Assembly (NCBI GenBank): GCA_023382715.1 | Contig: JAHDWP010000014.1 | Location: 1 to 64,000 of the forward strand | DNA length: 64,000 bases | DNA from: Anaerolineae bacterium | GTDB taxonomy: Bacteria > Chloroflexota > Anaerolineae > Aggregatilineales > Aggregatilineaceae | Direction of reading: 5' to 3' | Shown: in pieces, positions 1-64,000 of the stretch | How positions within the stretch are numbered: position 1 is the stretch's first letter | Layout of the letters: every line of letters starts with the position of its first letter | Made by a program: the position numbers and the translations under genes | Notes under the pieces: model-generated | The model's input: the letters and a program-made list of their open reading frames with translations, nothing else | Database searches by the model: none | What the model was told of the DNA's origin: nothing

Positions 1-64
1 GCGTCAGCGCCGAGCGGGGGTGAGGTCAACCAGGGCGCAGCAGAGCAGCGCCCCTGCCTGGTAG
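1..64 (+). repeat. Interspersed intergenic repeat, family A, copy 1
   Basis: This stretch is nearly identical to segments at 36600 and 62863 and to the reverse complement of 20133-20190. The shared core runs GCGTCAGCGCCGAGCGGGGG, then a GTGAGGTCA box, then AGGGCGCAGCAGAGCAG, then CCCCT. All copies are intergenic. No coding potential or transposase is linked to it. The copy may begin before the window edge. Confidence 0.8.
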
Positions 65-151
65 GTTCTGCGCACCCCCCGTGAACAGCTCAGCTCCGGG
101 GCAAAGCGTCACCGCCGAGGCGCAGGCAGCGCGGAGGAAAGCAGGAAGGGC

Positions 152-185
152 AGACTTCCGAAGTCTTCGGAGACTTCGGAAGTCT
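152..185. repeat. Palindromic repeat, family P, copy a
   Basis: Two 13-base arms, AGACTTCCGAAGT (152-164) and ACTTCGGAAGTCT (173-185), are exact reverse complements around an 8-base loop. Related palindromes lie at 4232-4264 and 41966-41998. It sits between a family A repeat and the promoter of the esterase gene, so it could terminate transcription entering from the left. There is no T-run beyond a short TTGTTCTTT. Confidence 0.75.
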
Positions 186-256
186 TGTTCTTTCGGCCTC
201 TCTGCGATTCAAGTACTTTGCCCCTATCGTAAAGCATCCCCCGTGATCCAGCACGC

Positions 257-285
257 TTGTGCAACCGTCGCCCTGCGCATATAAT
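257..285 (+). promoter_or_regulatory. Sigma70-type promoter of the esterase gene, leaderless geometry
   Basis: A -35 element TTGTGC (257-262) and a perfect -10 TATAAT (280-285) are separated by 17 bases. The ATG at 293 lies 7 bases after the -10, where transcription should begin, so the mRNA is probably leaderless. Confidence 0.75.
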
Positions 286-292
286 CGCCGCT

Positions 293-1345
293 ATGATACC
301 CAAAAGACACCTGCTGTTGCCCGCTGTCATCCTGACGCTGACCGTGCTGGCGGCTTGCGAGCCGCTGGCTCCCGACCGGACGCCCGTCTACATCGTCGTC
401 ACCGGCGAGACGCCGGACACCCTCACCGGGCCGGTGTCCACCCTGCCGCTGGGCAGCGCCACGACGCCCCAGGCTGGCGGGGCGATGGCAGCGGGCGTCG
501 TCAACACGCCGCTTCCCTCTGTGACTCCTCTGCCAGAGGCGACCGCGCTGCCTTTGCCCACGCCCTTTGTGTGCCCGGAGACAGCCGGGCGCGTCATCCA
601 GGGGGCAGTGCCCAGCGCCGTGACCGGCGACGAGATCACCTACTACATGTACCTGCCGCCATGCTTCTATGAGTCCTTGCAGCGCTATCCCTACGTGGTC
701 CTGCTGCATGGCACGGGCTACGACGATGGGATGTGGGTAGACCTGGGCGTGCCGTCGGTCATGGATCAGGGCATCGCCAGCGGGACGCTGCCGCCGATGG
801 TCGTGCTCATGCCCGATGGTGGGCTGATCGCTGAACTCAACGATCAGCCGGATGGCGCGTCCTATGAGACGGTGATCCTGGATGAGCTAATTCCGGCGGT
901 GGAGCGCGATTTCTGCCTGTGGGGTGCGCGCGCCGGGCGGGCGATTGGCGGCATCTCGCGCGGCGGATTCTGGGCGTTCAGCATCGCCCTGCGCCATCCG
1001 AACGCCTTCAGCGCGGTCGGCGGTCACAGCCCGCACTTTGAGCAGGATAACGTCGCGCCGGAGTTCAACCCTCTCGAGCTGGCCGCGCGCGCCAACCCCG
1101 CGCAGGTGGCATTGCGCGTCTATCTCGATCACGGGGCGGATGATTACGTGGGTGCTAATGTGCGGCGCATGAGCGATCTGCTGCGCGAGAACGGGATCGC
1201 TCACGATTATTTCGTGGACCCGGTGGGCGATCACGACATGACGTACTGGTCGTCGCATGTGGCCGAGTATCTCTCGTTTTATGGGCAAGGGTGGCCGAAA
1301 GACGTGGCTGCGCTGCCGTCGTGCCTGGAGCCGATCTCGCCGTAG
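293..1345 (+). CDS. Secreted or anchored esterase, alpha/beta-hydrolase lipoprotein
   Basis: The 350-residue protein starts with a lipoprotein signal: positive residues 4-5, a hydrophobic stretch, and a lipobox LAAC with Cys22. A Pro/Thr-rich linker (about 60-92) leads into an alpha/beta-hydrolase domain of the putative-esterase (esterase D / enterochelin esterase-like) type. Visible motifs are the oxyanion HG dipeptide (139-140), the nucleophile elbow GISRG with Ser222, and C-terminal Asp and His candidates in LDHGADD and GDHDMT. By family it hydrolyses acyl esters outside the membrane; the substrate cannot be read. The start at 293 was preferred over 257 because it begins the signal peptide and sits exactly downstream of the -10 box. 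It is a single-gene unit convergent with the next gene. Confidence 0.8.
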   Translation: MIPKRHLLLPAVILTLTVLAACEPLAPDRTPVYIVVTGETPDTLTGPVSTLPLGSATTPQAGGAMAAGVVNTPLPSVTPLPEATALPLPTPFVCPETAGRVIQGAVPSAVTGDEITYYMYLPPCFYESLQRYPYVVLLHGTGYDDGMWVDLGVPSVMDQGIASGTLPPMVVLMPDGGLIAELNDQPDGASYETVILDELIPAVERDFCLWGARAGRAIGGISRGGFWAFSIALRHPNAFSAVGGHSPHFEQDNVAPEFNPLELAARANPAQVALRVYLDHGADDYVGANVRRMSDLLRENGIAHDYFVDPVGDHDMTYWSSHVAEYLSFYGQGWPKDVAALPSCLEPISP

Positions 1346-1350
1346 GTGCG

Positions 1351-1794
1351 CTACAGCACGGCGTCGAAAAGGCGCAGCAGCGCCCAGAACACGGTGAACG
1401 CGCCGATAGCCGCCAGCACGATGGTGATCAGGCAGCCCCAGCGCCCGATCCGCGTGCGCAGAACGTAGCGCAGCACGGTGAGAAAGGTCACCGAGCCGCC
1501 CCCGGCCAGAATCGCGGCGATGTCGTCGGCCTGCCCGGCGAACGGGATGAAGTCTGGGATGGCGTCTATCGGGAAGAGGGCGTAGATCGCCGTCAGCACG
1601 AGAATGGCCAGGATGCTGCCGCTGATTCCCCAGTCGAGCGCCTGGCGCGCGAGCGGCTCGCTCTGGCGCGCGCGGCGTGCCGGGTGGATTTCCTCATACC
1701 CGTCGTCGTATTCAGCGTATTCCTCATCGTACTGGTCGTAGCCATCATCCTCGTCATAGGAATCGTGCGCCTGGCTGACGTTCCTGCGTGGCAT
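1351..1794 (-). CDS. DUF1232 membrane protein with acidic N-terminus
   Basis: This 147-residue protein has an unusual N-terminal tail (about residues 8-36) made almost only of Asp, Glu and Tyr, followed by a basic patch and a membrane part. The segment LFPIDAIPDFIPFAGQADD is the signature of the DUF1232 family (YkvA-like), which is an uncharacterised membrane domain. Two to three hydrophobic helices are visible. The start at 1794 is supported by a GGAAGGA ribosome site six bases upstream; a longer frame upstream has no such site. It is convergent with the esterase gene, with only five bases between the stops. Confidence 0.75.
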   Translation of the reverse strand: MPRRNVSQAHDSYDEDDGYDQYDEEYAEYDDGYEEIHPARRARQSEPLARQALDWGISGSILAILVLTAIYALFPIDAIPDFIPFAGQADDIAAILAGGGSVTFLTVLRYVLRTRIGRWGCLITIVLAAIGAFTVFWALLRLFDAVL

Positions 1795-2070
1795 GGTTTC
1801 CTTCCCCGAGTCGGTGATTGGTGAGTGATTGTTGATGGAGCAGGCGCGCGGCGAGACTGTTCTTACCAGGAGCCAGGGACCAGTCATCGGCAGCCGAATC
1901 TTGCTCGCGCTCAATACAGCCTGAGTATAACCCAACACAGCGACGAACTGCCTACGATTGTCCGGCGCGCAGATCACGCTCTCTCGCGATTGGCGCGAAC
2001 GGGGTATAATCGCGGCATCGAGCGATTCGCAGGGCGCGGCTGCCGCTTGGCGCTGCGCGAGACGCTGGCT

Positions 2071-2769
2071 ATGGAACTGATCGCACTCTGGAAGGTGGTC
2101 AAACGGCGCTGGTGGCTGATCGTCCTGCCGGCGGCTGTTGTGCTCGTGCTGACGCTGCCCGCGCTGGCCGGCGCGCTGAATCCCCCGCCGCGCTACGAAG
2201 TGCGTGTGCGGCTGACGGCGGCGGCCCCGCCCGACGCGGCGAACGTTGCGCCGGCGAGCGCCTATGAAGACACCAGCTACGTGGTATGGCTGGCGTCGGA
2301 ATACGTGGCCGTCAATCTGCCCCACTGGATTGCCAGCGACAGCTTCGCCGAGGAAGTGGCGCAGGTCGTGGCCGGGGGTGGGCTGAACATCGCAGCCTCC
2401 GATCTCTTCGGGGCCTTCGCCGCCGAAAGCTACCGCAGCATCGTCACGCTGTATGTGCGCTGGGATGATCCCGCGGAGATCAATACGATTGCTCGCGCGG
2501 CGATCCGGGTGCTGCGCGAGCGCAACGCCGAGTATTTCCCGCAGTTCGCGGTCTCGCCGGCCCGCGTCGTGCCGCTGGACTCGCTCGAAGTAGCCCAGGT
2601 GCCCGCCCCGCTGACCTCGCGCATTGGGCCGCTGCTGCGGCTGGCGCTGGGGCTGGCCGCCGGGGTGGGCCTGGCGGGGCTGGCGGAGTACCTGGATCGC
2701 AGCCTGCGCACGCGCCAGGACGTAGAAGCGCTGGGGCTTGAGGTGCTGGCCGAGATTCCGGGCGAATGA
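2071..2769 (+). CDS. Wzz-type polysaccharide chain-length protein 1
   Basis: The 232-residue protein has the plan of Wzz / BY-kinase activator proteins: a short basic cytoplasmic start (WKVVKRRWW), a transmembrane helix (about 14-38), a periplasmic alpha/beta region, and a second helix near the C-terminus (about 186-206) followed by YLDRSLRTRQDVEALG. That last motif is typical of the segment that contacts the CpsD kinase partner. By family it sets polymer length in capsule or exopolysaccharide export. A TATAAT lies at 2005-2010 upstream. The start at 2071 was chosen because it directly precedes the basic residues and first helix. A second Wzz gene follows. Confidence 0.75.
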   Translation: MELIALWKVVKRRWWLIVLPAAVVLVLTLPALAGALNPPPRYEVRVRLTAAAPPDAANVAPASAYEDTSYVVWLASEYVAVNLPHWIASDSFAEEVAQVVAGGGLNIAASDLFGAFAAESYRSIVTLYVRWDDPAEINTIARAAIRVLRERNAEYFPQFAVSPARVVPLDSLEVAQVPAPLTSRIGPLLRLALGLAAGVGLAGLAEYLDRSLRTRQDVEALGLEVLAEIPGE

Positions 2770-2875
2770 GATCGGGATCGTCTGGTGGGAGTTTGCCCGG
2801 CGACTTCGCGGCCCTGAGGGGACCTGCTATAATCCTGGCGCGCGGCGGCCTGGGCTTGTTGAGGACGTGTGGTTT

Positions 2876-3538
2876 ATGAACCTGACGTATTACGCCCGAA
2901 TCCTGATCCGGCGCGGCTGGATACTCCTGCTGGCGATAGCCATCACAGCGGGGGCGGCCTACGCCTTCAGCAAGGCGCAGACGCCCGTCTACCGCGCCAC
3001 ACAGCGCGTCCTGCTTCAGCCGGCGCGCAACGACTACGGCCTGACGGAGACGCTGCGCATTCTGCTGCGCAGCTATGTGGTCTACCTCAACACGGACACG
3101 CAGGCCGCCACCGTCATCACCCGCCTGCAACTCGACATGACGCCGGGCGACCTGCGCCGCTACACGACGATCAGCTCGGATCCGACGCAGCTCATCGTGC
3201 AGATTGATGTGGACATGCAGGACGGGCCGCTGGCAGCGCGCATCGCCACCGAACTGGGCCGCCTGCTGGTGGAGTATCGCACCGAAGATAACCGCGATTT
3301 GCAGCGCGAAGATCGCATTGACGCCCTGCTGATTGACACGGCCACCTATGGGTTACACTCGCCCAAGACCAAGATCAATATGCTGGCCGGGGCGGTGCTG
3401 GGCCTATTGCTGGGCGGGGCGGTCGTGTTCGCGCTCGAATATCTGGAGTCCAACATCCTGCGCAGCCGCGACGATGTGCAGAACTTCCTGGCGCTGCCTC
3501 TGCTGGCGGCCATTCCTCCTGAAGATAGCCACATGTGA
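2876..3538 (+). CDS. Wzz-type polysaccharide chain-length protein 2
   Basis: This 220-residue protein repeats the architecture of its neighbour: basic start, helix (about 13-32), extracytoplasmic domain with VYRATQRVLLQPA near the first helix, and second helix (about 172-192) followed by YLESNILRSRDDVQNFL and LPLLAAIP. The C-terminal motif is typical of Wzz/CapA-type activators that dock on a CpsD/CapB kinase. An extended -10, TGCTATAAT, lies at 2825-2833, so it may have its own promoter. The CpsD-like gene starts ten bases after the stop. Two consecutive short Wzz genes rather than one is uncommon and suggests a heteromeric complex or duplication; the two sequences are clearly diverged. Confidence 0.75.
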   Translation: MNLTYYARILIRRGWILLLAIAITAGAAYAFSKAQTPVYRATQRVLLQPARNDYGLTETLRILLRSYVVYLNTDTQAATVITRLQLDMTPGDLRRYTTISSDPTQLIVQIDVDMQDGPLAARIATELGRLLVEYRTEDNRDLQREDRIDALLIDTATYGLHSPKTKINMLAGAVLGLLLGGAVVFALEYLESNILRSRDDVQNFLALPLLAAIPPEDSHM

Positions 3539-3547
3539 GGTGGGGTG

Positions 3548-4216
3548 ATGCCCGCTGCAAACCTGATTACGCTGACCGACCCGCAGGCGCCCGCCGCCGA
3601 AGCCTACCGGACGCTGCGCACGAACCTGATGTTCTACGGGGTAGATCGCCAGGCCAGCGCCCTGGTGATCACGTCGGCGGTGCCCGGCGAGGGGGCGAGC
3701 GCGGCGCTGGCGAACCTGGCTGTGACGCTCGCCCAGGCGGGGCATCGCACGGTGGCGGTGGATTGCGACCTGCGCAAGCCCGCCCAGCACGCGCTGTGGG
3801 GGTTGGGCAACGAGCGCGGCCTGACGACCATGCTGCTGGATAACGCGGCCCTGGCCGACCCGCCGCTGCAAGAGGTGGGCGTGGACAATCTGCACGTGCT
3901 GACCAGCGGGCCGCTGCCGCCCAACCCCGCTGACCTGGTGGGATCGCGGCGCATGGACGAAGTGATCGCGGCGCTGCGCGAGCGCGCCGACTACGTGCTG
4001 TTCGATGCGCCGCCGGCGCTGGCGGTGACGGATGCTGCCGTGCTGGGGCACAAGCTCGACGGGCTGCTGCTGGTGCTGCGGGCGGGCGCGTCGCGCCGCG
4101 ACCACGCGGCCCGCGCCAGGGACGAGCTTCAGCGTGTGAATGTGAACATCCTGGGGGCGGTGCTGATCAACGCGCCGCGCGACAGCGCTGTGAGCGGGTA
4201 TTACGCGCGGAAGTAG
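3548..4216 (+). CDS. CpsD/CapB-like ATPase of polysaccharide export, with degenerate Walker A
   Basis: The 222-residue protein aligns over its whole length with the bacterial tyrosine-kinase (BY-kinase) domain. RTLRTNLMF (21-29) is the usual N-terminal motif, VDCDLRKP (71-78) is the Walker A-prime motif, LPPNPADLV is the typical 'P-NP-ELL' stretch, and DYVLFDAPP is Walker B. The P-loop, however, reads PGEGASA (46-52), where the family has PGEGKST, so the ATP-binding lysine is Ala50. The C-terminus has only two tyrosines instead of a tyrosine cluster. It probably partners the two Wzz proteins but may be catalytically dead. GTG at 3545 is an alternative start; AGGTGG lies just upstream. Confidence 0.8.
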   Translation: MPAANLITLTDPQAPAAEAYRTLRTNLMFYGVDRQASALVITSAVPGEGASAALANLAVTLAQAGHRTVAVDCDLRKPAQHALWGLGNERGLTTMLLDNAALADPPLQEVGVDNLHVLTSGPLPPNPADLVGSRRMDEVIAALRERADYVLFDAPPALAVTDAAVLGHKLDGLLLVLRAGASRRDHAARARDELQRVNVNILGAVLINAPRDSAVSGYYARK

Positions 4217-4231
4217 AGGCGGGTCTGCACA

Positions 4232-4264
4232 AGACTTCTAAAGTCTCCGAGACTTCGGAAATCT
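4232..4264. repeat. Palindromic repeat, family P, copy b (possible terminator)
   Basis: This imperfect palindrome has the same sequence theme as the copies at 152 and 41966: AGACTTC arms around CTCCGAG, with three transition mismatches between arms. It lies 16 bases after the stop codon of the CpsD-like gene, which suits a terminator role. The 35 bases after it share GAGCAGCGCCC with repeat family A. Confidence 0.6.
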
Positions 4265-4336
4265 GCTACGTTCGGGGCGCGGCCGAGCAGCGCCCTTACA
4301 CCGACGAGATCGCACACGCAAAGGGAGCAGGTAGCA

Positions 4337-5407
4337 TTGAAGGGACTGATCCTGAGCGGCGGCAAGGGCACGCGCCTGTACCCGCTGACTTACACGCGAG
4401 CCAAGCAACTGATTCCGGTGGCCAACAAGCCGGTGCTCTTCCGCGTCATCGAGGCGATTCGCGATGCCGGTGTGGAGGAGATCGGTATTGTTATTGGCGA
4501 CACCGGGCCGGAGATTCGCGAGGCCGTGCGGGATGGCGCACAGTTCGGCGTGCGCGTGAGCTACATCGCGCAGGACGCGCCGCTTGGCCTGGCCCACGCC
4601 GTGAAGATCTCGCGCGACTTCCTGGGCGACGACCGCTTCGTCATGTTCCTGGGTGACAACGTCATCCAGGGAGGTATCAGCCCGCTCATTGCGGAGTTCG
4701 CCGGTCATCACGACTGGAACAGCCAGATCGTGCTGACCGAGGTCGAGGTGCCAGAGCAGTACGGCGTCGCCCGGCTGAATGGCGAGGGGCGCATTGTCGA
4801 ATTGATCGAGAAGCCGAAGAACCCGCCCTCGAACCTGGCTTTGGTCGGCATCTACATGTTCGATCAGCACATCTTCGAGGCGACAGAGGCGATCAAGCCG
4901 TCCTTTCGCGGCGAGCTGGAGATCACCGATGCCATCCAGTGGCTGGTCGAGCACGGCTATGTCGTCTACCCGCACATTCATCGCGGCTGGTGGATTGACA
5001 CCGGGCGGCCTGGCGATATGCTCACCGCCAACAGCCTTGTCCTGGAAGAGCTGACGCCGGAGATTCGCGGGCATGTGGACGCCGCCTCTGAGGTGGATAC
5101 GCGGGTGACGGTCGAAGATGGGGCGGAGATCATCCACAGCGTGGTGCGCGGGCCGGCGATCATCGGGCGCAACACGCGCATCGTCAACAGCTACGTGGGG
5201 CCGTTCTCCAGCATCTACCACGACGTGGTGATCGAGAACAGCGAGATCGAGCGCAGCATCGTGCTGGAGCACAGCACCATCCGCGACATCCCGACGCGCC
5301 TCCAGGACAGCCTGATCGGGCGGTACGCCGAGGTCACCACCAACACGCTGCGCCCCAAAGCGATCAAGATGCACCTGGGCGATCACAGCCGGCTGGGGCT
5401 GTTGTAG
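4337..5407 (+). CDS. rmlA: Glucose-1-phosphate thymidylyltransferase, long form
   Basis: This 356-residue nucleotidyltransferase makes dTDP-glucose from dTTP and glucose-1-phosphate. The N-terminal motif LSGGKGTRLYPLT (6-18) is the nucleotide-binding loop, followed by KQLIPVANKP, and FLGDN is the metal-binding region. The C-terminal third (about 240-356) consists of hexapeptide-type left-handed beta-helix repeats, the hallmark of the long RmlA form. The start is TTG, chosen because MKGLILSGG is the natural N-terminus and GGGAGCAGG lies just upstream. It precedes a HAD phosphatase and rmlB, so the locus makes dTDP-4-keto-6-deoxyglucose for surface polysaccharide. Confidence 0.9.
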   Translation: MKGLILSGGKGTRLYPLTYTRAKQLIPVANKPVLFRVIEAIRDAGVEEIGIVIGDTGPEIREAVRDGAQFGVRVSYIAQDAPLGLAHAVKISRDFLGDDRFVMFLGDNVIQGGISPLIAEFAGHHDWNSQIVLTEVEVPEQYGVARLNGEGRIVELIEKPKNPPSNLALVGIYMFDQHIFEATEAIKPSFRGELEITDAIQWLVEHGYVVYPHIHRGWWIDTGRPGDMLTANSLVLEELTPEIRGHVDAASEVDTRVTVEDGAEIIHSVVRGPAIIGRNTRIVNSYVGPFSSIYHDVVIENSEIERSIVLEHSTIRDIPTRLQDSLIGRYAEVTTNTLRPKAIKMHLGDHSRLGLL

Positions 5408-5422
5408 CGAGTTCGTGCGCTG

Positions 5423-6283
5423 ATGACTCCGGTACGCCTCATCGTCGCCGATCTCGACGGCACGCTGCTCACTTCCAATCACGAGGTCTCTCCCTTCACG
5501 GAGACGGCTGTCCGCGCCGCGCAGGCGCGCGGTGTGCTCTTCACGGTGGCGACCGGCAAGACGTTCTCCTCGACGGTCGCCTTGATCGAGCAGTTCGGGA
5601 TCAGCATCCCGCTCATCTGCGGCAATGGCACGCAGATCTTCGCCCCGGACGGGTCGCTGGTCTACGAAGCCCCGATCCCGCTCGACTATGCGCTGGAAGC
5701 GATCCACATGGCCGAAGCGCGCGGCTTCACGCCGGTGATCTACGCGGCGAGCGGGCTGCTGGCGAAGGTGCGCGACGCGAATGTCGCCGAGCTGCTGGAG
5801 CACCACGAGCCGCTGCCCGACCTGGTGGACGATTGGGAGAGCGCGCTGCGCGAGCGCTATCGCCCGTTCAAGATGGTGCTGATGCACCAGGATCACGATC
5901 GGGTGAGCCGTCTCTCCGATGACCTGCGGCGCGTCTTCGACGGGCGGGCGCAGATCGTGCGCTCCGGCCTGGCCTCGGTGGTGGAGGTCATGCCCGCCGG
6001 GGTGACCAAAGGCACGGCGCTGGTTCACCTGGTCGAGCACCTCGGCCTGGAGGTGCGCGACGCGCTCTGCCTGGGCGACAACTGCAACGACCTGGACATG
6101 ATCCGCCGCGCCGGAATCGGCGTGGCCATGCGCCATGCGCCGGACGATGTGCGGGCGGCAGCGGATTACGTCACCGGCAGCAATGACGAGGACGGCGTCG
6201 GCCACGCAATTCACCGCTTCGTCCTGTCCACAGCAGGGACCGAGGCCATCCCCACCCCCCCTGAGAGGAGAATTGCCCAATGA
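5423..6283 (+). CDS. Cof-type HAD-IIB phosphatase
   Basis: The 286-residue protein starts with VADLDGTLL, the HAD nucleophile motif (Asp10, Asp12), and has the late motif LGDNCNDLDM that binds magnesium; GVAMRHAPDDV follows as in Cof proteins. The large cap inserted between them marks subclass IIB, whose members dephosphorylate sugar phosphates and similar small molecules. It sits between rmlA and rmlB, 15 bases after rmlA, and its TGA overlaps the rmlB ATG (ATGA), so it is translationally coupled to nucleotide-sugar synthesis. The substrate cannot be told from sequence. Confidence 0.85.
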   Translation: MTPVRLIVADLDGTLLTSNHEVSPFTETAVRAAQARGVLFTVATGKTFSSTVALIEQFGISIPLICGNGTQIFAPDGSLVYEAPIPLDYALEAIHMAEARGFTPVIYAASGLLAKVRDANVAELLEHHEPLPDLVDDWESALRERYRPFKMVLMHQDHDRVSRLSDDLRRVFDGRAQIVRSGLASVVEVMPAGVTKGTALVHLVEHLGLEVRDALCLGDNCNDLDMIRRAGIGVAMRHAPDDVRAAADYVTGSNDEDGVGHAIHRFVLSTAGTEAIPTPPERRIAQ

Positions 6284-7308
6284 AGACGATCCTGGTCACT
6301 GGCGGCGCAGGCTTTATCGGCAGCGCGTTTGTGCGGCGCACGGTCGAGAAGTACCCCGACACCACCATCGTCGTGCTCGACAAGCTGACCTATGCCGGCA
6401 ACCTGGACAACCTGCTGCCGGTGCACGATGCGCCCAATTACCATTTTGAGCGCGGCGATATTGCCCATCGCCAGACTGTCCAGCAGATCATCGAGCGCTA
6501 CGGGGTGGAGGCCATCGTGAATTTCGCCGCCGAGACGCACGTCGATCGCTCGATCCTGGAGCCGGATGCCTTCATCCAGACCGATGTCGTCGGCCTGTAC
6601 GTGCTGCTCGACGCTGCGCGACAGATGGGCGTGCAGCGCGTGCACCATGTGAGCACGGACGAAGTTTACGGGTCTGTTGCGGAGGGCTTCTTCCGCGAGG
6701 GGGACGTGCTGGAGCCGAACAGCCCCTACGCGGCGAGCAAGGCCGGCGGCGAGATGATGGTGCGCGCCTATCACGTGACCTATGGGCTGCACACCACCGT
6801 CACGCGCGGCAGCAACACCTTTGGGCCGTACCAGTACCCGGAGAAGCTGGCCCCGTTCTTCATCACTGAAGCGCTGGACGACCGCCCGCTGCCGCTCTAT
6901 GGCGATGGGATGCAGGTGCGCGACTGGCTGTACGTGGACGATCACTGCGACGCGATTGACGCGGTGCTGCATCGGGGTGCGCCGGGGGCTATCTACAACA
7001 TCGGCGGGGAGCACGAGCTGCACAACATCGAGGTTACGCGCTTCATTTTGCGGACGCTGGGCAAGCCGGAAAGCCTGATCCGTCACGTGGCCGACCGGCC
7101 CGGTCATGACCGGCGCTACGCGCTGACCAACGACAAGATTCGCGCCGAGCTAAGCTGGACGCCGCAGCACACCTTCGAGGAGGCGATGGTCGCGACGGTG
7201 CGCTGGTACCAGGCCAATGAGTGGTGGTGGCGCAAGATCAAGACCGGCGAATACCTGGAATACTACAAGCGCCAGTACGCCGAGCGCCTCGCCGGGGCGG
7301 GTGGGTAG
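6280..7308 (+). CDS. rmlB: dTDP-glucose 4,6-dehydratase
   Basis: This 342-residue extended short-chain dehydrogenase converts dTDP-glucose to dTDP-4-keto-6-deoxyglucose. It shows the NAD motif TGGAGFIGSAF at the N-terminus, LTYAGNLDNL (RmlB-specific), the dehydratase signature STDEVYG with catalytic Asp and Glu, and the YxxxK motif in YAASKAGGE. TRGSNTFGPYQYPEKL is also RmlB-typical. Its start overlaps the HAD gene. rmlC and rmlD, needed for rhamnose, are not in the window, so the sugar product may feed another 6-deoxy-hexose pathway or those genes lie elsewhere. A rho-independent terminator follows. Confidence 0.92.
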   Translation: MKTILVTGGAGFIGSAFVRRTVEKYPDTTIVVLDKLTYAGNLDNLLPVHDAPNYHFERGDIAHRQTVQQIIERYGVEAIVNFAAETHVDRSILEPDAFIQTDVVGLYVLLDAARQMGVQRVHHVSTDEVYGSVAEGFFREGDVLEPNSPYAASKAGGEMMVRAYHVTYGLHTTVTRGSNTFGPYQYPEKLAPFFITEALDDRPLPLYGDGMQVRDWLYVDDHCDAIDAVLHRGAPGAIYNIGGEHELHNIEVTRFILRTLGKPESLIRHVADRPGHDRRYALTNDKIRAELSWTPQHTFEEAMVATVRWYQANEWWWRKIKTGEYLEYYKRQYAERLAGAGG

Positions 7309-7332
7309 CAAGCGTTCACCGTGCACGGGCTG

Positions 7333-7364
7333 GCCGCCAGGATTATTTCCCTGGCGGCTTTTTT
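7333..7364 (+). terminator. Rho-independent terminator after rmlB
   Basis: A 9-bp perfect stem, GCCGCCAGG (7333-7341) with CCTGGCGGC (7350-7358), has an AT-rich 8-base loop and is followed by six T residues. It ends the polysaccharide block and stands just before the convergent zinc-deacylase gene. Confidence 0.92.
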
Positions 7365-7392
7365 GTGCGAATGCGCGCAGGGCAGGGAGCTG

Positions 7393-8493
7393 TCAGAGCT
7401 GCGAAGCCTGCACGACCAGCTCGTTCTGGTCGCGGATGGCCAGGCCGAGGATGGCGTCGTTGGGATAGAAGGCCATGCCGGGGAACAGGCCGAGCACGAA
7501 TCCCTCGAACTTGGTGCGCAGCAGCCCGCTGTCCGGGCCAATGGCTCGCCCGTAGATGTCCACCATGCGCGCGACCGGGTCGCCAGGAGCCAGCAGATCG
7601 CCGGGCTGAACCAGGTGATGGACGAGGCAGGTCTGCGGCACGCGCGGGTGAATCGTGCGCCGCACCGGATAGCCGGGCCTGATGATCGGGATGTCGGGCA
7701 GCGGCTCCGCCGGGCCGGGCAGCATCCCCGCCCAGCGCATGACGTTGCGCACGCCGACCACCACGGCCTGTACGTAGCGGGTATTGACCGCCCTCTGCCC
7801 GCCGACCTCGATGGTGATGGCCGGGATGCGCGCCCGGTTGAGCGCCGCGCCGCTGACCGAGCGATGCAGGTCTAGCTCCATATAGCGCGCTGACGCGAAT
7901 TCGTTGACCACCGTCAGGCCCAGCGCGTCGAGCATCTCGCCCACTTTCTGCTGAAGCCTCTCCGCCACCGGCTTATCCGCCGCGCCGCTGTAGAACACCG
8001 GATCGCGGAAGGCGAACGGGATCGAGCGGATGCCGAAATCGTGCAGGTCAATCAGGCAGGTGGCTGTGGCGCTGATACGCTCGAACAGGCGGCTGTAGGC
8101 TTGCTCCAGGGCGGGGGCGAAATGGTTGGGATAGTCGGCATCGGGGGCCGAGAGGCCGGGAAACAGGCGGTTGGGGTCTTTGCCGCCCAGGTAATACGGG
8201 CTGCGCTCGCCCGTGCGCAGCCCCGCCGGGCTGAGCGTAGGGATGGCGACCAGGGTGCCGCGCAGGTGAGCCAGCAGCTCCAGGGTGACCAGATGGTGGA
8301 TGACCGCGATGCCGTCGTACTCGCCGCCGTGAATGTTGGCCGTCAGCCACAGCACAGGCTCCGCCGCCTCGCGCCCCTGGGCGATGATGACCGGGAAGAA
8401 CTCCGACCCGCCAGTGGGCAGCGGCAGCGCCTCGAACGTCCCGTAGACGATCTGGCCTGGTTTGCCGCGTGCACTGCCGACTTGTATGGTCAT
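7393..8493 (-). CDS. AstE/AspA-family zinc deacylase
   Basis: The 366-residue protein belongs to the succinylglutamate desuccinylase / aspartoacylase family, zinc carboxypeptidase-like enzymes that remove acyl groups from amino acids or related amides. ANIHGGEYDG gives the first zinc His and Glu, LIDLHDFG the second zinc His, and GERSPYYLGGKDPNRLFPG matches the substrate-binding Asn-Arg region. The C-terminal part (VHHLVQPGDLLAPGDPVARM) is the small beta-barrel domain of these enzymes. The start at 8493 is favoured because the earlier in-frame residues are unlike the family; a GAGGAG lies 13 bases upstream. It is 37 bases downstream of the receiver/GAF gene and probably co-transcribed. Exact substrate unknown. 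Confidence 0.75.
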   Translation of the reverse strand: MTIQVGSARGKPGQIVYGTFEALPLPTGGSEFFPVIIAQGREAAEPVLWLTANIHGGEYDGIAVIHHLVTLELLAHLRGTLVAIPTLSPAGLRTGERSPYYLGGKDPNRLFPGLSAPDADYPNHFAPALEQAYSRLFERISATATCLIDLHDFGIRSIPFAFRDPVFYSGAADKPVAERLQQKVGEMLDALGLTVVNEFASARYMELDLHRSVSGAALNRARIPAITIEVGGQRAVNTRYVQAVVVGVRNVMRWAGMLPGPAEPLPDIPIIRPGYPVRRTIHPRVPQTCLVHHLVQPGDLLAPGDPVARMVDIYGRAIGPDSGLLRTKFEGFVLGLFPGMAFYPNDAILGLAIRDQNELVVQASQL

Positions 8494-8530
8494 TGGCGCT
8501 GTTATGCTCCTCTTCGTTGCGCGGGCCACC

Positions 8531-9427
8531 TCAGGCCCGGTCGCGCTTGGCCAGCGCAGTGGCCAGTTGCGCGCTGATCAGCTCCAGCAGCATGACGTGC
8601 TTCTGGGGAATACTGTGAGGCTGGGCGCGGCAGGCCAGCAAAGCCCCGAAGCGCAGCGCCGCGCCGACGGGCACGCATACCCCGCTTTGCAGGGAAGCCC
8701 CTTCGATGAAGGGGTGGTTTGGGCGATCGGTTGGGCCGACGGTGCGGCTCTGACCGGTCTGCGCCACCCAGCCGACCAGCGTGCCGTCCTGAGACTGCTG
8801 CTGCGGCGCAATGCCGGTCAGGCTGGGCGGGCCGATCTGCGTGCGCAGCGCCAACTGGCCAGGGGCCGCCGGGTCCGGGCTGAAAAACGCTACGTAGTCG
8901 TAGCCCAGGTCGTGGATCACCTCGACCGCCGCGCGGATCATGGCTTCTGGCGTGCGCGCCCGCACCAGCACCTTGGCGAGCTGGCGCACAGGGGGCAGCG
9001 TGTCGGCGCGCAGCGTCTCCAGCCGGCGCTCCTCGACCAACCGCTTGATTCGGCGCAGCAGGTCATCTCCGGCGAAGGGCGTCACCGAGATCTCGTCGGC
9101 CTGGCCCGGCAAGCCGAAATCCGCCTCTTCGTCCACCAGGACGATCAACAGGCGGGGGTAGGTATGACGCAACTGCCTGACGAAGTCGAACGTATCACCC
9201 GATCGCGCGTCCAGCACCAGCACGTCGGTGCGCGTCTGCGGATCGGCCAGATGCTCCATCGCCTCCTGCTGGCGGGTGACGAACACCGGGCTGATCTGCG
9301 GCTCGCGGGCGAAGAGGTCGCGGAAGCGGGTCAGCGATTCGCGCGGGATGGTGGCGAGCACGTAGATGGGCAGCGCATTGGTCATGGTGGCGATAGTCCT
9401 CGTGGCCCGCGATCGTCCGCGCGCCAT
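8531..9427 (-). CDS. Receiver-like plus GAF sensory protein
   Basis: The protein has two visible parts. The first 120 residues or so form a CheY-like fold (PIYVLATIP, then VLVLDARSG with a phosphoacceptor-like Asp, then LLIVLVDEE and FAGDDLLRRIKRL). The second part (about 140-298) is a GAF domain with VGWVAQTGQSRTV and GVCVPV, typical of small-molecule or light-sensing domains. The acidic pair after strand one is absent, so phosphorylation is uncertain. No output domain is present. The ATG at 9427 lies 7 bases after a perfect -10 box, suggesting a leaderless message; an alternative ATG at 9385 has GAGGA 11 bases upstream and would remove a basic tail. Confidence 0.65.
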   Translation of the reverse strand: MARGRSRATRTIATMTNALPIYVLATIPRESLTRFRDLFAREPQISPVFVTRQQEAMEHLADPQTRTDVLVLDARSGDTFDFVRQLRHTYPRLLIVLVDEEADFGLPGQADEISVTPFAGDDLLRRIKRLVEERRLETLRADTLPPVRQLAKVLVRARTPEAMIRAAVEVIHDLGYDYVAFFSPDPAAPGQLALRTQIGPPSLTGIAPQQQSQDGTLVGWVAQTGQSRTVGPTDRPNHPFIEGASLQSGVCVPVGAALRFGALLACRAQPHSIPQKHVMLLELISAQLATALAKRDRA

Positions 9428-9434
9428 GCGGCCT

Positions 9435-9463
9435 ATTATAGGAGCGTTGCGAATCGGTCACAA
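9435..9463 (-). promoter_or_regulatory. Sigma70-type promoter of the receiver/GAF gene
   Basis: On the minus strand TTGTGA (9463-9458) and TATAAT (9440-9435) are separated by 17 bases. The first ATG follows after 7 bases, the same geometry as at 257-293. Confidence 0.75.
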
Positions 9464-9504
9464 GCCGGGGCAAGGGTGGGCGCGCGGAGACAGGCCAAGC
9501 GCGC

Positions 9505-11187
9505 TCAGGTCAGCGGGGCGCGCTGGCGCGTGGGGCGACCGCCGCGCATCCACAGCGCGGCGACGAGCGCGATCAGCGCGGCGGCGGCGCCGATGAGCTG
9601 AAGCTCGCAGATGGCATCCACTGCCGCTTCGAGGCTGGCGGTTTGCGAGGCGAGCACTGTCTCTTCGAGACCCGCAGCGCCCGCCATGCGCCTGGCGACG
9701 AGCACATCGAAGCGGTTGAGCGCGTAGGCGGTCAGCGACGAGATGGAGACGGTCATGCCCACCAGGCGCAGAACCAGGATCATCGCCGCCGCAATTCCGC
9801 GCTCGTCCTCGCGCACGTCGTTGAGCACGGCGGTGCCTATCGGGGAAATTGTCAGGCCCAGGCCGATGCCGATGAGGGCCATCTGTCCGCCCATCAACCA
9901 GTAGGATGTGTCACTCTCCCATGTGGTGCCGGTCAGGGCGAACCCGATCCCCGCGATCAGCAGGCCCAGCACCGTCGGCAGCCGGTAGCCCGTGCGCTCG
10001 CTCAGCCAGCCGCCAGGGATCGCCGCCAGGGCCATCGGCACAGTCAGCCCGGACAGCAGCAGCCCGGCGGTGTAGGCGGCGTGCTGCACGTCTTTGCTCG
10101 TCGGGCTGTCCATGCGGAAATTGACCAGCAGCGGCGCGCTGACCAGCCCGATCGCCAGGCAGAAGCCCACCAGGAAGTTGGCGACTGAGGAAGCGGAGAC
10201 GTTGCGGCTGCGGAACATGCCCAGGCGGATCAGCGGATGCGAAACGCGCGCCTCGACGAGCAGAAACAGCAGAAAGGCCAGCGCCGCGCCGATCAGCAGC
10301 GCAGGGCCGTTGTGTGACGCGGTGCGCCCCAGCTCTTCGAAGCTTCCGGCGGTGCTGGCGGCTTCGGGGCTGCTCCCCAGGCCGAGATTCAGCCCGATCA
10401 GCGCCAGGGTGAGGAACAGCGTGCCGAGCAGGTCGAAACGCCCAACGCGGCGCGGGCGATGAATGCCGCGCAAGGCCCACCACGCGCCGGCCAGGGCCAG
10501 GGCGCTGAGCGGGATATTGAGCAGAAACAGCGTCTCCCACGAGGGTTTGGCGACGGAGATTCCCAGCCCGGTGAAAGCGTCCACGACGGCGTCGCCATGC
10601 TGCCCGAACAGGCGCACCATCACCCCGCCGTAGAGGTGCCCCAGCACCCAGCCGAGCGTGTCTATCGCGCCCACGACGCCCAACGGACGGGCGCGGCGTT
10701 CGGGCGGGAACAGGTCGCCCGCCAGGGCGATCGTCACCGGCACCATGGCGCCCGCGCCAAACGCCTGCACCACGCGCCCGAAGATGACCAGATCGAGGTA
10801 ACGCTCTTCCAGACGCGGCGGTGGCTCGTCCAACACCTGGCGATAGAAACGGGCGATCGCGCTGTTGAGCGTCGAGCTGTCGTAGGCGGTGACCAGGTAC
10901 GACCCGGCCATGAAGATCAGCAGGCAGGTGATGTAGACGGCGCGCCGCCCGAACAGGTCCGATAGTCGCCCGGCAAAAGTCATGCTGATCGCGTAGGCGA
11001 GCAGGTAGCCGCTGACCGCCCAGGAGGCGTGATCGAGGTACTCTTTGACCGGCAGGTCGAGGCTGACGATCACTTCGGGCAGCACAGCGGAGATGATCGT
11101 CAGGTCGAGCGCGCCGATGAAGACAGGCAGGCTGACAATAGCCAGCACCAGCCAGGGTGCTCGCTGCGCGGCGGGGCGTGCGGTCAT
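9505..11187 (-). CDS. 14-helix MFS exporter (DHA2 type), P55-like
   Basis: The 560-residue membrane protein has many hydrophobic helices and the DHA2 hallmarks: ALDLTIISAVLPEV near the first helix, and the MFS motif A in GRLSDLFGRRAV after helix 2. Members export drugs or lipids using the proton gradient. Its ATG overlaps the stop of an LppX/LprG-type lipoprotein gene (ATGA), so the two are translationally coupled. In mycobacteria the lipoprotein LprG and the MFS protein P55 (Rv1410c) form the same kind of pair and move triacylated lipids; by analogy this exporter may deliver lipids to the lipoprotein. That role is inference from synteny and family. Confidence 0.8.
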   Translation of the reverse strand: MTARPAAQRAPWLVLAIVSLPVFIGALDLTIISAVLPEVIVSLDLPVKEYLDHASWAVSGYLLAYAISMTFAGRLSDLFGRRAVYITCLLIFMAGSYLVTAYDSSTLNSAIARFYRQVLDEPPPRLEERYLDLVIFGRVVQAFGAGAMVPVTIALAGDLFPPERRARPLGVVGAIDTLGWVLGHLYGGVMVRLFGQHGDAVVDAFTGLGISVAKPSWETLFLLNIPLSALALAGAWWALRGIHRPRRVGRFDLLGTLFLTLALIGLNLGLGSSPEAASTAGSFEELGRTASHNGPALLIGAALAFLLFLLVEARVSHPLIRLGMFRSRNVSASSVANFLVGFCLAIGLVSAPLLVNFRMDSPTSKDVQHAAYTAGLLLSGLTVPMALAAIPGGWLSERTGYRLPTVLGLLIAGIGFALTGTTWESDTSYWLMGGQMALIGIGLGLTISPIGTAVLNDVREDERGIAAAMILVLRLVGMTVSISSLTAYALNRFDVLVARRMAGAAGLEETVLASQTASLEAAVDAICELQLIGAAAALIALVAALWMRGGRPTRQRAPLT

Positions 11188-11948
11188 GAAGCGTCGCCGT
11201 CCGCGGCGGGGGCGGTGATGCTGACCGGCGCGTTGTATTCGGAGATGTTGATCTGCCAGGTGGTCGGATCGCTGTTTGCTGCCCATTCTGGCGGCGGCTC
11301 GACCAGCGCGATGCGCAGCACGCGCCTGTTCTGCGTGCCGATGAACACGTCAATATCCAGCAGGCCGGTGGTGACCCGGCTGAGGCCCAGCGTCAGCGAG
11401 AAAATGCGCCCGGCCTCGACACGCCCGCGCACCTGGTAGACGCTCAGCCCGTCCATATCTGTGCGCCCGACCAAAGACAGGTCGCGGATGGTGGAGAGCG
11501 TGTGCGGGACTCCACCCGGCTGTGCGACCAGAGAGGCCGGCTCGAAGCCCGGCAGAAACTCGCCTTGCAGCCAGCGATTGCCGGTGATCAGCTCGCCGCG
11601 AAAGTACTGCGTGCTTCCCAGAGCGACCAGCTCGGCGATGGTGCTCAGCACACCCAACCGAAACTGCACGCGCGCGCTCAGCCGGTCGGGCATCTGAAAC
11701 GTCCCGCTGGCATACTTGAACGAAACTTCCGCACCTTCGGGGAGGTCGAGTCCGGCAACGGAAACAGCGACACGATAGCCGCTCACGTCCACTTCGTACT
11801 TGAACGATGTGGCGTCCTGAAGCTGGGTGATGCCCTCGGCCAGCAGCGTTTGCGGGTCGGGCGTTGGCTGTGGGGGGGCGTCATCGCCGCCGCACGCGGC
11901 AGTCATCGCCGTCAGCGCCAGAACCAGCAGCAGCTTGAGTGCGCGCAT
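11184..11948 (-). CDS. LppX/LprAFG-type lipoprotein
   Basis: The 254-residue protein has a lipoprotein signal with lipobox TAAC (Cys19) after a hydrophobic stretch, then a Pro-rich spacer. The rest matches the plan of the LppX_LprAFG fold: alternating strands from SFKYEVDVSG, a middle GSTQYFRGEL and WLQGEF, then LSLVGRTDMDGLSVYQVRG, and a last strand near NISEYNAPVSITAP. In mycobacteria this fold is a half-barrel with a lipid-binding cavity. A GGAGAGG site precedes the start. It is the first gene of a two-gene operon with the MFS exporter. Confidence 0.75.
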   Translation of the reverse strand: MRALKLLLVLALTAMTAACGGDDAPPQPTPDPQTLLAEGITQLQDATSFKYEVDVSGYRVAVSVAGLDLPEGAEVSFKYASGTFQMPDRLSARVQFRLGVLSTIAELVALGSTQYFRGELITGNRWLQGEFLPGFEPASLVAQPGGVPHTLSTIRDLSLVGRTDMDGLSVYQVRGRVEAGRIFSLTLGLSRVTTGLLDIDVFIGTQNRRVLRIALVEPPPEWAANSDPTTWQINISEYNAPVSITAPAADGDAS

Positions 11949-12044
11949 GAGAATCGCCTCTCCGGTTCATGAGCGGGCGAAAAACCTACTTTGTACTACG
12001 AGCAGGGCAGCGGCAAGGTTGCGCGGGCAGCCTGTCCGGTCGCC

Positions 12045-12072
12045 ATGATAGCATGAACCAGCGTTCTGCCAA
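12045..12072 (-). promoter_or_regulatory. Promoter of the LprG-like/MFS operon
   Basis: Minus-strand TTGGCA (12072-12067), a 16-base spacer and TATCAT (12050-12045) preceded by TGC (extended -10). The predicted leader is about 90 bases. Confidence 0.6.
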
Positions 12073-12116
12073 AGGGTGAGCCGCCATCGGGCGCATCCAG
12101 GACTGGCCGAGCAGGG

Positions 12117-12220
12117 AGCGGATTTACCTCACCCCTCATTCCCCTCTCCACACGCGGAGAGGGGACGGAATCCCGACAGACTCCCCCTCTCTGCGTGCCG
12201 GGGGTGAGATCAACCGGCTT
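12117..12220. repeat. Interspersed repeat, family B (GGGGTGAGGT boxes with hairpin)
   Basis: Outward-facing boxes TACCTCACCCC and GGGGGTGAGATCAACC flank a CCCCTCTCC/GGAGAGGGG hairpin. The same boxes and hairpin recur at 20196-20262, and the GGTGAGGTCA box is also part of family A. Confidence 0.6.
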
Positions 12221-12372
12221 CTGGCGCGACACGGTTGCCCGTGTCATCACCGACGAACGGTAAAACCCTATGGCCGGAATTCTATAGCATAACCCTACGC
12301 CGCGTGGCACCCTGCTGCACCCTGACTGGCCTCATCCCCGCCCGGCGCTGACAACCTTCGCGCGCACCCTCG

Positions 12373-14253
12373 TCACCGCTGCCCGGCGCGCGAGCGGCCC
12401 AGCGCGTCAATCACCGCGGCCACCAGGTCGTAGCGCCCGAAGGCGGGCATGATGTAGACGCCCTGCGCCCGCTCGCGAACACGGAGCAGCAACTCCTGAG
12501 CAACGCGCACCCCTTCGCTGGGCGCGGCGTCGCCGGCGTCCGTGATGCGCCGGCGGATGTCCTGCGGAATCTCGATGCCCGGCACCTCGTTGTGCAGGAA
12601 GGACGTGTGCCGCTCGCCGAAGAGAGGCAGAATCCCGGCCAGGATGGGCAGCGTCAGCGGGCCGAATTCGGCGGTGTAGGCGGCGCGGAAACGATCCAGC
12701 CGTTCCGGCTCAAAAACCGGCTGGGTGAGGGCGAAGTCCGCGCCCGCGTCAATCTTCTTGTGCAGCAGCCGGACTTCGCGCGCCAGATCGCCCGCGTTGA
12801 CGTTGAGTGCGCAGCCGACGAGGAAGGACGTGGGCTGACCGATGGAATTGCCCGCGCCGTCAATTCCCGCGTTGAGGTTGCGCCGGACCAGGTGAATCAG
12901 GCTGGTGGGCACGATGTCGTGCGCGTCAAAGGAGTCCGGATAGTCGCCGATCTGCGTCGGGTCGCCCATGACGACGAACAGGTTGCGCACGTCCAGCGCG
13001 TGCGCGGCCAGCAGATCGCCGTGAATGCGCAGCAGGTTGCGCCCGCGCGTCGGGAAGTGCAGCACCGTCTCCAGCCCGACATGGTGCTGAATCAGGTGGC
13101 AGACGGCCCAGGGACTCATCCTCATGCGGGCCATCGGGCTGTCGGAGACGTTGATGACGTCGGCGCCCGCCTCGCGCAGCAGCTCAGCGGAGGCGATGAC
13201 CTTCTGGGCGGTGAAACTGCGCGGCGGCGGCATCTCCACCGTGACGACGAACTGGCCGGCGGCCAGCTTGCGGGCCAGCTCGGTCGGCTCCTCTGGCACT
13301 TCGCTGGGGGCGGCCTCGCCAGGCTCGCTCACTGTGATCGGTGCGGGGCGCGCAGGGGCGGGGGCGTCCAGGGCGGCGCGCATGGCGCGGATGTGATCGG
13401 GCGTGGTGCCGCAGCAGCCGCCCACGATGCACGCGCCCGCCTCGCGAAAGGCCAGCGCGTACTCGCCGAAGTAGTCGGGCGTGGCCGGGTACATGACGCG
13501 CCCGCCGGCCATCTCCGGCCAGCCCGCGTTGGGGGCGACGGAGAAGCGCGCCTCTGGCACGGCGCGGTGCATCAACTGGAGGATGCGCAGCAGGTGTGTC
13601 GGCCCGCTGGAGCAGTTGACGCCGATCACATCTGCGCCGGTCGCGTACAGGGCGCGGGCGACCTGGGCGGGCGTGTCGCCGAGCAGGGTGCGGCTGTCGC
13701 GGGTGAAGGTCATCTGGGCGACGATCGGCATGGTCGGGTTTATGCGCCGGGCGGCGGCGATGGCCGCGGCGATCTCGCGCACGTCGCTGAACGTCTCGCA
13801 GATGAGCAGATCGGCACCCGCTGCGATCAGCGCGCCAATCTGCTCGCTGAAGGCGGCGCTGGCCTCCTCCGCCGTGACGCGCCCGAACGGGGCCAGGCGC
13901 ACGCCCAGCGGCCCAACAGACCCGGCGACATAGGCATCGTCGCGCCCGCTCTCGATGACAGCCTGCCGGGCGAGGGTCACGCCCGCCCGGTTGATGGCCG
14001 CGCAGTCGTGTTCCAGGCTGCAATCGGCCAGCTTGTAGGCGTTGGCGCTGAAGGTGTTGGTCTCGATGATCTCCGCCCCGGCGTCCAGGTAGCGGCGGTG
14101 AATGGCGGCCACGGCCTCCGGCTCGGTCAGGTTGAGCAGGTCGAAGCAGGTATCTATGGGCAGGCTGTGCTGAGCGTGGAGCACAGTGCCCATCGCCCCG
14201 TCGAGCAGGATGGTGTCCTGGGCCAGCCGTTCGCGGAAGGGGATGCGGGCCAT
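12373..14253 (-). CDS. Homocysteine S-methyltransferase / methylenetetrahydrofolate reductase fusion (YitJ-like)
   Basis: The 626-residue protein fuses two enzymes. Residues 1-300 are a homocysteine methyltransferase barrel: LLDGAMGTVL, IIETNTFSAN, VNCSSGP and VGGCCGTTPDH, whose three cysteines bind zinc. Residues about 335-626 are a methylenetetrahydrofolate reductase flavoprotein: TVEMPPPRSF, DVINVSDSP, LFVVMGDPTQIGDYP and FALTQPVFEPE. Such fusions occur in Bacillus (YitJ) and supply methyl-folate and methylate homocysteine. The start follows the metH stop by one base, with GGAGG inside the end of metH, so it is the second gene of the SAM-riboswitch operon. Why a second homocysteine methyltransferase is needed beside MetH is unclear. 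Confidence 0.9.
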   Translation of the reverse strand: MARIPFRERLAQDTILLDGAMGTVLHAQHSLPIDTCFDLLNLTEPEAVAAIHRRYLDAGAEIIETNTFSANAYKLADCSLEHDCAAINRAGVTLARQAVIESGRDDAYVAGSVGPLGVRLAPFGRVTAEEASAAFSEQIGALIAAGADLLICETFSDVREIAAAIAAARRINPTMPIVAQMTFTRDSRTLLGDTPAQVARALYATGADVIGVNCSSGPTHLLRILQLMHRAVPEARFSVAPNAGWPEMAGGRVMYPATPDYFGEYALAFREAGACIVGGCCGTTPDHIRAMRAALDAPAPARPAPITVSEPGEAAPSEVPEEPTELARKLAAGQFVVTVEMPPPRSFTAQKVIASAELLREAGADVINVSDSPMARMRMSPWAVCHLIQHHVGLETVLHFPTRGRNLLRIHGDLLAAHALDVRNLFVVMGDPTQIGDYPDSFDAHDIVPTSLIHLVRRNLNAGIDGAGNSIGQPTSFLVGCALNVNAGDLAREVRLLHKKIDAGADFALTQPVFEPERLDRFRAAYTAEFGPLTLPILAGILPLFGERHTSFLHNEVPGIEIPQDIRRRITDAGDAAPSEGVRVAQELLLRVRERAQGVYIMPAFGRYDLVAAVIDALGRSRAGQR

Positions 14254-14254
14254 A

Positions 14255-17200
14255 TCACGCCTCCGCCAGTTGTTCCGTGCGCGACACGCCCGTGCTGTAA
14301 TATTTCGCGTCGGGGTGGTGCACGACGATCGCTGCGGTGGACTGCTCCGGCACAAGCTGATAGGCGGATGTTAAGGACATGCCCAGCATCTCTTCGGCGG
14401 GCAGCAGCCGGAACAGCGTGGCGTGGTCTTCCAGGTCGGGGCAGGCGGGGTAGCCCCAGCTATAGCGCTTGCCGCGCTCGACGGGCAGGCCAAGCTCGCG
14501 GTTGATGTGGCGGTTCAGGTAGGTGGCGGTCGCCTCGGCGGTCTGCACGGCCAGCCCATGGAAAAAGTACGCTTCGGTATATTCGTGCACCGCCTGCAGC
14601 GCGTCGAAGCGCTCGGTCGCGCCCGCGCTGACAGTGACAACCTGCAACGGGCAGACATCCACCTGCTCGCCACTGGCCGGGGCGAAGTAGTCGGCCAGGC
14701 ACAGGTACTCGCCGAACGGCTGGCGCGGGAAGCTGAAGCGGGCGATCTCGCGCAGCGACCCCGCCTCGGTGTAGCGGGCCGGGTCGTAGAGGATCACGGC
14801 GTCGCCGTCGGCCTGCGCCGGGAAGTAGCCGTAAACAGCCGCCGGGTGCAGCGAGCCATCGGCCAGGGCCGTGCGCTTCATCTGCGCCAGCCGCGCCTCA
14901 AACTCGCGTTCCAGGCGCGCCCATTCGTCGCCGTGCGCGTTGCGCGCCCCCCAGTTCAGCCGGAAAAGCTCCGGCTTGTGAATGAAGGGGAAGACCGCGT
15001 CGAGCGGGATGTCGTGCACGGTGCGCACTCCCCAGAAGGGCGGTGTCGGGATGTCCGGGGCGGGGCCGATTGCTGAGCGGCGGTCGGGGGCGCGCCGGTC
15101 GCGGACGGGCGGGCGCTCTCTGCCGATCTCCTGGTATGCTTCGGCCAGCGTGCGCTCCAGCAGGGTCTCGCGCTTGGCGGGCGCGACAAGCTGCTCCATG
15201 ACCTCCAGCCCCTCAAAGGCGTCCTTGCAGTAGAAGACGCCCGGCGCATAGGGTTCGCCGCCATCCTCCAGGAAGAGGATGCGCCGCCCGAAGGCGCGGT
15301 TGATGGCCGCTCCGCCGATCAGCACGGGGATGGACAGGCCGCGCCGGGCCAGCTCGTTGACGATGAGCGGCATCTGCTTGGAGGTGCTGACCAGCAGCGC
15401 GCTGAGGCCGATGGCGTCGGCCTGGTGCTGCACCGCCGCGTCAACGATCACGCTGGCCGGGGTCTGCTTGCCCAGGTCGTGCACGCTGAAGCCATTGTTG
15501 CTGAGGATGGTGCGCACCAGGTTCTTGCCGATGTCATGCACGTCCCCGTAGACGGTCGCCACGACGATGGTGCCCTTGCTGGCCCCTTCGGCCCGTTCCA
15601 GGAAGTTTTCCAGGTAGGCGACGGCCTTCTTCATCACCTCGGCGCTCTGCAGGACGAAGGGTAGGATCAGCTCGCCCGCGCCGAAGCGGTCGCCGACCTC
15701 CTTCATGGCGGGCAGCAGCACGTTGTTGAGCACGCTCACTGCGTCCTGGCGGGTCAGGCAGTCATCAATCAGCGCCTCGACGCCCTCTTTCTTACGATGG
15801 ACGATCTGCCAGTGCAGCGCCTCCTCGGCAGCCATGCCCTCAGTGGGGTCGGCTTGTTCCTCGCCGCCGACTGTCACTGTGTGCTCCTCGAAATAGCGGA
15901 TGAAGTCGGCCAGCGCGTCGGGGTGCTCGTTGAAGATCAGCGCGTCGGCCAGGCGGCGCTGTTCGGCGGGGATCTCGGCGTAGGGGGTGATGTGCGCCGG
16001 GTTGACGATGGCCATGTCCAGGCCGGCCTCGACGCAGTGGTACAGGAAGACGCTGTTGAGCACGGCGCGCGCGCCGGCGCTCAGCCCGAACGACACGTTG
16101 CTGACGCCCAGCGAAGTGAGCACACCGGGCAGCTCGGCTTTGATGCGGCGGATGCCCTCAACGGTCTCAACGGCGCTGCCGGCCATCTCCGGGTCGCCGG
16201 TGGCCAGGGTGAAGGTCAGCGCGTCGAAGATCAGATCTTCCGGGGAAAGCCCATACTCGCTGACGGCGATCTCGGTGATCCGCCGGGCGATCTCGACCTT
16301 GCGAGCGGCGGTTTTGGCCATACCCGTCTCGTCAATGGTCAGGGCGACCACCGCCGCGCCATGCCGGACGGCGATGGGCAGCACGGCGTCCACGCGGGCG
16401 CGCCCGTTCTCCAGGTTGATGCTGTTGATCAGGCCACGCCCAGGATAGAGGCGCAGCGCCGCCTCGATCACGTCGGCCTCGGTGCTGTCAATCATCAGCG
16501 GCACGTCTACCGCCAGCGACAGGCGCTTGACGACTTCGGCCATCTGCGCGGCCTCATCGGGGCGCTCGGTGAGGGCCACGCACACGTCGAGGATGTGCGC
16601 GCCGGACTCGACCTGCTGGCGCGCGACCTGCACAATGCCATCGTAGTCCTCGTCCAGCAGCAGCCGCTTGATCTTGCGGCTGCCCTGGCTGTTGACGCGC
16701 TCGCCGATCAGGGTGGGCGGCGGCTGCTGGCGCAGCGAGATGGCGCGCATCCCGCTCGACGCGGCGGGTTCGGTCTCCGGCTGGCGGACGAGGGGCTGGC
16801 GGGGGGTGTGCGGGCTGCCCTGCACGCGCCGAATGAGCTGCGCAAGGTGCTCCGGCGTGGTGCCGCAGCAGCCGCCCACGACGCTCACGCCCCAGTCCAC
16901 GAACTCGCCGAGCATGGCTGCGAACGGCTCCGGCTGCATGGGGTAGACGGCCTGCCCGTCCACGTTGATTGGCAGCCCGGCGTTGGGCAGCACGCTGATC
17001 GGGCGGGTGCTGTGCTCGGCCAGGTACTTGACCGGCCCGGCCATGTGCTCCGGCCCGGTGGAGCAGTTGAGGCCGATCACGTCAATGGGCAGCGCTTCGA
17101 GTGTGGTCAGGGCGCTGGCGATGTCCGTGCCGAAGAGCATCCGCCCGCTGGTGTCGAGCGTCACCTGCACCTGCACGGGGATGCGCACGCCCACCTCGGC

Positions 17201-17785
17201 GAAGTAGCGCCCGATGCCGGTCACCGCTGCGCGCGCTTCCAGGATGTCCTGGCTGGTTTCCAGCAGCAGCACGTCCGCGCCGCCTTCGACCAGGCCGCGC
17301 GCCTGCTCGGCGAACACGGCGGCCAGGTCCTCGAAACCGATCCGGCTCAGGTCGGGGTCGTCGGAGCTGGGCAGCATCCCGGATGGCCCCAGGCTGCCGG
17401 CGACGTAGCGCGGGATACCCGTCTCGGCGGCGAAGCGGTCGGCGACGCGGCGGGCCAGAGCAGCGGCGGCGCGGTTGATCTCGACGACGCGATCGGCCAG
17501 CCCATATTCGGCCAGGGTCAGCCGGTTGGAGCGGAAGGTGTTGGTCTCAATAACCTCACAGCCGACAGCCAGGAAAGAGGCATGGATCTCCTCGATCACG
17601 TCCGGGCGAGTGATCACCAGGAAGTCGTTGCAGCCGTTGGTCTGCTCGCCGCCGAAATCCGCAGCGGACAGGTTGTAACGCTGGATGCTGGTGCCCATCG
17701 CCCCGTCGTAGATCAGCACGTGGTTGGCGATGGCGTCCAGGTAGCGGCGATCGGTGTGAGGCGGAAGCTGGCGCGTCATTGGCAT
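14255..17785 (-). CDS. metH: Cobalamin-dependent methionine synthase
   Basis: This 1176-residue protein has all four MetH modules in order. Homocysteine domain: IYDGAMGTSIQ, VIETNTFRSN, LNCSTGPEHM, VGGCCGTTPEH. Pterin domain: LIGERVNSQGS through FGLSAGARAVLNS. Cobalamin domain: a cap helix region, then VYGDVHDIGKN with the cobalt-binding His, SALLVSTSKQM and IGGAAINRAF. SAM-dependent reactivation domain: about 930-1176 with LNRHINRELGLP, GKRYSWGYPACPD and SAYQLVPEQSTAA. It transfers a methyl group from methyltetrahydrofolate to homocysteine through B12. Length is normal for the family. It is the first gene after a SAM-I riboswitch. ATG at 17779 is an alternative start. Confidence 0.95.
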   Translation of the reverse strand: MPMTRQLPPHTDRRYLDAIANHVLIYDGAMGTSIQRYNLSAADFGGEQTNGCNDFLVITRPDVIEEIHASFLAVGCEVIETNTFRSNRLTLAEYGLADRVVEINRAAAALARRVADRFAAETGIPRYVAGSLGPSGMLPSSDDPDLSRIGFEDLAAVFAEQARGLVEGGADVLLLETSQDILEARAAVTGIGRYFAEVGVRIPVQVQVTLDTSGRMLFGTDIASALTTLEALPIDVIGLNCSTGPEHMAGPVKYLAEHSTRPISVLPNAGLPINVDGQAVYPMQPEPFAAMLGEFVDWGVSVVGGCCGTTPEHLAQLIRRVQGSPHTPRQPLVRQPETEPAASSGMRAISLRQQPPPTLIGERVNSQGSRKIKRLLLDEDYDGIVQVARQQVESGAHILDVCVALTERPDEAAQMAEVVKRLSLAVDVPLMIDSTEADVIEAALRLYPGRGLINSINLENGRARVDAVLPIAVRHGAAVVALTIDETGMAKTAARKVEIARRITEIAVSEYGLSPEDLIFDALTFTLATGDPEMAGSAVETVEGIRRIKAELPGVLTSLGVSNVSFGLSAGARAVLNSVFLYHCVEAGLDMAIVNPAHITPYAEIPAEQRRLADALIFNEHPDALADFIRYFEEHTVTVGGEEQADPTEGMAAEEALHWQIVHRKKEGVEALIDDCLTRQDAVSVLNNVLLPAMKEVGDRFGAGELILPFVLQSAEVMKKAVAYLENFLERAEGASKGTIVVATVYGDVHDIGKNLVRTILSNNGFSVHDLGKQTPASVIVDAAVQHQADAIGLSALLVSTSKQMPLIVNELARRGLSIPVLIGGAAINRAFGRRILFLEDGGEPYAPGVFYCKDAFEGLEVMEQLVAPAKRETLLERTLAEAYQEIGRERPPVRDRRAPDRRSAIGPAPDIPTPPFWGVRTVHDIPLDAVFPFIHKPELFRLNWGARNAHGDEWARLEREFEARLAQMKRTALADGSLHPAAVYGYFPAQADGDAVILYDPARYTEAGSLREIARFSFPRQPFGEYLCLADYFAPASGEQVDVCPLQVVTVSAGATERFDALQAVHEYTEAYFFHGLAVQTAEATATYLNRHINRELGLPVERGKRYSWGYPACPDLEDHATLFRLLPAEEMLGMSLTSAYQLVPEQSTAAIVVHHPDAKYYSTGVSRTEQLAEA

Positions 17786-17882
17786 GTCTCTCTGCGGTGC
17801 AGTCTAAGCGTGCGGGGAAGGCTGCTCACCGGCACAACAAAGCGTCCCCTGCTGGCAAGGGGCAAATGGCGGCGGACACAGA

Positions 17883-17992
17883 TCCCCATCTTCCAGAAAA
17901 CTCCTGCCGGAATTGGCACCTGCCGGGCCAGGGCGGCTCCGGTGGTTGCCGCGGCTTCGTCGGGCCGGTCCCTCCGCCGCTCGTGATGAGAG
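17883..17992 (-). promoter_or_regulatory. SAM-I (S-box) riboswitch upstream of metH
   Basis: Read on the minus strand, the leader has the S-box core: P1 arm CTCTCATC (17992-17985), then GGAGGGACCGGCCCGA, GAAGCC, GGCAACC, a variable arm, GGTGCCAATTCC and GCAGG, closing with GATGGGGA (17890-17883), which pairs with the P1 arm using wobbles. These are the conserved kink-turn and SAM-binding segments of the class. The downstream platform contains CCCCT/AGGGG (about 17847-17864) but no T-run, so control could be at termination or translation. High SAM should switch off metH and the following fusion gene. Confidence 0.92.
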
Positions 17993-18005
17993 TGTTATCG
18001 GCGTG

Positions 18006-18035
18006 ATCGTAGCACAGCAGCGGTGCCAGCGACAA
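18006..18035 (-). promoter_or_regulatory. Promoter of the metH operon
   Basis: Minus-strand TTGTCG (18035-18030), an 18-base spacer and TACGAT (18011-18006). Transcription would start about six bases before the riboswitch P1 arm. Confidence 0.7.
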
Positions 18036-18215
18036 TAATCGGGAACGGGGGGGCCACGAACGAGTTGTCAGGCAAAGGCTCCCATCCCCTGGCCCCTTCC
18101 CCTGGCTTTGCCGGGGGAAGGGGTGAGCGGCCTGCGTGGGATTGAGGGGGGAGGCGCGCAGCGAGCATTCTCGAGCTTCCCCGGCCTGACAGGTTTCGCC
18201 ACTGCCGGCTGCGCG
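18036..18215. repeat. Gene-free stretch with G/C hairpin (family B-like)
   Basis: About 18086-18121 contains CCCCTTCCCC and GGGGGAAGGGG as an inverted pair with a short loop, resembling the hairpins at 12117 and 20196. It is followed by GGTGAGCGG. Near 18182 there is CCTGACAGGTTT, similar to the tail of family A. No gene is seen. It could end transcription on either side but has no T-run. Confidence 0.45.
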
Positions 18216-20087
18216 CTAGGGCGTCTCGACGATCAGCGTCCCCAGAGGGGCGTAGGGGCCTGGCTCTCCCCCTTCAACCACCGCTGGCAGCGGCTGCCCG
18301 TCGCCGTACCAGTACATCTTGACGCCCAGCGTATAGGGGCCGGGCGGCAGGCCGGTCGGCAGGCGGACGATGTGCGTGTCGAACTGCAATGCGCCCGGCT
18401 GCCACGTCGAGGTCGGCGCGCGCCCGTCGAGCGGCGGCCCGTCGTGCTGGGCCACCAGCGCCCCCGCCGCGTCGAGCAGGAAGACGGACACGCTGTAATC
18501 GAGCGGCGGGGGCTGCTCGGCAGTCCACCACAGGGCGACGGTGATCGCCGTGCCGGGCGCGGCGGTCTGCGGGACGGCAAAACGGCGCAACGCGAACAGA
18601 TCGCCAAAGGTCGCGGCGCTTGCGGACGACAACTTGTCGTAGCGCAGGCTGTAAAGCGGCGTGCCCAGGTGATCCACCCACAGCGTCGCCGTGCGCTGAA
18701 AGCCCGCCTCGTCAATCAGCTCGCCGTACTCGTTCATAGGCGCGTCGCCCCAGTAGATGAGCCAGAAGGCGTCGTGCGTTTGCAGGAAGTCCAGCAGGCG
18801 GGGCAGAAAAAGCTCGCGATACTCGGCGCGCCACTCGCGCAGCGAGACGCGCGGCGTCTGGGGGCCAAGCTGCCGGTCTATGTAATAGCGCGCCGGGAAG
18901 TCGCCCACCCACACGTCCATCAGCACCGGCTCGCCGGGCAGATGGTGGGCGCTGATATTGGCCACGACCGCCCGCCAGTCCGGGTAGTGGCGGCGGGCGT
19001 CCACTGTCGTCAGCGCGATGACCACGACCAGCGTCACCAGGAAGGCGCGCGCCAGGCGCGGCAGGTTGGCCAGGCCGTGCGCGGCCAGGACGCTCAGCGC
19101 CGGGGTCAGCAGGATGAAGTTGCGCACGGTGAGGAACTGCCGCCGCTCGTTGATGGCGACGATCAGGCCGGCGATCAGCACGACGGTCAGGGCCAGGTAG
19201 AGCGCGGGCCACAGCGGGCGCAGGCGAGCGCGCGGCGAAGCAGTCTCCCCGTGCGGATAGCTCAGCGTGACCGTGCCCAGCAGGGCCAGCCCGCCCAGGA
19301 TCGCGTACCAATGACCGAGCAGGGCGGTGCGCACCAGCCGGAACGTCTCCGCGCTGTTGGACAGCGCGTTCTGGTAATAGAGCGGGTTGTCCCAGCGGAC
19401 GCTGTTCTGATCGATCATCACCGGCAGCCAGGGCAGGAAGCCCAGCCCGATCGCGCCGAGCAGAAAGACCCCCTCGGCCAGCCGCCGCCCGCGCGCCGTC
19501 AGCAGCAGGTGCAGCGCCTGGACGAGCACGATATACGCGCCCAGGTAGTGGGTGTAGAGCAGCAGCAGCGTCGCCAGCACGTAGCCGAAGCGATTGGCGC
19601 GGCCCGGCCTGCACCACCAGCGCACATAGAACAGGCTGGAGAGCACCACACCCGTCGCTAACAGGCTGTAGTGGCGCACCTCCTGCGACAGGTCAATGTG
19701 CAGATCGGCCAGCGCCAGCAGCAGGGCCGCCAGCAGGCCGGTGCGCGCGCCGAAGAGCGCCCGCCCCAGCGGAAACGCCGCTGCGACGGCGATCATGCCG
19801 AACAGCACGCCGAGATAGCGCCCGGCGAACTCGGTCTCGTCGGTCAGCGTGCGCCAGACGCGGAAGATCACGAAGTACAGCGGGGGATGCTGGTCGGCGG
19901 CCATCGTCTGGACGACATCGCCCAGGCTCGGCCCGGCGCTGAGCAGCATCGTCCAGCCCTCGTCTTCCCACAGGCTGCGCCCGTCCAGGTCGTGCGTGCG
20001 CAGCGCCCAGCCGAGCAGCAGGATGAGCGCCAGCGGAATCATCAGCGCGCCGGAGCGGGTGCGCGCCCCAGAGATACGTGGAGTCAT
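18216..20087 (-). CDS. GT39-type membrane glycosyltransferase with C-terminal beta-sandwich domain
   Basis: The 623-residue protein begins with a helix and the acidic DGRSLWEDEGWT loop, the position where GT-C enzymes of the PMT_2 / ArnT kind carry their catalytic acidic residue. A HPPLYF motif and about ten hydrophobic helices follow, then a soluble region (about 340-480). The last 140 residues look like a beta-sandwich: DYSVSVFLLDAAGALVAQHD, then GLPPGPYTLGVKMYW. This end resembles the end of the protein at 47192-49600. Such enzymes transfer sugars from polyprenyl-phosphate on the outer face of the membrane; substrate unknown. A well-formed promoter lies just upstream and it is a single-gene unit. 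Confidence 0.75.
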   Translation of the reverse strand: MTPRISGARTRSGALMIPLALILLLGWALRTHDLDGRSLWEDEGWTMLLSAGPSLGDVVQTMAADQHPPLYFVIFRVWRTLTDETEFAGRYLGVLFGMIAVAAAFPLGRALFGARTGLLAALLLALADLHIDLSQEVRHYSLLATGVVLSSLFYVRWWCRPGRANRFGYVLATLLLLYTHYLGAYIVLVQALHLLLTARGRRLAEGVFLLGAIGLGFLPWLPVMIDQNSVRWDNPLYYQNALSNSAETFRLVRTALLGHWYAILGGLALLGTVTLSYPHGETASPRARLRPLWPALYLALTVVLIAGLIVAINERRQFLTVRNFILLTPALSVLAAHGLANLPRLARAFLVTLVVVIALTTVDARRHYPDWRAVVANISAHHLPGEPVLMDVWVGDFPARYYIDRQLGPQTPRVSLREWRAEYRELFLPRLLDFLQTHDAFWLIYWGDAPMNEYGELIDEAGFQRTATLWVDHLGTPLYSLRYDKLSSASAATFGDLFALRRFAVPQTAAPGTAITVALWWTAEQPPPLDYSVSVFLLDAAGALVAQHDGPPLDGRAPTSTWQPGALQFDTHIVRLPTGLPPGPYTLGVKMYWYGDGQPLPAVVEGGEPGPYAPLGTLIVETP

Positions 20088-20108
20088 GGGACTTCTCCCT
20101 GCCCAGGA

Positions 20109-20137
20109 ATTCTACCCTGGCGAGGGCGCACCGCCAA
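20109..20137 (-). promoter_or_regulatory. Promoter of the GT39 gene at 18216-20087
   Basis: Minus-strand TTGGCG (20137-20132), a 17-base spacer and TAGAAT (20114-20109). The leader would be only about 15 bases and contains GGGAGAAG. Confidence 0.65.
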
Positions 20138-20190
20138 CGGCCCCGCTCTGCTGCGCCCTGGGTTACCTCACCCCCGCTCGGCGCTGACGC
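20133..20190 (-). repeat. Interspersed repeat, family A, copy in reverse orientation
   Basis: On the minus strand it reads GCGTCAGCGCCGAGCGGGGG, GTGAGGTAACC, AGGGCGCAGCAGAGC, matching the copies at 1, 36600 and 62863. Its tail is diverged and overlaps the -35 box of the neighbouring promoter. Confidence 0.75.
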
Positions 20191-20195
20191 GCCTC

Positions 20196-20262
20196 ACCGC
20201 CCCTCTCCGCTCGGAGAGGGGGCAAGCCGAGCGTCGCGAGGCTGGGGTGAGGTCAATCAGCG
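20196..20262 (+). repeat. Interspersed repeat, family B, copy next to family A
   Basis: CCCCTCTCC and GGAGAGGGG form a hairpin, followed by GCGTCGCGAGGCTGGGGTGAGGTCAATC. The box at the end matches family A and the element at 12117. It directly abuts the reversed family A copy. Confidence 0.6.
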
Positions 20263-20304
20263 AGTCGCTGTCAATCTTGACGCGCACCCACGCGGACGGA
20301 CAGC

Positions 20305-20332
20305 GTGACGCACGGCGCAAATCGAGTATAAT
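20305..20332 (+). promoter_or_regulatory. Promoter of the homoserine dehydrogenase operon
   Basis: GTGACG (20305-20310), a 16-base spacer and a perfect TATAAT (20327-20332). Leader about 65 bases. Confidence 0.6.
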
Positions 20333-20403
20333 GGCCCCTGTGATCGGCGGAGGGCCGACGGCCTGCGCGCCGGATGAACGGCTGCCTGAAGGAGTACTGC
20401 GCG

Positions 20404-21453
20404 ATGCATCTGCGACTTGTCATGCTGGGCTTTGGCAACGTGGGACGCGCGCTGGCGCGGCTGCTGCTGCGCAAGGCGGATGTTTTGCGCGACGACTACG
20501 GGCTGACGTTCACGGTCACCGGCATTGCCACGCAGTCGCGCGGGCGAGCGATCAGCGCTGCGGGCCTGGACCTGGCGGCGGCGCTGGCGTTGGTCGAGCG
20601 CGGCGAGTCGCTGGACGCGCTGCACGCCGGGCTGCCAGTCGCGGACACGCTCGCGCTCATTGACACCTGTCCCGCCGACCTGTTCATGGAGGCGACCTGG
20701 CTCAACCCGCGCACCGGCCAGCCGGCGACGGACTACGCGCGCGCGGCGCTGGGCCGGGGCTGCCACCTGGTTACGGCCAACAAGGGGCCGGTCGCCCATG
20801 CCTACCGCGAGCTGAAGGCGCTGGCGAACGCGCACGGCACCGGCTTCTTCTTCGAGAGCACGGTTATGGATGGCGCGCCGGTGCACGGTATCGGGCGCGA
20901 GGCGCTGCTGGCGACAACCGTGCAGCGGGTGCGCGGTGTGCTCAACAGCACCACCAACTTCATCCTGACGCGGCTGGAGGAGGGCGTTCCGTTTGCAGAG
21001 GCGGTGGCCCAGGCGCAGGCCATCGGTGTGGCCGAAGCCGACCCCTCCACTGACCTGGAGGGCTGGGATGCAGCGGTGAAAATCGTCGTCCTGGCCAATG
21101 TGCTGATGGGCGCCGACCTGCGCCCCGCCGACGTGGACCGGACGGGCATCAGCGGCATTACAATCGGCGATGCGCAGGGCGCGCTGCGGGCGGGCGCGCG
21201 GATCAAGCTGCTGTGCGAAGCGGCACGCGACGGCGACACGGTGCGGGCCAGCGTGCGCCCGACCGCCTTGCCGTTCTCCGACCCGCTCAGCCAGGTGAGC
21301 CGGACGAGCAGCGCCGTGACCTTCGAGACCGACACGCTGCACGAGCTGACCCTGATCGAGGGCGACACTGACCCGACCACGACGGCTTATGGGATGCTGG
21401 TAGATATGATCAACATCGCGCGCGGGCGGCACCGCGCCGGACAGAGCGCATGA
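20404..21453 (+). CDS. hom: Homoserine dehydrogenase (no ACT domain)
   Basis: The 349-residue protein reduces aspartate semialdehyde to homoserine, the branch point to methionine and threonine. It shows the nucleotide-binding motif LGFGNVGRAL at residues 8-17, VTANKGP, RGVLNSTTNFIL, and the catalytic signature DPSTDLEGWDAAVK. It ends soon after the catalytic domain, without the ACT domain that gives threonine feedback in many bacteria. The start at 20404 has GAAGGAG nine bases upstream; an earlier ATG at 20374 has none. The stop overlaps the next ATG (ATGA). With metH it gives a homoserine-to-methionine theme, although the promoters are separate. Confidence 0.92.
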   Translation: MHLRLVMLGFGNVGRALARLLLRKADVLRDDYGLTFTVTGIATQSRGRAISAAGLDLAAALALVERGESLDALHAGLPVADTLALIDTCPADLFMEATWLNPRTGQPATDYARAALGRGCHLVTANKGPVAHAYRELKALANAHGTGFFFESTVMDGAPVHGIGREALLATTVQRVRGVLNSTTNFILTRLEEGVPFAEAVAQAQAIGVAEADPSTDLEGWDAAVKIVVLANVLMGADLRPADVDRTGISGITIGDAQGALRAGARIKLLCEAARDGDTVRASVRPTALPFSDPLSQVSRTSSAVTFETDTLHELTLIEGDTDPTTTAYGMLVDMINIARGRHRAGQSA

Positions 21454-22094
21454 AGCCCAACGACGACCTGCAACGGATCGCCCAGCTTGCGTCGCCCTAT
21501 AGCCCGCTGAGTCCGCCGCAGCTCCCGCTGGATTTCAGTGATTTCCTGTCGCTGGCGTGGCGCGTTGACCGGCATGCCGATCAGCCGAATCTGGTGGCCT
21601 ATTACCGCCAGGGCCTCAAGGCCCTGGCGCGCGCGATGGCCTTCCACGACAAGGGGCTGGGCCGGCTGGTGAGCGCCGCGCAGCCGGGCACTCTGTGCCG
21701 CTCGCTGAGCAACGTGCCGTTCCGTGAGACGGGGCGGCTGGTGGACGCTTCGGCGCGCAAGGCGGCCATTGACCAGTTGGTGCGGCTGCGTGGGGACGTG
21801 CTCTCCATCGGCGCTTACCAATACGAGTGGCAGGTTGGCTGGCCGGGCAGCGGCATCCTCGATAATGAGCTGCGCGAGCGGATCTTCGCCACGCTGTTCA
21901 CGGCGCTGCGCGGCCAGTACCTCTACCTGGGGCGATTGCTGGTAGTCGTTGACATCGTGCTGCAGGAGCTGCTGCTGGGCACGCGCTGGGTCAGCGAGCT
22001 TTCGCTGGGCACGCTGATCGAGCGGTTCGGCTATCCCGATCCCGAAGACCCCGCCGTGCGCGGGCTGTTCGCCGGCGAGACAGATGGGCGATGA
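21450..22094 (+). CDS. Protein of unknown function coupled to hom
   Basis: This 214-residue protein is not recognised. It is soluble, mixed helix, rich in Leu and Arg, with no signal peptide or clear helix pair; one hydrophobic stretch (LYLGRLLVVVDIVLQELLLG, about 156-175) could be buried or membrane-associated. It has no obvious catalytic motif. Its ATG overlaps the hom stop and its end lies 17 bases before the preferred start of a lipoprotein, so it is in the middle of a three-gene operon. Codon use is like its neighbours. Confidence 0.7.
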   Translation: MKPNDDLQRIAQLASPYSPLSPPQLPLDFSDFLSLAWRVDRHADQPNLVAYYRQGLKALARAMAFHDKGLGRLVSAAQPGTLCRSLSNVPFRETGRLVDASARKAAIDQLVRLRGDVLSIGAYQYEWQVGWPGSGILDNELRERIFATLFTALRGQYLYLGRLLVVVDIVLQELLLGTRWVSELSLGTLIERFGYPDPEDPAVRGLFAGETDGR

Positions 22095-22111
22095 GCATTG
22101 AGGAGCGAGCG

Positions 22112-22855
22112 ATGATCCATTGGCGAGGGCGATGGTCGCTGGGAGTGGCCTGGCTAGCGCTGATGGCGGCAGTCCTGGCGTGCAGCCTGAGCGCGACTCC
22201 GGTGGATGAGACGCAGCAGCGCCTGGAGCGCGGGCCGCTGGTCGTCGCCCTGGCGCCGGCCAACGGCAGCGTCTACGCCGAAGGGACGCGCGTGGCTCTC
22301 TACGCGATCGCCCAGGACACGGGCGCGGGCGTCGCGCGGATCACGTTCCGCATGGACGACATTGTCGTCGGCGAGGTGACGGCGGACGATCCGGCGGGCG
22401 TGCCTTCGCTCTTCGCGCGCGCCGACTGGACGGCTGTGGACAAGCGGCGACATCTGCTGACAGTCGAAGCGTTCCGCGCGGATGGATCGCTGCTGGGCGT
22501 GCAGGATGTTTCGCTGCTGGTCACCGACGCGCCGGGCGCTGCCGCGGTCAGCGCCCCCGACAGCGGCCCAGAGGAGACGCCGGACCTGCCGCCCACTGAT
22601 CTGCCCACGCCCGATGTGGCGCAGGGGCCGCTGGCGCAGATCGCCGTGGCCGAACTCAATGTGCGGGCGGGGCCGGGGACCGGCTACGAAGTGGTCGGCG
22701 TGCTGGCCCAGGGCGCGCAGGTGCCGGTGACGGGCCGCAGCGCGGACGGCACCTGGCTGGCGGTCTCTTTGCCCGGCGGGATGGGCTGGGTCTTCGCCGA
22801 GCTGGTCATAGTGAGTGGCGATCTGGCCGCCGTGCCGGTAATCGCCGCGCCCTGA
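22112..22855 (+). CDS. Lipoprotein with Ig-like and bacterial SH3 domains
   Basis: The 247-residue protein carries an N-terminal signal with a lipobox VLAC (Cys near residue 24). Residues about 40-150 look like a beta-sandwich (VVALAPANGSVYAEGTRV, ITFRMDDIVVG), resembling Ig-like surface domains. After a Pro-rich linker, residues about 178-235 form an SH3b domain with the signature AELNVRAGPGTGYEVVGVL and GWVFAELV. SH3b domains bind cell-wall or surface polymers. The ATG at 22112 is preferred to 22091 because GAGGAG lies 6 bases ahead and the signal starts there. It is last in the hom operon. Confidence 0.75.
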   Translation: MIHWRGRWSLGVAWLALMAAVLACSLSATPVDETQQRLERGPLVVALAPANGSVYAEGTRVALYAIAQDTGAGVARITFRMDDIVVGEVTADDPAGVPSLFARADWTAVDKRRHLLTVEAFRADGSLLGVQDVSLLVTDAPGAAAVSAPDSGPEETPDLPPTDLPTPDVAQGPLAQIAVAELNVRAGPGTGYEVVGVLAQGAQVPVTGRSADGTWLAVSLPGGMGWVFAELVIVSGDLAAVPVIAAP

Positions 22856-22892
22856 CATACCGGGCCATCATCACCAATAACCAATAACCTCT

Positions 22893-24509
22893 CTAAAACT
22901 GGTACCCCAGCCCGTCGCCGACGAACGCCGGATCAATGCGCTCGCGCGGGATGATCACCAGCAAATCGGGCGTGATGCGGACGCGGCGGTACGGTATCCC
23001 TGCGTCGCGGAAAGCCTGCTCGAAGCGAGTCCAGTCCTGGCCCGGCAGCACGACTTCGACGAAGGCGACGCGCTCGGCCTCGTAGATGCGCTGCGGCACT
23101 TCGGGGAAGCGTACCAGGCCCTCGGCCCCGTAGATGTCGTACCAGTCCGCAGCCAGAATGCGCTCCCGCGTCTCGAACATGAGCACGTGGGCGATGCCCA
23201 CATCCGTCCACACGTGGCGGATACCTTCTTCGTCGAGCAGGGCGATCAGCGGGTCGAGCGTCTGCGGCTGGCGGATGTAGTAGGGCGAGGCGAAGCCGGT
23301 CAGCGGATCGGTGCGCAGTGCACCGAGCAGGTTCAGCCCGATGACCGACGTCAGCACGCCCGCCGCCGCGACGCGAGCGAGAGAGCCACGCCGCGCCAGC
23401 CAGACGCCCAGCGCCGCCGCGCCGATGGGCAGGGCGCTGTGCAGCATCAGCACGTAGCGCCCGGTCGCGTCGAAGCCGAACTCGTTGAGGGCGTGGTTGC
23501 CGTAGCCGCTGAGCAGGTAGATCGGTGGCAAGGTCAGCGCGAATAGCGCCAGCAGCGCGCGGGCGGGGCGGTGCGCGCGCGGCCAGGGGCCACGCCATGC
23601 CCACAGCACCAGCGTCGCCAGGCCGCCCTCGTAGACGATTTGCAGCCACCACACGGCATCCCAGCTCAGGATGGGCCAGCGCGGGTCACCGCTGACCAGG
23701 CGCGGGGCGAGATCGTAGGTCAGATGATCGAGCACCGGGCGCAGATTGCCCCACGTGTCTCCCTGCGAGCGCAGCAGGTAGCGGAAGGTGGCCCAGTTGT
23801 GGCCCAGGTTGTAACCCCACAGGGGGGCGCTGCCCAGGGCGAAGGCCAGCCCGGCGATCCATCCCGCGCGGCGCAGGGTCTCTCGCCCGCGCCAGGCCAG
23901 GATCACCGCGATGGGCAGCGCGTAGAAGACGATCAGCCACGAAACCCAGAAACCGACTCCGCCGAGAAAACCCAGCACAATGAGGGCGCGCGCGCGGACG
24001 GCTGGCGGCTGTTCTTCCTCCACGATGTAAGTCGCGGCGATCAGGCTCAGCGTGCCGAGCGCGAGCGTCTCTGCGGTGGCTCCCCACGCCTTCATGCCGG
24101 TGATCAGCAGGTACGAGGGCGCACATGCGGCCAGCAGCGCGCTCAGCGCGCCGACCCGCCGGTCGAAGGCGCGCCAGCCGAGCCAGCCCGTCGCCGCCGT
24201 GTAGACGCCCGCGAGCAGCCAGGGGACCAGCTTGAGCGTGACAGCGCTCGCGCCGAATGCGGCGAAGAATGGAGCGATGAGGTAGGACTCCAGCGCGGCC
24301 AGGTAGGGCTGCCCCGGATGGAAGACCGGGCGCACGCCGCGCAGGATACGCAGCACCTGCAACCCGACCATCCCTTCGTCGTAATCGTAGCGCCAGCCCG
24401 CACGGACGAGCAGGCCCAGGCGCAGCGCCAGCCCGGCCAGCGCCAGCAGCGCGATCAGCGCCACGACAGCGCGGACGCGCGGGGCAGGCAGGCGCGGACG
24501 AACAGGCAT
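22893..24509 (-). CDS. GT39-type membrane glycosyltransferase
   Basis: The 538-residue protein has a basic start, a first helix, and then WRYDYDEGMVGLQ, the acidic loop typical of GT-C (PMT_2-like) enzymes. About ten further helices follow to residue 385, then a soluble C-terminal region ending VIIPRERIDPAFVGDG. It probably transfers sugar from a lipid carrier at the outer membrane face, but acceptor and donor are unknown. It lies 15 bases after a membrane protein gene and is likely in its operon. It lacks the beta-sandwich tail seen in the other two GT39 proteins of the window. Confidence 0.7.
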   Translation of the reverse strand: MPVRPRLPAPRVRAVVALIALLALAGLALRLGLLVRAGWRYDYDEGMVGLQVLRILRGVRPVFHPGQPYLAALESYLIAPFFAAFGASAVTLKLVPWLLAGVYTAATGWLGWRAFDRRVGALSALLAACAPSYLLITGMKAWGATAETLALGTLSLIAATYIVEEEQPPAVRARALIVLGFLGGVGFWVSWLIVFYALPIAVILAWRGRETLRRAGWIAGLAFALGSAPLWGYNLGHNWATFRYLLRSQGDTWGNLRPVLDHLTYDLAPRLVSGDPRWPILSWDAVWWLQIVYEGGLATLVLWAWRGPWPRAHRPARALLALFALTLPPIYLLSGYGNHALNEFGFDATGRYVLMLHSALPIGAAALGVWLARRGSLARVAAAGVLTSVIGLNLLGALRTDPLTGFASPYYIRQPQTLDPLIALLDEEGIRHVWTDVGIAHVLMFETRERILAADWYDIYGAEGLVRFPEVPQRIYEAERVAFVEVVLPGQDWTRFEQAFRDAGIPYRRVRITPDLLVIIPRERIDPAFVGDGLGYQF

Positions 24510-24524
24510 GGACGCGCCGGGCCG

Positions 24525-25376
24525 CTAGGTCTCAGGGACGACGGTGAAGGGCATCACGCTGGCGGGGGTGTCGGCCTCGCCGATGAAGAGGTGAATCTCG
24601 TATTCGCCCGGCTCCAGGCCGCTGTCCTGGCCGAAGAAGAAATGTCCTGTGCCGCTGGCGGCCAGGCCCCACAGGAAAGCGCTGTCGTCGAACAGATCGC
24701 CGTCTTTGTAGATGGCGCGCCGCCACAGCACGCCTTCGCTCATGGCGCTGAACTCGACGAAGAAGAAGATGCGTTTGGTGCCGGCGACGAAGGTGGTGCG
24801 CGGGTTTACCGGGCGCAGCGAAGCGTCAATCTGATCGCTGAGCGCGGCGATGCGCAGCACGGCGTCGGGGTGCGGCGTGACGCTTGAAGTGGCGGGCATC
24901 ACCTGCGGCGTGAAGGTGGGAAAAGGCGTGATTGTTGGCGTGAAAGCGGGGGTCGCCGTGATGATGACGATCATCACGGTGGCGGGCGGCGGCGTGCCCG
25001 CGAAGGGGTCGGGCGTCTCTTCTGCCGGGTTGTTCGGTTCTTCGGTGGGCGATGATAGGGCGTCGAGCGTCCTGGGCGTGTCCTCACCGAGAGCGACTGC
25101 CTGGGTTGCTGGTGGCGTGCCTGTGTCGGCGGGGGCATCCTCGCCGAACACGCCAAAAAACAGGGTGAGCACGCAGGACACGCTGCCGAAGATGATCAGC
25201 CCGAAAGAGAAGACGAACAGTCTCCAGCCCCGCTGACCGGCTTCGCGCCGCCGCCGCCAGAAGACGTCCGTGCGGCTGCGACGGAACAGGTGCAGAGAGA
25301 CGAGAATCAGCAGCAGCGCCAGCCCGAAGAGGCTGCCGGTGAGGAAAGGCAGGGCGTTCTGGATCGTCTCGCGCAT
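24525..25376 (-). CDS. Two-helix membrane protein with Thr/Pro linker and beta domain
   Basis: The 283-residue protein is not recognised by function. It has two hydrophobic helices (about 12-29 and 51-74) separated by an arginine-rich loop (RRSRTDVFWRRRR), an acidic Thr/Pro-rich linker (about 80-165), and an extracytoplasmic beta-rich domain (about 170-283) with FFFVEFSAMSEGVLWRR and LEPGEYEIHLFIG. The last motif resembles domains that follow sensor or adhesion proteins. A promoter-like TGCTATAAT is at 25482-25474 on the minus strand. The GT39 gene follows at 15 bases. Confidence 0.6.
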   Translation of the reverse strand: MRETIQNALPFLTGSLFGLALLLILVSLHLFRRSRTDVFWRRRREAGQRGWRLFVFSFGLIIFGSVSCVLTLFFGVFGEDAPADTGTPPATQAVALGEDTPRTLDALSSPTEEPNNPAEETPDPFAGTPPPATVMIVIITATPAFTPTITPFPTFTPQVMPATSSVTPHPDAVLRIAALSDQIDASLRPVNPRTTFVAGTKRIFFFVEFSAMSEGVLWRRAIYKDGDLFDDSAFLWGLAASGTGHFFFGQDSGLEPGEYEIHLFIGEADTPASVMPFTVVPET

Positions 25377-25558
25377 CGGTCGTCACCGCTCCGAGTTGCT
25401 GCTGTCAGGAAACCTCCCCACCGGGGCGCTCGCTCACTGCCCCGCTCCCCCAATGCCCCCTTGCGATGGGCGCATTATAGCATGTCGCCGCCTGAGTTCA
25501 TCAAATTACTGCCACACGTGCGGGCAATCACAGCGCGACGGAAACGGCTTTCCGGCCC

Positions 25559-25587
25559 TTGTCAAAACGGTGCGGCCTCGCTATACT
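25559..25587 (+). promoter_or_regulatory. Promoter of tRNA-Val
   Basis: TTGTCA (25559-25564), a 17-base spacer and TATACT (25582-25587), ending 11 bases before the tRNA. Confidence 0.8.
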
Positions 25588-25598
25588 AAGAGCACTTC

Positions 25599-25675
25599 GG
25601 GTCGTTAGCTCAGTTGGCTAGAGCGCGTCGTTGACATCGACGAGGTCACAAGTTCGAGTCTTGTACGACCCACCA
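25599..25675 (+). tRNA. tRNA-Val (anticodon GAC)
   Basis: A 77-base cloverleaf: acceptor arms GGGTCGT and ACGACCC, D-arm TAGCTCAGTTGGCTAGAGC, anticodon stem CGTCG/CGACG around loop TTGACAT, and T-arm CAAGTTCGAGTCTTG. The CCA end is encoded. It reads GUC and GUU codons. A strong promoter lies upstream and a hairpin terminator directly follows. Confidence 0.95.
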
Positions 25676-25676
25676 G

Positions 25677-25707
25677 GCGGCCACGCTCATGCGAGCGTGG
25701 CCGCTTT
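25677..25707 (+). terminator. Terminator of tRNA-Val
   Basis: A 12-bp perfect stem, GCGGCCACGCTC and its complement, with loop ATGC, is followed by TTTGCATT. It begins one base after the CCA end. Confidence 0.8.
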
Positions 25708-25723
25708 GCATTCCTGCCGAGCT

Positions 25724-28042
25724 TCACTGGCGCGGCGCCGGCCCAAAGGTCGGGCAGGGCGCGTCGGGCACTTCCTGCACCAAGTCGGCGCGCACCCAGC
25801 CGACGATGGTTGACTGGCCCACCCTGAAGCGCACTTCAAACCAACGCTGGTTGTCGCGGCCAAGCCGCTGCTCCAGCACCTCCAGCGCCTGCCCCAGCTC
25901 CACCGTGAAAATGCGCGTGGCGACCGGGCTTGGCTCGGCACGCACGTTGACCGCCTGGCTGCTGGCGAAGACCAGGCAAAGGATGCTTGGCGTGGGGGTG
26001 ATGCTCGGCGTCCAGGTCTGGGTCGGCGTGTCCGTGGGGGTGGGCGTGTCGGTCGGCGTGGGGGTGATGCTCGGCGTCCAGGTGTGGGTTGGCGTATCGC
26101 TGGGCGTCGGCGTCCAGGTATAGGTTGGCGTGTCGGTCGGCGTCGGCGTCCAGGTGTAGGTCGGCGTGATGCTCGGCGTCTCAGTCGCGGTGGGCGTCGG
26201 CGTCACCGTTGGCGTATCAGTGGGCGTCGGCGTGATCGTCGCGGTGGCGGTGGGTGTGGGCGTCGGCGGGTCGAGAATGGGCCGCCAGGTGGGTTCGGTG
26301 GCCACGGCCACCGCGCCGAGGATAACCAGGATGATGATCGCGCTGACGGCGTAGATGCCGTACTGCCGCCGCCGCATCTGGCGGACTTCCGCTTCCAGGC
26401 GCAGGATGTCGGTGCGACGGCCCAGGATGCGGAAGGGGTCATCTTTGGCCGTGTCCAGCCAGCGCTGAGCGGTCGCCGGATCGCGCTCGTCGAGCGCGGC
26501 TTCGGCGCGCTCCAGGTGACGGGCGAGCAGGTCGGCCACGACCATGCGATAGCGCGGATCTTGCGCGTACCCGCGCAGCCCGGCGAGCATGGTGCGCGCC
26601 TGACTCAGCTCGTTCTCGTAATTCTGAGCGACGAGGGCCGACGCGCGCTCGATGAGGTGGCGGGCTTCGGCCATATCCGCTTCGCGCTGGCGCGCGCGCT
26701 GCAACAGCCCGGTGATGTCCTCATTAGCCGGGTCGAGGTCTGCTGCTGCTTCCAGGGCGCGCACGGCCTCCGTCGTCAGGCGCAGCCGTTCATCGAGCAC
26801 AGACGCGGCCTCGACGCGCGTCAGCGCGCCCTGGGCCTGGGTGAAAAGCTGGGCGATGATGTGCTCGATACGCTCTTCGATCTCGCGCGTCAGGCTCTTG
26901 AGGCGCTCGCTGCCCGGCAGCAACTGGCGCAGCCCGGCCAGGGTGTTGAGCAGTTGCTGCAATTCGCGGGCGCGCTCGTTCAGCGGGCCGCTGCTCATGT
27001 TAAGCTGCACGGTCGCCTGGTCGAACTGCTGGCGGACACGGCGTACCAGCTCGATGCGCTCCTGGGCGAGCGGATCGTTGGGCACGACGCGCGTCGCCCC
27101 CTCGTACTTCTGCAGCGCCGTCTCCCAGTCGTCGGCAGCCAGCAGGCGATCGCCTTCGGCCAGAAGCTCGCGGGCCAGGGCCAGGTCCTGAATGTCGAGC
27201 AGCGCCTGTTCCACATCCTGCCAACTGCTGATCCCGGCGCGCGCGGCCAGATCGCGCGCCTCGCGGTAGAGACGCTCGGCTTCATCATAGTTGCCAGCGC
27301 GCACCAGTGAGTTGGCGCGGTTGTAGGCGATGCGCGCGTCGAAAGGGATGCGATGGTCGGGCACCACGCCGCGCAGCAGGTTATCTTCCGCTTTCTGGCG
27401 ATACTCGCGCGCCTGGACGTTGCCCGGATCGGCGGCGAGGATGCGGTTGGCCTGGTCTACGGCGCGCTGATAGTCGCCGGCATAGTACGCTTCGGAGACT
27501 TCGGACAGCGACAGGGCCTCGCCGCTCGCCGATTCGGCGGCGAAATTGTTTGGGGGCGGCGGCGCGGAGCGCTCAGCGCGCGGGGGCGCTGCTGCGTCGG
27601 CTGGAGGAGCGCCGACAGCCCCCGGATCAATATCGTAGCGCTCCAGAAGACCCTGCACCTTCATCTCCAGGTGCGGGCTGCGCTCGGCGGCTTCCATGAG
27701 CAGCTCGTGAATCTCGGAGTTGTTGGGATCGAGATCGAGCGCCTCGGCCAGCAGGTCAATCGCCTCGTCAATGTCGTCTTCGCTGCCGGCGATCTCAATG
27801 CGAATGCGGGCGCGGCGCAGCAGCCCGCGGATGGTGGCCGCTTCGGGCGTGGGCGGGGCGCTGTGCCGGGCAAGCTGGGTGAATAGCTCGCGCGCCTCAG
27901 CTTCGTACTGGGTGTTTTTGCTCTGGGCGAGCAGCGTGCGCGCTTCGCTCTCCAGCTGGGCGATCTCGCTGGCCGTCGCGCTGGATGGCAGGGCTTCTAG
28001 CAGGCGACGCAGGTGTTCGAGTTGCTCTCGTAGATCGGCCAT
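25724..28042 (-). CDS. TPR-like repeat membrane protein with TPT linker and SH3b domain
   Basis: The 772-residue protein has a long cytoplasmic helical-repeat part (1-590) in which TPR-like units recur ([67 protein letters not shown]). One transmembrane helix (about 592-613) follows, then about 90 residues of TPTPT repeats outside, and a C-terminal SH3b domain ([21 protein letters not shown] ... VGWVRADLV). ATG at 28042 has AAAGGAG five bases upstream. It is the last gene of a three-gene unit with two kinase-like proteins. It looks like a scaffold that reads an internal signal and binds the wall or outer surface, which is inference. Confidence 0.75.
26000..26270. repeat. Imperfect tandem DNA repeats coding the TPT linker
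   Basis: The plus strand repeats GGCGTCCAGGT followed by GGGTnGGCGT-type units about every 40-50 bases, coding variations of [14 protein letters not shown] on the minus strand. Such tracts are prone to length change by slippage or recombination. Confidence 0.8.
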
Positions 28043-28064
28043 CACGTCTCCTTTGCTGGGGGCG

Positions 28065-29231
28065 CTAGGGGATCACCCGGTGATTGAGCGCCTCGTTGAT
28101 CTGCGCCAGCAAGCGTCGCAATTCGGCCTCAACTTCCTCATTGATGTCGTCGAGGATGACGGCTTCCAGCAGCAGATCGCGGGCGCGGCGCAGCGCCTCC
28201 TGGCCCTGGCGCAGCTCGGCCAGGCCCGCGCGCACGTGCGCGCGGGCGTCGCGCAGGGCGGGGATGGTGTGCGTGTTCGGCAGCTCCCAACCGTGCCGCC
28301 CGGCGACTCGCTCCATGCTGGCGCGCAGGGCGGCCACGTTCGCCAATTCCTGGCGCGCGCCCTGCTGCAAGAGGGTTTGCAGGGTGGGGCTGAGCGTTGG
28401 CTCGACGCCGAAATCCAGGTGGTCTACATCGGCATAGCGCTGCTCGACCTCTGCCTGCGATGCGGGCTGGGGCCGCAGCGCGCCCTTCTTGGGCGACAGG
28501 CCGGTGAAGATGGGGTAGAGGATGCCCACGCACAGGTTGTGCACGTCCTGGGCGAAATACTGGTCGAGCGCGCGCGTGCCCGCTTCAACGAGCTGCGAGC
28601 TGTTCAGGTCAATGATGCGCAGCGTCTGCCCGTCCCAGTAGACGTGTTCCAGCTTGTGATCCAGGTAGACGATACGCTGATCGTGCGCCGCCCGCAGGAA
28701 GTCGGCGAACTGCAGCGCCAGGTCAATGCCTTCTTCGGTGGGCAGGCGGCGCCGCCCGTTGCCCGAACTGGGCTTCATCAGGTAGAAGAGGTTGTGATGG
28801 CGCGGCAACAGCTCCAGGGCCAGATAAGGCCGCCAGCGCTGAGCCAGCGCCGGGTAGAGCGCCTCGTGGAAGGCGGCCACGTCCGTGCCCAGCGAGAGAA
28901 TCTCGCCGGAGTCGGGGCGCTCGCGCTGCGCCGAGGCATAGCCGCAGTCGTAGAGGCGCACGGTCGTTGCGTCGCCCGCCAGGCGGACGAGCAGATCGGC
29001 CTCGCTGACGAAGGCGCGGGCTTCCCAGCGCGGCGTCCCGTCGTCGGACAGGTGCTCTGGGCGCATGATCTTGAAGGCCACGCGCTGGCCGCTGCGCTCG
29101 TCCGTCCCTTCCAGGACGCGGGCATAATGGCCGGGGGCGTAGGTGTCTATGTAGTTGCCAAGCGTGAAACAGGCGCTGAGCGCCTGGGCCGACTCTGTCA
29201 TGATACGTCTGCTTTGCTCAACACTGCTCAT
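28065..29231 (-). CDS. Divergent protein-kinase-like protein (catalytic-loop Asn to His)
   Basis: The 388-residue protein has the order of kinase motifs in its first 220 residues: VAFK (Lys54), a helix Glu candidate (Glu78), hinge YLALELL, catalytic loop [12 protein letters not shown] with Asp191 and Lys193, and IIDLN (Asp208) in place of DFG. The metal-binding Asn of the loop is His196, and the glycine loop is weak. The rest (about 280-388) is alpha-helical with Arg/Glu-rich coiled-coil character. It lies between the large kinase-like gene (18 bases upstream) and the TPR/SH3 gene (22 bases downstream). ATG at 29201 is an alternative start; neither has a strong ribosome site. Activity is uncertain. 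Confidence 0.65.
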
Positions 29232-29249
29232 TCAACACGTGCCGGGATG

Positions 29250-32200
29250 TCAGGGTATCTCATCGCGCGGGCTGTAGTCCAGCACAAATGATTGGACGCG
29301 CACCACCACATCGCCCCCGGAAGCGAAGAGCAGCAGTGTCACCGGCTCGCTCTGCGGGAACAGGAACACCGAATCGCCCAGCAAGCGGTCGTTGACGTAG
29401 AAACTGAGCGTGGTGGTATCGGTGCGCCGCACCGAGAGCGTCAGGCGCGGCTCTTGCAGCGGATATTCGGTTGAAGAGCGAAACCGCCCATTCTGGTTCA
29501 GCCCCAGGCTGACGACATTCGTGCCCACAAGCTGGACCTGGCCGATGGTTTGCTGACCGAGTCCATTGGTCGCGCCCAGCCCGAAAGCGACACCGCCATC
29601 GTTGACCGCGCCCTGATTGTACCTGACAAGCTCCAGAATGGCATCCGCCCGGCGCAGCGTGCTGGCGACGCCCGGCTGGAACAGGGTGCCGAGCAGCTCC
29701 GGCGACAGCTCGACGAGCGCCGGCCCGGCGCTGTCCGTCGCTGCGAGCGTCCACGTGCCGTCGTCGTTCGGCGTCAGCGCGCCAGCAGGCCCAGGCAGAC
29801 TCTCCGCTGGCAGGTGCGCCAGCCCGGCCAGCAGGTCGCCGCGCGTGCTGCTGCTGGCGGGCGCGACCTCGACGACTGGTGCAGGCGTGCGGCTGGGCAT
29901 CAGGGTGCTGGTCACGAACAGCGTGGGTGTGAGCGACGGCGTGACTTCTTCGGTTGGCGCCGTGGTTGGGGTAGCTGTGAGTTCCGCCGTTAGGGTGGCG
30001 CTGGGGGCTGTGGTGGGCGGTGCGGTCGGCGTTAGTGAGGGCGGCACCGGGCTGGACGTGGGCAGCGGGGCGCTGGTGACCTGCCCGGCGACCCCGGTCT
30101 GCGGCGTGCCGGGCGGCGCGATGGCGGGCAGCGTGGCCAGGACGGAAGTTGGCCTGGATGTGAGCGCAGGCTCCGGACGATCCTCAGCGCCCAGGAAGCG
30201 CACGGCGGCGACGCCCAGCGCCGCGACCAAGAGCAGAGCAGCGAGGAGGATCACCCGGTTCCAGACACGGCTGTCGCTTTTCTGGCGCTCTCTGGCGGCG
30301 GATCTTCTTCTGGAGGTGGCCGGCGCGCGCGTCTCGGCGGCAGCGTCCTCGCCGTCCACGTAAGCGGGCGCGCTGGCCCCGGCGATCTCGTGCGCGAGAT
30401 CGTCGAGGTGGATCATGTCATCTTCCGCTTCGTCCGGCGGAAGCTGCTCGACCAGCGACTTCCAGTGCCGGAAGAGCGGGTAGGCCGGGTGGCGGGTGAT
30501 GAACAGCGAAGCGAAATGGCGGTCGAAGGCAGCCAGCTTCTCGCGGCGGGTGGGGCGCTGGGTGGTGTAGGTCTCCAGCACGGCCCGGTACATCTCCTCC
30601 CACTGGCGTACCTGGTGCGCGTGGTCGGGGCCGAGCCTGTCCAGCGTCACCTGGACAATCGCGGCCAGTGCTTCGGCCAGGGCCGGGTCAGGCTCCGCGC
30701 TAGTGGTGACGGCGCTCTGCTCGACGCTCAGCCGCACCTGCTGCAGCTCCGCTGCTGCGTCGCGCAGGCCGCTCAGCCAGGTCAGGAACGGATCAATGCG
30801 CAGGTCTGCCGCGCTCGCCGCGCTCTGAAGTCGCTCCAGCGCGCCATCCAACGCCCCGCGCGTGGCGTAGAAGTCACCATCCGACCAACTGCGCAGGGCC
30901 TCCTCAATCAGCTCGACGGCGCGCCCGGCTCCGGCCAGCATGTCGGCGGCCAGCGGCGCGTTGAGCGCGCTGCGCACCGCGCCCAGGTCGGCGGGGCGGG
31001 CGACGGCGTTCATGGCCTGCTGAGCGGTATACACCAGGCGGCGACCGGTCAGGGTGCGGTCGAGCACCTGAAAGGCGATGTGCGTGCGCGCGCCGTCGTA
31101 ACTGGTCTGCGCGGCGTTGCGCCAGAACTCCGCCTCGTCCAGATCATCGGCCTGCAGGGCGAGCGCGCCGCGCAGCACATAATGCAGGTACAGCGCGCGC
31201 CAGCCGGCGCTGCTGCTCTGCTGAATCTGGGCGATCAGGCCGCGCCCCATCGCCCGCAGATACAGCGCCGTGCTGGGCATCTGCTCGGCGAAAGCCTGGC
31301 GTTCGTGCTCTTCGTCGCTCAGCAGCACGGCCAGCGTCTCGCTCTCGATTTCGTCGGTAGATTCGGCCTGCAGCAAACCACCCTCGCGCAGCCAGCGGTC
31401 GAGCAACTCGCTCAGGCGACGCAGCCGGTTGGCGGCCAGGCGCTCGCCATCTGTCTGGGCGAGATCGTAGGCGGTGCGACCGCAATCGGCGGCGGTCAGG
31501 CCGTCGCCGCGATCCCAGGCGCTCCACCCGGCAACCAGTGCGTCGGCGAGCACCTGGTTGGGGCTGAGCTTCTCCACAAAGGGGGCATCTGGCAGGCGGT
31601 TGGCCAGGTCGCCGAACCAGGCGGCGATGTGCTCGTTGACGGAGCGCGCGCTCTCGGCGGCTTCGCGCAGCAGCAGCACGGACGGGCGGCGGCGGCCCAG
31701 CGCCAGGTAGTTGACGACGGTGATCCAGCGTTCGGCGGCAGCGCCGATGGCGCGCGCTGCATCGTGCAGCGCAGGGTCCGGCAGGTCGTCGAGATAGGGG
31801 TGCAGGAACTCGTCCACATCGGCGAACCAGGCGGCGAGGTTCGCCCCGTCTGGGCGGGGGCGGAACTGGCGCAGGGCGCTGACGGCCTGGTGCACTTCGT
31901 CGAAATAGTCGTGCAGCGCGCTGAAATGGGGCGACGTGGGATCAATGCACGCCGCCCGGTGCAGATCGTCGCCGGCCTGGGCCGGGCTGCCGTACACGCT
32001 GCCGCCGACACCTTCCAGCAGGGCCACAATCGCCTCGGCAGCGACGTGGGCGCGCCGGGCCGCCGCAAGCGCTGCCTCATAGACATGGCCAGCCACGGCG
32101 CCATCGAGCGGAGCCAGGGCGTGTTCGAGGTCAACCAGCCCGGCAGCGACCTGGCGGTAGAGCACGTGCAGACCGGTCAGGCCGGGGACGGGGGTGCGGG

Positions 32201-33614
32201 CGAGTGTCTGCTCGATGCTGGTGATGAGCGCCAGGGCGTTGGCCCCCTGTGGCACATCTTCCAGATCGCGGCGCAGCTTGAACAGGTGCGGGCGCAGCAG
32301 GGTGACTTCGGGCACGTGCGCGGCAAGCTGCTCGGCCAGCAGCCACTGCGCCTGGCGCGCGTTGACGCGCACTTCTGGCGCGGTGAGCAGCGCCTGGCCG
32401 GCGCGCTGCGCCTCGCCGCTGAAGAGCAGGTCCAGCGCCTGCAGGAAGCCGGTCGGCGGCGGGGCGATCTCCAGGGTGTCCAGCGTGGCCGAAGCCGCGA
32501 TCAGGAAGCGGATGAGCGGCTCGTGGGCCGGATCGGCGTTGGGCAGCAGGTCGTCGAGCAGCGAGAGGGCGCGCGGCCAGTTGCCGCTTTCCAGGTAGAT
32601 GCGGATGGCATCCAGATCGGCCTGGACGCTGATCTGGCGCAGGATGGTCTGGATCTCGCTCGCCAGGCGCGTCGCTTCGGGGAAGCCGGGGTCCATCTCC
32701 AGGGCCGCGTCCAGTTCTGCCCGCAGCGCGGTCAGCTCTTCGACGCTGGCGGTGGCGCGCACGCGCTTGCGCACGCGCGCGACGATCTCATCGCGCGCCT
32801 TGGCAAGCGGCTGGCGATACTCGTTGAGCGCGTGGCGCAGTTCCAGGATGGTGCCGAAGCGGCGGCGCGGGTCAGGGTTCACCGCGCGGGTGATGATCGC
32901 CTGCAGGCGCGGCGAGATGCGCTCGCTGTCTGCGCCGAAGTTGACGTAGAAATGTTCGCCGTCTTCGCCAGTTTCCACGGCCAGGCGATTGCCGCCGGTG
33001 AGGATGAACGTCAGCAGCTCGCCAACCTGATAGATGTCTGTGGCGCGCGAGACAGTGGGCAGCGCGCCCGGCTCGTCCAGGAAGACCGCGTTGCCCCAGT
33101 CAATGACCTTCAGCCGGTAGTCGGCGCGATCCCAGAACAGGTGCTTGGCGTCCACATCGTTGTAGACCACCTGCCGGTCGTGGGCGTAGGCCAGCAGGTC
33201 GAGCAGGCCGTCCACGATGGTCAGGATTTCCAGTTCGGGCAGGGTGATGCCCCTGGCCGCCAGGTCGAGCACCATCTGCTCGACGATCTCGCCCCCGGCC
33301 AGGTCCATGACGATGTACTCGTGCGTGTGCCCGCCCACGCGAAACGTGCCAGAGCCGCGCAGCTCGATCAGCACGCGGTGCCCGGCCAGCCGCTCCAATG
33401 CCTGTCGCTCGGTGCGGATGCTGACTTCGTGCCCGGCGCGCATGGGAGGCGCGTCCTGCGGGGCAGGGCGCTTGATGACTACCGGGCGGTCGTTGTCGTG
33501 CGTGTCGTAGGCGCGCAGCGTTTCACCGGAACGGCCACGCGGGTAGATGTAGTCGTAGCGGTAGCGGTTGTCGAACAGGCTCTCGGTGCGACGCCCTGGG
33601 GGTTGATTGGACAT
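29250..33614 (-). CDS. Large kinase-like / helical-repeat / membrane protein with LamG-like end
   Basis: The 1454-residue protein starts with a kinase-like fold: VVIK (Lys48), YIVMDLAGG hinge, VVYNDVDAKHLFWD catalytic loop and VIDWGNA (Asp172). Asp153 is kept, but the loop Lys is Asp155 and the loop Asn is His158. Residues 280-1080 are long helical, TPR-like regions. A transmembrane helix (about 1140-1160) follows an Arg-rich stretch, then a Thr/Pro linker, then a beta-rich domain (about 1290-1454) with LSFYVNDRLLGD and VTLLLFASGGDVVVRVQSF that resembles a concanavalin/LamG-like fold. GGGGAG precedes the start. First gene of the kinase/TPR cluster. Function unknown; signalling across the envelope is the likely theme. 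Confidence 0.65.
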   Translation of the reverse strand: MSNQPPGRRTESLFDNRYRYDYIYPRGRSGETLRAYDTHDNDRPVVIKRPAPQDAPPMRAGHEVSIRTERQALERLAGHRVLIELRGSGTFRVGGHTHEYIVMDLAGGEIVEQMVLDLAARGITLPELEILTIVDGLLDLLAYAHDRQVVYNDVDAKHLFWDRADYRLKVIDWGNAVFLDEPGALPTVSRATDIYQVGELLTFILTGGNRLAVETGEDGEHFYVNFGADSERISPRLQAIITRAVNPDPRRRFGTILELRHALNEYRQPLAKARDEIVARVRKRVRATASVEELTALRAELDAALEMDPGFPEATRLASEIQTILRQISVQADLDAIRIYLESGNWPRALSLLDDLLPNADPAHEPLIRFLIAASATLDTLEIAPPPTGFLQALDLLFSGEAQRAGQALLTAPEVRVNARQAQWLLAEQLAAHVPEVTLLRPHLFKLRRDLEDVPQGANALALITSIEQTLARTPVPGLTGLHVLYRQVAAGLVDLEHALAPLDGAVAGHVYEAALAAARRAHVAAEAIVALLEGVGGSVYGSPAQAGDDLHRAACIDPTSPHFSALHDYFDEVHQAVSALRQFRPRPDGANLAAWFADVDEFLHPYLDDLPDPALHDAARAIGAAAERWITVVNYLALGRRRPSVLLLREAAESARSVNEHIAAWFGDLANRLPDAPFVEKLSPNQVLADALVAGWSAWDRGDGLTAADCGRTAYDLAQTDGERLAANRLRRLSELLDRWLREGGLLQAESTDEIESETLAVLLSDEEHERQAFAEQMPSTALYLRAMGRGLIAQIQQSSSAGWRALYLHYVLRGALALQADDLDEAEFWRNAAQTSYDGARTHIAFQVLDRTLTGRRLVYTAQQAMNAVARPADLGAVRSALNAPLAADMLAGAGRAVELIEEALRSWSDGDFYATRGALDGALERLQSAASAADLRIDPFLTWLSGLRDAAAELQQVRLSVEQSAVTTSAEPDPALAEALAAIVQVTLDRLGPDHAHQVRQWEEMYRAVLETYTTQRPTRREKLAAFDRHFASLFITRHPAYPLFRHWKSLVEQLPPDEAEDDMIHLDDLAHEIAGASAPAYVDGEDAAAETRAPATSRRRSAARERQKSDSRVWNRVILLAALLLVAALGVAAVRFLGAEDRPEPALTSRPTSVLATLPAIAPPGTPQTGVAGQVTSAPLPTSSPVPPSLTPTAPPTTAPSATLTAELTATPTTAPTEEVTPSLTPTLFVTSTLMPSRTPAPVVEVAPASSSTRGDLLAGLAHLPAESLPGPAGALTPNDDGTWTLAATDSAGPALVELSPELLGTLFQPGVASTLRRADAILELVRYNQGAVNDGGVAFGLGATNGLGQQTIGQVQLVGTNVVSLGLNQNGRFRSSTEYPLQEPRLTLSVRRTDTTTLSFYVNDRLLGDSVFLFPQSEPVTLLLFASGGDVVVRVQSFVLDYSPRDEIP

Positions 33615-33728
33615 GCACGGCTCCCCGCGCTTGCTGGCGAATCGTGAAAGCGCAACGCCCCCTATTGTACGCAGCGTCGGGCCGGAATACCAGCCAGGGA
33701 GAGGGCTTATACGCCTGCCGATCCCCGA

Positions 33729-34922
33729 TTACCCGCCCGCCGCGCCGGGCCGAAAATCCCATTCGGCGGCGGACAGCACGAGCAGGGCAAGCTGCCACAG
33801 GCCGGAGGCGATGGGGGCGGTTTCGATGTATTCGTCCTGGCGATGCGAGTGCGCGCCGCGCGTGACGCCCACCGTGACCGTAGGCAGGCCGTTGGCGAGC
33901 AGAGCGTTGGCGTCGGTGCTGCCGCGCTCGTAGAAGGCGGGGATTCTCGCCAACTCAAGGGCCGCGCCGGCCATCTGCACCAGCGGATGTGTAGGGTCTA
34001 TGTGACCGGCGGGCCGGTCGCCAACGACGGTCGTGGTGAAGGTGAGCTGGGGGGTCTGCCCTGCGGAGGCGATGTGCTCGCGGACAGCGCGCTCAAGGGC
34101 TTGCAGACAGGCCGGGTCCTCTGAGCGCAGATCGAGGTAAAGCTCGGCCTCGCAGGCCAGACTGTTGACGGAGTGCCCGCCGTGAATCAGGCCGATATTG
34201 TAGGTCGTGCGCGGCTCGTTGGGCGGGGTGAGCGCCAGAATCCGCGCACCCAGGTCAATCAGCCCGTGCACGGCGCTCGGCTGGCCGAAGTGCAGCCAGC
34301 TATGTCCGCCCGAAGCGTGGCAGGCGATGTGCAGCCGGCGCACGGCGATCCCGGCGTGATACACGCGCCCCAGGGCCATGCCCTCGACGACGATGGCCGC
34401 GCCGAGGCGCGCCCCCAGCGCATTCCAGACGGCGCGGATGCCGTCGAGGTTGCCCAGCCCTTCTTCGCGACTGTTGGCCGCGAGCCAGATATCCGCCGGG
34501 GGATGAATATCGTGCGCGGCGAATAATTCGGCGAGTGTAAGCAGCGCCGCAACGCCCAGACTGTTGTCGCCGAGGCCCGGCCCGCACAGGCGTCCGCTCT
34601 CTTCACGCACGGTGAGGTCTGTGCCGGCAGGGAACACCGTGTCGGTGTGCGCCGAGACCAGCAGCGCCGGACGAGCGGGATCAGCGCCAGGCCAGCGCCC
34701 GACCGTGTTGTGCAGCGCGTCGCTGCCCACGTCGCGCAGCCCCGCCGCGATGAAGCGGTCGCGGACATAGTTGGCGCGGCGGCCCTCGTCGAACGTCGGG
34801 GCGGGAATCTGCTGAATGGCGACCGCAGTCTGGATGACCTGCGGCGCGTCAAGCGCCTGGGCCAGGCGGTGGAAGTGCGCCGATTGCGCGCAGGACGCGA
34901 CATGCCGGGTTATCGTTTCCAT
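33729..34922 (-). CDS. M20-family metallopeptidase
   Basis: This 397-residue protein matches the M20 di-zinc exopeptidases (peptidase T / CPDG2 / ArgE group). Visible residues are SAHTDTVFP (first zinc His and the following Asp), GLGDNSLGVA (bridging Asp), ANSREEGLGN (catalytic Glu and zinc Glu), DLRSED (zinc Asp) and THGxH-like TRGAHSHRQDEYIE at the end (last zinc His). The middle 110 residues are the lid domain with HASGGHSW and HGGHSVNS. The start at 34922 was chosen over 34994 because the extra residues look unlike the family. It is a lone gene; which peptide it cleaves cannot be said. Confidence 0.85.
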   Translation of the reverse strand: METITRHVASCAQSAHFHRLAQALDAPQVIQTAVAIQQIPAPTFDEGRRANYVRDRFIAAGLRDVGSDALHNTVGRWPGADPARPALLVSAHTDTVFPAGTDLTVREESGRLCGPGLGDNSLGVAALLTLAELFAAHDIHPPADIWLAANSREEGLGNLDGIRAVWNALGARLGAAIVVEGMALGRVYHAGIAVRRLHIACHASGGHSWLHFGQPSAVHGLIDLGARILALTPPNEPRTTYNIGLIHGGHSVNSLACEAELYLDLRSEDPACLQALERAVREHIASAGQTPQLTFTTTVVGDRPAGHIDPTHPLVQMAGAALELARIPAFYERGSTDANALLANGLPTVTVGVTRGAHSHRQDEYIETAPIASGLWQLALLVLSAAEWDFRPGAAGG

Positions 34923-35275
34923 GCTGCCATCCGTTCTGAGTCCAGGGCTGGCGGCGGGCTGCGCTGACGGCGCCGCCGGTTGTGTTGCGCACAATCATAA
35001 CGTAAACGAGGCGATCTGCCTGGCCGGGTGCCGGAGCACGGCATGACGGGCGTCTCTGCGCGCTGCTACATCCGGCCAAAGTAGGAATCTCATCTGCCGA
35101 GTGTTTAAAAACAGTCTGTTTGCGTTTGATGGTCGGCGAGCCAGCACCGGCCATATATGGCGGTTGAGCGCAGTCCCGGCCCCCATTTGTGACCACTGCG
35201 GCTCTGCTCACTCCGCGCCCAAAGCCGCCGGACCCCCCTCGCCAGCGGACTGCGCGCAGTCTGCGCCAGCAGATG
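34923..35275. other. Gene-free stretch between divergent genes
   Basis: This region separates the M20 peptidase gene and the divergent regulator gene. It contains a TATGAT-like box on the minus strand near 34999-34994 without a good -35, and a T/A-rich patch at 35103-35120. No open frame, repeat or RNA is supported. Confidence 0.5.
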
Positions 35276-35303
35276 TTGTCATCTGCTGTTCAACCATTAT
35301 AAT
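35276..35303 (+). promoter_or_regulatory. Promoter of the OmpR-like regulator gene
   Basis: TTGTCA (35276-35281), a 16-base spacer and perfect TATAAT (35298-35303). The predicted leader is about 80 bases. Confidence 0.75.
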
Positions 35304-35389
35304 GGCAACAGGCGAATGTTAAAGACCGGTTCGGCGTCTCCGTTGCGCCTGTGCCCGTTTATACTGCGAGCCTGCTGGTGGGGGGATGC

Positions 35390-36073
35390 ATGAAGACGAC
35401 AAAAGTCTTGTTGATCGAGAGTGCGCGCAACAGCAGTGAGTCGTTCGCCGAGCCGCTCAGTCGGAAATACCAGGTACAGATTGCCCACTCCGGCAAGCAG
35501 GGCGTGGAGATGGCGCAGGACGAAATGCCAGCCGCCATCGTGCTGGACGCCGTGTCGCTGCGCACGTCCGGCAACCGGATCAGCTTCAGCCTGCGCGCCG
35601 CCCTGGAACAGACGCCGATCGTCCACATCCGCGCCGCCGAGGCGACGGGCAACAGCGCCGCCGACGTGCTGCTGGTGCCCCCTTTCACCGCGCGCAAGCT
35701 AACCAACCGTATAGACCGCCTCACAGTGCCGGCAGAGGGTGCTTTGCTGCAGGTGGGGCCGTTCAGCCTCAACGCGCAAAATCAGATGTTGACCACGCCC
35801 TGGACGGAGAAGAAGCTCACTCCCAAGCTGGTCGAGCTGATGGAGCTGTTCATGGTTAACCTGAACAACACGCTTGAGCGCAGATATATCATGCAGCAGG
35901 TGTGGAAGACGGACTACATGGGCGACACGCGCACGCTGGACGTGCACATTCGCTGGCTGCGCAAGGCTGTCGAGCCGAACCCGCGCAAGCCGCAGTACAT
36001 CACCACCGTGCGCGGGGTCGGCTACCGCTTCACGGTGCAAGGGGGCGCTGACGAGGCGGAGAAGGCGATCTAG
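35390..36073 (+). CDS. OmpR-like winged-helix regulator with degenerate receiver
   Basis: The 227-residue protein has a receiver-like N-terminal half and an OmpR/PhoB winged-helix C-terminal half. In the first strand, where receivers have an acidic pair, it reads LLIESARNS, but a possible phosphoacceptor Asp is present in IVLDAVS. The output domain shows KKLTPKLVELMELFMVN, RRYIMQQVWK, RTLDVHIRWLRKAVEP and ITTVRGVGYRF, all standard. It therefore binds DNA but may not be phosphorylated normally. No histidine kinase is adjacent. The start was chosen at 35390 with GGGGG upstream; the earlier in-frame residues lack a ribosome site. Confidence 0.8.
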   Translation: MKTTKVLLIESARNSSESFAEPLSRKYQVQIAHSGKQGVEMAQDEMPAAIVLDAVSLRTSGNRISFSLRAALEQTPIVHIRAAEATGNSAADVLLVPPFTARKLTNRIDRLTVPAEGALLQVGPFSLNAQNQMLTTPWTEKKLTPKLVELMELFMVNLNNTLERRYIMQQVWKTDYMGDTRTLDVHIRWLRKAVEPNPRKPQYITTVRGVGYRFTVQGGADEAEKAI

Positions 36074-36154
36074 CCCCCGCCAATCGTTCTCGCGGTGAGC
36101 TTCTCCAGGTGATTGAACGGCGTCACCGTGCTCACCCTGAGGGCGCGACAACGC

Positions 36155-36183
36155 AAAAAGGCATCCTCAGCGTGCAGGATGCC
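36155..36183 (-). terminator. Rho-independent terminator of rpsT
   Basis: On the minus strand, GGCATCCT and AGGATGCC pair over an 8-base loop and are followed by TTTTT. It lies 36 bases after the rpsT stop. Confidence 0.92.
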
Positions 36184-36218
36184 CCTCAGCCCAATCCACT
36201 TGATGAGCGACCGCCAGG

Positions 36219-36494
36219 CTAGGCTTTTTCCGCCTCAAGACGGGCCAGCTTCTTCATCAGCCGGCTCTTGCGCCGCGCCACATTGTTGGGGTGCAGAATC
36301 CCCTTGACGGCGGCCTTGTCCAGCGTGCGGATGGCCTCCAGGGTTGCCTGGCGCGCGTTCTCCAGATCTGCGCCCTCGATGAAGGTGCGGGCTTTCTTGA
36401 TCTCGGTGCGCGCGCGGGAACGGAAGATACGGTTGCGCTGACGCTTCTTCTCGGAACTGCGGATGCGCTTGAGAGCAGACTTGTGATTAGCCAA
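36219..36494 (-). CDS. rpsT: 30S ribosomal protein S20
   Basis: This 91-residue, Lys/Arg-rich, all-helical protein begins MANHKSALKRIRSSEKKRQR and contains KGILHPNNVARRKSRLMKKL, both highly typical of S20, which binds 16S rRNA in the small subunit body. The start codon is TTG, in frame with ANHKS and 9 bases after GGAG; no ATG is available at that point. Escherichia coli rpsT is also known to start with UUG, where it aids autoregulation. It is a single-gene unit with its own promoter and terminator. Confidence 0.95.
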   Translation of the reverse strand: MANHKSALKRIRSSEKKRQRNRIFRSRARTEIKKARTFIEGADLENARQATLEAIRTLDKAAVKGILHPNNVARRKSRLMKKLARLEAEKA

Positions 36495-36541
36495 CGGTGA
36501 AATCTCCAGTCTTTACTGGTTTTTGTCTCGTCAGTGGGCGA

Positions 36542-36570
36542 ATTCTACCAGAGCAGCCGTCTCTTGTCCA
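36542..36570 (-). promoter_or_regulatory. Promoter of rpsT
   Basis: Minus-strand TGGACA (36570-36565), a 17-base spacer and TAGAAT (36547-36542), about 48 bases from the TTG start. Confidence 0.7.
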
Positions 36571-36599
36571 GCCCGTGTTGTGATGGCTGGCGGCGAAGC

Positions 36600-36685
36600 G
36601 CGTCAGCGCCGAGCGGGGGCGAGGTCCACCAGGGCGCAGCAGAGCAGCACCCCTGTCGCCTGACAAGCTTTTGCACGCGCGCGCA
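36600..36685 (+). repeat. Interspersed repeat, family A, copy 3
   Basis: GCGTCAGCGCCGAGCGGGGG, then CGAGGTCCACC, then AGGGCGCAGCAGAGCAGC and CCCCT, followed by the tail CGCCTGACAAGCTTTTGCACGC. It is nearly the same as the copy at 62863-62950, including the tail. It lies between the rpsT promoter and the divergent membrane-protein operon. Confidence 0.8.
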
Positions 36686-36795
36686 GGCGCAACTTCCTGG
36701 TTATTTTCGGCGTAGTTGATTAAGATAAGGGCGGCGCCCCCCAGAGTGTGGGGCTGCCCGGAGCCGGCGACGTGGTACGATCAGGCTGAGCGAAA

Positions 36796-37584
36796 GTGAG
36801 CCAGATGTTTCGACAGAGCAACCGGGGAACGCTGGTCTGGCTGGTCATCGTGGGCGCTGCCCTGGGGTTGGTGCTGCTAGCTGGCGGCCTGCCGACCGGG
36901 GCGGGGGCGGCGCTGCTGCTGGCCTACCTGGGGCTGCTGGCCGCTGTGACGAGCAGCGCCGACCTGGGCAGGGCGCTGAACCAGGTCCTGCGGCGCGGGC
37001 GCACGCGCCCGGAACCCAGCGAGGTGGCGCGCGAGGCGGCTGCGCGGGCGCGCAGCCTGCCCAACTACGACACGCTGTACCGCCTGCTGGACATCGGGCT
37101 GATCGTGGACGAGCAGCGTCCCGACGGCATGGCCCTGCGACGCGGGCGCTTCGTCTCACTGGACGACGACGGCCTGCGCCCCTTTGCCATCATTGATGTG
37201 CCCGATACGCTGGGCAGCGGATTGGCCCTGGTGCGCTTCGAGCTGCGCGACAGCACAGGGCGCCCGTGCTACGTCCACGAGGCGGAGCGCTGGCTGCAAT
37301 CTGGCGAGAACGTCCTGGTGCCGGACTATCGTTTCCCGGTGCGCAAGCGCGCGGCAGACCTGGAATCCGGGGGATGGATGGCCCAGGTGAGCATAGACGG
37401 GGGTGCGCTGGGCATCTATCACTTCAACCTGTCGGAGTCGCTGGCAGAGCTGCGGCGGCAGGTGGGGCCAGATGGTGAGTTGCTGCGCGACCGCGTCTGG
37501 CGCAGCAACGATGATGATGAGTCGCTGCCGCTCAGCCTGGAGGAGCTGCTGCGCGCCCAGAGTCGCCAGCAGCGATCGTCGTAA
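36796..37584 (+). CDS. Two-helix membrane protein, paralogue 1, upstream of the E2/JAB/E1 genes
   Basis: The 262-residue protein has two hydrophobic helices near its N-terminus (about 13-33 and 36-58) and a soluble domain (about 90-240). The soluble part is beta-rich: IIDVPDTLGSGLALVRFELRD, then ENVLVPDYRFPV, then WMAQVSIDGGALGIYHFNLSES. The next gene has the same layout with similar order of motifs, so the two are tandem paralogues. No catalytic residues are recognised. The start is GTG at 36796; ATG at 36805 is possible. An extended -10 (TGGTACGAT, 36774-36782) sits 14 bases ahead. It may belong to the same transcription unit as the ubiquitin-like genes. Confidence 0.6.
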   Translation: MSQMFRQSNRGTLVWLVIVGAALGLVLLAGGLPTGAGAALLLAYLGLLAAVTSSADLGRALNQVLRRGRTRPEPSEVAREAAARARSLPNYDTLYRLLDIGLIVDEQRPDGMALRRGRFVSLDDDGLRPFAIIDVPDTLGSGLALVRFELRDSTGRPCYVHEAERWLQSGENVLVPDYRFPVRKRAADLESGGWMAQVSIDGGALGIYHFNLSESLAELRRQVGPDGELLRDRVWRSNDDDESLPLSLEELLRAQSRQQRSS

Positions 37585-37607
37585 GCAAGAACAGGGTATC
37601 GCCGGTC

Positions 37608-38282
37608 ATGCATATGCTGGAGCCGCTCGTCCTGATCGTCTTTCTGGCGATTTTCGCCGCTTTCCTGCTGGCAGCGTTCTCGTCTGCGGGGGGGCAGGCG
37701 CGCGCCGCGACGCCGCAGCGCGCGCCACGCCCGATGGCGGCGATTGGGCCGCGCTCGCCGGCAGCCCAACAGGCGGCGCAGCGCGCCGGCTACGACGGCG
37801 GGCCGGATTACGTGAACGTGACGGACATTGGGCTGCTGGCCTATCGGGGCATGGACGAGCCGCGCCTGGTACGCACTGGCAAGGTGCTGACGGACACCGA
37901 CTATCTGCGGCCTTTTGCCGAGCTATGGCTGCCCCACGAAGCGCGCGGCAAGATTCGCTTCGAGTTGCTGGATGCGGAGGGCCGTCTGCGCTACGCCGAC
38001 GACGCGCGCTACGATCTGGGCGCGGGCCGCAACACGCTCCTGCCGGGCACCTGGCTCCCGCTGCGCGGCAAGTCCAGCCCGCCGGGCGAGTGGACGCTGC
38101 GCCTGGCCGCTGGCGACCTGTTGCTGGCGGCGCACCGGTTCGGCTGGGAGACGGTGGGCGCTGGCGAGATCAAGCGCTATATGGCCAGCGATGGCGAGAT
38201 TTCGCCGGAGCTGCAGCGGGCGCTGGAAGCGCAGCCGGTGGAGAGCCTCAGCCTGTCGGAATTGCTGGGGCAGGGGCACTAG
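37608..38282 (+). CDS. Membrane protein, paralogue 2, upstream of the E2/JAB/E1 genes
   Basis: This 224-residue protein has one N-terminal helix (about 5-26), an Ala/Arg/Pro-rich spacer and a beta-rich domain with VTDIGLLAYRG, DTDYLRPFAELWLPHE, KIRFELLDAEGRLRY, NTLLPGTWLPL, and WTLRLAAGDLLLAAHRFGWE. The paralogue 24 bases upstream has DIGLIVDE, LRPFAIIDVP, VRFELRDSTGRPCY and LVPDYRFPV in the same order. The domain looks like an Ig-type sandwich on the outer side. The C-terminal VESLSLSELLGQG is also shared (LPLSLEELL). Function unknown; 219 bases separate it from the E2-like gene. Confidence 0.6.
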   Translation: MHMLEPLVLIVFLAIFAAFLLAAFSSAGGQARAATPQRAPRPMAAIGPRSPAAQQAAQRAGYDGGPDYVNVTDIGLLAYRGMDEPRLVRTGKVLTDTDYLRPFAELWLPHEARGKIRFELLDAEGRLRYADDARYDLGAGRNTLLPGTWLPLRGKSSPPGEWTLRLAAGDLLLAAHRFGWETVGAGEIKRYMASDGEISPELQRALEAQPVESLSLSELLGQGH

Positions 38283-38501
38283 GGCGCGCGCCAGACGCGA
38301 TGCTGCTGGCTGACCGGGGTGTGTTTCTCGGTGGGGGCGGGGTTTCTGAACCGCAGAGACAGAGAGGGCACAGAGAGGAGCCACCAAAGAGCTTTTGCTT
38401 TTCTCCGCGCTCTCTGCACCTCGGCGATGATCTTCTGCCCCGGAAATGAGATGCGCCCGCTGACTGTGCACATGGAAAAGATTCATGAGGATAAGTGAGC
38501 G
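38283..38501 (+). repeat. Gap with purine-rich CAGAGA repeat
   Basis: Between the membrane paralogue and the E2-like gene lies GAACCGCAGAGACAGAGAG, GGCACAGAGAGGAGCC, then CTTTTGCTTTTCTCC and GCGCTCTCTGC, forming a loose inverted arrangement. CAGAGA-type boilerplate of this kind is interspersed in many bacterial genomes. No gene is seen. It could end the upstream unit or carry a start for the E2 operon. Confidence 0.4.
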
Positions 38502-38981
38502 ATGAGCACCATGCCCTGGTGGGGCACCCGCAGCCAGGTTTCCGCCCGGCTGCGGCTGGAAGTGGAGATGATGCGCGCGACCTTCGCCGACACCTTCCGG
38601 CTGATCGTGCCGCAGCGTGGCGACCTGTACTGGATCGGCGATGTCGAGATCAATTTGCGGGGAATCCCGGAGCGACTGCACACCCTGAAGATCGTATACA
38701 TCGAGGGATACCCGAACCGCCCCGCCGAAGCCTATGTGTTGAAGCCGGTCGTCTACAGTGAGAAGCACCAGTTCCAGGACGGGCAGCTTTGCCTGTTCAA
38801 CCCCAGAGATGGCATCACTTACGGCTGGAACCCTTCCACTTCGACGGCGGTGACGGTCGCTGGCTGGGCCATCCAGTGGCTTTACGCCTATTACACCTGG
38901 CGGGCGACGGGGACATGGCCGGGCGTTGAAGAAGCGCTGCGCCCGACGAAGGACACCGGTTACCAGAGGAGAAGACGATGA
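38502..38981 (+). CDS. Bacterial E2-like (ubiquitin-conjugating-fold) protein
   Basis: The 159-residue protein matches the bacterial E2 pattern. After beta strands (YWIGDVEIN, HTLKIVYIEG) comes YPNRPAEAYVLKP (the YPxxPP region), then EKHQFQDGQLCLF with a conserved His89 and candidate catalytic Cys97, then YGWNPSTSTAV and the C-terminal helix WLYAYYTWRATGTWPG. In bacterial E2s the cysteine of the LCLF motif carries the ubiquitin-like modifier as a thioester. Its stop overlaps the JAB gene start (ATGA). It is the first of the coupled E2-JAB-E1 genes. No modifier gene is evident beside it. ATG at 38511 is an alternative start. Confidence 0.8.
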   Translation: MSTMPWWGTRSQVSARLRLEVEMMRATFADTFRLIVPQRGDLYWIGDVEINLRGIPERLHTLKIVYIEGYPNRPAEAYVLKPVVYSEKHQFQDGQLCLFNPRDGITYGWNPSTSTAVTVAGWAIQWLYAYYTWRATGTWPGVEEALRPTKDTGYQRRRR

Positions 38982-40057
38982 CGGCTGAACCACTGCCCGA
39001 AGGGGCGCGCGACCTGCCGCGCGTGGTCATCGCCGAGCGGGTGATAGACAAGATCGTGCGCGGTGCCTTGCTCTACCCGGAGCCGGAGACCGGCGAAGCG
39101 ATGGTGGGTCTGGTCGTCCCGCAGGCCGGCAAGGCAGAACCGGACATTTATGTGCTGGATACGATCAGCCCCGGCCAGCAGGCCGTGCGCGAGTGGGGCA
39201 AGTTCGAGCAGGGCGACGACTGGCAAGGCGACGTGTTTCACTGGCTGCACGTCAACTGGGAAGCGTTCCGCGAGATGCGACGCACGTCGTATGGCAGCGC
39301 CCTGGCCGCCAAGTGGGATGCGCCGCTGCGCCACGTGGGCGACTGGCACAAACAGCCAGACAACATGATCGCGCCTTCGGGCGGCGATGCCGAGACCGCC
39401 CGCAGCATGATCGCCGATGCCGAGACGCATGTCGAGCACATTGTCGCGCCCATCGTCACCATGTATCCGCTCCAGCCCGCAGCCGAGACGAGCGCTGAGA
39501 GCGGCGAAGCGGACGGTCCGGCGGCGGCTGAGGAAGCGCCTCCGGAGACGCCGCAGAGCATTATTCGCCGCTGCCCCGACGAGGGCTGGCTGGTGCGCAT
39601 TGACTTCTGGTACATGAGCAAGCGCACGCCGCGCTTCGTCGCGGCGACGCCGACGCTGTGGCCGGACGACCGGCTGCCAGGGCTGCCGCCGCTGGCCTGG
39701 CACCTGGCTCACCCGCGCCGCTTCGAGCAGGAATTCGGCCTGCTGCGCGAAGCCGGGTACGTGGCCGACGTGGTGCGCTGGGATGCCGACGGCAAGCCGC
39801 CCTATGAAGTGTGCTTCTCTGTGTACCGCGAAGGGGCCAGCCAGGTGATCATCCTGGTCACCGGCGCAGACTACCCGGCGGCGATGCCCGCCGTGCGCGT
39901 GGCGCCGCTGGTCGCTGTGGAAGAGGGCGAGGACGTCTTCGAGCGGCTGTATGCGGCTTCGCGCCCGCTGCTGCTGACTGAGCTGCCCGACTGGACGTGG
40001 GATTCGAAACGGACGCTTGTTGAACTCGTATGGTATGTCGAGAAGACAGTGCCATGA
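38978..40057 (+). CDS. JAB/MPN metalloprotease-like protein with C-terminal E2/RWD-like domain
   Basis: The 359-residue protein has an N-terminal JAB domain (about 15-150): ETGEAMVGLVV with the active-site Glu40 region, and GDWHKQPDNMIAPSGGD, the JAMM signature with His124, Ser134 and Asp137. The second histidine of the usual HxH is Gln126. An acidic Ala/Glu linker (about 165-190) leads to a second domain. Its end (REGASQVIILVTGADYPAAMP, then PDWTWDSKRTLVELVWYVEK) has the strand-YP-P-helix plan of E2/RWD folds without a catalytic Cys. JAB proteins in such operons process or remove ubiquitin-like tags. The E1 gene starts 26 bases after the stop. Confidence 0.8.
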   Translation: MTAEPLPEGARDLPRVVIAERVIDKIVRGALLYPEPETGEAMVGLVVPQAGKAEPDIYVLDTISPGQQAVREWGKFEQGDDWQGDVFHWLHVNWEAFREMRRTSYGSALAAKWDAPLRHVGDWHKQPDNMIAPSGGDAETARSMIADAETHVEHIVAPIVTMYPLQPAAETSAESGEADGPAAAEEAPPETPQSIIRRCPDEGWLVRIDFWYMSKRTPRFVAATPTLWPDDRLPGLPPLAWHLAHPRRFEQEFGLLREAGYVADVVRWDADGKPPYEVCFSVYREGASQVIILVTGADYPAAMPAVRVAPLVAVEEGEDVFERLYAASRPLLLTELPDWTWDSKRTLVELVWYVEKTVP

Positions 40058-40082
40058 TCGTCGGCCAATGGGACGGTGCGCG

Positions 40083-40997
40083 ATGACGGGTTGGGATCGG
40101 ATGGCGCGGCTGTTCGGCGCGGATGTGCTGGCTTATCTGGGTACGCGCACGGCAGGCGTGGTGGGCTTGGGGTCGGGCGGCAGTTTCGTCGCCGTGAGCC
40201 TGGCCATGAGCGGCGTCGGGCGTTTCATCCTGGTGGACGACGACCTGCTGGAGCCAGTCAATGTGGTTCGTCATGCCGCCGACCTGCGCGATGTCGGGCG
40301 TCCTAAAGTGGACGTGGTGGCCGATCTCGTCCGCCAGCGCAACCCCGCCGCCGACGTGCGCACGGTGATCGGGCGTATCGAAGACCATCTCGATCTTCTC
40401 GCCGAGATGGACGTTGTCGTGGCGGGCGTGGACCGTGAGCAGCCCAAATTCGCCATCAACCAGGCGTGCCTGAAGCACGGGCGGGCGGCGGTCTATGCCG
40501 GAGTCTACGAGCGCGGCGAAGGCGGCGACGTGTGCATTATTTACCCGAACAAGGGGCCGTGCTACGCCTGCTGGGCCGAGCGGCTGCGCGAAGGGTTGTC
40601 GCACCCGGCAGAAGAGGGCGAGCTGGATTATGGCATGATCGGGCCGGACGGCACCTTGGCTGCCGAGCCGGGGCTGTGGCTACACGTGGTGCGCGTGGCG
40701 GCGATCCAGGCCGACCTGGCGCTCAATTACCTGCTGACAGATACCCCGGCGCACCGGGCGCTGCCGGCCAATACGATCATTCAGGCGAACACGCACCTGG
40801 AAATCTACGAGGGCAAAGTGGCCCTGCCTCATACGGCAGAGTGGGTGAGCGTTCCGCGCAATCCGCGATGCCTGGTCTGCGGCAGCCAGCAGCGGCTCAG
40901 CACCGCAGAGTGGGCGGCGCTCTCGCTCGACGACCTGATCAGCATGGGGAATATCACGCTCGAAACGGACGAGAATACGAGCGCACACGAAGGGTAA
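40083..40997 (+). CDS. ThiF/E1-like activating enzyme
   Basis: This 304-residue protein is an E1-superfamily adenylating enzyme. VGLGSGGSFVAVSL is the nucleotide loop (about 27-40), LVDDDLLEPVNVVRH holds the conserved Asp, Asn60 and Arg63, RPKVDVV carries the conserved Lys75, and VVVAGVD holds Asp117. Two CxxC pairs, C160/C163 and C263/C266, form the structural zinc site seen in ThiF/MoeB. It would adenylate the C-terminal glycine of a modifier protein. It follows the JAB gene with GGACGG before ATG 40083. Together with the E2-like and JAB genes it makes a compact ubiquitin-like operon; the 99-residue protein follows 5 bases later. Confidence 0.88.
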   Translation: MTGWDRMARLFGADVLAYLGTRTAGVVGLGSGGSFVAVSLAMSGVGRFILVDDDLLEPVNVVRHAADLRDVGRPKVDVVADLVRQRNPAADVRTVIGRIEDHLDLLAEMDVVVAGVDREQPKFAINQACLKHGRAAVYAGVYERGEGGDVCIIYPNKGPCYACWAERLREGLSHPAEEGELDYGMIGPDGTLAAEPGLWLHVVRVAAIQADLALNYLLTDTPAHRALPANTIIQANTHLEIYEGKVALPHTAEWVSVPRNPRCLVCGSQQRLSTAEWAALSLDDLISMGNITLETDENTSAHEG

Positions 40998-41002
40998 GCA
41001 TA

Positions 41003-41302
41003 ATGTCCGATCACGATAACGCACTTCCTCCGGCGGACGAGGTCCCGCCCGCTGTGTCACCGCCCGGCGTGGGCGACGACTCAGGCCCGCCGCAGGACAA
41101 GACTCCACCGGAAGACCTGGGCCCGCGCCTGGAACGGCTGGGCGGCGAGCCGGCGCCGGACATCACCCCGGACGAGTTCGCCCGGCTGCAACAGGCTGGC
41201 CAGATTCACATTGACCCGCGCGGACGGGTGCGGACGACCGCGCGCGATGAGCTGGACGCGGGCATCTCGCTGCGCAAGCGCCGCGCCTGGTATGGCCGAT
41301 GA
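41003..41302 (+). CDS. Small acidic/Pro-rich protein in the E1/E2/JAB operon
   Basis: The 99-residue protein is not recognised. Its first 50 residues are disordered, rich in Pro, Asp and Gly. The second half, DITPDEFARLQQAGQIHIDP and then GRVRTTARDELDAG, may form a short helix-strand unit, and it ends with a basic tail (LRKRRAWYGR). It does not end in Gly-Gly, so it is not an obvious ubiquitin-like modifier unless processed. Start ATG 41003 has AAGGG upstream. Its stop overlaps the Nudix ATG (ATGA). It could be a target or adaptor of the system; this is only a guess from position. Confidence 0.6.
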   Translation: MSDHDNALPPADEVPPAVSPPGVGDDSGPPQDKTPPEDLGPRLERLGGEPAPDITPDEFARLQQAGQIHIDPRGRVRTTARDELDAGISLRKRRAWYGR

Positions 41303-41931
41303 TCCCGGCGCTCGCTCTGGAGCAGGTCCGCGCGGCGCTCGCCCTGGCGGATTTCGACAGCGAGGGCGCACAGCGGCGGATGGCTCCCCGGCCCCGCGTC
41401 ATGCAGCGGGGCAACGGGCGAACCGGGCTGCCGCGCCAGGCCAGCGTGCTCGTGCTGCTGTACCCCTCCCCTGGGGGGTTGGCGTTCGCCCTGGAGCTGC
41501 GCGCGGCCAATGACCGCGATGTGCACAGCGGGCAGATCGGCCTGCCAGGCGGTGCGCGTGAAGGCGACGAGTCACCGCTCGACACAGCGCTGCGCGAGGC
41601 CCGCGAGGAGATGGGGATCAGCGCGCCGGTGACAATTCTGGGCCGGCTGAGGAAGCTCTACATCCCCCCCAGTGATTTCGATGTGCACCCGTTTGTGGGC
41701 TACGTCGCCCCGCAGCCGGCCTGGCAGCCCGACGCCTCCGAAGTCGTCCAGGTGATTGATTGCCCGCTGGCCTGGCTGCTCGACGACGCGCGCAAGCGGG
41801 GTGAGGAGTGGGACGTGCACGGCGTCACGATGTTCGTCCCCTGGTACGACGTTTATGGCCACAAGGTCTGGGGTGCGACGGCGATCATCCTCAGCGAATT
41901 GGAGCAGCGCCTGCGCGTCGTGCTCGAATAG
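41299..41931 (+). CDS. Nudix hydrolase, CoA pyrophosphatase type
   Basis: The 210-residue protein contains a full Nudix box, GGAREGDESPLDTALREAREEMG (two parts: GGAREGDE and REAREEMG hold the metal-binding Glu residues), preceded by SGQIGLPGG, the signature of the CoA pyrophosphatase (NudL/UPF0035) group. VSVLVLLYPS-like and FDVHPFVGYV strands fit that family. It would cleave CoA or similar nucleoside diphosphate derivatives. Its start overlaps the small protein gene, so it is co-translated with the E2/JAB/E1 operon, though it may be an unrelated passenger. A perfect palindrome 35 bases downstream may end the operon. Confidence 0.85.
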   Translation: MIPALALEQVRAALALADFDSEGAQRRMAPRPRVMQRGNGRTGLPRQASVLVLLYPSPGGLAFALELRAANDRDVHSGQIGLPGGAREGDESPLDTALREAREEMGISAPVTILGRLRKLYIPPSDFDVHPFVGYVAPQPAWQPDASEVVQVIDCPLAWLLDDARKRGEEWDVHGVTMFVPWYDVYGHKVWGATAIILSELEQRLRVVLE

Positions 41932-41965
41932 AGTCCAGAATGCCGGGCGTCTACGCGGAGAGGAG

Positions 41966-41998
41966 AGACTTCCGAAGTTTCCAAAACTTCGGAAGTCT
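41966..41998. repeat. Palindromic repeat, family P, copy c (possible terminator)
   Basis: Two 15-base arms, AGACTTCCGAAGTTT and AAACTTCGGAAGTCT, are exact reverse complements around CCA. It lies 35 bases after the Nudix stop and is followed by GTTCATTCC, then CCTGACAGGTCTTGCGCGCGCCCC (42009-42035 in part), which resembles the tail of family A. Confidence 0.75.
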
Positions 41999-42047
41999 GT
42001 TCATTCCTGCCTGACAGGTCTTGCGCGCGCCCCTGTAGTGACCTCAC

Positions 42048-42076
42048 TTGCGCCAGAATCCGGCGCGTGGTAGAGT
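42048..42076 (+). promoter_or_regulatory. Promoter of the orphan response regulator
   Basis: TTGCGC (42048-42053), a 17-base spacer and TAGAGT (42071-42076), about 87 bases from the start codon. Confidence 0.5.
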
Positions 42077-42162
42077 GCATTAGAAAAATCTAACGATGTC
42101 TAGCGATGCCGGTCGGCGTGCTTGATCTTGCTCTGTGTATCTGGCCAGAGGGTGCCCGCATT

Positions 42163-42849
42163 ATGGCTGAGAAGATACTCGTGATTGACGATGAGAAGAT
42201 GACCGTTGACCTCATCGGCATTCTCCTGGAGCGGCGCGGCTTCGAGGTAGTGAAGGCGTGCAGCGCCGAAGAGGGCCTGCGCGCGGCCTATCGCACCCAT
42301 CCCGATCTCATCCTGCTGGACATCATGATGCCGGATATGGACGGGTGGGAAGTCTGTCGCCGCCTGCGCGAGCTGTCGGACGTGCCGATTCTGTTCCTGA
42401 CCGCCAAAGACGACACGCGCGATCTCGTGCGCGGGCTGGACCTGGGCGCGGACGATTACATTACCAAGCCCTACGACAATGACGCCCTGATTGCCCGGAT
42501 CAAGGCACACCTGCGGCGCGTGCCCAAGCCAGTTGTGTCTGAGGAGCTGGTCTTCGACGGCGGCAATGTGCGCATCAACTTCATCAGCCGCGAAGTGCGC
42601 GTGCGCGGCAAGCCTGTGCACCTGACGCCGAAGGAGTTCAACCTGCTTGGCGTCCTGGCGCGCAACGCCGGGCGCGTGCTGGATCGCACGGAGCTGGTGC
42701 GCGAGGCGTGGGGGCCGGAGTACGGCGACGCGATTGACAGCCTGAAGCTGTATATTCACTATCTGCGCCAGAAGATCGAGAAGGACCCGCAGCAGCCCGG
42801 CTACATCCTGACATCGCGCGGGGTGGGCTACCGCTTCAACGACGTGTGA
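42163..42849 (+). CDS. OmpR/PhoB-family response regulator
   Basis: The 228-residue protein has an intact receiver: VIDDE acidic pair, LILLDIMMPDMDGWE with the phosphoacceptor Asp, LFLTAK (Thr) and ITKPY (Lys). The C-terminal winged-helix domain shows HLTPKEFNLLGVLARNAGRV, LVREAWG, DSLKLYIHYLRQKIE and ILTSRGVGYRF. It is a DNA-binding transcription regulator activated by phosphorylation. No sensor kinase gene adjoins it, so its partner is elsewhere. GAGGGTG lies 11 bases upstream of ATG 42163. It is divergent in function from the degenerate regulator at 35390. Confidence 0.93.
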   Translation: MAEKILVIDDEKMTVDLIGILLERRGFEVVKACSAEEGLRAAYRTHPDLILLDIMMPDMDGWEVCRRLRELSDVPILFLTAKDDTRDLVRGLDLGADDYITKPYDNDALIARIKAHLRRVPKPVVSEELVFDGGNVRINFISREVRVRGKPVHLTPKEFNLLGVLARNAGRVLDRTELVREAWGPEYGDAIDSLKLYIHYLRQKIEKDPQQPGYILTSRGVGYRFNDV

Positions 42850-42864
42850 GCCTGTTGTGCGCTG

Positions 42865-43272
42865 TCACAGGCGCAGGGCGATGATCGCCAGCGAAATGGC
42901 TGCCGCAACCAGCAGGATGAGCACAGCGCGGAACAGCCTGCGCCGACGCGACAGCCGCTTGTGGGGCGGCGCTGCTGCTGGCAGCGCGTGCTGAAGCTGC
43001 TGCTCGGCGAGCAGGGCAAGCTGCTGCCGTGCGGTGGGGTGCGACGGGTTCAGCGCGAGCACATTCTCGAAACACACGCGGCGGTCGTCATCGGAGTCCA
43101 CGACGCTCGCCAGCCACAGCCAGACCTGCTCGTGATAAGGATCCACCTCGACGGCGCGGCGGAAAAGTTCGTGCGCTCTGGCCCGGTCGCCGCGCTTGGC
43201 CGCTTCCTTCCCTTCCTTGAAAAACTGCAAGAATTCTTTAGGCGCATTCAAAAGATCGGACGAAATGCCCAT
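42865..43272 (-). CDS. Small TPR-like membrane-anchored protein
   Basis: The 135-residue protein has an N-terminal TPR-like unit: GKEAAKRGDRARAHELFRRA, then VDPYHEQVWLWLASVV, then RRVCFENVLALNPSHPTARQQL. A basic stretch (KRLSRRRRLF) and a C-terminal helix (about 115-133) follow. The W-L-W-L-A and ALNP motifs are shared with the three next minus-strand genes, so the four are paralogues. Start at 43272 follows GGGGGGAA. It likely sits on the inner membrane as an adaptor. An extended -10 (TGATACAAT, 43330-43322) lies upstream. Confidence 0.7.
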   Translation of the reverse strand: MGISSDLLNAPKEFLQFFKEGKEAAKRGDRARAHELFRRAVEVDPYHEQVWLWLASVVDSDDDRRVCFENVLALNPSHPTARQQLALLAEQQLQHALPAAAPPHKRLSRRRRLFRAVLILLVAAAISLAIIALRL

Positions 43273-43341
43273 CGCGTTCCCCCCTGGTGATGGCGCACTA
43301 CGTGGCCATGCGGCTGCCCCCATTGTATCACGTCCGCGCGC

Positions 43342-44841
43342 CTAATGGCCCCAGTCGTTGGCTATGTCGGTATGCGGCGCGGAAGTGACCTGGTAGAGCG
43401 TCTCGGTCTCCATCTCGTAGACGAACACATCCCAGTTGCCGGTGCGGTCGGACGAAAAGACGATGAAGCGCCCGTCCGGCGAAAAACGCGGCTGGATATC
43501 GTCGGCGTCGGAGGTGATGAGCGGCTCCGGAGCGCCGCCTGCCGCCGGGATGCGGTAGATATCGGCGGTTTTGCTTCCGGCTGCGACGGCGTGGAAGACG
43601 ATGGTCTCGCCGTCGGGCGACCAGTCCGGGGCGGCCTCGGTGAGGGAAGCGCCATTGGTGGTCAGGGTGACAACCTGCCGGGTGGCCAGGTCGAGGATGC
43701 GCAGATCGGTTGCCCCGCCCGGAGCGATCAGGCTCAGGTCAGCGACGTAGACGAGGCGCGTGCCATCGGGGGAATAGGCCGGCCAGCTTTCGCCGGCGTC
43801 GTCCTGGGTCAGACGCTCCAACTGGGCCGGGTCGCCCTGCCGATCTACGACAGCCACGCGGAAGAGGTCGGTCGTCGCCGCGCCCAGCCCTTGCGCCGTG
43901 AAGGCGATCCACTGGCCATCGGGCGACCAGGCGGGCGCTTCTTGCTTCTGAAGCGTCGGATTGCCCGTCCAGTAGCTGCTCGCCAGGCGAGAATCGGTGC
44001 CCTGCAGGTTGTCAAGCTGCAGGAAGAACTCGCGCGTGCCCGGCGCGTAACGAATGTAGGCGAACTGGCTCCCGTCGGGCGAGAGGGCGGGCGTGTGACC
44101 GCGCGTGTTCGGGGGCGTGATCGTGCGCGGGCTGCTGCCGTCCGGCCTGATCAGGACGATCGGCTGGTTGTTGGGATCGCCGGGCGTCTGTCCGGAGCGC
44201 ATGAGGATATGGCCGGCCAGGGCGGCGGGCGGCGGCGGGAAGAGCGTCGGCGGTATCTCCGGGATAGGGGTCTTGCTGGGCACCGGCGTCCAGGTCGCGG
44301 GCGGGGGCGTGAACGTGCGCGTCGGCTGAGTCGTGGCGGTGGGGAGCGGCATCGTTCCAGGAGCGGACGGACTGTTTCCTTCTGCTGGCTTCAGGCCAGC
44401 GCCTGCGCCACCGTCTGCGACAGGCGGGGGCGCAGACCCGTCATCGCCACCGCCCAGCGCGATCACCAGCAGGATCACCAGGAGCAGCGCGCTCAGGATG
44501 ATCGCCCCCAGCACCAGGTTTTGACCTGTGCGCCCTTTCATAGAACCGGGCTGCCCGGCGGGCGCAGCCGATTCGGGCGACGCACCTTCCAGGCGGGCCA
44601 GCAAGCTCTGCGCGCGCGCATTGTCGGGATTGATGACAATGACGTTGCTGAGACAGATGCGCTTCTCGTGCAGATCGTCGGTGACCGCGGCCAGCCAGAA
44701 CCAGCCCTTTTCATGCTGCGGGTCAAGCGCCACGACCTGTTCGAGCAAGGCCCGTGCGACGGCCGTGTTGCCCGCGCGCGCCGCGTCAATGCCCTGCCGC
44801 AGAAGATCGTCAAGCTGGGAACCGGGTTCCTGCCCGCTCAT
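43342..44841 (-). CDS. TPR-anchor protein with TolB-like beta-propeller
   Basis: The 499-residue protein starts with the TPR-like unit (GIDAARAGNTAVARALLEQV, ALDPQHEKGWFWLAAV, RICLSNVIVINPDNARAQ), a transmembrane helix (about 107-128), a Pro/Thr linker, and from about 210 on a propeller of WD40/TolB-like (PD40) blades. These are marked by repeated SPDG motifs: ALSPDGSQFAYI, WSPDGQWIAFT, YSPDGTRLVYV, WSPDGETIVFH and FSPDGRFIVFSSDR. The propeller is outside the membrane by topology. GGGGGGC precedes the start. Likely a surface or periplasmic binding protein; ligand unknown. Confidence 0.78.
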   Translation of the reverse strand: MSGQEPGSQLDDLLRQGIDAARAGNTAVARALLEQVVALDPQHEKGWFWLAAVTDDLHEKRICLSNVIVINPDNARAQSLLARLEGASPESAAPAGQPGSMKGRTGQNLVLGAIILSALLLVILLVIALGGGDDGSAPPPVADGGAGAGLKPAEGNSPSAPGTMPLPTATTQPTRTFTPPPATWTPVPSKTPIPEIPPTLFPPPPAALAGHILMRSGQTPGDPNNQPIVLIRPDGSSPRTITPPNTRGHTPALSPDGSQFAYIRYAPGTREFFLQLDNLQGTDSRLASSYWTGNPTLQKQEAPAWSPDGQWIAFTAQGLGAATTDLFRVAVVDRQGDPAQLERLTQDDAGESWPAYSPDGTRLVYVADLSLIAPGGATDLRILDLATRQVVTLTTNGASLTEAAPDWSPDGETIVFHAVAAGSKTADIYRIPAAGGAPEPLITSDADDIQPRFSPDGRFIVFSSDRTGNWDVFVYEMETETLYQVTSAPHTDIANDWGH

Positions 44842-44865
44842 AATGCCCCCCCTGTACGGTCGTCT

Positions 44866-46401
44866 TTATTGACTTGCCGGATGCCACGTCACGTAACGTG
44901 TATCGCCGTCGCTGGAGAGAATGCGCTGAAGCTCACTTCCATCTGGACGGACGACGTACAGATCGAATATCGAGCGCTCGCGGTTGGAGCTGAACGCGAT
45001 CCAGCGGCCATCCGGCGACCACGCGGGATCGCGCTCCTCGGCGCGCACGTCAGCGACCAGCAGGCCGCGCTCGCCGTCGCCGTTGGCCGTCATCAGGTAA
45101 AGATCGGTGGCTCCCCGCCGGTCGGAAAGAAACACGATAGCCGACCCGTCGGGCGACCAGGCCGCTGAGAAGCTGCTGTTGACGTTGTCTGTGAGCTGCT
45201 TCAGCGCGCCGCTGTCCACGTTTATGCGCCAGATCTCGGTCGCGCCAGGGCCGCTGCGGTCGGAGGTGAAGGCGATCCACTGGCCATCGGGCGACCAGGC
45301 CGGCTCGCGGTCTTCGGACTGGCCAGGGGTGAGCGTCTCAACAGCGCCTGTCTCGACGGAGACGAGGAAGAGGTCGAAGATGCCGTCCGGGTTGGCTGCG
45401 CAGGCGATGGTCTGCCCATCCGGTGACCAGGCGGCGTCCGCCACGCGGGGCGCGGCGAATGTCGTCAGACGGCGCATGGTGCCCCCGCCGGATGGCGCGA
45501 CGAACAGGTCCTCGAACTCCTCGCTGACCAGCACCTCGCCTTCCAGTCGTGACTGCGACAGGCGGGCCGTGAACGCAATCTGCTTGCCGTCCGGTGAATA
45601 AGCCGCGTCGTAGACTTCCACCAGACTCAATACAGTGCTGGAATCGGGCGGCAGCGTGAAGGTCAGCGCCCTTTCGCTGGAGCCGTCGGCGGTCAGCGTA
45701 TGCAGCGCCCAACCGCGCCCGCCGCGCAGCGCCGAGACCAGCATCGTATAGTCAGACAGCGGCGGCGGTGTGGGCGACGGCAGGGGGGTCGGTGAGGGCG
45801 TCCAGGTGGCGGTTGGCGTCCAGGTGGGCGGGAATGTCTCGCGCGGGGGCAGCGTGCGCAGCGCGCCGCCGACCGGCGTCGGCGAGACATAGCCCCCTGC
45901 CTGGATGGCGGCGGACTGGGTGGGGCGTTGTGATGTGGGCGGGGGAGGTGGGGCGTCGCCGTCTTTTTGCATGTCGAGGTACAGCAGAGTCAGGCCAGCG
46001 GCCACCAGCCCCAGCGCGATCAGGGCGAGCGTCCAGAATACCCAGGGAGGAAGACCGCGTCTCCGTCGGGGTGCGCTGAGCAATGCACCCCGCTCGGCGG
46101 TCGCGAGTGGGGCGGAACGGCGCGCCTGTGTTCTGGAGGGAGTGACCCGTAGCTGCTGTTCCAGACGCCCCAGCGCCTGGCGGGCGCGCTCATTGCGCGG
46201 GTTGATGGTCAGCACGCGGCGCAGACTTTGCAGGCGCTCTTCATCGGAGTCTGCGACGGTGACCAGCCAGAGCCAGGCCGTCTCGTTATCGGGGTCCTGC
46301 GCGATGACCCGGTGCAGAGTCGCGCGCGCGGCACCCCGATCGCCACTGCGCGCGGCCTCGATGGCGGTGCGCAGCAAGGTTGAGATATCGTCGTTGAGCA
46401 A
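44866..46401 (-). CDS. TPR-anchor protein with TolB-like beta-propeller, second copy
   Basis: The 511-residue protein has the same plan as its neighbour: TPR-like unit (IEAARSGDRGAARATLHRV, AWLWLVTV, SLRRVLTINPRNERARQ), Arg-rich stretch, helix (about 118-140), Thr/Pro linker, and six or more PD40 blades (YSPDGKQIAFT, WSPDGQTIACA, WSPDGQWIAFTSDR, WSPDGSAIVFLSDR, WSPDGRWIAFSSNR). The start was set at TTG 46401, with GGAGAGGG just ahead, because the alignment with the paralogues begins there; a longer frame to 46473 has no site. The two propellers differ enough to bind different partners. Confidence 0.75.
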   Translation of the reverse strand: MLNDDISTLLRTAIEAARSGDRGAARATLHRVIAQDPDNETAWLWLVTVADSDEERLQSLRRVLTINPRNERARQALGRLEQQLRVTPSRTQARRSAPLATAERGALLSAPRRRRGLPPWVFWTLALIALGLVAAGLTLLYLDMQKDGDAPPPPPTSQRPTQSAAIQAGGYVSPTPVGGALRTLPPRETFPPTWTPTATWTPSPTPLPSPTPPPLSDYTMLVSALRGGRGWALHTLTADGSSERALTFTLPPDSSTVLSLVEVYDAAYSPDGKQIAFTARLSQSRLEGEVLVSEEFEDLFVAPSGGGTMRRLTTFAAPRVADAAWSPDGQTIACAANPDGIFDLFLVSVETGAVETLTPGQSEDREPAWSPDGQWIAFTSDRSGPGATEIWRINVDSGALKQLTDNVNSSFSAAWSPDGSAIVFLSDRRGATDLYLMTANGDGERGLLVADVRAEERDPAWSPDGRWIAFSSNRERSIFDLYVVRPDGSELQRILSSDGDTRYVTWHPASQ

Positions 46402-46694
46402 CGTCCCTCTCCCTCGCGCAGCCAGTCGCTGCGCAATGGCGGGCAACTCGATCGTCCCGCGCGTGCCATGCATTCGCCGCCTGCCCGTTTGGGATGTGGG
46501 CAGAGGGGGTGCGGCGGCAACCCATCATTACCTGTAATCTTATCCTGGTCTGGTGCGCAAGGCTAGGCAGGGGGCGCCGGGCGGGGGCGATGCTCACTGG
46601 GCACGGAGGATGCAGAGGGGGCTATGGAAGAGACCGACCCGGAGCCTTTCTCGCTGGCGCTCCAGAAGGACGCGGATCAGGAGAGATGCCCGGC

Positions 46695-47072
46695 CTAGAG
46701 AGCGAGGAGCAGCAGGACGACGATGACCAGGAGCACCATAACCCCCGCCAGGCCCATGAGACCATAGCGGAGCACCAGAGTGTTGCTGGTCTCGCGGCGG
46801 CGGCGCATGCGCTCCAGTTCCTCGCGGGCGACGCTGTTGTTGGGATTGATGCGCAGCACCGTCTTGAGGAAGCGGATGCGCTCTTCCTGCGTCTCTGCGA
46901 CGGAAGCCATCCATAACCAGGCGCGTTCGTTGTGCTTATCCGCATCGAGCACCTGCTGAAAGAACAGGCGGGCGTTGGGCCTGTTGCCCTGGCGCGCCGC
47001 CTGCATACCCATCTGCATCAGGTCTTCGAGCGTCGGCTCGGTGCCATGTGGATGATCGAGGCCCAGGCTCAT
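46695..47072 (-). CDS. Small TPR-like membrane-anchored protein, second copy
   Basis: This 125-residue protein has GMQAARQGNRPNARLFFQQV, AWLWMASVAETQEERI and LKTVLRINPNNSVAREEL, then RRRR and a C-terminal helix (about 100-124). It is the same type as the protein at 42865-43272. GAGGGGAG lies upstream. It is the first gene of the TPR-anchor row, driven by its own promoter. Its role is unknown; the family may serve as cytoplasmic anchors for a complex. Confidence 0.7.
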   Translation of the reverse strand: MSLGLDHPHGTEPTLEDLMQMGMQAARQGNRPNARLFFQQVLDADKHNERAWLWMASVAETQEERIRFLKTVLRINPNNSVAREELERMRRRRETSNTLVLRYGLMGLAGVMVLLVIVVLLLLAL

Positions 47073-47133
47073 CCGTGTTCACTCCCCTCAGATGTCGTGG
47101 AACCCCCACAGTTCCTGACAATTCCCTGACATG

Positions 47134-47162
47134 TTTATAGTCTCTTCGCCTGCTCTGCGCAA
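47134..47162 (-). promoter_or_regulatory. Promoter of the first TPR-anchor gene
   Basis: Minus-strand TTGCGC (47162-47157), a 17-base spacer and TATAAA (47139-47134), 61 bases before the start. Confidence 0.65.
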
Positions 47163-47191
47163 GTGATCGCCGGCGGGCGTCCGGCTCCCGA

Positions 47192-49600
47192 TCAGCGCAC
47201 GGTGAGGGTGGCGATCAGCGCGTGATCGCCCAGGGAGACGCCGGCGCTGCTGCTGACGGGCAGGCGCTCGTCGGGAGTCTGCCACCAGTACACGACGGCC
47301 CACAGCTCATAGTCGCCGGGCGGCAGGCCGGCGGGAAGCTCCAGGGCGTGATTATCGCGGATCAGCGCGCCCGGCGACCAGCCGGACATCGGCGCGAACC
47401 CGCCCACTGGCAGCGCGTCGCGCTGGGCGATCAGCTCGCCTTGCGCGGATACCAGGAGCACTGCCACCGTGTAGTCACGCTCGATAGGACCAACGGCTTC
47501 CCACAGCAGCGACACAGCCAGCGGTTTCCCGGCGCGCGCTTCCTCGCCGCCTGGCAGGTCGGCCCCGACCAGGCGCAGCGCGCCGCCGAACGTTGCGCCG
47601 ATCGGCGTATCGGGCCAGGCGGACGCAGTGGGCGGTGGAGCGGGGGTCAGGTCGTACAGCACGGCGCGGGCCAGGTCGCTCGGCGCGACCTCGCGCATCG
47701 GGAAGTAGTGCCGCGCCAGATATTGCTCATACGGGCGCACCGACCAGGGCACGAAGCGGCTGCTCTCCAGCACCAGCCACAACCGCTCGTGCCGTCGCGC
47801 CAGGTCGCCGATGACCAGCGCCGCCGACAGGTGGATCAACTCGTCGGGGTTGGCCGAGACCACGTCGGGCGCTTGCTCCGGGCTGGAGCGCTCGCCGGGC
47901 GCGTGGGGCAGGGTGTAGACCACGGGGGCCGCCCGCTTGTAGTAGTTCATGAAGAACGGCGTGTAGCGGTCGTTGTCGAGGACGATCACGTCGTCGGATC
48001 GAATCTGCTCATCCAGCGCAGCCAGCAGCGCGCGCGCCGGGGGATACTCGCCAGAATAGCGCGGGTCGAGGCGAATCGCCGCCAACCCTCCGCCCAACGC
48101 CAAAACCACGCCCAGGCCGAGCGAGGCGACGGTCAGCCACAGGCGGCGGCGTGACGCAGCAGGGCGGCGCAGCCAGTGCCACGCCCAGCCCGCTGCCGCG
48201 CCCGCCAGTGCTGCGCTGAGCACGGGCAGCAGCCAGGCATGGTGGATGGCGTGCCGCCAGGCCACGTCGAGCGTCACGTCATCGAGCAGCGTCGCCGAGA
48301 CATAGACCGGCGACCAGCGCAGCGACCACGCCCCTTCGTCCCAGGGGATGATCGGCGGACTCTGCCCGGCGAGCAGCTCGTAGTAGGCGTCAAGGGGCAC
48401 CAGGCTGCCCAGCAGTTGTACGCCGATTCCGGCCAGAATGACCAGCGCCGCGCCAAAGCGCGCCCAGCGCGCCGCGTGCGGCCTCAGCACGTGGGCGAAG
48501 ACTGGCAGCAGCCACAGCGCCAGGAACGGCGTCAGCGGCACCATATAGCGCGGCCCCCAGCCCCGCCCGCCGTACCACTGCTCGGGGCCGCGCACCGCCG
48601 CATAGCCCACCACAAAGGCGACCAGCGCCACCAGCGGCACGGCAAGCTGCCGCCAGCGCCGCGCGCGGATCAGCATCACCGCGCCGGCCAGGCCGGGGAT
48701 CAGCGCCGGCGAAAAGAGCCACAGGCTGCGCGCCGGGCTGAAGAGATAGCCGCGCACGCCTGCGGACACCCCGGCCAGGTTGTCGCGCGCCTGCTGGACG
48801 CGCATCACGAAAGCATAGCGATTGGACAGGCCGAACAGCGTATCAGCGTTGAGCGCGACGATCACCAGCAGGCTGCTGACCAGGATGAGCGCGATCAAGG
48901 CCGTGACCCAGCGCCGGGTCACTTGCAGACGTCCCAGGCGCGCAGGCAGCGCCTCGCTGATCACGGCGGGCAGCAGCAGCAGCGCCGCCTCTTTCGTCAG
49001 CAGCGTCGCCCCGATCACCAGGGCGCTGAGCGCGGCCACACCCAGCGCCGGGCGTCCGGCGGCGAATCGCTGGCGGACGCGCAGCACCAGGTAGGCGCTC
49101 AGCAGGCCGAGCAGGGTAAAGAGCGGCTCGCGGAAAAAGGTGCGGCTGTAGGGCCAGGCGATGGTCCCCAGGCCAAAGGCAAGCGCCGTCAGCGCGGCGG
49201 CGCGCGCCCGGTAGCCGAGAGCCAAACCGTAGGCGTACAGGACGCCCGCCGTCAGCGCCGTGACCAGCACGTTGAACAGCCACACGGTGTGCGCCAGCCC
49301 GATGCCGGGCAGCGCCTGGGCCATGAGGAACAGCGGCGCGGCCAGCGCCGGCTGTAATGGCTCGGCGTCTACGGGCGGGGGTTGCGCTTCGCCCAGCGTC
49401 AGCGGCGGATAGGCGTCAAGCTGGAGGTTCTGAGCCAGGGTGCCACGCCGGGCCAGGCTCTCAGTCGCGTCGAAAAGGAACCACTCATCGCGGCTGATGG
49501 CATACCCGCTGTAGGTGACGAAATAGACAGCGATCAGCAGGACGACCAGGCTGATGCCCAGAGCGATCTGGCGCTGCCGTCCGTCCCCGTTGGTGTCCAT
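47192..49600 (-). CDS. GT39-like membrane protein with C-terminal beta-sandwich
   Basis: The 802-residue protein has an N-terminal helix, then YAISRDEWFLFD, the acidic loop position of GT-C enzymes, about eleven helices, a large soluble region (about 500-660) and a C-terminal beta-sandwich (about 670-802): DYTVAVLLVSAQGELIAQRD, then GWSPGALIRDNHALELPAG and DYELWAVVYWW. That end aligns with the end of the GT39 protein at 18216-20087. Its start overlaps the stop of a GT4 gene by one base (TAATG), so it is the last gene of the exopolysaccharide operon. It may glycosylate or modify a lipid-linked product outside the cell. Confidence 0.7.
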   Translation of the reverse strand: MDTNGDGRQRQIALGISLVVLLIAVYFVTYSGYAISRDEWFLFDATESLARRGTLAQNLQLDAYPPLTLGEAQPPPVDAEPLQPALAAPLFLMAQALPGIGLAHTVWLFNVLVTALTAGVLYAYGLALGYRARAAALTALAFGLGTIAWPYSRTFFREPLFTLLGLLSAYLVLRVRQRFAAGRPALGVAALSALVIGATLLTKEAALLLLPAVISEALPARLGRLQVTRRWVTALIALILVSSLLVIVALNADTLFGLSNRYAFVMRVQQARDNLAGVSAGVRGYLFSPARSLWLFSPALIPGLAGAVMLIRARRWRQLAVPLVALVAFVVGYAAVRGPEQWYGGRGWGPRYMVPLTPFLALWLLPVFAHVLRPHAARWARFGAALVILAGIGVQLLGSLVPLDAYYELLAGQSPPIIPWDEGAWSLRWSPVYVSATLLDDVTLDVAWRHAIHHAWLLPVLSAALAGAAAGWAWHWLRRPAASRRRLWLTVASLGLGVVLALGGGLAAIRLDPRYSGEYPPARALLAALDEQIRSDDVIVLDNDRYTPFFMNYYKRAAPVVYTLPHAPGERSSPEQAPDVVSANPDELIHLSAALVIGDLARRHERLWLVLESSRFVPWSVRPYEQYLARHYFPMREVAPSDLARAVLYDLTPAPPPTASAWPDTPIGATFGGALRLVGADLPGGEEARAGKPLAVSLLWEAVGPIERDYTVAVLLVSAQGELIAQRDALPVGGFAPMSGWSPGALIRDNHALELPAGLPPGDYELWAVVYWWQTPDERLPVSSSAGVSLGDHALIATLTVR

Positions 49601-50781
49601 TACCGTGCCGATCTCCCGCGTTTCTCGGCCAGCAGCGCCCGGTACAGCGCGCCCAGGTCGGCGGCCAGCCGCTCGATGCCATACGCCTCGGCGATAGCGC
49701 GGCGCGCTTCCTGGCGATCGGTGGTGGGCGCGCGGAGCGCGGCGATCATGGCCCCGGCCAGCGCCTCCGCGTCGCCGGGCGGGACGAGCGCGCCATAGCG
49801 CCCACCTTCGAGCAGGTTGGGCACGCCGCCGACTGCCGTCGAGACGACAGGCACACCCGCCGCCAGCGCCTCGATGATCGAGACCGGCGTGCCCTCGTTG
49901 CCCGACGAGATCACCAGCAGGTCGAGGTCACTGTAGACTGGGCGCAGATCGCGCAGGAAGCCGGTGAAGGTCACCGCACCGGCCAGGCCGGGCGCGCTCG
50001 CCTGCGCTTCAAGTGCGGCGCGCAGCTCTCCGTCGCCGACGATGGCGAAACGCACATCCGGCACCTGCGCGCGCACCCGGCGGGCTGTTTCCAGGAAAAG
50101 CGCGTGATTCTTGATCGGCACCAGCCGCCCGACGATGCCCACCAGCGGGGCGTCCGGTGGGATGTCCCACTCGGCGCGAAAGTCTCCGCTGTGGCGTGGC
50201 GCGCTGCTGTACGGCTCCAGGTCGAGGCCGAGCGGGACGACGGCGAACTTTTCGGCGGGGGCGATGTGGTAGGTCTGCGCCAGCTCGTCGCGCAGGGCGG
50301 GGCTAATCGTGATCAGGCGGTCGGTCAGGCGGGCGGTCAGCCGCTCCAGCCAGCGGAAAAGCGCCGTCTTGCGCGGGCCGAAGTAGCCGCGCAGGACGTG
50401 CCCATGAAAGGTGTGCACGCGCACCGGCACGCGCGCCAGCCACGCCGCCCAGCGCCCGACGAAGCCGGCTTTGGCCGTGTGCGTATGGACGACATCCGGG
50501 CGCAGCCGGCGCATCAGCCGCCACAGCCGGAGCAGCGTCACCACGTCGCGCAGCGGCGACAGCTCGCGGCCAAGCTCGGCCACGACCAGCGGGGTGACGC
50601 CGTGCGCCTCGGCCAGGTAAGCCATGTCGCCCTCGTGCGGGCCGATCTGCCCGCAGACGAGCGTGCTCTCGAACTCCGGCGGGCACAGGCGCGCCGCCAG
50701 CAGCGTGACGTGGATGGCCGGGCCGCCCACATTCAGCCGGGCGATGATGCGCATGATGCGGATGGGGCGCTGAGCGTTCAT
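49600..50781 (-). CDS. GT4-family glycosyltransferase
   Basis: The 393-residue protein has the GT-B plan: RIIARLNVGGPAIHV at the acceptor-side N-terminus, VVHTHTAKAG, and VGIVGRLVPIKNH beginning the donor domain, with SSGNEGTPVSIIEALAAGVPVV as the EX7E motif that binds the nucleotide-sugar. Such enzymes add sugars to the growing lipid-linked unit in the cytoplasm. The start at 50781 overlaps the asnB stop by four bases (ATGA), so translation is coupled. The sugar donor cannot be read from sequence. Confidence 0.9.
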   Translation of the reverse strand: MNAQRPIRIMRIIARLNVGGPAIHVTLLAARLCPPEFESTLVCGQIGPHEGDMAYLAEAHGVTPLVVAELGRELSPLRDVVTLLRLWRLMRRLRPDVVHTHTAKAGFVGRWAAWLARVPVRVHTFHGHVLRGYFGPRKTALFRWLERLTARLTDRLITISPALRDELAQTYHIAPAEKFAVVPLGLDLEPYSSAPRHSGDFRAEWDIPPDAPLVGIVGRLVPIKNHALFLETARRVRAQVPDVRFAIVGDGELRAALEAQASAPGLAGAVTFTGFLRDLRPVYSDLDLLVISSGNEGTPVSIIEALAAGVPVVSTAVGGVPNLLEGGRYGALVPPGDAEALAGAMIAALRAPTTDRQEARRAIAEAYGIERLAADLGALYRALLAEKRGRSAR

Positions 50782-52673
50782 GGTGCGCGCGGCTCCGGCG
50801 GGTCTATGAACAGGCGGTGCCACCATTCGAAGGTGAGCAGCGTCCACAGGCGCGCCCCGTGATTGCGCCGCCCGCTTTCGTGCTCGCTGAGCAGGGCGCG
50901 CACGGCGGATTCGCGAAAGTAGCCGCGCGCGAGGGCCTGCGGATCGAGCAGGATGTCGCGGGCGTACTGGCGCAGGTCTTCGCGGAGCCAGCGACCGACT
51001 GGCACGCCGAAACCGTGTTTGGGGCGGCTGATGATCTCCGGCGGCAGTAGCCCGGCGGCGAGCTGTTTGAGGATCGCTTTGGTCACGCTGCCGCGCAGCT
51101 TGAGGTTGGAAGGGACGCCCGCCGCCAGCGCCAGCAATTCCTGATCCAGGAACGGCGAGCGCGCTTCTAAGGAGGCGGCCATGCTGGAGCGGTCGGCCTT
51201 GACCAGCAGATCGTCGGGCAGGTAGGTGCGCAGGTTCACGTCGAGCAGTTGGGCGGTGAGGTCGCGCGGGTCGTCCGGGCGGAAGTGTGCGGCGAAGTGC
51301 GCCGTTGGGCTGGTGGCGGGCGGATCCATGAGCAGCGCGGCGATCTGCGCGTCATCGAAGGCGCGCACCCAGTCGAAGTAGGCGGCGCGCGGCTCCTGCT
51401 CCGCCCCCTGCACGAAGCGCCGCGCGCGCTGGGCGAAGCCCCGGTAAGAGGTTGCTTCGGGCAGGGCGCGCATGGCGCGGCCAACTGCCGCCCGCGCAGC
51501 AGCGGGCAGCCGCCGGTAGCGCGCCGCCAGATTCGCCGCGTGGAAGCGCTCGTAGCCGGCGAACAGCTCGTCGCCGCCGTCACCGGTCAGGGCGACGGTG
51601 ACGTGGGCGCGGGTGTGCTGGCTGACCAGGCAGGTGGGGATGGCCGACGAATCGGCGAAAGGCTGATCGTGGTGCCAGACCAGGAACGGCAGCAGGTGGA
51701 TGGCGTCCGGCTCGACGATGAACTCATGGTGATCGGTGCCCAGCAATTCGGCGACACGGCGGGCGTGCGCCGTCTCGTCGAAGGATGGCTCTCCGGCGAA
51801 GCCGATGGCGAAGGTCTTGACCCGCCCGGTCATGTGGCGGGCCATCAGCGCGACGATCAGGCTGCTGTCCAGGCCGCCGCTGAGGAACGCGCCCAGCGGC
51901 ACATCGCTGAGCAGGCGCAGGCGCACCGCGTCATCGAGCGTTGTCCGCAGCGCCTCCAGGTAGTCCTCCGCGCGGGCGTGCGGATCGGCGGGGGCTGCCT
52001 GCGGCGGCGTCCAATAAGCGCGCGTGCTGATCCGCCCGCCCTGGCAGACGAGCAGATGGCCGGGCGGCAGGGCGACGATCCCCTCGAAGAAGGTCTGCGG
52101 CGCGGGCACGTAGCCATAGGCCAGCAGCAGGGCGGTCAGGTCGCGGGCCGGGCGGCGCGGCACAGCGGGATGGCGCAGCAGCGCCTTGATCTCCGAGGCG
52201 AAGACCAGCCGCGCGCCGTCCTGATAGTAGAACAGCGGCTTTTTGCCCAGCCGGTCGCGGGCCAGCACAAGCTGCTGGCGCGGCGCGTCCCACAAAGCCA
52301 GGGCGAACATGCCGCGCAGGTGCTCTGCGAAGTCCAGCCCGTGCTGCTGGTAGAGGGCGATGACCGCTTCGACGTCCGAGTGGGTGCGCAGGCTGACCCC
52401 TGCCGCTTCGAGCGTCCGGCGCAGGTCAGGGTAGTTATAGATTTCGCCGTTGTAGGCCAGGGTGATCGCGCCGTCAGCGCTGCGCATGGGCAGCGCGGCC
52501 TCCGGCGAAAGATCGAGCACGGCCAGCCGCCGGTTGGCCAGCCCACATGGGTCGCTGATGATCTCTGCGCCCTGGTCCGGGCCGCGATGCACCAGCGTCG
52601 CGTTCATGGCGGCCAGGGCAGCGCGCGGGATGGGCGCGCCGTCCAGGGCCAGAATACCGCACAGACCGCACAT
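50778..52673 (-). CDS. asnB: Glutamine-dependent asparagine synthase-like amidotransferase
   Basis: The 631-residue protein starts with MCGLCGI, whose Cys2 is the glutaminase nucleophile; NRRLAVLDLS, AYNGEIYN and SDVEAV are further class II glutaminase motifs. The synthetase half has LSGGLDSSLI (PP-loop) and TGDGGDELFAGY. It transfers amide nitrogen to a carboxylate. Within an exopolysaccharide operon such AsnB homologues often amidate a sugar acid rather than make asparagine; here that is inference. The start at 52673 shares a base with the stop of the preceding GT4 gene (TGATG). A long in-frame extension upstream overlaps that gene and is not real. Confidence 0.9.
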   Translation of the reverse strand: MCGLCGILALDGAPIPRAALAAMNATLVHRGPDQGAEIISDPCGLANRRLAVLDLSPEAALPMRSADGAITLAYNGEIYNYPDLRRTLEAAGVSLRTHSDVEAVIALYQQHGLDFAEHLRGMFALALWDAPRQQLVLARDRLGKKPLFYYQDGARLVFASEIKALLRHPAVPRRPARDLTALLLAYGYVPAPQTFFEGIVALPPGHLLVCQGGRISTRAYWTPPQAAPADPHARAEDYLEALRTTLDDAVRLRLLSDVPLGAFLSGGLDSSLIVALMARHMTGRVKTFAIGFAGEPSFDETAHARRVAELLGTDHHEFIVEPDAIHLLPFLVWHHDQPFADSSAIPTCLVSQHTRAHVTVALTGDGGDELFAGYERFHAANLAARYRRLPAAARAAVGRAMRALPEATSYRGFAQRARRFVQGAEQEPRAAYFDWVRAFDDAQIAALLMDPPATSPTAHFAAHFRPDDPRDLTAQLLDVNLRTYLPDDLLVKADRSSMAASLEARSPFLDQELLALAAGVPSNLKLRGSVTKAILKQLAAGLLPPEIISRPKHGFGVPVGRWLREDLRQYARDILLDPQALARGYFRESAVRALLSEHESGRRNHGARLWTLLTFEWWHRLFIDPPEPRAP

Positions 52674-53797
52674 CAGCGTCGCGCCTCCACGTCCCGGTAG
52701 ACGGCCAGCGTGCGCTCGACCATCGCCGCGACGGTGAACTCGGCTTCCAGGCGGGCGCGCCCGTTCGCGCCGTATGTCTGGCGCACCTGGGCGTCGGTCA
52801 GCGCGGCGCGCAGCGCCCTGGCAATGGCTTCCGCGTCGCGGGGGGGGACCAGCCAGCCCGTCTCGCCGTCCACAATGGTTTCCGGGATGGCGCTGACAGT
52901 CGTGCTGATCACAGGCAGGTGGTAGGCCATCGCTTCGAGAAAGACCAGCCCGAATCCTTCCCACAGCGACGGGGCCAGGAACACGTCCAGCGCGGCGAAG
53001 ACGGCGTGCGCGTCGTCGCGCCAGCCCAGGAAATGCACGCGCGTGTCCACGCCCAGCGTGTGCGCCTCCGCCTCCAGGGCCGGGCGCAGCGGCCCATCGC
53101 CGGCGATCACATAATGCGCCCCTGGAATTTCCCCGGCGACTGCGGCAAACCCGCGCAGCGCGTAGATCAGCCCCTTCTGCTCGATGAGGCGGCAGACCGA
53201 GCCGACCAGCAGCGCCTCAGCGGGCAGGCTGCGCGCAGTGCGCAGGGCAGCGCGCGCTTCGGGGAGTGGCGGGATGGTCGCCGGGTCCAGCCCGTAGCGG
53301 ACGGTGCGCAGGCGGTCGGCGGGCGCGCCCTCAACGCGCAGCGAGAACGCCCGAATCGCGTCGGAGATGGCGATGCCCGCGTCAATGCCGTGCCACAGCG
53401 CCCGGTTGAGCAGGCGCACCGGCAGCCGAGTGCGGAAGCGGTCGTCGTTGTGGCGAGAGCTGACCACGCCCGGCACGCGCGCCAGCCGCGCGGCGAGGAC
53501 GCCGTACAGGTCGGCGTGGATCAGGTGCGTGTGCACGATGTCCGGCTTTTCGCGGCGCAGAAGCCGCGTCAGCTTCCATAGAAGGGCGGGATCGAGGTCG
53601 CGGCGGATCGTCAGGCGCTCGGTGGGCACTCCGAGCGCCCCGGCGCGCGCCAGGTACTCGTCCAGCGGCACGCCCGGCTCAGCCAGCACCCACAGCCGGG
53701 CGTCCACGCCGCGCGCACGCAGGCCGGGCAGCAGGGCCAGCAGGTGTCCTTCGGAGCCGGCGGCTCCGCTCATCTTGGACAGGTGGATGACCCGCAT
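52673..53797 (-). CDS. GT4-family glycosyltransferase
   Basis: This 374-residue GT-B enzyme starts VIHLSKMSGAAGSEGHL, contains IVHTHLIHADLYG and RHNDD, and has the donor-site signature PSLWEGFGLVFLEAMAYHLPV (EX7E). VGSVCRLIEQKGL marks the beginning of the donor domain. It belongs to the exopolysaccharide assembly row. Its start lies 20 bases after the epimerase stop. Specificity unknown. Confidence 0.9.
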   Translation of the reverse strand: MRVIHLSKMSGAAGSEGHLLALLPGLRARGVDARLWVLAEPGVPLDEYLARAGALGVPTERLTIRRDLDPALLWKLTRLLRREKPDIVHTHLIHADLYGVLAARLARVPGVVSSRHNDDRFRTRLPVRLLNRALWHGIDAGIAISDAIRAFSLRVEGAPADRLRTVRYGLDPATIPPLPEARAALRTARSLPAEALLVGSVCRLIEQKGLIYALRGFAAVAGEIPGAHYVIAGDGPLRPALEAEAHTLGVDTRVHFLGWRDDAHAVFAALDVFLAPSLWEGFGLVFLEAMAYHLPVISTTVSAIPETIVDGETGWLVPPRDAEAIARALRAALTDAQVRQTYGANGRARLEAEFTVAAMVERTLAVYRDVEARR

Positions 53798-53817
53798 GGT
53801 GAGCCTCGCAGGATGCT

Positions 53818-54774
53818 CTAGGCCGGTATTTGCGCCCTGTACCAGGCCAGCGTGCGGGCCAGGCCCTCCTCAAAGGACACGACCGGTTCGTAGGCGAGCA
53901 AGCGCTGCGCCTTGTCAATTGCCGCCCGCGAATGGCGCACGTCGCCGGGGCGCGGCGCGACAAAGCTCGGCACGATCGATTCGCCGAGCAGGCTGTTGAG
54001 CAGATCGATCATCTCCAACAGGCTGATGCGGCTGCTGCAGGCGATGTTGAACACGTCCCCGGCCACGCCCGGAGTCCGGCAGGCGAGCAACGTCCCGTGC
54101 ACCACGTTTTCGATGTACGTGAAATCGCGCGTCTGCAGGCCATCGCCTTCCACCTGGGGCGGTTCGCCGCGCAGCATGGCCGTGACGAATTTGGGGATGA
54201 CGGCGGCATACGTCGAGAGCGGGTCCTGGCGCGGGCCGAAGACGTTGAAGTAGCGCACGGTGACCGTCTCCAGGCCGAAGACAGTGGTGAACGTCTGGCA
54301 GTAATGCTCGCCAGCCAGCTTGGCGGCGGCGTAGGGCGAGAGCGGGTTGGGCAGCATATCTTCCGTCTTGAACTCGCTCTCCACGTCGCCATAGGCCGAC
54401 GACGACCCGGCGAAGACGACGCGCCGGACGCCCGCATCGCGCGCGGCCAGCAGCACGTTGAGCGTGCCGGTGACGTTATGCTCGTGGCAGGCCAGCGGAT
54501 CGTCCACCGAGCGCGGGACAGACGCCAGCGCCGCCAGGTGGAACACGTAATCCACGCCGCGCATGGCCTCGGCCAGCGCAGGCCGGTCGGTGATGCTGCA
54601 CTCGAACAGGTCAATGGCGTCTTGCGACTGAGCCAGGTTCTCGCGCTTGCCGGTTGAGAAGTTGTCCACTACGCGCACGCGCCGCCCCTCTCCGACCAGG
54701 GCTTGTACGAGATGCGATCCGATGAACCCGGCTCCGCCGGTGACGAGATAGGTCAGGTTGTCCGCTTGCGGCAT
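53818..54774 (-). CDS. NAD-dependent epimerase, UDP-hexose 4-epimerase type
   Basis: The 318-residue extended SDR has TGGAGFIGSHL at the N-terminus, DNFSTGKRENL, FHLAALASVPRSVDDP, the catalytic SSSAYG and YAAAKLAGE (YxxxK), and YFNVFGPRQDP. The last two and the overall length fit UDP-GlcNAc/Glc 4-epimerases of the WbpP/GalE-like group. It would provide a galacto-configured sugar for polymer assembly. It is the second gene after the WecA-like transferase. Confidence 0.85.
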   Translation of the reverse strand: MPQADNLTYLVTGGAGFIGSHLVQALVGEGRRVRVVDNFSTGKRENLAQSQDAIDLFECSITDRPALAEAMRGVDYVFHLAALASVPRSVDDPLACHEHNVTGTLNVLLAARDAGVRRVVFAGSSSAYGDVESEFKTEDMLPNPLSPYAAAKLAGEHYCQTFTTVFGLETVTVRYFNVFGPRQDPLSTYAAVIPKFVTAMLRGEPPQVEGDGLQTRDFTYIENVVHGTLLACRTPGVAGDVFNIACSSRISLLEMIDLLNSLLGESIVPSFVAPRPGDVRHSRAAIDKAQRLLAYEPVVSFEEGLARTLAWYRAQIPA

Positions 54775-54802
54775 GAGCTTCTCCGAGAAGTACGCGCAAA
54801 CG

Positions 54803-55825
54803 CTATGGGTGGCGCTTGCGGTGAATGTAGGTGATTTCCAGGAAGACGAAGGCGGCCAGGGCGAGCGCGCCCAGCACCAGGCCGATGCGCGTGCCTTCGG
54901 GGACGGTCGCGGTGGACAGGGCCACTCCCACCAGGCCCAGCAGCGCGCCGATGCCGTACAGCGCCAGCACCGCCACGCGCGGACTCAGCCCCAGGCTCAC
55001 CAGCCGGTGTGAGGTGTGATCCTTGCCGCCCTGCATGGGCGAGCGCCCCTCGCGCAGCCGCGTGAAGACGACCAGCGTCGTGTCGAAAATGGGGACGCCC
55101 AGCACGACGACCGGCACCATCCAGGTGATCACCTGGCGCTCGGCGGGCACGCGGAAGTTGAGCTTGATCGCCAGCACCGAGAGCAGGAAGCCGAGCACCA
55201 TGCTGCCCATGTCGCCCATGAATGTGGAGGCGGGGCTGAAATTGTAGAGCAGGAAGCCGATCGAGGCCCCGGTCAGGGCCGCGGCCAGGCTGCTGACCAG
55301 ACTCAGCTCTTCGCGCACCGCCATTGCGAAGAAGAACAGCGCGGCCACCGCGGTGATCCCCGCCGCCAGGCCGTCCATGTTGTCCTGAAAGTTCATGGCG
55401 TTGGTGATACCGACGATCCAGAACAGGGTGAGCGCGACGTTGAGCACGCCGCTGTCGAAGATGCGCACATGGATGCCAGCCGCGATCAGCACCGCGCCCG
55501 CGATCGCCTGCCCGGCCATCTTCACCCAGGGCTTCATCCCGCGGCGATCATCCACGAAGCCGACCAGCATCAGCCAGGTGGCCCCTGCCAGAATTGCCCC
55601 GAACTCGACCAGGTAGAACGGCGGGCTGAAGAAAATGAGGGCCAGCACCAGCGCGCCGTAGATGGCCAGCCCGCCGAGCAGCGGCGTTGGCCTCTGGTGA
55701 ACTTTGCGGGCGCTGGGCTGATCCAGCACGCCGAAATGAAAGGCCAGCCGCCGCGTGATCGGCGTGAACCCGACCGCCGCCGCAAAGCCGGCCACCATCA
55801 CCGGGAAGAACTCTGTCATGTCCAT
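54803..55825 (-). CDS. Polyprenyl-phosphate sugar-1-phosphate transferase (WecA/MraY family)
   Basis: The 340-residue protein has ten or eleven helices and the family motifs: DQPSARKVHQRPTPLLGG, LVGFVDDRRG, NAMNFQDNMDGLAAG, FSPASTFMGDMGS and GGKDHTSHRL. The family motif NxxNxxDGxDGLA is changed to QDNMDGLA, which is unusual but keeps the Asp positions. It starts lipid-linked sugar assembly by loading a GlcNAc-1-phosphate-like group on undecaprenyl phosphate. First gene of the operon; promoter at 55896-55924. ATG at 55819 is an alternative start. Confidence 0.88.
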   Translation of the reverse strand: MDMTEFFPVMVAGFAAAVGFTPITRRLAFHFGVLDQPSARKVHQRPTPLLGGLAIYGALVLALIFFSPPFYLVEFGAILAGATWLMLVGFVDDRRGMKPWVKMAGQAIAGAVLIAAGIHVRIFDSGVLNVALTLFWIVGITNAMNFQDNMDGLAAGITAVAALFFFAMAVREELSLVSSLAAALTGASIGFLLYNFSPASTFMGDMGSMVLGFLLSVLAIKLNFRVPAERQVITWMVPVVVLGVPIFDTTLVVFTRLREGRSPMQGGKDHTSHRLVSLGLSPRVAVLALYGIGALLGLVGVALSTATVPEGTRIGLVLGALALAAFVFLEITYIHRKRHP

Positions 55826-55895
55826 GACCAGTCAGGCGCTGTCCTTCAGCGCGGCTGCCCAGGGCAGCAGGATGGCCCTGGCGAAACCGGGCGGG

Positions 55896-55924
55896 AGTAT
55901 ACCTTAGCGGATCGCGCGGCACAA
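55896..55924 (-). promoter_or_regulatory. Promoter of the exopolysaccharide operon
   Basis: Minus-strand TTGTGC (55924-55919), a 17-base spacer and TATACT (55901-55896). Confidence 0.72.
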
Positions 55925-55989
55925 AACAGCGCCAGGTTGTCCCGGCGCTAACTCAGGCATCAAGACCGATTATAGTCCTCCTGGGCGCG

Positions 55990-56631
55990 CTAGAACAGGC
56001 TGAGCTGGCGGGGCGGTGGCTCGTCGCTGGCCGGGCCGCTCGTATCGGCCAGTTCTTCGAGCAGGCTGAGCATCTTGCGGAAGTCGGTCTCCATGGCCGG
56101 GCGCAGGTTCGGGTTGCGCAGCACGGCAGCGGGGTGGAAAAGCGGGTAGTAGACGCGCCCATCGGCATGATGGGGCTGGCCGTGAATCTTGGAGATGCGC
56201 GCGTTGGCCGGGAAAAACAGCGCCATGCTGAAGCGCCCCAGCGTGGCGATGATCTTGGGGCGGATGATGGCGATCTGCCGGTTGAGGTAGGTCTTCACGC
56301 ACGTGTCAATCTCGACGGGCAGCGGCTCGCGGTTGCCAGGCGGGCGGCACTTGACCACGTTGCTGATGAAGACGTCATTGCGCGTCAGCCCGATCAGGGT
56401 CAGCAGCTCGCCCAGGTACTTGCCCGATGCGCCCACAAAGGGCAGGCCCTGCTGGTCTTCGTGATAGCCGGGCGCTTCGCCGATGAACATGATGGTGGCA
56501 TCCGGGCGGCCCGCTCCGGGCACCGCCCGCGTGCGCGCGCTGTGCAGGGCGCAGGCCTGGCACACCCTGATCTCCTGGGCGATCTCTTCCAGGGCGATGC
56601 GGCGCTCTTCCACGCTCTTCCCGTCAGTCAC
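55990..56631 (-). CDS. Uracil-DNA glycosylase, family 4 type (iron-sulfur)
   Basis: The 213-residue protein removes uracil from DNA. CQACALHSAR holds the first Cys pair of the 4Fe-4S cluster; NVVKCRPPGNREP and IDTC give the other two. FIGEAPGYHEDQQGLPFVGASG is the active-site motif of the family, and FHPAAVLRNP the second. The start is GTG at 56631, with GGAG seven bases upstream. It is last in the tsaE-tsaB-rimI operon, 24 bases after rimI. Confidence 0.9.
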   Translation of the reverse strand: MTDGKSVEERRIALEEIAQEIRVCQACALHSARTRAVPGAGRPDATIMFIGEAPGYHEDQQGLPFVGASGKYLGELLTLIGLTRNDVFISNVVKCRPPGNREPLPVEIDTCVKTYLNRQIAIIRPKIIATLGRFSMALFFPANARISKIHGQPHHADGRVYYPLFHPAAVLRNPNLRPAMETDFRKMLSLLEELADTSGPASDEPPPRQLSLF

Positions 56632-56655
56632 TGCCCATCTCCTCCTGGTCTCCCG

Positions 56656-57252
56656 TCAGCGGGTGAAACGGTCGTCAAAGCGAACGCGGCCCGATAGCGC
56701 ATTCAGCCGCTCTTCGATGCGCCGGGAATAGGCGCTGTCCAGCGGACGCGCTTCCATCAGCAGGGCGTCTTCGCCATCGTCGCGGTAGTACTGTTTGCGC
56801 CGGCCAATCACCGCGTACTCGTACTTGCGATAGAGCGCCTGCGCGGTCAGGTTGCTCTCGCGCACTTCCAGCACGGAATACTCACCGCCCAGGCGGATCG
56901 CGAGCTTCAACATGCTTGCCAGCAGCAGCTCGCCCAGACCCTGGCCCCGGTGATCGGGATGCACGGCGATGGTGCTGATGTGCGCCTCGCCGGCGATCAG
57001 CCAGCAGCCGCCATAGCCGACCACCTCGCCCGGCTGCGGGCGTTGCGCAAGCGGCCACAGCCTTTGGCGCAGCCCGATCCCGTTGGCGCCGCCGCCCATC
57101 TCCAGCACCACCAGGTGCGACGTGTCGTGGTTGGTGACCTCGAAGCGGTAAGCGTTCGCCGACCAGGGCGTTGAGAACGACTCGCGGTCAATGCTCACCA
57201 CCTGGATGATGTCGTCCAGGGTCATCCGGCGCACGAGCACACGCGGGGTCAT
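56656..57252 (-). CDS. rimI: Ribosomal-protein-alanine N-acetyltransferase type GNAT
   Basis: The 198-residue GNAT protein begins with VRRMTLDDIIQVVSIDRESF and has the acetyl-CoA loop VHPDHRGQGLGELLL and the late VRESNLTAQALYRKYEYAVIGRRKQYY, both RimI-typical. It acetylates the N-terminal Ala of S18 in known cases. It is longer than usual by about 40 residues, partly in an insert (GGGANGIGLRQRLWPLAQRP) and a C-terminal tail. It overlaps tsaB by four bases, the common tsaB-rimI layout. Confidence 0.88.
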   Translation of the reverse strand: MTPRVLVRRMTLDDIIQVVSIDRESFSTPWSANAYRFEVTNHDTSHLVVLEMGGGANGIGLRQRLWPLAQRPQPGEVVGYGGCWLIAGEAHISTIAVHPDHRGQGLGELLLASMLKLAIRLGGEYSVLEVRESNLTAQALYRKYEYAVIGRRKQYYRDDGEDALLMEARPLDSAYSRRIEERLNALSGRVRFDDRFTR

Positions 57253-57917
57253 GGCTGGGCCGCTCCTGGCTGGTGCAGGTAGATCGGCGTCACGCTGCGC
57301 GGATCGGCGCTCTGCCCGGCGGCCAGGCGACTCAGGGCCATCTCCGCCAGGAAGCCCGCCCGCCGCAGGGTGACCGCCGCTGGCAGGACGCGCACTGGCT
57401 GGCGACAGGCGGCCAGCATCTCGCGCCCGCCGTCGTCAATCTCTCCGGCGAGGAGCGCCGCCCCGTCGAGCGCGGTGAGCAGCCTGTCCCAGGTGACGAT
57501 GGCGGACGGTGCCACCGGCTCCCAGCGATCGTCAGCGGCGCGAAACATCTGCGCGCAGAGCCTGCCGCGCCCGGCCTGCAGGATGGCCACGAGCGGCTCT
57601 GGCGCAACGGGCACCGCCGCCGCGACGATCTCCAGCGTGGGCACGGCGACGAGCGGGCAGCCAGTCGCCAGGGCCAGTCCCTTGGCCACGCCCATGCCGA
57701 TGCGCAGGCCGGTGAACGAGCCAGGCCCTTGCGAGATGGCGATCGCGCTCAGGTTAGAGGGCGTAGTCCGGGTCTGAGCGAAGGCGGCGCGGATGGCCGG
57801 GGCAAGCTCCACCGTGTGGTTGTTCGCCGTCAGCCAGGTGTGTTCCAGCAAAAGGCGCTGGCCGTCGTGGAGCGCCAGGCTGATGAAGCGAGTCGCCGTG
57901 TCAATCGCCAGAATCAC
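57249..57917 (-). CDS. tsaB: tRNA threonylcarbamoyladenosine complex protein TsaB
   Basis: This 222-residue ASKHA-fold protein starts VILAIDTATRFISLAL and contains HTVELAP and GPGSFTGLRIGMGVAKGLA, the standard TsaB motifs. It acts with TsaD and TsaE to form the t6A37 base of ANN-decoding tRNAs. The start is GTG at 57917, with GGGGGG five bases upstream; GTG at 57923 is possible. It lies 14 bases after tsaE. Confidence 0.9.
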   Translation of the reverse strand: MILAIDTATRFISLALHDGQRLLLEHTWLTANNHTVELAPAIRAAFAQTRTTPSNLSAIAISQGPGSFTGLRIGMGVAKGLALATGCPLVAVPTLEIVAAAVPVAPEPLVAILQAGRGRLCAQMFRAADDRWEPVAPSAIVTWDRLLTALDGAALLAGEIDDGGREMLAACRQPVRVLPAAVTLRRAGFLAEMALSRLAAGQSADPRSVTPIYLHQPGAAQP

Positions 57918-57931
57918 TGCCACCCCCCGCG

Positions 57932-58435
57932 TCAGCCTGTCACACCCAGTTGTTCGCCCAGCGCGGCGAGCAGGGCCACGTAGCGCGCGCCGCTGGCCTG
58001 CAGAGCCAGGTGGCGTTGCTGCGCGCCCAGAAAGGCGAAGGCAATCCACAACCGCTCGGCGGGCAGGGCCGCCTGAATGCGCTCCGGCCATTCGATCACG
58101 GCGAACCCGTCATCGTGCCACAAATCTTCCAGGCCAATGCTCCAGGCGTCGCCCGCGCCGTCGAGCCGGTAGCAGTCCACGTGATAGAACACGGCGGGGT
58201 CTGCGTCGCGGCGATGTTCGTGCACGAGCGTGAACGTCGGGCTGGTGACTCGCTCGCGCGCGCCCCAGCCGCGCCCAATGCCCTGGGCGAAGGCCGTCTT
58301 GCCCGCGCCCAGGTCGCCAGAAAGGCAGACCACATCGCCGGGGCGCAGCAGCGCGCCCAGAAGCTGCCCCAATGCCTGGGTTTGCGCGAGGTCGTGGCTG
58401 GTATATTCGAGATGGTCGTTGCTGGAAGTTGGCAC
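57932..58435 (-). CDS. tsaE: tRNA threonylcarbamoyladenosine ATPase TsaE
   Basis: The 167-residue protein has Walker A LSGDLGAGKTAFAQGIG, VTSPTFTLVHEH, FYHVDCYRL and VIEWPERI, all typical of TsaE. It provides ATPase activity to the t6A complex. The start is GTG with AGGAG eight bases upstream. It is the first gene of the unit with a strong promoter. Confidence 0.93.
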   Translation of the reverse strand: MPTSSNDHLEYTSHDLAQTQALGQLLGALLRPGDVVCLSGDLGAGKTAFAQGIGRGWGARERVTSPTFTLVHEHRRDADPAVFYHVDCYRLDGAGDAWSIGLEDLWHDDGFAVIEWPERIQAALPAERLWIAFAFLGAQQRHLALQASGARYVALLAALGEQLGVTG

Positions 58436-58463
58436 GTCTGCGCTCCTGCGGGCTGACTCACTG

Positions 58464-58491
58464 ATTATACAGCGCGCGGGAGGGGTGACAA
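58464..58491 (-). promoter_or_regulatory. Promoter of tsaE-tsaB-rimI-udg
   Basis: Minus-strand TTGTCA (58491-58486), a 16-base spacer and perfect TATAAT (58469-58464). Confidence 0.8.
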
Positions 58492-58745
58492 TCGGAAATC
58501 CGCTGCCGAAGGTCGGGCGGAGGGGAGACGCAAAGAAGTCCGCTCCCGGTCGAATTGCTGAACCTCAAAAGTCAGGTGGGCTGGCCGTCGCAGACGGTGA
58601 GTGTGCCCTCTACACAGGGTGTTGGTTCCAGACCGATCGGGATCGGACCTCTCTATTCACAGCATACACCCAATTGCACAAAGGAGCAAGAGAAGTGAAG
58701 CAATTCAACGCCTCGCCCCTGAAGAAGACTTCCGCGCTTCGCTGC
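58492..58745. other. Gene-free stretch between rlmB and the tsaE promoter
   Basis: No gene is supported. CCGATCGGGATCGG (58633-58646) is a short palindrome. AAAGGAGCAAGAGAAGTG near 58680 looks like a start site, but the frame runs antisense into rlmB and has no stop nearby. Confidence 0.5.
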
Positions 58746-59513
58746 TCACGCCTCCGGCGGTCGCCAGCCGGGCCAGCCGCGTGCCTGCCAGGCGATGTAC
58801 AGGGCGACAGCTCCGGCAGTGGCCACGTTCAGGCTTTGCACATGGCCGCGCATGGGCAGCGTCACGCGCAGGTCGCAGGTGTCGCGCACCAGGCGGCGCA
58901 GCCCTTCGCCCTCGCTGCCCAGCACGAGGGCCAGCGGACGGTTGAGGTCCACCCGGTCGGGCGTCAAAGCGTCCGGCCCGATGTCAAGACCGACCAGCCA
59001 GACGTTCTCCTCTTTCAGGCGGCGCATGGCTGTGACCAGGTTGGTGACAACGGCCACGCTCATGTGCTCGACTGCCCCCGACGACGCGCTGACCACGGCG
59101 GGCGTCACGCCGACGCCGCGCCGTTCCTGCAGCACTACGCCGTGCACTCCCACCGAGTCCGCCACGCGCAACAGCGCGCCGACGTTCTGCGGGTCCTTGA
59201 GCAGATCGAGCATCAGCAGAAAGGGTGGCTCGCCGCGCTCCTGGCACGCGCGGAGCATGGCGTCCAGGCCGACATAGGGGTAGTCGCCCGCACGCATGGC
59301 GACGCCCTGATGGTTGGCGTTCCTGGCCAGGTCGTCTACCACGCGGCGCGGCACATAGCGCACGCTCACGCCGCGCTCTTGCGCCAGGGCCAGCGCGCTC
59401 TCAAGCGCCCCTTTTTCGTCCGCGCCTTCGGCTACCAGCAATTGCTGGAAGGTGCGCCGCCCCGCGCGCAGGCTTTCCAGCACAGGCCAGCGTCCATACA
59501 GATATTCGGCCAT
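58746..59513 (-). CDS. rlmB: 23S rRNA 2'-O-methyltransferase, TrmH/RlmB family
   Basis: The 255-residue SPOUT enzyme has an N-terminal substrate-binding part (YLYGRWPVLESLRAG) and the three SPOUT motifs: LLKDPQNVGALLRVADSVG, VLGSEGEGLRRLV and LPMRGHVQSLNVATAGAVAL. It methylates a ribose of 23S rRNA (G2251 in E. coli for RlmB), though other TrmH-type targets are possible. It follows cysS by 94 bases, an arrangement often seen (cysS-rlmB). Confidence 0.88.
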   Translation of the reverse strand: MAEYLYGRWPVLESLRAGRRTFQQLLVAEGADEKGALESALALAQERGVSVRYVPRRVVDDLARNANHQGVAMRAGDYPYVGLDAMLRACQERGEPPFLLMLDLLKDPQNVGALLRVADSVGVHGVVLQERRGVGVTPAVVSASSGAVEHMSVAVVTNLVTAMRRLKEENVWLVGLDIGPDALTPDRVDLNRPLALVLGSEGEGLRRLVRDTCDLRVTLPMRGHVQSLNVATAGAVALYIAWQARGWPGWRPPEA

Positions 59514-59607
59514 CCCCGATGCTCTCCCCGATCAGGGCAGGGCGCATCCAGGCGCCCTGCCGCTCGCTTGCGGTGCGATCCGATTGCCCGCCAGGCCGTC
59601 TCGCCGG

Positions 59608-61074
59608 CTAGTTCGCGCGCCAGACGGTGCCATCGGCCCGATCTTCGAGCGCCACGCCCAGCGCCGCGAGCTGATCGCGGATGCGGTCGGCGGTGGCGAA
59701 ATCCCTGGCGGCGCGGGCTTCGGCGCGCATGTCAACCAGCAGGCGGATCAGCCCCGTCTCGCGCTCGGCGCTGGCCGCGCTGCCAGCGGCTGCCTCGTCC
59801 GGGATGATGCCTAGCACGTCGCCGCCAAGCTCGCGATAGGTCGCGTCAATCGCTTCCAGCACGGCTTGTCCGACGGGTTGGCCGCTGTTGAGCAGCGTGT
59901 TGACTTCGCGCGTCAGGTCGTGCAGCGCGGCGATGCCGCCCGGCGCGTTGAAATCGTCATCCAGCGCGTCAATGAACTTCTGGCGGGTGCCGGCCAGCAC
60001 GTCCAGGAAGGCCGCGCCGGCGTTGCCCGGCGCAGCGGTGCGGAGCTTCTCACGGGTGAGGCGCACTGCGCTGTACAGGCGCTCCCAGCCCCTGCGCGCG
60101 CCGTCCAGCGCCTCTTCGCTGAAGACAACCGGGTTGCGGTAGTGGCTGGTGAGGATGAAGGTGCGCAGCACCTCGGCCCGGTGCAGCTTGAGCGCATCCT
60201 TGATCGTGTAGAAGTTGCCCAGGCTCTTGGACATCTTGATCGGGATGCCGAACTCATCGGGCACGGTCAGGCTGCCGACGAGCATCCAGAAGCGGGCGAA
60301 GGGGGCGTCGTTGGCCGCCTCCGACTGGGCGATTTCGCACTCGTTATGCGGGAAGATGTTGTCTACGCCGCCGCCGTGAATGTCGAACGTCACGCCCAGA
60401 TATTTCTTGGCCATGGCCGAGCACTCGATATGCCAGCCGGGGTACCCCACACCCCACGGGCTATCCCAGCGCAGGATGTGCTCCGGCTCGGCAGCTTTCC
60501 ACAGGGCGAAGTCCTCGACGTGCCGCTTGTCATCGCGCAGGTCAACGCGCGCGCCGGCTTCCTGTTCTTCCAGGCGGCGGTTGGACAGCTTGCCGTATTC
60601 CGGCCAGCGATGAACGTCGAAGTAGACGTTGCCGCGCTCGGTGACATAGGCGTAGCTGTGCGCGATGAGCGTCTCGATCATGGCGATCTGTTCCGGGATG
60701 TGCCCGCTGGCGCGCGGGCTGATGTCGGGCCGCAGCACTCCCAGCGCGTCCATATCCTCGAAATAGCTGCGCGCGTAGGTCTCGACGATCTGCATGGGCA
60801 GCGCCTGCGACTGGCTCGCTTTCTTCAGGATGCGATCTTCGCCGGAGTCCAGCAGATGTCCGACATCGGTCAGGTTCTGCACGTACAACACGTCGTAGCC
60901 GCGAGAGCGCAGGTAGCGCACGACGACATCGAAGGAGATGTAGGTCTTGGCGTGGCCTACGTGCGCGTGATCGTATACCGTCGGGCCGCAGACGTACATG
61001 TGTACCTTGCCCTCGTACAGCGGCTCGAACGGCATCTTCTCACGGTGCAGGACGTTGTAGATGTGCAGTGACAT
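59608..61074 (-). CDS. cysS: Cysteinyl-tRNA synthetase
   Basis: The 488-residue class I synthetase contains [19 protein letters not shown] with the HIGH-type motif and a zinc Cys, [10 protein letters not shown] (zinc Cys), [18 protein letters not shown] (zinc His and Cys), and MSKSLGNF (KMSKS). The C-terminal domain with [28 protein letters not shown] is typical. It charges tRNA-Cys. ATG at 61074 is preferred to 61089 because AGGATT lies eight bases ahead. Confidence 0.95.
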
Positions 61075-61124
61075 AGCAATAATCCTCATGCTGGCGCGCG
61101 GCAGAACAAGTCGCCGCCGTGTAG

Positions 61125-61153
61125 ATTGTAGCGTACAAGCAGCGACTCGTTAA
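61125..61153 (-). promoter_or_regulatory. Promoter of cysS
   Basis: Minus-strand TTAACG (61153-61148), a 17-base spacer and TACAAT (61130-61125). Confidence 0.65.
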
Positions 61154-61184
61154 GGCTTGATGTCGCGCCCGTCTCTGGCGGATG

Positions 61185-62249
61185 TCAGCGGCGCAGCGAG
61201 CCTTCGGGCTGGGCGAAGTACATGCGCCCAGCGCTGGTGACGATATAGCGTGTGACCAACACGGGGATGGTGCGATCCATGTAGCGCTTGCCGTCCTCGA
61301 TGACGATCATCGTGCCATCTTCGAGATAGCCGACGCCCTGATCCAGCTCGCGCCCTTCCATGACGACGTGGATGTCAATGACCTCGCCGGGCAGGAAGAT
61401 GGCTTTGACCGCGTTGGCCAGCTCGTTGATGTTCAGCACCATGACGCCCTGCAGCTCGGCCACGCGATTCAGGTTGAAGTCGTTGGTCATCACGGGGATG
61501 TTGCGCTGCCTGGCCAGCAGCACCAGCTTCTCATCCACTTCATCCGCGCCCGGAATATCGTCGTCAATGACGCGGACGGGCGTGCGGCTGCGCTGCTGAA
61601 GCTCGCTCAGCACTTCCAGGCCGCGCTTGCCCCGGTTGCGGCGCAACATCTCCGGCGAGTCGGCTACGTGCTGCAACTCGTTGAGCACGAAGCGCGGCAC
61701 CAGCAGCGCGCCCTGGATGAATCCGGTCTGGCTGATGTCCAGGATGCGCCCGTCAATGATCACGCTCGTATCGAGCAGAACTTCGCCGGTCGCCCCGCCG
61801 GGCAACATGCGCAGCGCGCTGGGGCTGGCGCGCAGCAGCCCTCCGAACAGCGCGAAGACATCCTGGGCGCGCAGCGAAAAAACCGTGATGCTGATGTACA
61901 CGGTGACCAGGGCGATGATCGTTGGCAGGAGTTGCCCGAACGGGTGGGGCAGCAACGAGAGCGGCCAGGCGAACATCGCCGCGACCGCCATGCCCAGGAT
62001 CAGGCCCACCAGCGCGCTGACCAGCTTCTCAGGTGGCGCCTTGAGGATGGCGCGGCGGGCCGTACGCGCCGGATACGTGGTGATCCAGGGAGTGATGATC
62101 AGGCCCATCAGCGCGCCCATCAGCGAGAACGTCAGGCCGCTCGCTTCGGGGGGGAGATTCAGCGCGTCTGAAAGATCAATGCCGAGGAGCGCGCCAAGCA
62201 GGGTGAACACCATCATGCCCACCAGGCGCAGGAAGAAGTCTGGACTCAT
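61185..62249 (-). CDS. YacL-like membrane PIN-TRAM protein
   Basis: The 354-residue protein has four helices in the first 130 residues, then a PIN nuclease domain (about 155-280) with LLDTSVIIDGRI, the acidic DEVDEKLV and MTNDFNLNRVAEL, and a C-terminal TRAM domain with EGRELDQGVGYLEDGTMIVIEDG. This is the same order as Bacillus YacL, a predicted membrane-bound RNase. Residues of the PIN active site are kept. The start at 62249 has GGAG nine bases upstream. A weak promoter (TTGACG, 17 bases, TTACAG) lies at 62492-62464. Confidence 0.85.
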   Translation of the reverse strand: MSPDFFLRLVGMMVFTLLGALLGIDLSDALNLPPEASGLTFSLMGALMGLIITPWITTYPARTARRAILKAPPEKLVSALVGLILGMAVAAMFAWPLSLLPHPFGQLLPTIIALVTVYISITVFSLRAQDVFALFGGLLRASPSALRMLPGGATGEVLLDTSVIIDGRILDISQTGFIQGALLVPRFVLNELQHVADSPEMLRRNRGKRGLEVLSELQQRSRTPVRVIDDDIPGADEVDEKLVLLARQRNIPVMTNDFNLNRVAELQGVMVLNINELANAVKAIFLPGEVIDIHVVMEGRELDQGVGYLEDGTMIVIEDGKRYMDRTIPVLVTRYIVTSAGRMYFAQPEGSLRR

Positions 62250-62716
62250 TGAAGATGTCTCCCTGGCCGCTTCTTTGCCCCCGCCGGATGATGAGATGCT
62301 TGGCGGTCCAGCCGCGCCCTTTCTGGCACAAGCGTGCCCGGGCGATCTGGGGCTGGCGCAGGCAAATGCGCGCCGTTGTGATAAGGCCTGTCGAGATAAG
62401 GACCCGGCTTGTCCGGCATAAGCGCCAGACCAGTCTGCAAGCCGGCGTCCGCTGTCACTGTCACTGTAACATGGAACGGGACAGCGCGTCAAAGGGATAA
62501 GACGAATGGCGGCAGCACGCTAACCGAAAGATCGCCCACTGAAGCGCCTGGTCAGGAGAGGTTGGGGGCCGTCTGAGAAGTTGTCTCTCTCACTCCGGGC
62601 CTCTTCCCTGCGATGACAGGAGATGCGGTGAGCGCGCTTTGTGCCCCGCTTCTCATTGGGGAAGAGGCCGGGGTCGGCCCAAGGCCGGCGCCCGGCTTCT
62701 CTCAAACCGCCGTAGA
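62250..62716. other. Gene-free stretch upstream of the PIN-TRAM gene
   Basis: No gene is supported on either strand. Besides the weak promoter at 62464-62492 (minus), only GC-rich inverted pieces near 62660-62700 (GGCCGGGGTCGGCC, GGCCGGCGCC) are visible, just downstream of tRNA-Leu; they might end that transcript but lack a T-run. Confidence 0.5.
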
Positions 62717-62799
62717 TAGGGCAGGTGAGATTCGAACTCACACGAGGTCACCCTCAGCGGATTTTAAGTCCGCGGCGTCTACCGTTCCGCCACTGCCCC
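62717..62799 (-). tRNA. tRNA-Leu (anticodon TAA)
   Basis: Minus-strand cloverleaf of 83 bases: GGGGCAG acceptor with CTGCCCT, D-arm TGGCGGAACGGTAGACG, anticodon stem GCGGA/TCCGC around CTTAAAA, a long variable arm, and T-arm GTGAGTTCGAATCTCAC. The long variable arm marks it as class II; anticodon TAA reads UUA/UUG. The CCA is not encoded, unlike tRNA-Val. Confidence 0.95.
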
Positions 62800-62816
62800 G
62801 TAAAAATCTGCGCTGA

Positions 62817-62845
62817 AGTGTAGCACGAGCGATCCGCCCGGTCAA
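62817..62845 (-). promoter_or_regulatory. Promoter of tRNA-Leu
   Basis: Minus-strand TTGACC (62845-62840), a 17-base spacer and TACACT (62822-62817), 17 bases before the tRNA. Confidence 0.8.
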
Positions 62846-62862
62846 AGTGCGCGCGGCGGGGT

Positions 62863-62950
62863 GCGTCAGTGCCGCGCGGGGGTGAGGTCAGCTAGGGCGC
62901 AGCAGAGCAGCGCCCCTACCGCCTGACAGATTTTGCACGCACCCGTGCAG
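62863..62950 (+). repeat. Interspersed repeat, family A, copy 4
   Basis: GCGTCAGTGCCGCGCGGGGG, GTGAGGTCAGC, AGGGCGCAGCAGAGCAGCG, CCCCT, then tail CGCCTGACAGATTTTGCACGC. It closely matches the copies at 1-64 and 36600-36685 and ends near the stop of nth. Confidence 0.8.
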
Positions 62951-62966
62951 CGCGCACGGGCGAGTC

Positions 62967-63686
62967 TCACCGTTTGTCGGGGCGGACGCGCTGGAAATAA
63001 TCGCAGTAGGCGGTCAGGGGGCACACTTCGCAGCGGGGCCGCCGTGCCTGGCACACTTCGCGCCCGTGCCGGATGATGTTCAGGTGGCTGGCGTAGTAGT
63101 CTTCCGGCGGGATGATCGCCTCAAGCTCGATGTGGGCGCGCTCGGCGTTGGTCTTCGGGCCGATCAGGCCCAGCCGCCCGGTCACGCGGTGAATGTGCGT
63201 GTCCACCGGGAAGGCGGGCTTGTTGAAGACGAACAGCAGAATGATCGCCGCCGTCTTTGGGCCGATGCCGTTGAGCCGGGTCAGCCAGGCTTTGCCCGCC
63301 TCAACATCCAGATCGGCCAGGAAGTCGAGCGACAACTCGCTACGCTCGCGCGTGATGGTGTGCAGCGCTTCCTGGATGCGCGGCCCCTTCTGGTTGGCCA
63401 GGCCCGCCGGGCGAATGGTCTCGATGACTTCTTCTACGGGCGCGTCGCGCACCGCTTCCCAGGACGAAAAGTGCGCTTTGAGTGCGCCAAAGGCCCTGTC
63501 CCGGTTGGAGTCGGTGGTGCTCTGGCTCAGGATCGTGCTGACCAGCTCGTCTACCGGCGAAAGATGCTGCCGCCAGGTGGGATAGCCGTAGAGGTCTTCC
63601 AGCAGCTCGGCGATCTGCGCGTACTGCCTGCGGCGCAGGGCGAGCGTCTGCGGGTCAAGAGGAGTGGAATGATCAGGCGTTGGCAT
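62967..63686 (-). CDS. nth: Endonuclease III
   Basis: The 239-residue DNA glycosylase/AP lyase removes oxidised pyrimidines. LNGIGPKTAAIILLFVF is the helix-hairpin-helix with the catalytic Lys, PVDTHIHRV carries the catalytic Asp, and CQARRPRC, EVC and LTAYC give the C-x6-C-x2-C-x5-C iron-sulfur loop. Length is slightly above the usual 210-220. AAGGACG lies nine bases before the ATG. Family A repeat and the tRNA-Leu promoter follow it. Confidence 0.93.
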   Translation of the reverse strand: MPTPDHSTPLDPQTLALRRRQYAQIAELLEDLYGYPTWRQHLSPVDELVSTILSQSTTDSNRDRAFGALKAHFSSWEAVRDAPVEEVIETIRPAGLANQKGPRIQEALHTITRERSELSLDFLADLDVEAGKAWLTRLNGIGPKTAAIILLFVFNKPAFPVDTHIHRVTGRLGLIGPKTNAERAHIELEAIIPPEDYYASHLNIIRHGREVCQARRPRCEVCPLTAYCDYFQRVRPDKR

Positions 63687-63790
63687 GACTTCGTCCTTGG
63701 GTGAGCGCGAATCGTCAATGACGAGTCGGGAGTCACAGGAGCGCCCTGATTGGAGACACCGGCCTCCGGCTACGACGTATAAGGGTCCGG

Positions 63791-64000
63791 TCAGATAGTG
63801 AGTTCATCGTACAGCCGATCCAGGCTGAGGTCGGGGACGACGGTGTGGCGCGCGCGCAGGGTCAGCGTTGCAGCGGACACGCCCAGGCGGACAGCTTCGT
63901 CCAGCGGCATTTCGTGCAGCAGCCCGAAGATGATCGCCGCCGTGACCGCATCGCCGCTGCCGGTCGTGTCCACGACCTGTGTGCGCAGCGCGGCGATATG
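63791..64000 (-). CDS. PfkB-family sugar kinase, C-terminal part (cut by window edge)
   Basis: The visible 69 residues continue beyond the window. VVDTTGSGDAVTAAIIFGLL is the PfkB signature 2 with the catalytic Asp of the GxGD motif. LGVSAATLTLRARHTVVPDLSLDRL resembles pseudouridine kinases (PsuK), where 'AAxTLxsxxTVxPxLS' recurs, but ribokinase-like enzymes cannot be excluded. It ends 104 bases upstream of nth on the same strand. Confidence 0.75.
   Translation of the reverse strand, partial: HIAALRTQVVDTTGSGDAVTAAIIFGLLHEMPLDEAVRLGVSAATLTLRARHTVVPDLSLDRLYDELTI

Follow-up and report, generated by a model that had tools for sequence, protein, structure and literature searches.

The window, by which we mean the whole analysed stretch of 64,000 nucleotides from an Anaerolineae genome, carries two overlapping genes on its minus strand. 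The first (11184..11948) codes for an LprG-like lipoprotein of 254 aa, as judged from a match to the Pfam family PF07161 and from the fold predicted by AlphaFold2 (AF2). The second (9505..11187) codes for a P55/Rv1410-like DHA2 MFS transporter of 560 aa, which is based on an MFS_1 match of 139.6 bits and a match to the structure 8pnl. A Shine-Dalgarno-like GGAGAGG (11957..11963, minus strand) lies 5' of the lipoprotein ATG, and the reading frame starts with a predicted signal peptide and the lipobox TAAC (11892..11948, minus strand; Cys19 at 11892-11894). The column of Cys19 was conserved at 90% or above in an alignment of 48 rows (A2), and lipidation at this residue is putative. The lipoprotein stop and the transporter start share four bases in an ATGA motif (11184..11187, minus strand), an overlap that likely couples translation of the two genes. 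Position 11187 is most likely the true transporter start, giving the protein of 560 aa, and not the ATG at 11286 of the mechanically called 593-aa ORF. A lipoprotein gene overlapping the start of a DHA2 MFS gene had been named in a preliminary description of this DNA, and both genes are found at that place and on that strand. The gene order is also the same as that of LprG-P55, with the lipoprotein directly upstream on the same strand and joined to the transporter by the ATGA overlap.

The pair is followed by genes for a GAF-domain and an AstE/AspA-like protein (7393-9427, minus strand), which adjoin it in 4/4 close relatives (L152, L153, L154 and L156) and not further out. On the other side, a bifunctional homocysteine methyltransferase/MTHFR gene (12373-14355, minus strand) overlaps the upstream long ORF (14255-17785, minus strand), which looks MetH-like by eye. 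A wider operon was considered and rejected. In 64 named loci, broad conservation was not seen for any further neighbour, and most of the large neighbour clusters reflected the transporter gene read in antisense or in a shifted frame.

The assignment of the lipoprotein to the LppX/LprAFG type, previously made from motifs, was borne out by PF07161 (LppX_LprAFG), which matched with 39.4 bits at a cut-off of 24 (E 7.4e-10) and across the full profile (1-192 of 192). Matches to NCBIfam were weak, the best being the SCO4651 family lipoprotein, which stayed under its cut-off. The window genome contains one PF07161 gene, and the family is presumably already listed for Chloroflexota in Pfam and InterPro. 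An AF2 model of the lipoprotein built on the 48-row alignment reached a mean pLDDT of 92.5, and the top nine rows of a Foldseek search with this model were all LprG, LprF or LppX. In VIA-align, the model superimposed on Mycobacterium tuberculosis LprG (3mh9) over 202 residues with a Z score of 22.5 and an rmsd of 2.7 Å, at an identity of only about 20% in the structural alignment. The Z scores of the predicted model were 21.8 for LprF, 21.5 for LprG bound to triacylglyceride (TAG; 4zra), 16.7 for LppX and 11.0 for the next fold, a LolA-family protein. For this model, LprG and LprF score less than 1 Z unit apart, too close for the fold alone to separate them. We favour LprG over LprF because of the linked transporter.

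For the transporter, the best sequence match in the PDB was 8pnl, the structure of the Rv1410/P55 homologue MHAS2168 (E 1.4e-35), followed by EfpA (3.8e-8). An AF2 model based on 42 rows (pLDDT 91.2) matched 8pnl with a Z score of 42.4, compared to 35.0 for the next structure, and 8pnl also ranked first in Foldseek. The best NCBIfam match was TIGR00711 (EmrB), which remained under its cut-off. In the model, TM11 and TM12 (residues 460-501 and 507-545; 9553..9810, minus strand) are 42 and 39 residues in length and thus as long as in MHAS2168. The extended TM11-TM12 region, which had been proposed as a check of P55 identity, is therefore present in the model, although P55-like and generic DHA2 transporters cannot be told apart by it. 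The span was even longer in the generic rows, so that we rejected its length as a diagnostic trait. The TM9-TM10 beta-hairpin of MHAS2168, which is not known as a defining trait, had no counterpart in strands of the transporter model. The equivalents of MHAS2168 D35, R118, Q121, N184, G150, A420 and R426 are all kept in the window transporter (for their roles, see PMC10576003). The window genome harbors one P55-like transporter together with one distant paralogue.

Rv1410 and MHAS2168 possess a salt bridge between a glutamate in TM5 and an arginine in TM11, which is, according to PMC10576003, a hallmark of homologues from mycobacteria and absent from 46 other MFS transporters. The window transporter has the arginine, as R474 (9766..9768, minus strand), the equivalent of the ion-lock R426 of MHAS2168 and invariant in two alignments (A1 and A3). 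A glutamate at the position of MHAS2168 E157 was not found in the window transporter. T177 occupies this position, and an acid, D176, stands one residue earlier (D176-T177; 10657..10662, minus strand). We took a census of both positions in sequences that were non-redundant at 95%. All 146 lipoprotein-linked transporters (146/146) had an acid at 176 or 177, compared to 0/16 generic DHA2 rows, a set from which the P55-like, acid-bearing L217 (Dictyobacter) is excluded. Among the linked rows of the Chloroflexota side, which include a few labelled otherwise (e.g. Thermomicrobiota and a MAG labelled Acidobacteriaceae), the acid occurred in 127/127, with DT in 60, DM in one and E at 177 in 66. The 19 linked rows from Actinomycetota had E at 177 in 17 cases and at 176 in two. 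Thirteen further rows for which no lipoprotein was found alongside kept the acid as well (10 DT, 3 TE). Since R474 is present in every generic DHA2 row and is thus not P55-specific, the acid at 176/177, and not R474, is by alignment the diagnostic residue. On the tree, a single change is enough to account for both acid positions (44 rows with a state). The shifted acid is a trait of a subfamily, not a defect of a single sequence. Because the search for a glutamate at the exact position was negative, we file the window pair as a predicted variant of the P55-LprG system with a shifted ion lock. Such a shift is a natural experiment on the residue proposed for proton coupling.

A survey of other Chloroflexota showed the pair to be conserved. 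PF07161 was matched at E 0.001 in 115 of 301 Chloroflexota genomes (99/151 in the order of the window), while 186/301 had no match. The surroundings were read in 106 of the 115 lipoprotein-positive genomes. The transporter lies directly downstream of the lipoprotein in 89 of them and upstream of it in three, both are encoded in a single ORF in one, and no transporter lies near the lipoprotein in 13. One lipoprotein-positive genome outside the 106 likewise had no transporter nearby. Linkage in 90/106 genomes is far beyond chance. Of the two outcomes that the preliminary description had named as refuting it, a lipoprotein outside PF07161 and a pair that is not conserved, neither came about. Within the window's order, 38 of the 99 positive genomes were read, of which 29 show lipoprotein then transporter, one the reversed order and eight the lipoprotein alone. 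Genus g212 accounts for four of these eight, and no close transporter was found anywhere at E 1e-25 in the three g212 genomes tested; in two f24 genomes, the transporter is located elsewhere in the genome. An LprG-like lipoprotein without adjoining P55-like transporter was seen in G416, G440 and G398 (genus g212) and in f34 genomes.

The single ORF, a frame of 889 aa, is located on contig JAUZRW010000079.1 of an Anaerolineae MAG (G240) and is known from this one contig, which was counted twice (L109 and L169). It holds, in this order, the lipobox, an LprG-like domain (19-268), two hydrophobic stretches and the transporter (352-878). The two predicted hydrophobic stretches would put the N-terminus of the transporter outside, and translation might start internally at a GTG that immediately precedes TM1. 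Owing to this topology problem, the origin from one MAG contig and the fact that the hairpin module is common, the single ORF supports a working partnership in a supporting and not in a decisive manner. The hydrophobic hairpin (L169:3731-3973) is a recurrent module that was found at E 0.01 in 71/154 genomes of the order, where it mostly belongs to other ORFs.

The reverse exception was observed in Ktedonobacteria, where two genomes (L193 and L204) have the transporter and no PF07161 match at all. The P55-like transporters of this group exhibit an extra C-terminal membrane helix and a domain of about 200 residues (L193:3563-6253, L194:3740-6250, L195:3647-6253, L204:3788-6229 and L217:3815-6256; also L063, L089 and L092). 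No convincing Pfam or PDB match was obtained for the C-terminal domain, and no lipoprotein family was found among the neighbours of the orphan transporters. The domain might replace LprG.

The pair is not confined to this phylum. When named genomes were scanned, the best 80 loci contained at least 48 linked loci and at least one single-ORF locus, and the linked ones include Gaiellales, Thermoleophilia and other Actinomycetota. Another 16 P55-like loci among the 80 had no lipoprotein that we could find, with the contig ending in some of them. At 15 generic DHA2 loci, the last entries among the 80 matches listed, no lipoprotein was adjacent (0/15). PF07161 was present in 35/246 Actinomycetota genomes; in 30 Actinomycetota loci that were read, the transporter was downstream in 17, and the unlinked lipoproteins were the weakly scoring ones, with L237 as the exception. 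A quick maximum-likelihood tree separated 58 linked transporters (39 from the Chloroflexota side and 19 from Actinomycetota) from 14 generic ones with an SH-aLRT of 100, a separation that holds against these rows, a small set picked by search rank, and not against every DHA2 family. Chloroflexota and Actinomycetota were mixed inside the linked group, and a tree without a long paralogue gave the same result. The preliminary description had placed the pair outside actinobacteria, which understates its range. Rather than a mycobacterial system with a single occurrence elsewhere, the pair is an old unit that belongs to Chloroflexota and to several deep lineages within the Actinomycetota.

In the window genome (98.6% complete), no match to Omp85/BamA was detected with a probe that matched in 7/14 controls. 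The wax ester synthase/diacylglycerol acyltransferase (WS/DGAT) likewise had no match in the window genome or in G310, G302, G240, G118, G238, G116 and G300. Besides the window genome, this negative set comprises three genomes of the same order and four further Chloroflexota, and all ten Chloroflexota tested bear the lipoprotein. WS/DGAT was present in the remaining two, G306 and G166, and thus absent in 7/9 Chloroflexota other than the window genome; three Actinomycetota controls gave 14, 12 and 10 matches. Because the enzyme is missing from the window genome and seven other Chloroflexota, TAG made by WS/DGAT cannot be the general cargo. The proposal that this locus exports triacylglycerides, as in mycobacteria, thus finds no backing in a genome without WS/DGAT when set against the 10-14 matches of the controls. 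G166, which we take to be a Roseiflexus-like genome, carries the pair (L121). Roseiflexus castenholzii appears to be without an outer layer (PMC7332563, PMC13319060, PMC8871954), and since G166 carries the pair, the latter does not strictly track the outer layer. Chloroflexus aggregans and Ca. Viridilinea have been reported to possess a diderm-like envelope by cryo-tomography (PMC7332563), while bamA, LPS and lol genes are described as missing from Chloroflexota and their outer membrane has long been disputed (PMC7332563, PMC13319060, PMC8871954). We found no lipid route to the outer layer of Chloroflexota described in the accessible portions of this literature. Open-access literature also gave no report on LprG in Chloroflexi, on LprG homologs with Streptomyces and Rv1410, or on the Chloroflexota envelope together with the mycomembrane. 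Among the matches listed, papers on LprG and P55 were exclusively mycobacterial or general efflux papers, and the family name LppX_LprAFG led only to lipoprotein glycosylation in M. abscessus.

We consider it probable that the two genes form an operon whose products act as a proton-driven lipid relay in the manner of LprG-P55. The transporter would take a hydrophobic, multi-acylated lipid out of the core of the cytoplasmic membrane, open outward and pass the lipid along the extended TM11-TM12. The LprG-like lipoprotein, anchored in the membrane, would then receive the lipid in its putative lipid pocket and carry it to the outer envelope. For Rv1410-LprG, extraction and hand-over to LprG have been modelled (PMC10576003). 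We infer lipid transport, its direction and proton coupling from homology, the folds, the gene overlap, the linkage, the coupling residues and the one double-domain ORF. The notion of a conserved lipid transfer system in this organism is thereby upheld in so far as an LprG-like lipoprotein, a P55-like transporter, their gene order and the conservation of the pair were all found in a BamA-less genome, but not with respect to triacylglyceride; the cargo is probably a lipid other than TAG made by WS/DGAT.

One rival, that the pair exports TAG exactly as mycobacterial LprG-P55 does, gains from TAG-bound LprG (4zra) being among the closest solved structures to the lipoprotein and from WS/DGAT in the lipoprotein-bearing G306 and G166. 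The absence of the enzyme from the window genome, three genomes of its order and four further Chloroflexota, as compared to the controls (14, 12 and 10 matches), makes this very unlikely in our view. Transporters with a DHA2 fold are mostly drug pumps. P55 itself was first described as a multidrug efflux pump (PMC10576003), and the window transporter could be such a pump as well, with the lipoprotein as an accessory or an unrelated neighbour. TIGR00711 (EmrB) as best NCBIfam match would agree with this, though under its cut-off. However, generic DHA2 loci were without a lipoprotein (0/15), and the linked transporters form their own tree group with a specific acid, so that we hold a drug pump to be decidedly improbable; by PDB ranking, tree and control loci, a generic DHA2 drug pump was rejected as the best reading.

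Another explanation would be that the LprG-like protein sorts lipoproteins in the manner of LolA or senses lipids in the manner of RseB, and that the two genes are linked only because they belong to one envelope regulon. Folds of the LolA and RseB types do come next among the structural neighbours, and in some genomes the lipoprotein occurs on its own. The fall in Z from 22.5 for LprG to 11.0 for the nearest LolA-family protein, the fact that the gene adjoins and overlaps that of a single transporter subfamily and the ORF uniting both domains speak against it, and we regard it as highly improbable. Returning to the lipid relay, a tentative and rather doubtful extension is that an outer layer of lipids is assembled in Chloroflexota without Bam, LPS and Lol, and that the pair is its lipid supply line, a route shared with, and older than, the mycomembrane of Actinomycetota. 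The occurrence of LprG-P55 in a Chloroflexota genome without BamA and WS/DGAT and in deep Actinomycetota lineages suggests that the system did not arise for the mycomembrane. If it predates its role there, the framing of its mycobacterial function would change. For Chloroflexota, the pair offers a testable lipid-export route and a gene-level handle on their disputed envelope.

Compared with known systems, the window pair is distinct from the DHA2 drug pumps. EfpA, QacA, EmrB and NorC share the DHA2 fold with the transporter at Z scores of 33-35 versus 42.4 for the P55 homologue, and generic rows lack the ion-lock acid (0/16), as their loci lack a lipoprotein partner (0/15). LppX and LprF belong to the same Pfam family, PF07161, and have the same fold as the predicted lipoprotein, which resembles LppX less than LprG. 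LppX is not known to have a linked P55-like transporter. With the LprG-Rv1410 (P27-P55) operon of Mycobacterium, the window shares the gene order, the LprG fold in the predicted model, a DHA2 transporter with long TM11-TM12 and the coupling residues including the ion-lock arginine. It differs in the acid one residue earlier, in a model without the TM9-TM10 hairpin and in a host without WS/DGAT and Omp85. LolCDE, which works with LolA and LolB, is an ABC transporter with lipoproteins as cargo (see also PMC10576003), in contrast to the MFS transporter of the window; the LolA-like fold class is shared, and in both a membrane extractor would pass its cargo to a periplasmic carrier.

Follow-up and report, generated by a model that had tools for sequence, protein, structure and literature searches.

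Genomic Organization of the Locus

A bacterial operon that encodes E2-, JAB- and E1-like enzymes and holds no gene for a modifier ending in Gly-Gly raises the question of what these enzymes act on, and whether they serve defence or the resident physiology of the cell. Such an operon was found in the window, the whole stretch of 64,000 nucleotides of an Anaerolineae genome analyzed here; the host order within the Anaerolineae is probably Aggregatilineales. The three genes are tightly packed on the plus strand in one operon (38502-40997), composed of the E2 gene (38502..38981, 159 aa), the JAB/JAMM gene (38978..40057, 359 aa) and the E1/ThiF gene (40083..40997, 304 aa). Overlaps of 4 nt were observed between the E2 and JAB genes and between a small gene downstream of E1 (41003..41302, plus strand, 99 aa) and the following gene for a CoA-pyrophosphatase-like Nudix hydrolase (41299..41931, plus strand), a frequent neighbour of the module. 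The E1 frame is open from position 40017, with the ATG at 40083 as the start that agrees with the family. Using the PADLOC profiles, E2 was recognized with 1.7e-15, JAB with 5e-6 and E1 by the E1-E2 profile with 1.8e-26, and E1 matched Pfam ThiF with 3.5e-33. The identity of the operon is far beyond chance. All three genes lie where the original prediction had placed them, and the residues named there were right: His89 and Cys97 of E2, WHKQPx(6)PSGGD of JAB, and GLGSGG, Asn60, Arg63, Lys75 and two CxxC pairs of E1, located at 160/163 and 263/266. Its description of an E1/E2/JAB operon with neither an internal Gly-Gly modifier nor a CD-NTase was upheld.

The E2, JAB, and E1 Proteins

Searching Pfam with the E2, JAB and small proteins of the window yielded no match, and profiles of relatives were needed. 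A profile built from 24 E2 relatives reached UBC enzymes in the PDB, human UBE2L3 among them, at 2.5e-5 to 1e-3, the best match being a UBE2L3-derived chain (2.5e-5). At the level of the sequence profile, the E2 is of the UBC fold, as the original prediction had assumed. Both His89 and Cys97 are kept in all 40 relatives.

For the JAB domain, AlphaFold2 predicted an MPN fold (pLDDT 87), with Z scores of 15.1 against BRCC36 and 14.4 against Rpn11. Glu37, His124, Ser134 and Asp137 were found in 39 of 39 relatives, while the second metal-ligand His is replaced by Gln (Gln126 in the window) in 33 of 39 and retained in the other 6. The motif is consequently HxQ instead of the canonical HxH, which refines the original description, and with the second metal-binding His exchanged in most relatives the peptidase activity of JAB is uncertain. 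The C-terminal part of the protein (residues ~236-359, 39683..40054, plus strand) is predicted to be a UEV-like domain. Folded alone, it gave an AlphaFold2 pLDDT of 93.4 and aligned with the Tsg101 UEV across 106 residues (Z 9.7). Tsg101 UEV also headed the Foldseek matches, but with E 0.2 or worse, and Pfam UQ_con matched the JAB of a single family member (0.009), so the UEV identity of this domain rests on its predicted fold. By hhalign the domain was unrelated to the operon E2 and to the N-terminal domain of JAB.

The adenylation site of E1 is intact, with GLGSGG, Asn60, Arg63, Lys75 and Asp117 invariant or nearly so (Arg63 and Asp117 in 40/40 relatives, Lys75 in 39/40). Outside the two CxxC pairs, no invariant cysteine was found among the E1 relatives, and no cysteine occupies the MoeB/UBA4-type thioester position, as judged by eye against MoeB; Cys129 is present in 32 of 40. 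Comparing the E1 profile with the PDB, UBA5, MccB, ThiF and MoeB scored about equally (MccB 1.5e-19). MccB is an enzyme that adenylates the C-terminus of a peptide.

A Small Protein as Fourth Component

The 99-residue neighbour had been put forward as a candidate partner of the enzymes, and this was borne out, as it is a conserved fourth component of the module. In the 40 loci of five families which were compared, E2, JAB and E1 succeed one another in this order on every complete contig, and in most loci the small gene comes directly after them. Its product has a variable, disordered N-terminus rich in Pro (18%), Glu (12%) and Asp (10%), and a C-terminal part of the form GGEPAPDIT..SLRKRRAWY, in which EPAP is conserved, with A51 and P52 invariant. 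The end is near-invariant, SLRKRRAWY being followed by a short tail of 0-6 variable residues and not by Gly-Gly. An internal Gly-Gly processing site (LGGEPAP) was considered and rejected; several relatives show SGE or AGE there.

The small protein is present in 135 of the 154 genomes of the order and is inherited together with the enzymes. Both JAB and the small protein were detected in 132 genomes and neither in 14, leaving 5 genomes with JAB only and 3 with the small gene only. The latter 3 are drafts with a completeness of <=80%; in two of the five JAB-only genomes (G099, G115) the position expected for the small gene from the spacing in the genus lies at or beyond the contig end. The small gene is kept even when unlinked from E1, lying either on a different contig or at a distance of 12-150 kb. 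It then remains beside the Nudix gene and often also beside a PIMT gene (PF01135, 1.8e-48).

Upstream Membrane Proteins

Two genes for membrane proteins precede E2 on the plus strand. Protein A (36796..37584) starts with GTG and has an N-terminal transmembrane stretch, a beta-rich domain by eye and no Pfam match; protein B (37608..38282) is its paralogue. A ends with SLEELL and B with SLSELL. Homologues lie upstream of E2 in four families (f1, f2, f3, f7), and a motif of the SLxELL type ends 37 of 38 of these membrane proteins. The same type of motif was found in 29 of 39 operon E1s, with SLDDL at the C-terminus of the window E1, versus 1-3 of 492 other neighbour genes. As the two membrane proteins are paralogues, the independent point is the motif that they have in common with E1. 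The originally suggested link to the membrane or envelope gained support from this short C-terminal motif.

Distribution and Inheritance of the Module

JAB was detected in 137 and E2 in 135 of the 154 genomes of the order, each of them in 87 of the 90 genomes of good quality. The 3 good genomes lacking both belong to family f8, and the module is missing throughout families f4, f5 and f8. The three enzyme genes occur together throughout the order, and the original prediction, which a failure to co-occur in any relative would have refuted, withstood this check. Among 400 genomes drawn from the phylum, an E2 match was obtained in 7, two of these inside the order, and the module is almost absent in the phylum outside the order. 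One distant E2 match elsewhere in the phylum (L077, from the set L076-L080) adjoins an E1-like gene and resembles a patchy system. When the E2, JAB and E1 sequences were joined and a tree was built from them, each of five families was monophyletic, with the minimum of 4 label changes. Since the module is near-universal in the order and its tree follows taxonomy, it is a resident, vertically inherited one. All E1/E2/JAB operon types of Iyer et al. (2006; PMC1779556) were described as sporadic.

Searches for a Modifier and a Proteasome

The operon was found to hold no beta-grasp gene, and no ubiquitin-like gene recurs among the 40 loci. ThiS/MoaD-like genes, three of which are present in this genome, occur in 152 of 154 genomes with or without the trio; none was detected in G009, a trio-bearing draft of 86% completeness. 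YukD-like genes showed a patchy distribution (10/31 genomes). A Pup ligase of the PafA/Dop type (PF03136) is absent from this genome and was found in 4 of 31 genomes. Judged by these distributions, no dedicated modifier of the MoaD/ThiS, YukD or Pup type tracks the trio. A link to the 20S proteasome was rejected, PF00227 being absent from this genome and its family; matches to this profile, which also picks up controls that have HslV, E. coli among them, were confined to two genera.

Copies of the C-Terminal Motif in RHS Cassettes and Phage Proteins

A copy of the C-terminal 30 residues of the small protein stands in an RHS-core protein (L183), directly before a papain-fold-like toxin domain. 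This copy had a genome-wide E of 1.4e-6; the toxin domain itself matched Tox-PL-2 with 0.18, below its cut-off. In a second RHS cassette (L184), whose RHS core lies in another frame, a motif copy (6.2e-4) precedes a domain which by eye is GIY-YIG-like. Furthermore, two phage head scaffolding proteins (PHROGs) carry the motif near the N-terminus, namely L186 (0.003) and L194, the latter retrieved with a profile that itself contained three of the four motif-copy sequences. Using a profile of the small protein only and a genome-sized search space, values of 1e-6 (L183), 4.5e-5 (L184), 0.014 (L186) and 0.055 (L194) were obtained, and by these scores the phage cases are the weaker ones.

Several further matches are not claimed, L185 being antisense of another gene, L193 a weak match, and L195-L199 unsupported or marginal with the small-protein-only profile. 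Codons and flanks of the copies differ, and an origin from att sites was judged unlikely. Searches of viral collections retrieved nothing related to E2, to the motif or to the scaffold proteins. Positions before RHS toxin domains and in phage scaffolds would be as expected for a recognition or cleavage site; the matches are few.

Proposed Pathway and Alternative Explanations

We consider it about an even chance that the module is a housekeeping pathway of ubiquitin-like conjugation or processing of one order, with the small protein as its dedicated client. In this proposal, for which substrate, direction, chemistry of each step and role of each motif are inferred, the JAB-UEV protein would dock the small protein and trim or deconjugate it at the SLRKRRAWY motif. 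E1 would adenylate the C-terminus of the small protein and, because E1 is devoid of the usual thioester cysteine, Cys97 of E2 is proposed to receive the acyl group straight from the adenylate. E2 might then pass it on to targets, of which some would be membrane-located; there, a docking motif would be shared by the upstream proteins and E1. The observations beneath this proposal are the gene order, the folds predicted for JAB, the conserved active sites, the joint inheritance of the four components and their vertical descent. Against this explanation stands that the small protein has neither a recognizable beta-grasp fold nor a C-terminal Gly, and with 0-6 residues following AWY the precise chemistry at its C-terminus is not evident. 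Moreover, the Gln of most JAB relatives leaves a peptidase activity uncertain, the small gene accompanies PIMT and Nudix and not E1 where the cluster is split, and the toxin and phage matches of its motif are few.

A bolder form of the proposal is put forward tentatively, at a probability clearly short of even. Here, the small disordered protein would itself be the modifier, a beta-grasp-free tag with an SLRKRRAWY end in a housekeeping pathway of the whole order; an E1 without thioester cysteine would activate it, an E2 conjugate it and JAB-UEV process it, and phages and RHS toxins would copy the C-terminus of the tag in order to enter the same pathway.

According to the main rival, a beta-grasp protein from elsewhere in the genome is the modifier, and the small protein recruits E1, E2 or JAB via its C-terminal motif, be it as an adaptor, as a scaffold or as the first substrate. 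Either a beta-grasp modifier or the C-terminus of a CD-NTase is used in all E1/E2/JAB pathways characterized so far (PMC1779556, PMC10097602), this genome has three ThiS/MoaD-like genes to offer, and the conserved EPAP of the small protein recalls the short Pro motifs bound by the Tsg101 UEV. However, genomes lacking the trio carry ThiS/MoaD genes just as often, G009 yielded none, YukD is patchy, and the operon holds no beta-grasp gene; the beta-grasp families covered across genomes were ThiS/MoaD and YukD. We regard this rival as somewhat unlikely. An MccB-like reaction was considered as well, in which E1 chemically modifies the C-terminus of the small protein while E2 and JAB-UEV act non-conjugatively as carrier and hydrolase. 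MccB ranks among the top PDB sequence relatives of E1 (1.5e-19), the thioester cysteine is missing and the partner is a short protein whose composition is prone to disorder, but ThiF, MoeB and UBA5 score about as well, and an invariant E2 with intact His and Cys points to the acyl group being handed to another protein. Such a reaction is considered unlikely.

The original prediction had also hinted at phage defence, and a function like that of Bil or type II CBASS would fit the enzyme set, the E2-JAB-E1 order known for BilB-C-D, the nucleotidyltransferases that adjoin distant E2 relatives on plasmids, and the motif in two phage scaffold proteins. This hint was not supported by the distribution, as defence versions are patchy, whereas 87 of the 90 good genomes have this module, which is missing mainly by whole families and follows taxonomy in its tree. 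In addition, neither a CD-NTase nor a beta-grasp gene recurs beside it, and no orthologue was found in viral contigs. On account of the distribution, defence is decidedly unlikely. Least probable of all, in our estimate very improbable, is a sulfur-transfer or tRNA-thiolation pathway on the E1 fold. The Zn-CxxC E1 of the MoeB/ThiF type would suit it, but a rhodanese domain is missing, the operon has no ThiS/MoaD gene, and E2, which is invariant here, plays no part in sulfur pathways.

Bacterial E1/E2/JAB systems are so far known as sporadic, mostly defence-linked modules. A core system inherited vertically across an order would represent a resident bacterial ubiquitin-like pathway, which is relevant to the question of how ubiquitin signalling turned into a housekeeping function. 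Should the client indeed be an unfolded protein without beta-grasp, it would run counter to the rule that the cargo of E1/E2 cascades is a beta-grasp protein or a CD-NTase tail. The pathway can be tested directly by way of the small gene, and to judge from the motif copies in toxins and phage scaffolds, rivals and parasites of these bacteria make use of it.

Comparison With Known Systems

Since defining features of each of the Bil, CBASS, Bub and Pup systems were looked for and not found, the module is not to be filed under any of them. As in Bil systems, E2, JAB and E1 are separate genes, in the order known for BilB-C-D, the E2 has a catalytic Cys (Cys97 with His89, 40/40 relatives), and JAB is expected to process the C-terminus of the partner. 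Unlike Bil, the operon has no tandem-Ubl BilA but a small disordered partner; the conserved neighbours of the trio are the membrane proteins, the disordered small protein, PIMT and Nudix. JAB is fused to a UEV and carries HxQ, so that it has the MPN fold but not the Bil-type HxHx7SxxD, E1 is without the usual thioester cysteine, which is known for Bil, and the module is core whereas Bil shows a sporadic, defence-type distribution. With type II CBASS the module shares homologous E1, E2 and JAB domains (Cap2, E1-E2; Cap3, JAB). However, E1 and E2 are separate proteins here and fused in Cap2, and the module is vertically inherited. No nucleotidyltransferase was found among the recurrent neighbour clusters of the 40 loci, and no CD-NTase among the seven scanned genes of the window.

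A UEV/RWD-like protein in company of JAB and E1 is reminiscent of Bub, and the C-terminal domain of JAB aligned with 9eae_C, a chain of the Citrobacter BubCD-BubB structure (Z 7.6). In contrast to Bub, the UEV is fused to JAB and accompanied by an E2 of the active type, JAB is encoded apart from E1 instead of being fused to it in the loci compared, and these hold no BubA-type ubiquitin-like modifier. Types 6a-6e (PMC1779556) likewise combine E1-like, E2-like and JAB proteins within one operon, but E1 is fused to E2 or JAB in 6a-6c and separate here, and 6d and 6e carry a ubiquitin-like gene, which is missing here. The small disordered protein with a conserved C-terminus that adjoins its enzymes is a likeness to Pup, whereas the enzymes are E1 and E2 and a PafA/Dop-type ligase is absent from this genome. 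In outline, the module would work like Bil, CBASS and Bub.

Neighboring genes and sequence variation of the cluster

A gene for a protein-L-isoaspartate methyltransferase was found inserted between the counterparts of the window's small-protein gene (41003-41302) and Nudix hydrolase gene (41299-41931) at many of the f2 and f6 family loci (L038, L040, L046 and others). The methyltransferase gene also accompanied the small gene where the latter was unlinked from the cluster. In the family of the window, genes for a response regulator and for TPR/TolB-like repeat proteins were located 3' of the cluster (42106-46473), and these were mostly absent after the cluster elsewhere in the order, probably Aggregatilineales. 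A C-terminal motif of the SLxELL type was common to the operon E1 and the upstream membrane paralogues (36796-38282 and relatives). In most of the order, the JAMM motif of the JAB protein had Gln at residue 126 (window 39353-39355), the position of the second His among its metal ligands; family f7 and one member of f6 carried the His form. Homologues of Pup ligase were patchy among the relatives (genomes G006, G008, G010, and G137), with a YukD-like gene on the same contig in G137.

Occurrence of the small-protein motif in other proteins

The C-terminal motif of the small protein was observed directly 5' of the toxin domain in two RHS toxin cassettes (L183:3937-5070 and L184:2934-3575). A weak copy was present in a giant reading frame of 2600 residues (L193, minus strand, genome G001), which may encode a mobile-element protein. 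Motifs resembling that of the small protein were found close to the N-terminus of two phage head scaffolding proteins (L186:6201-6917 and L194:7113-7796, the latter on the minus strand), which belong to different PHROG families.
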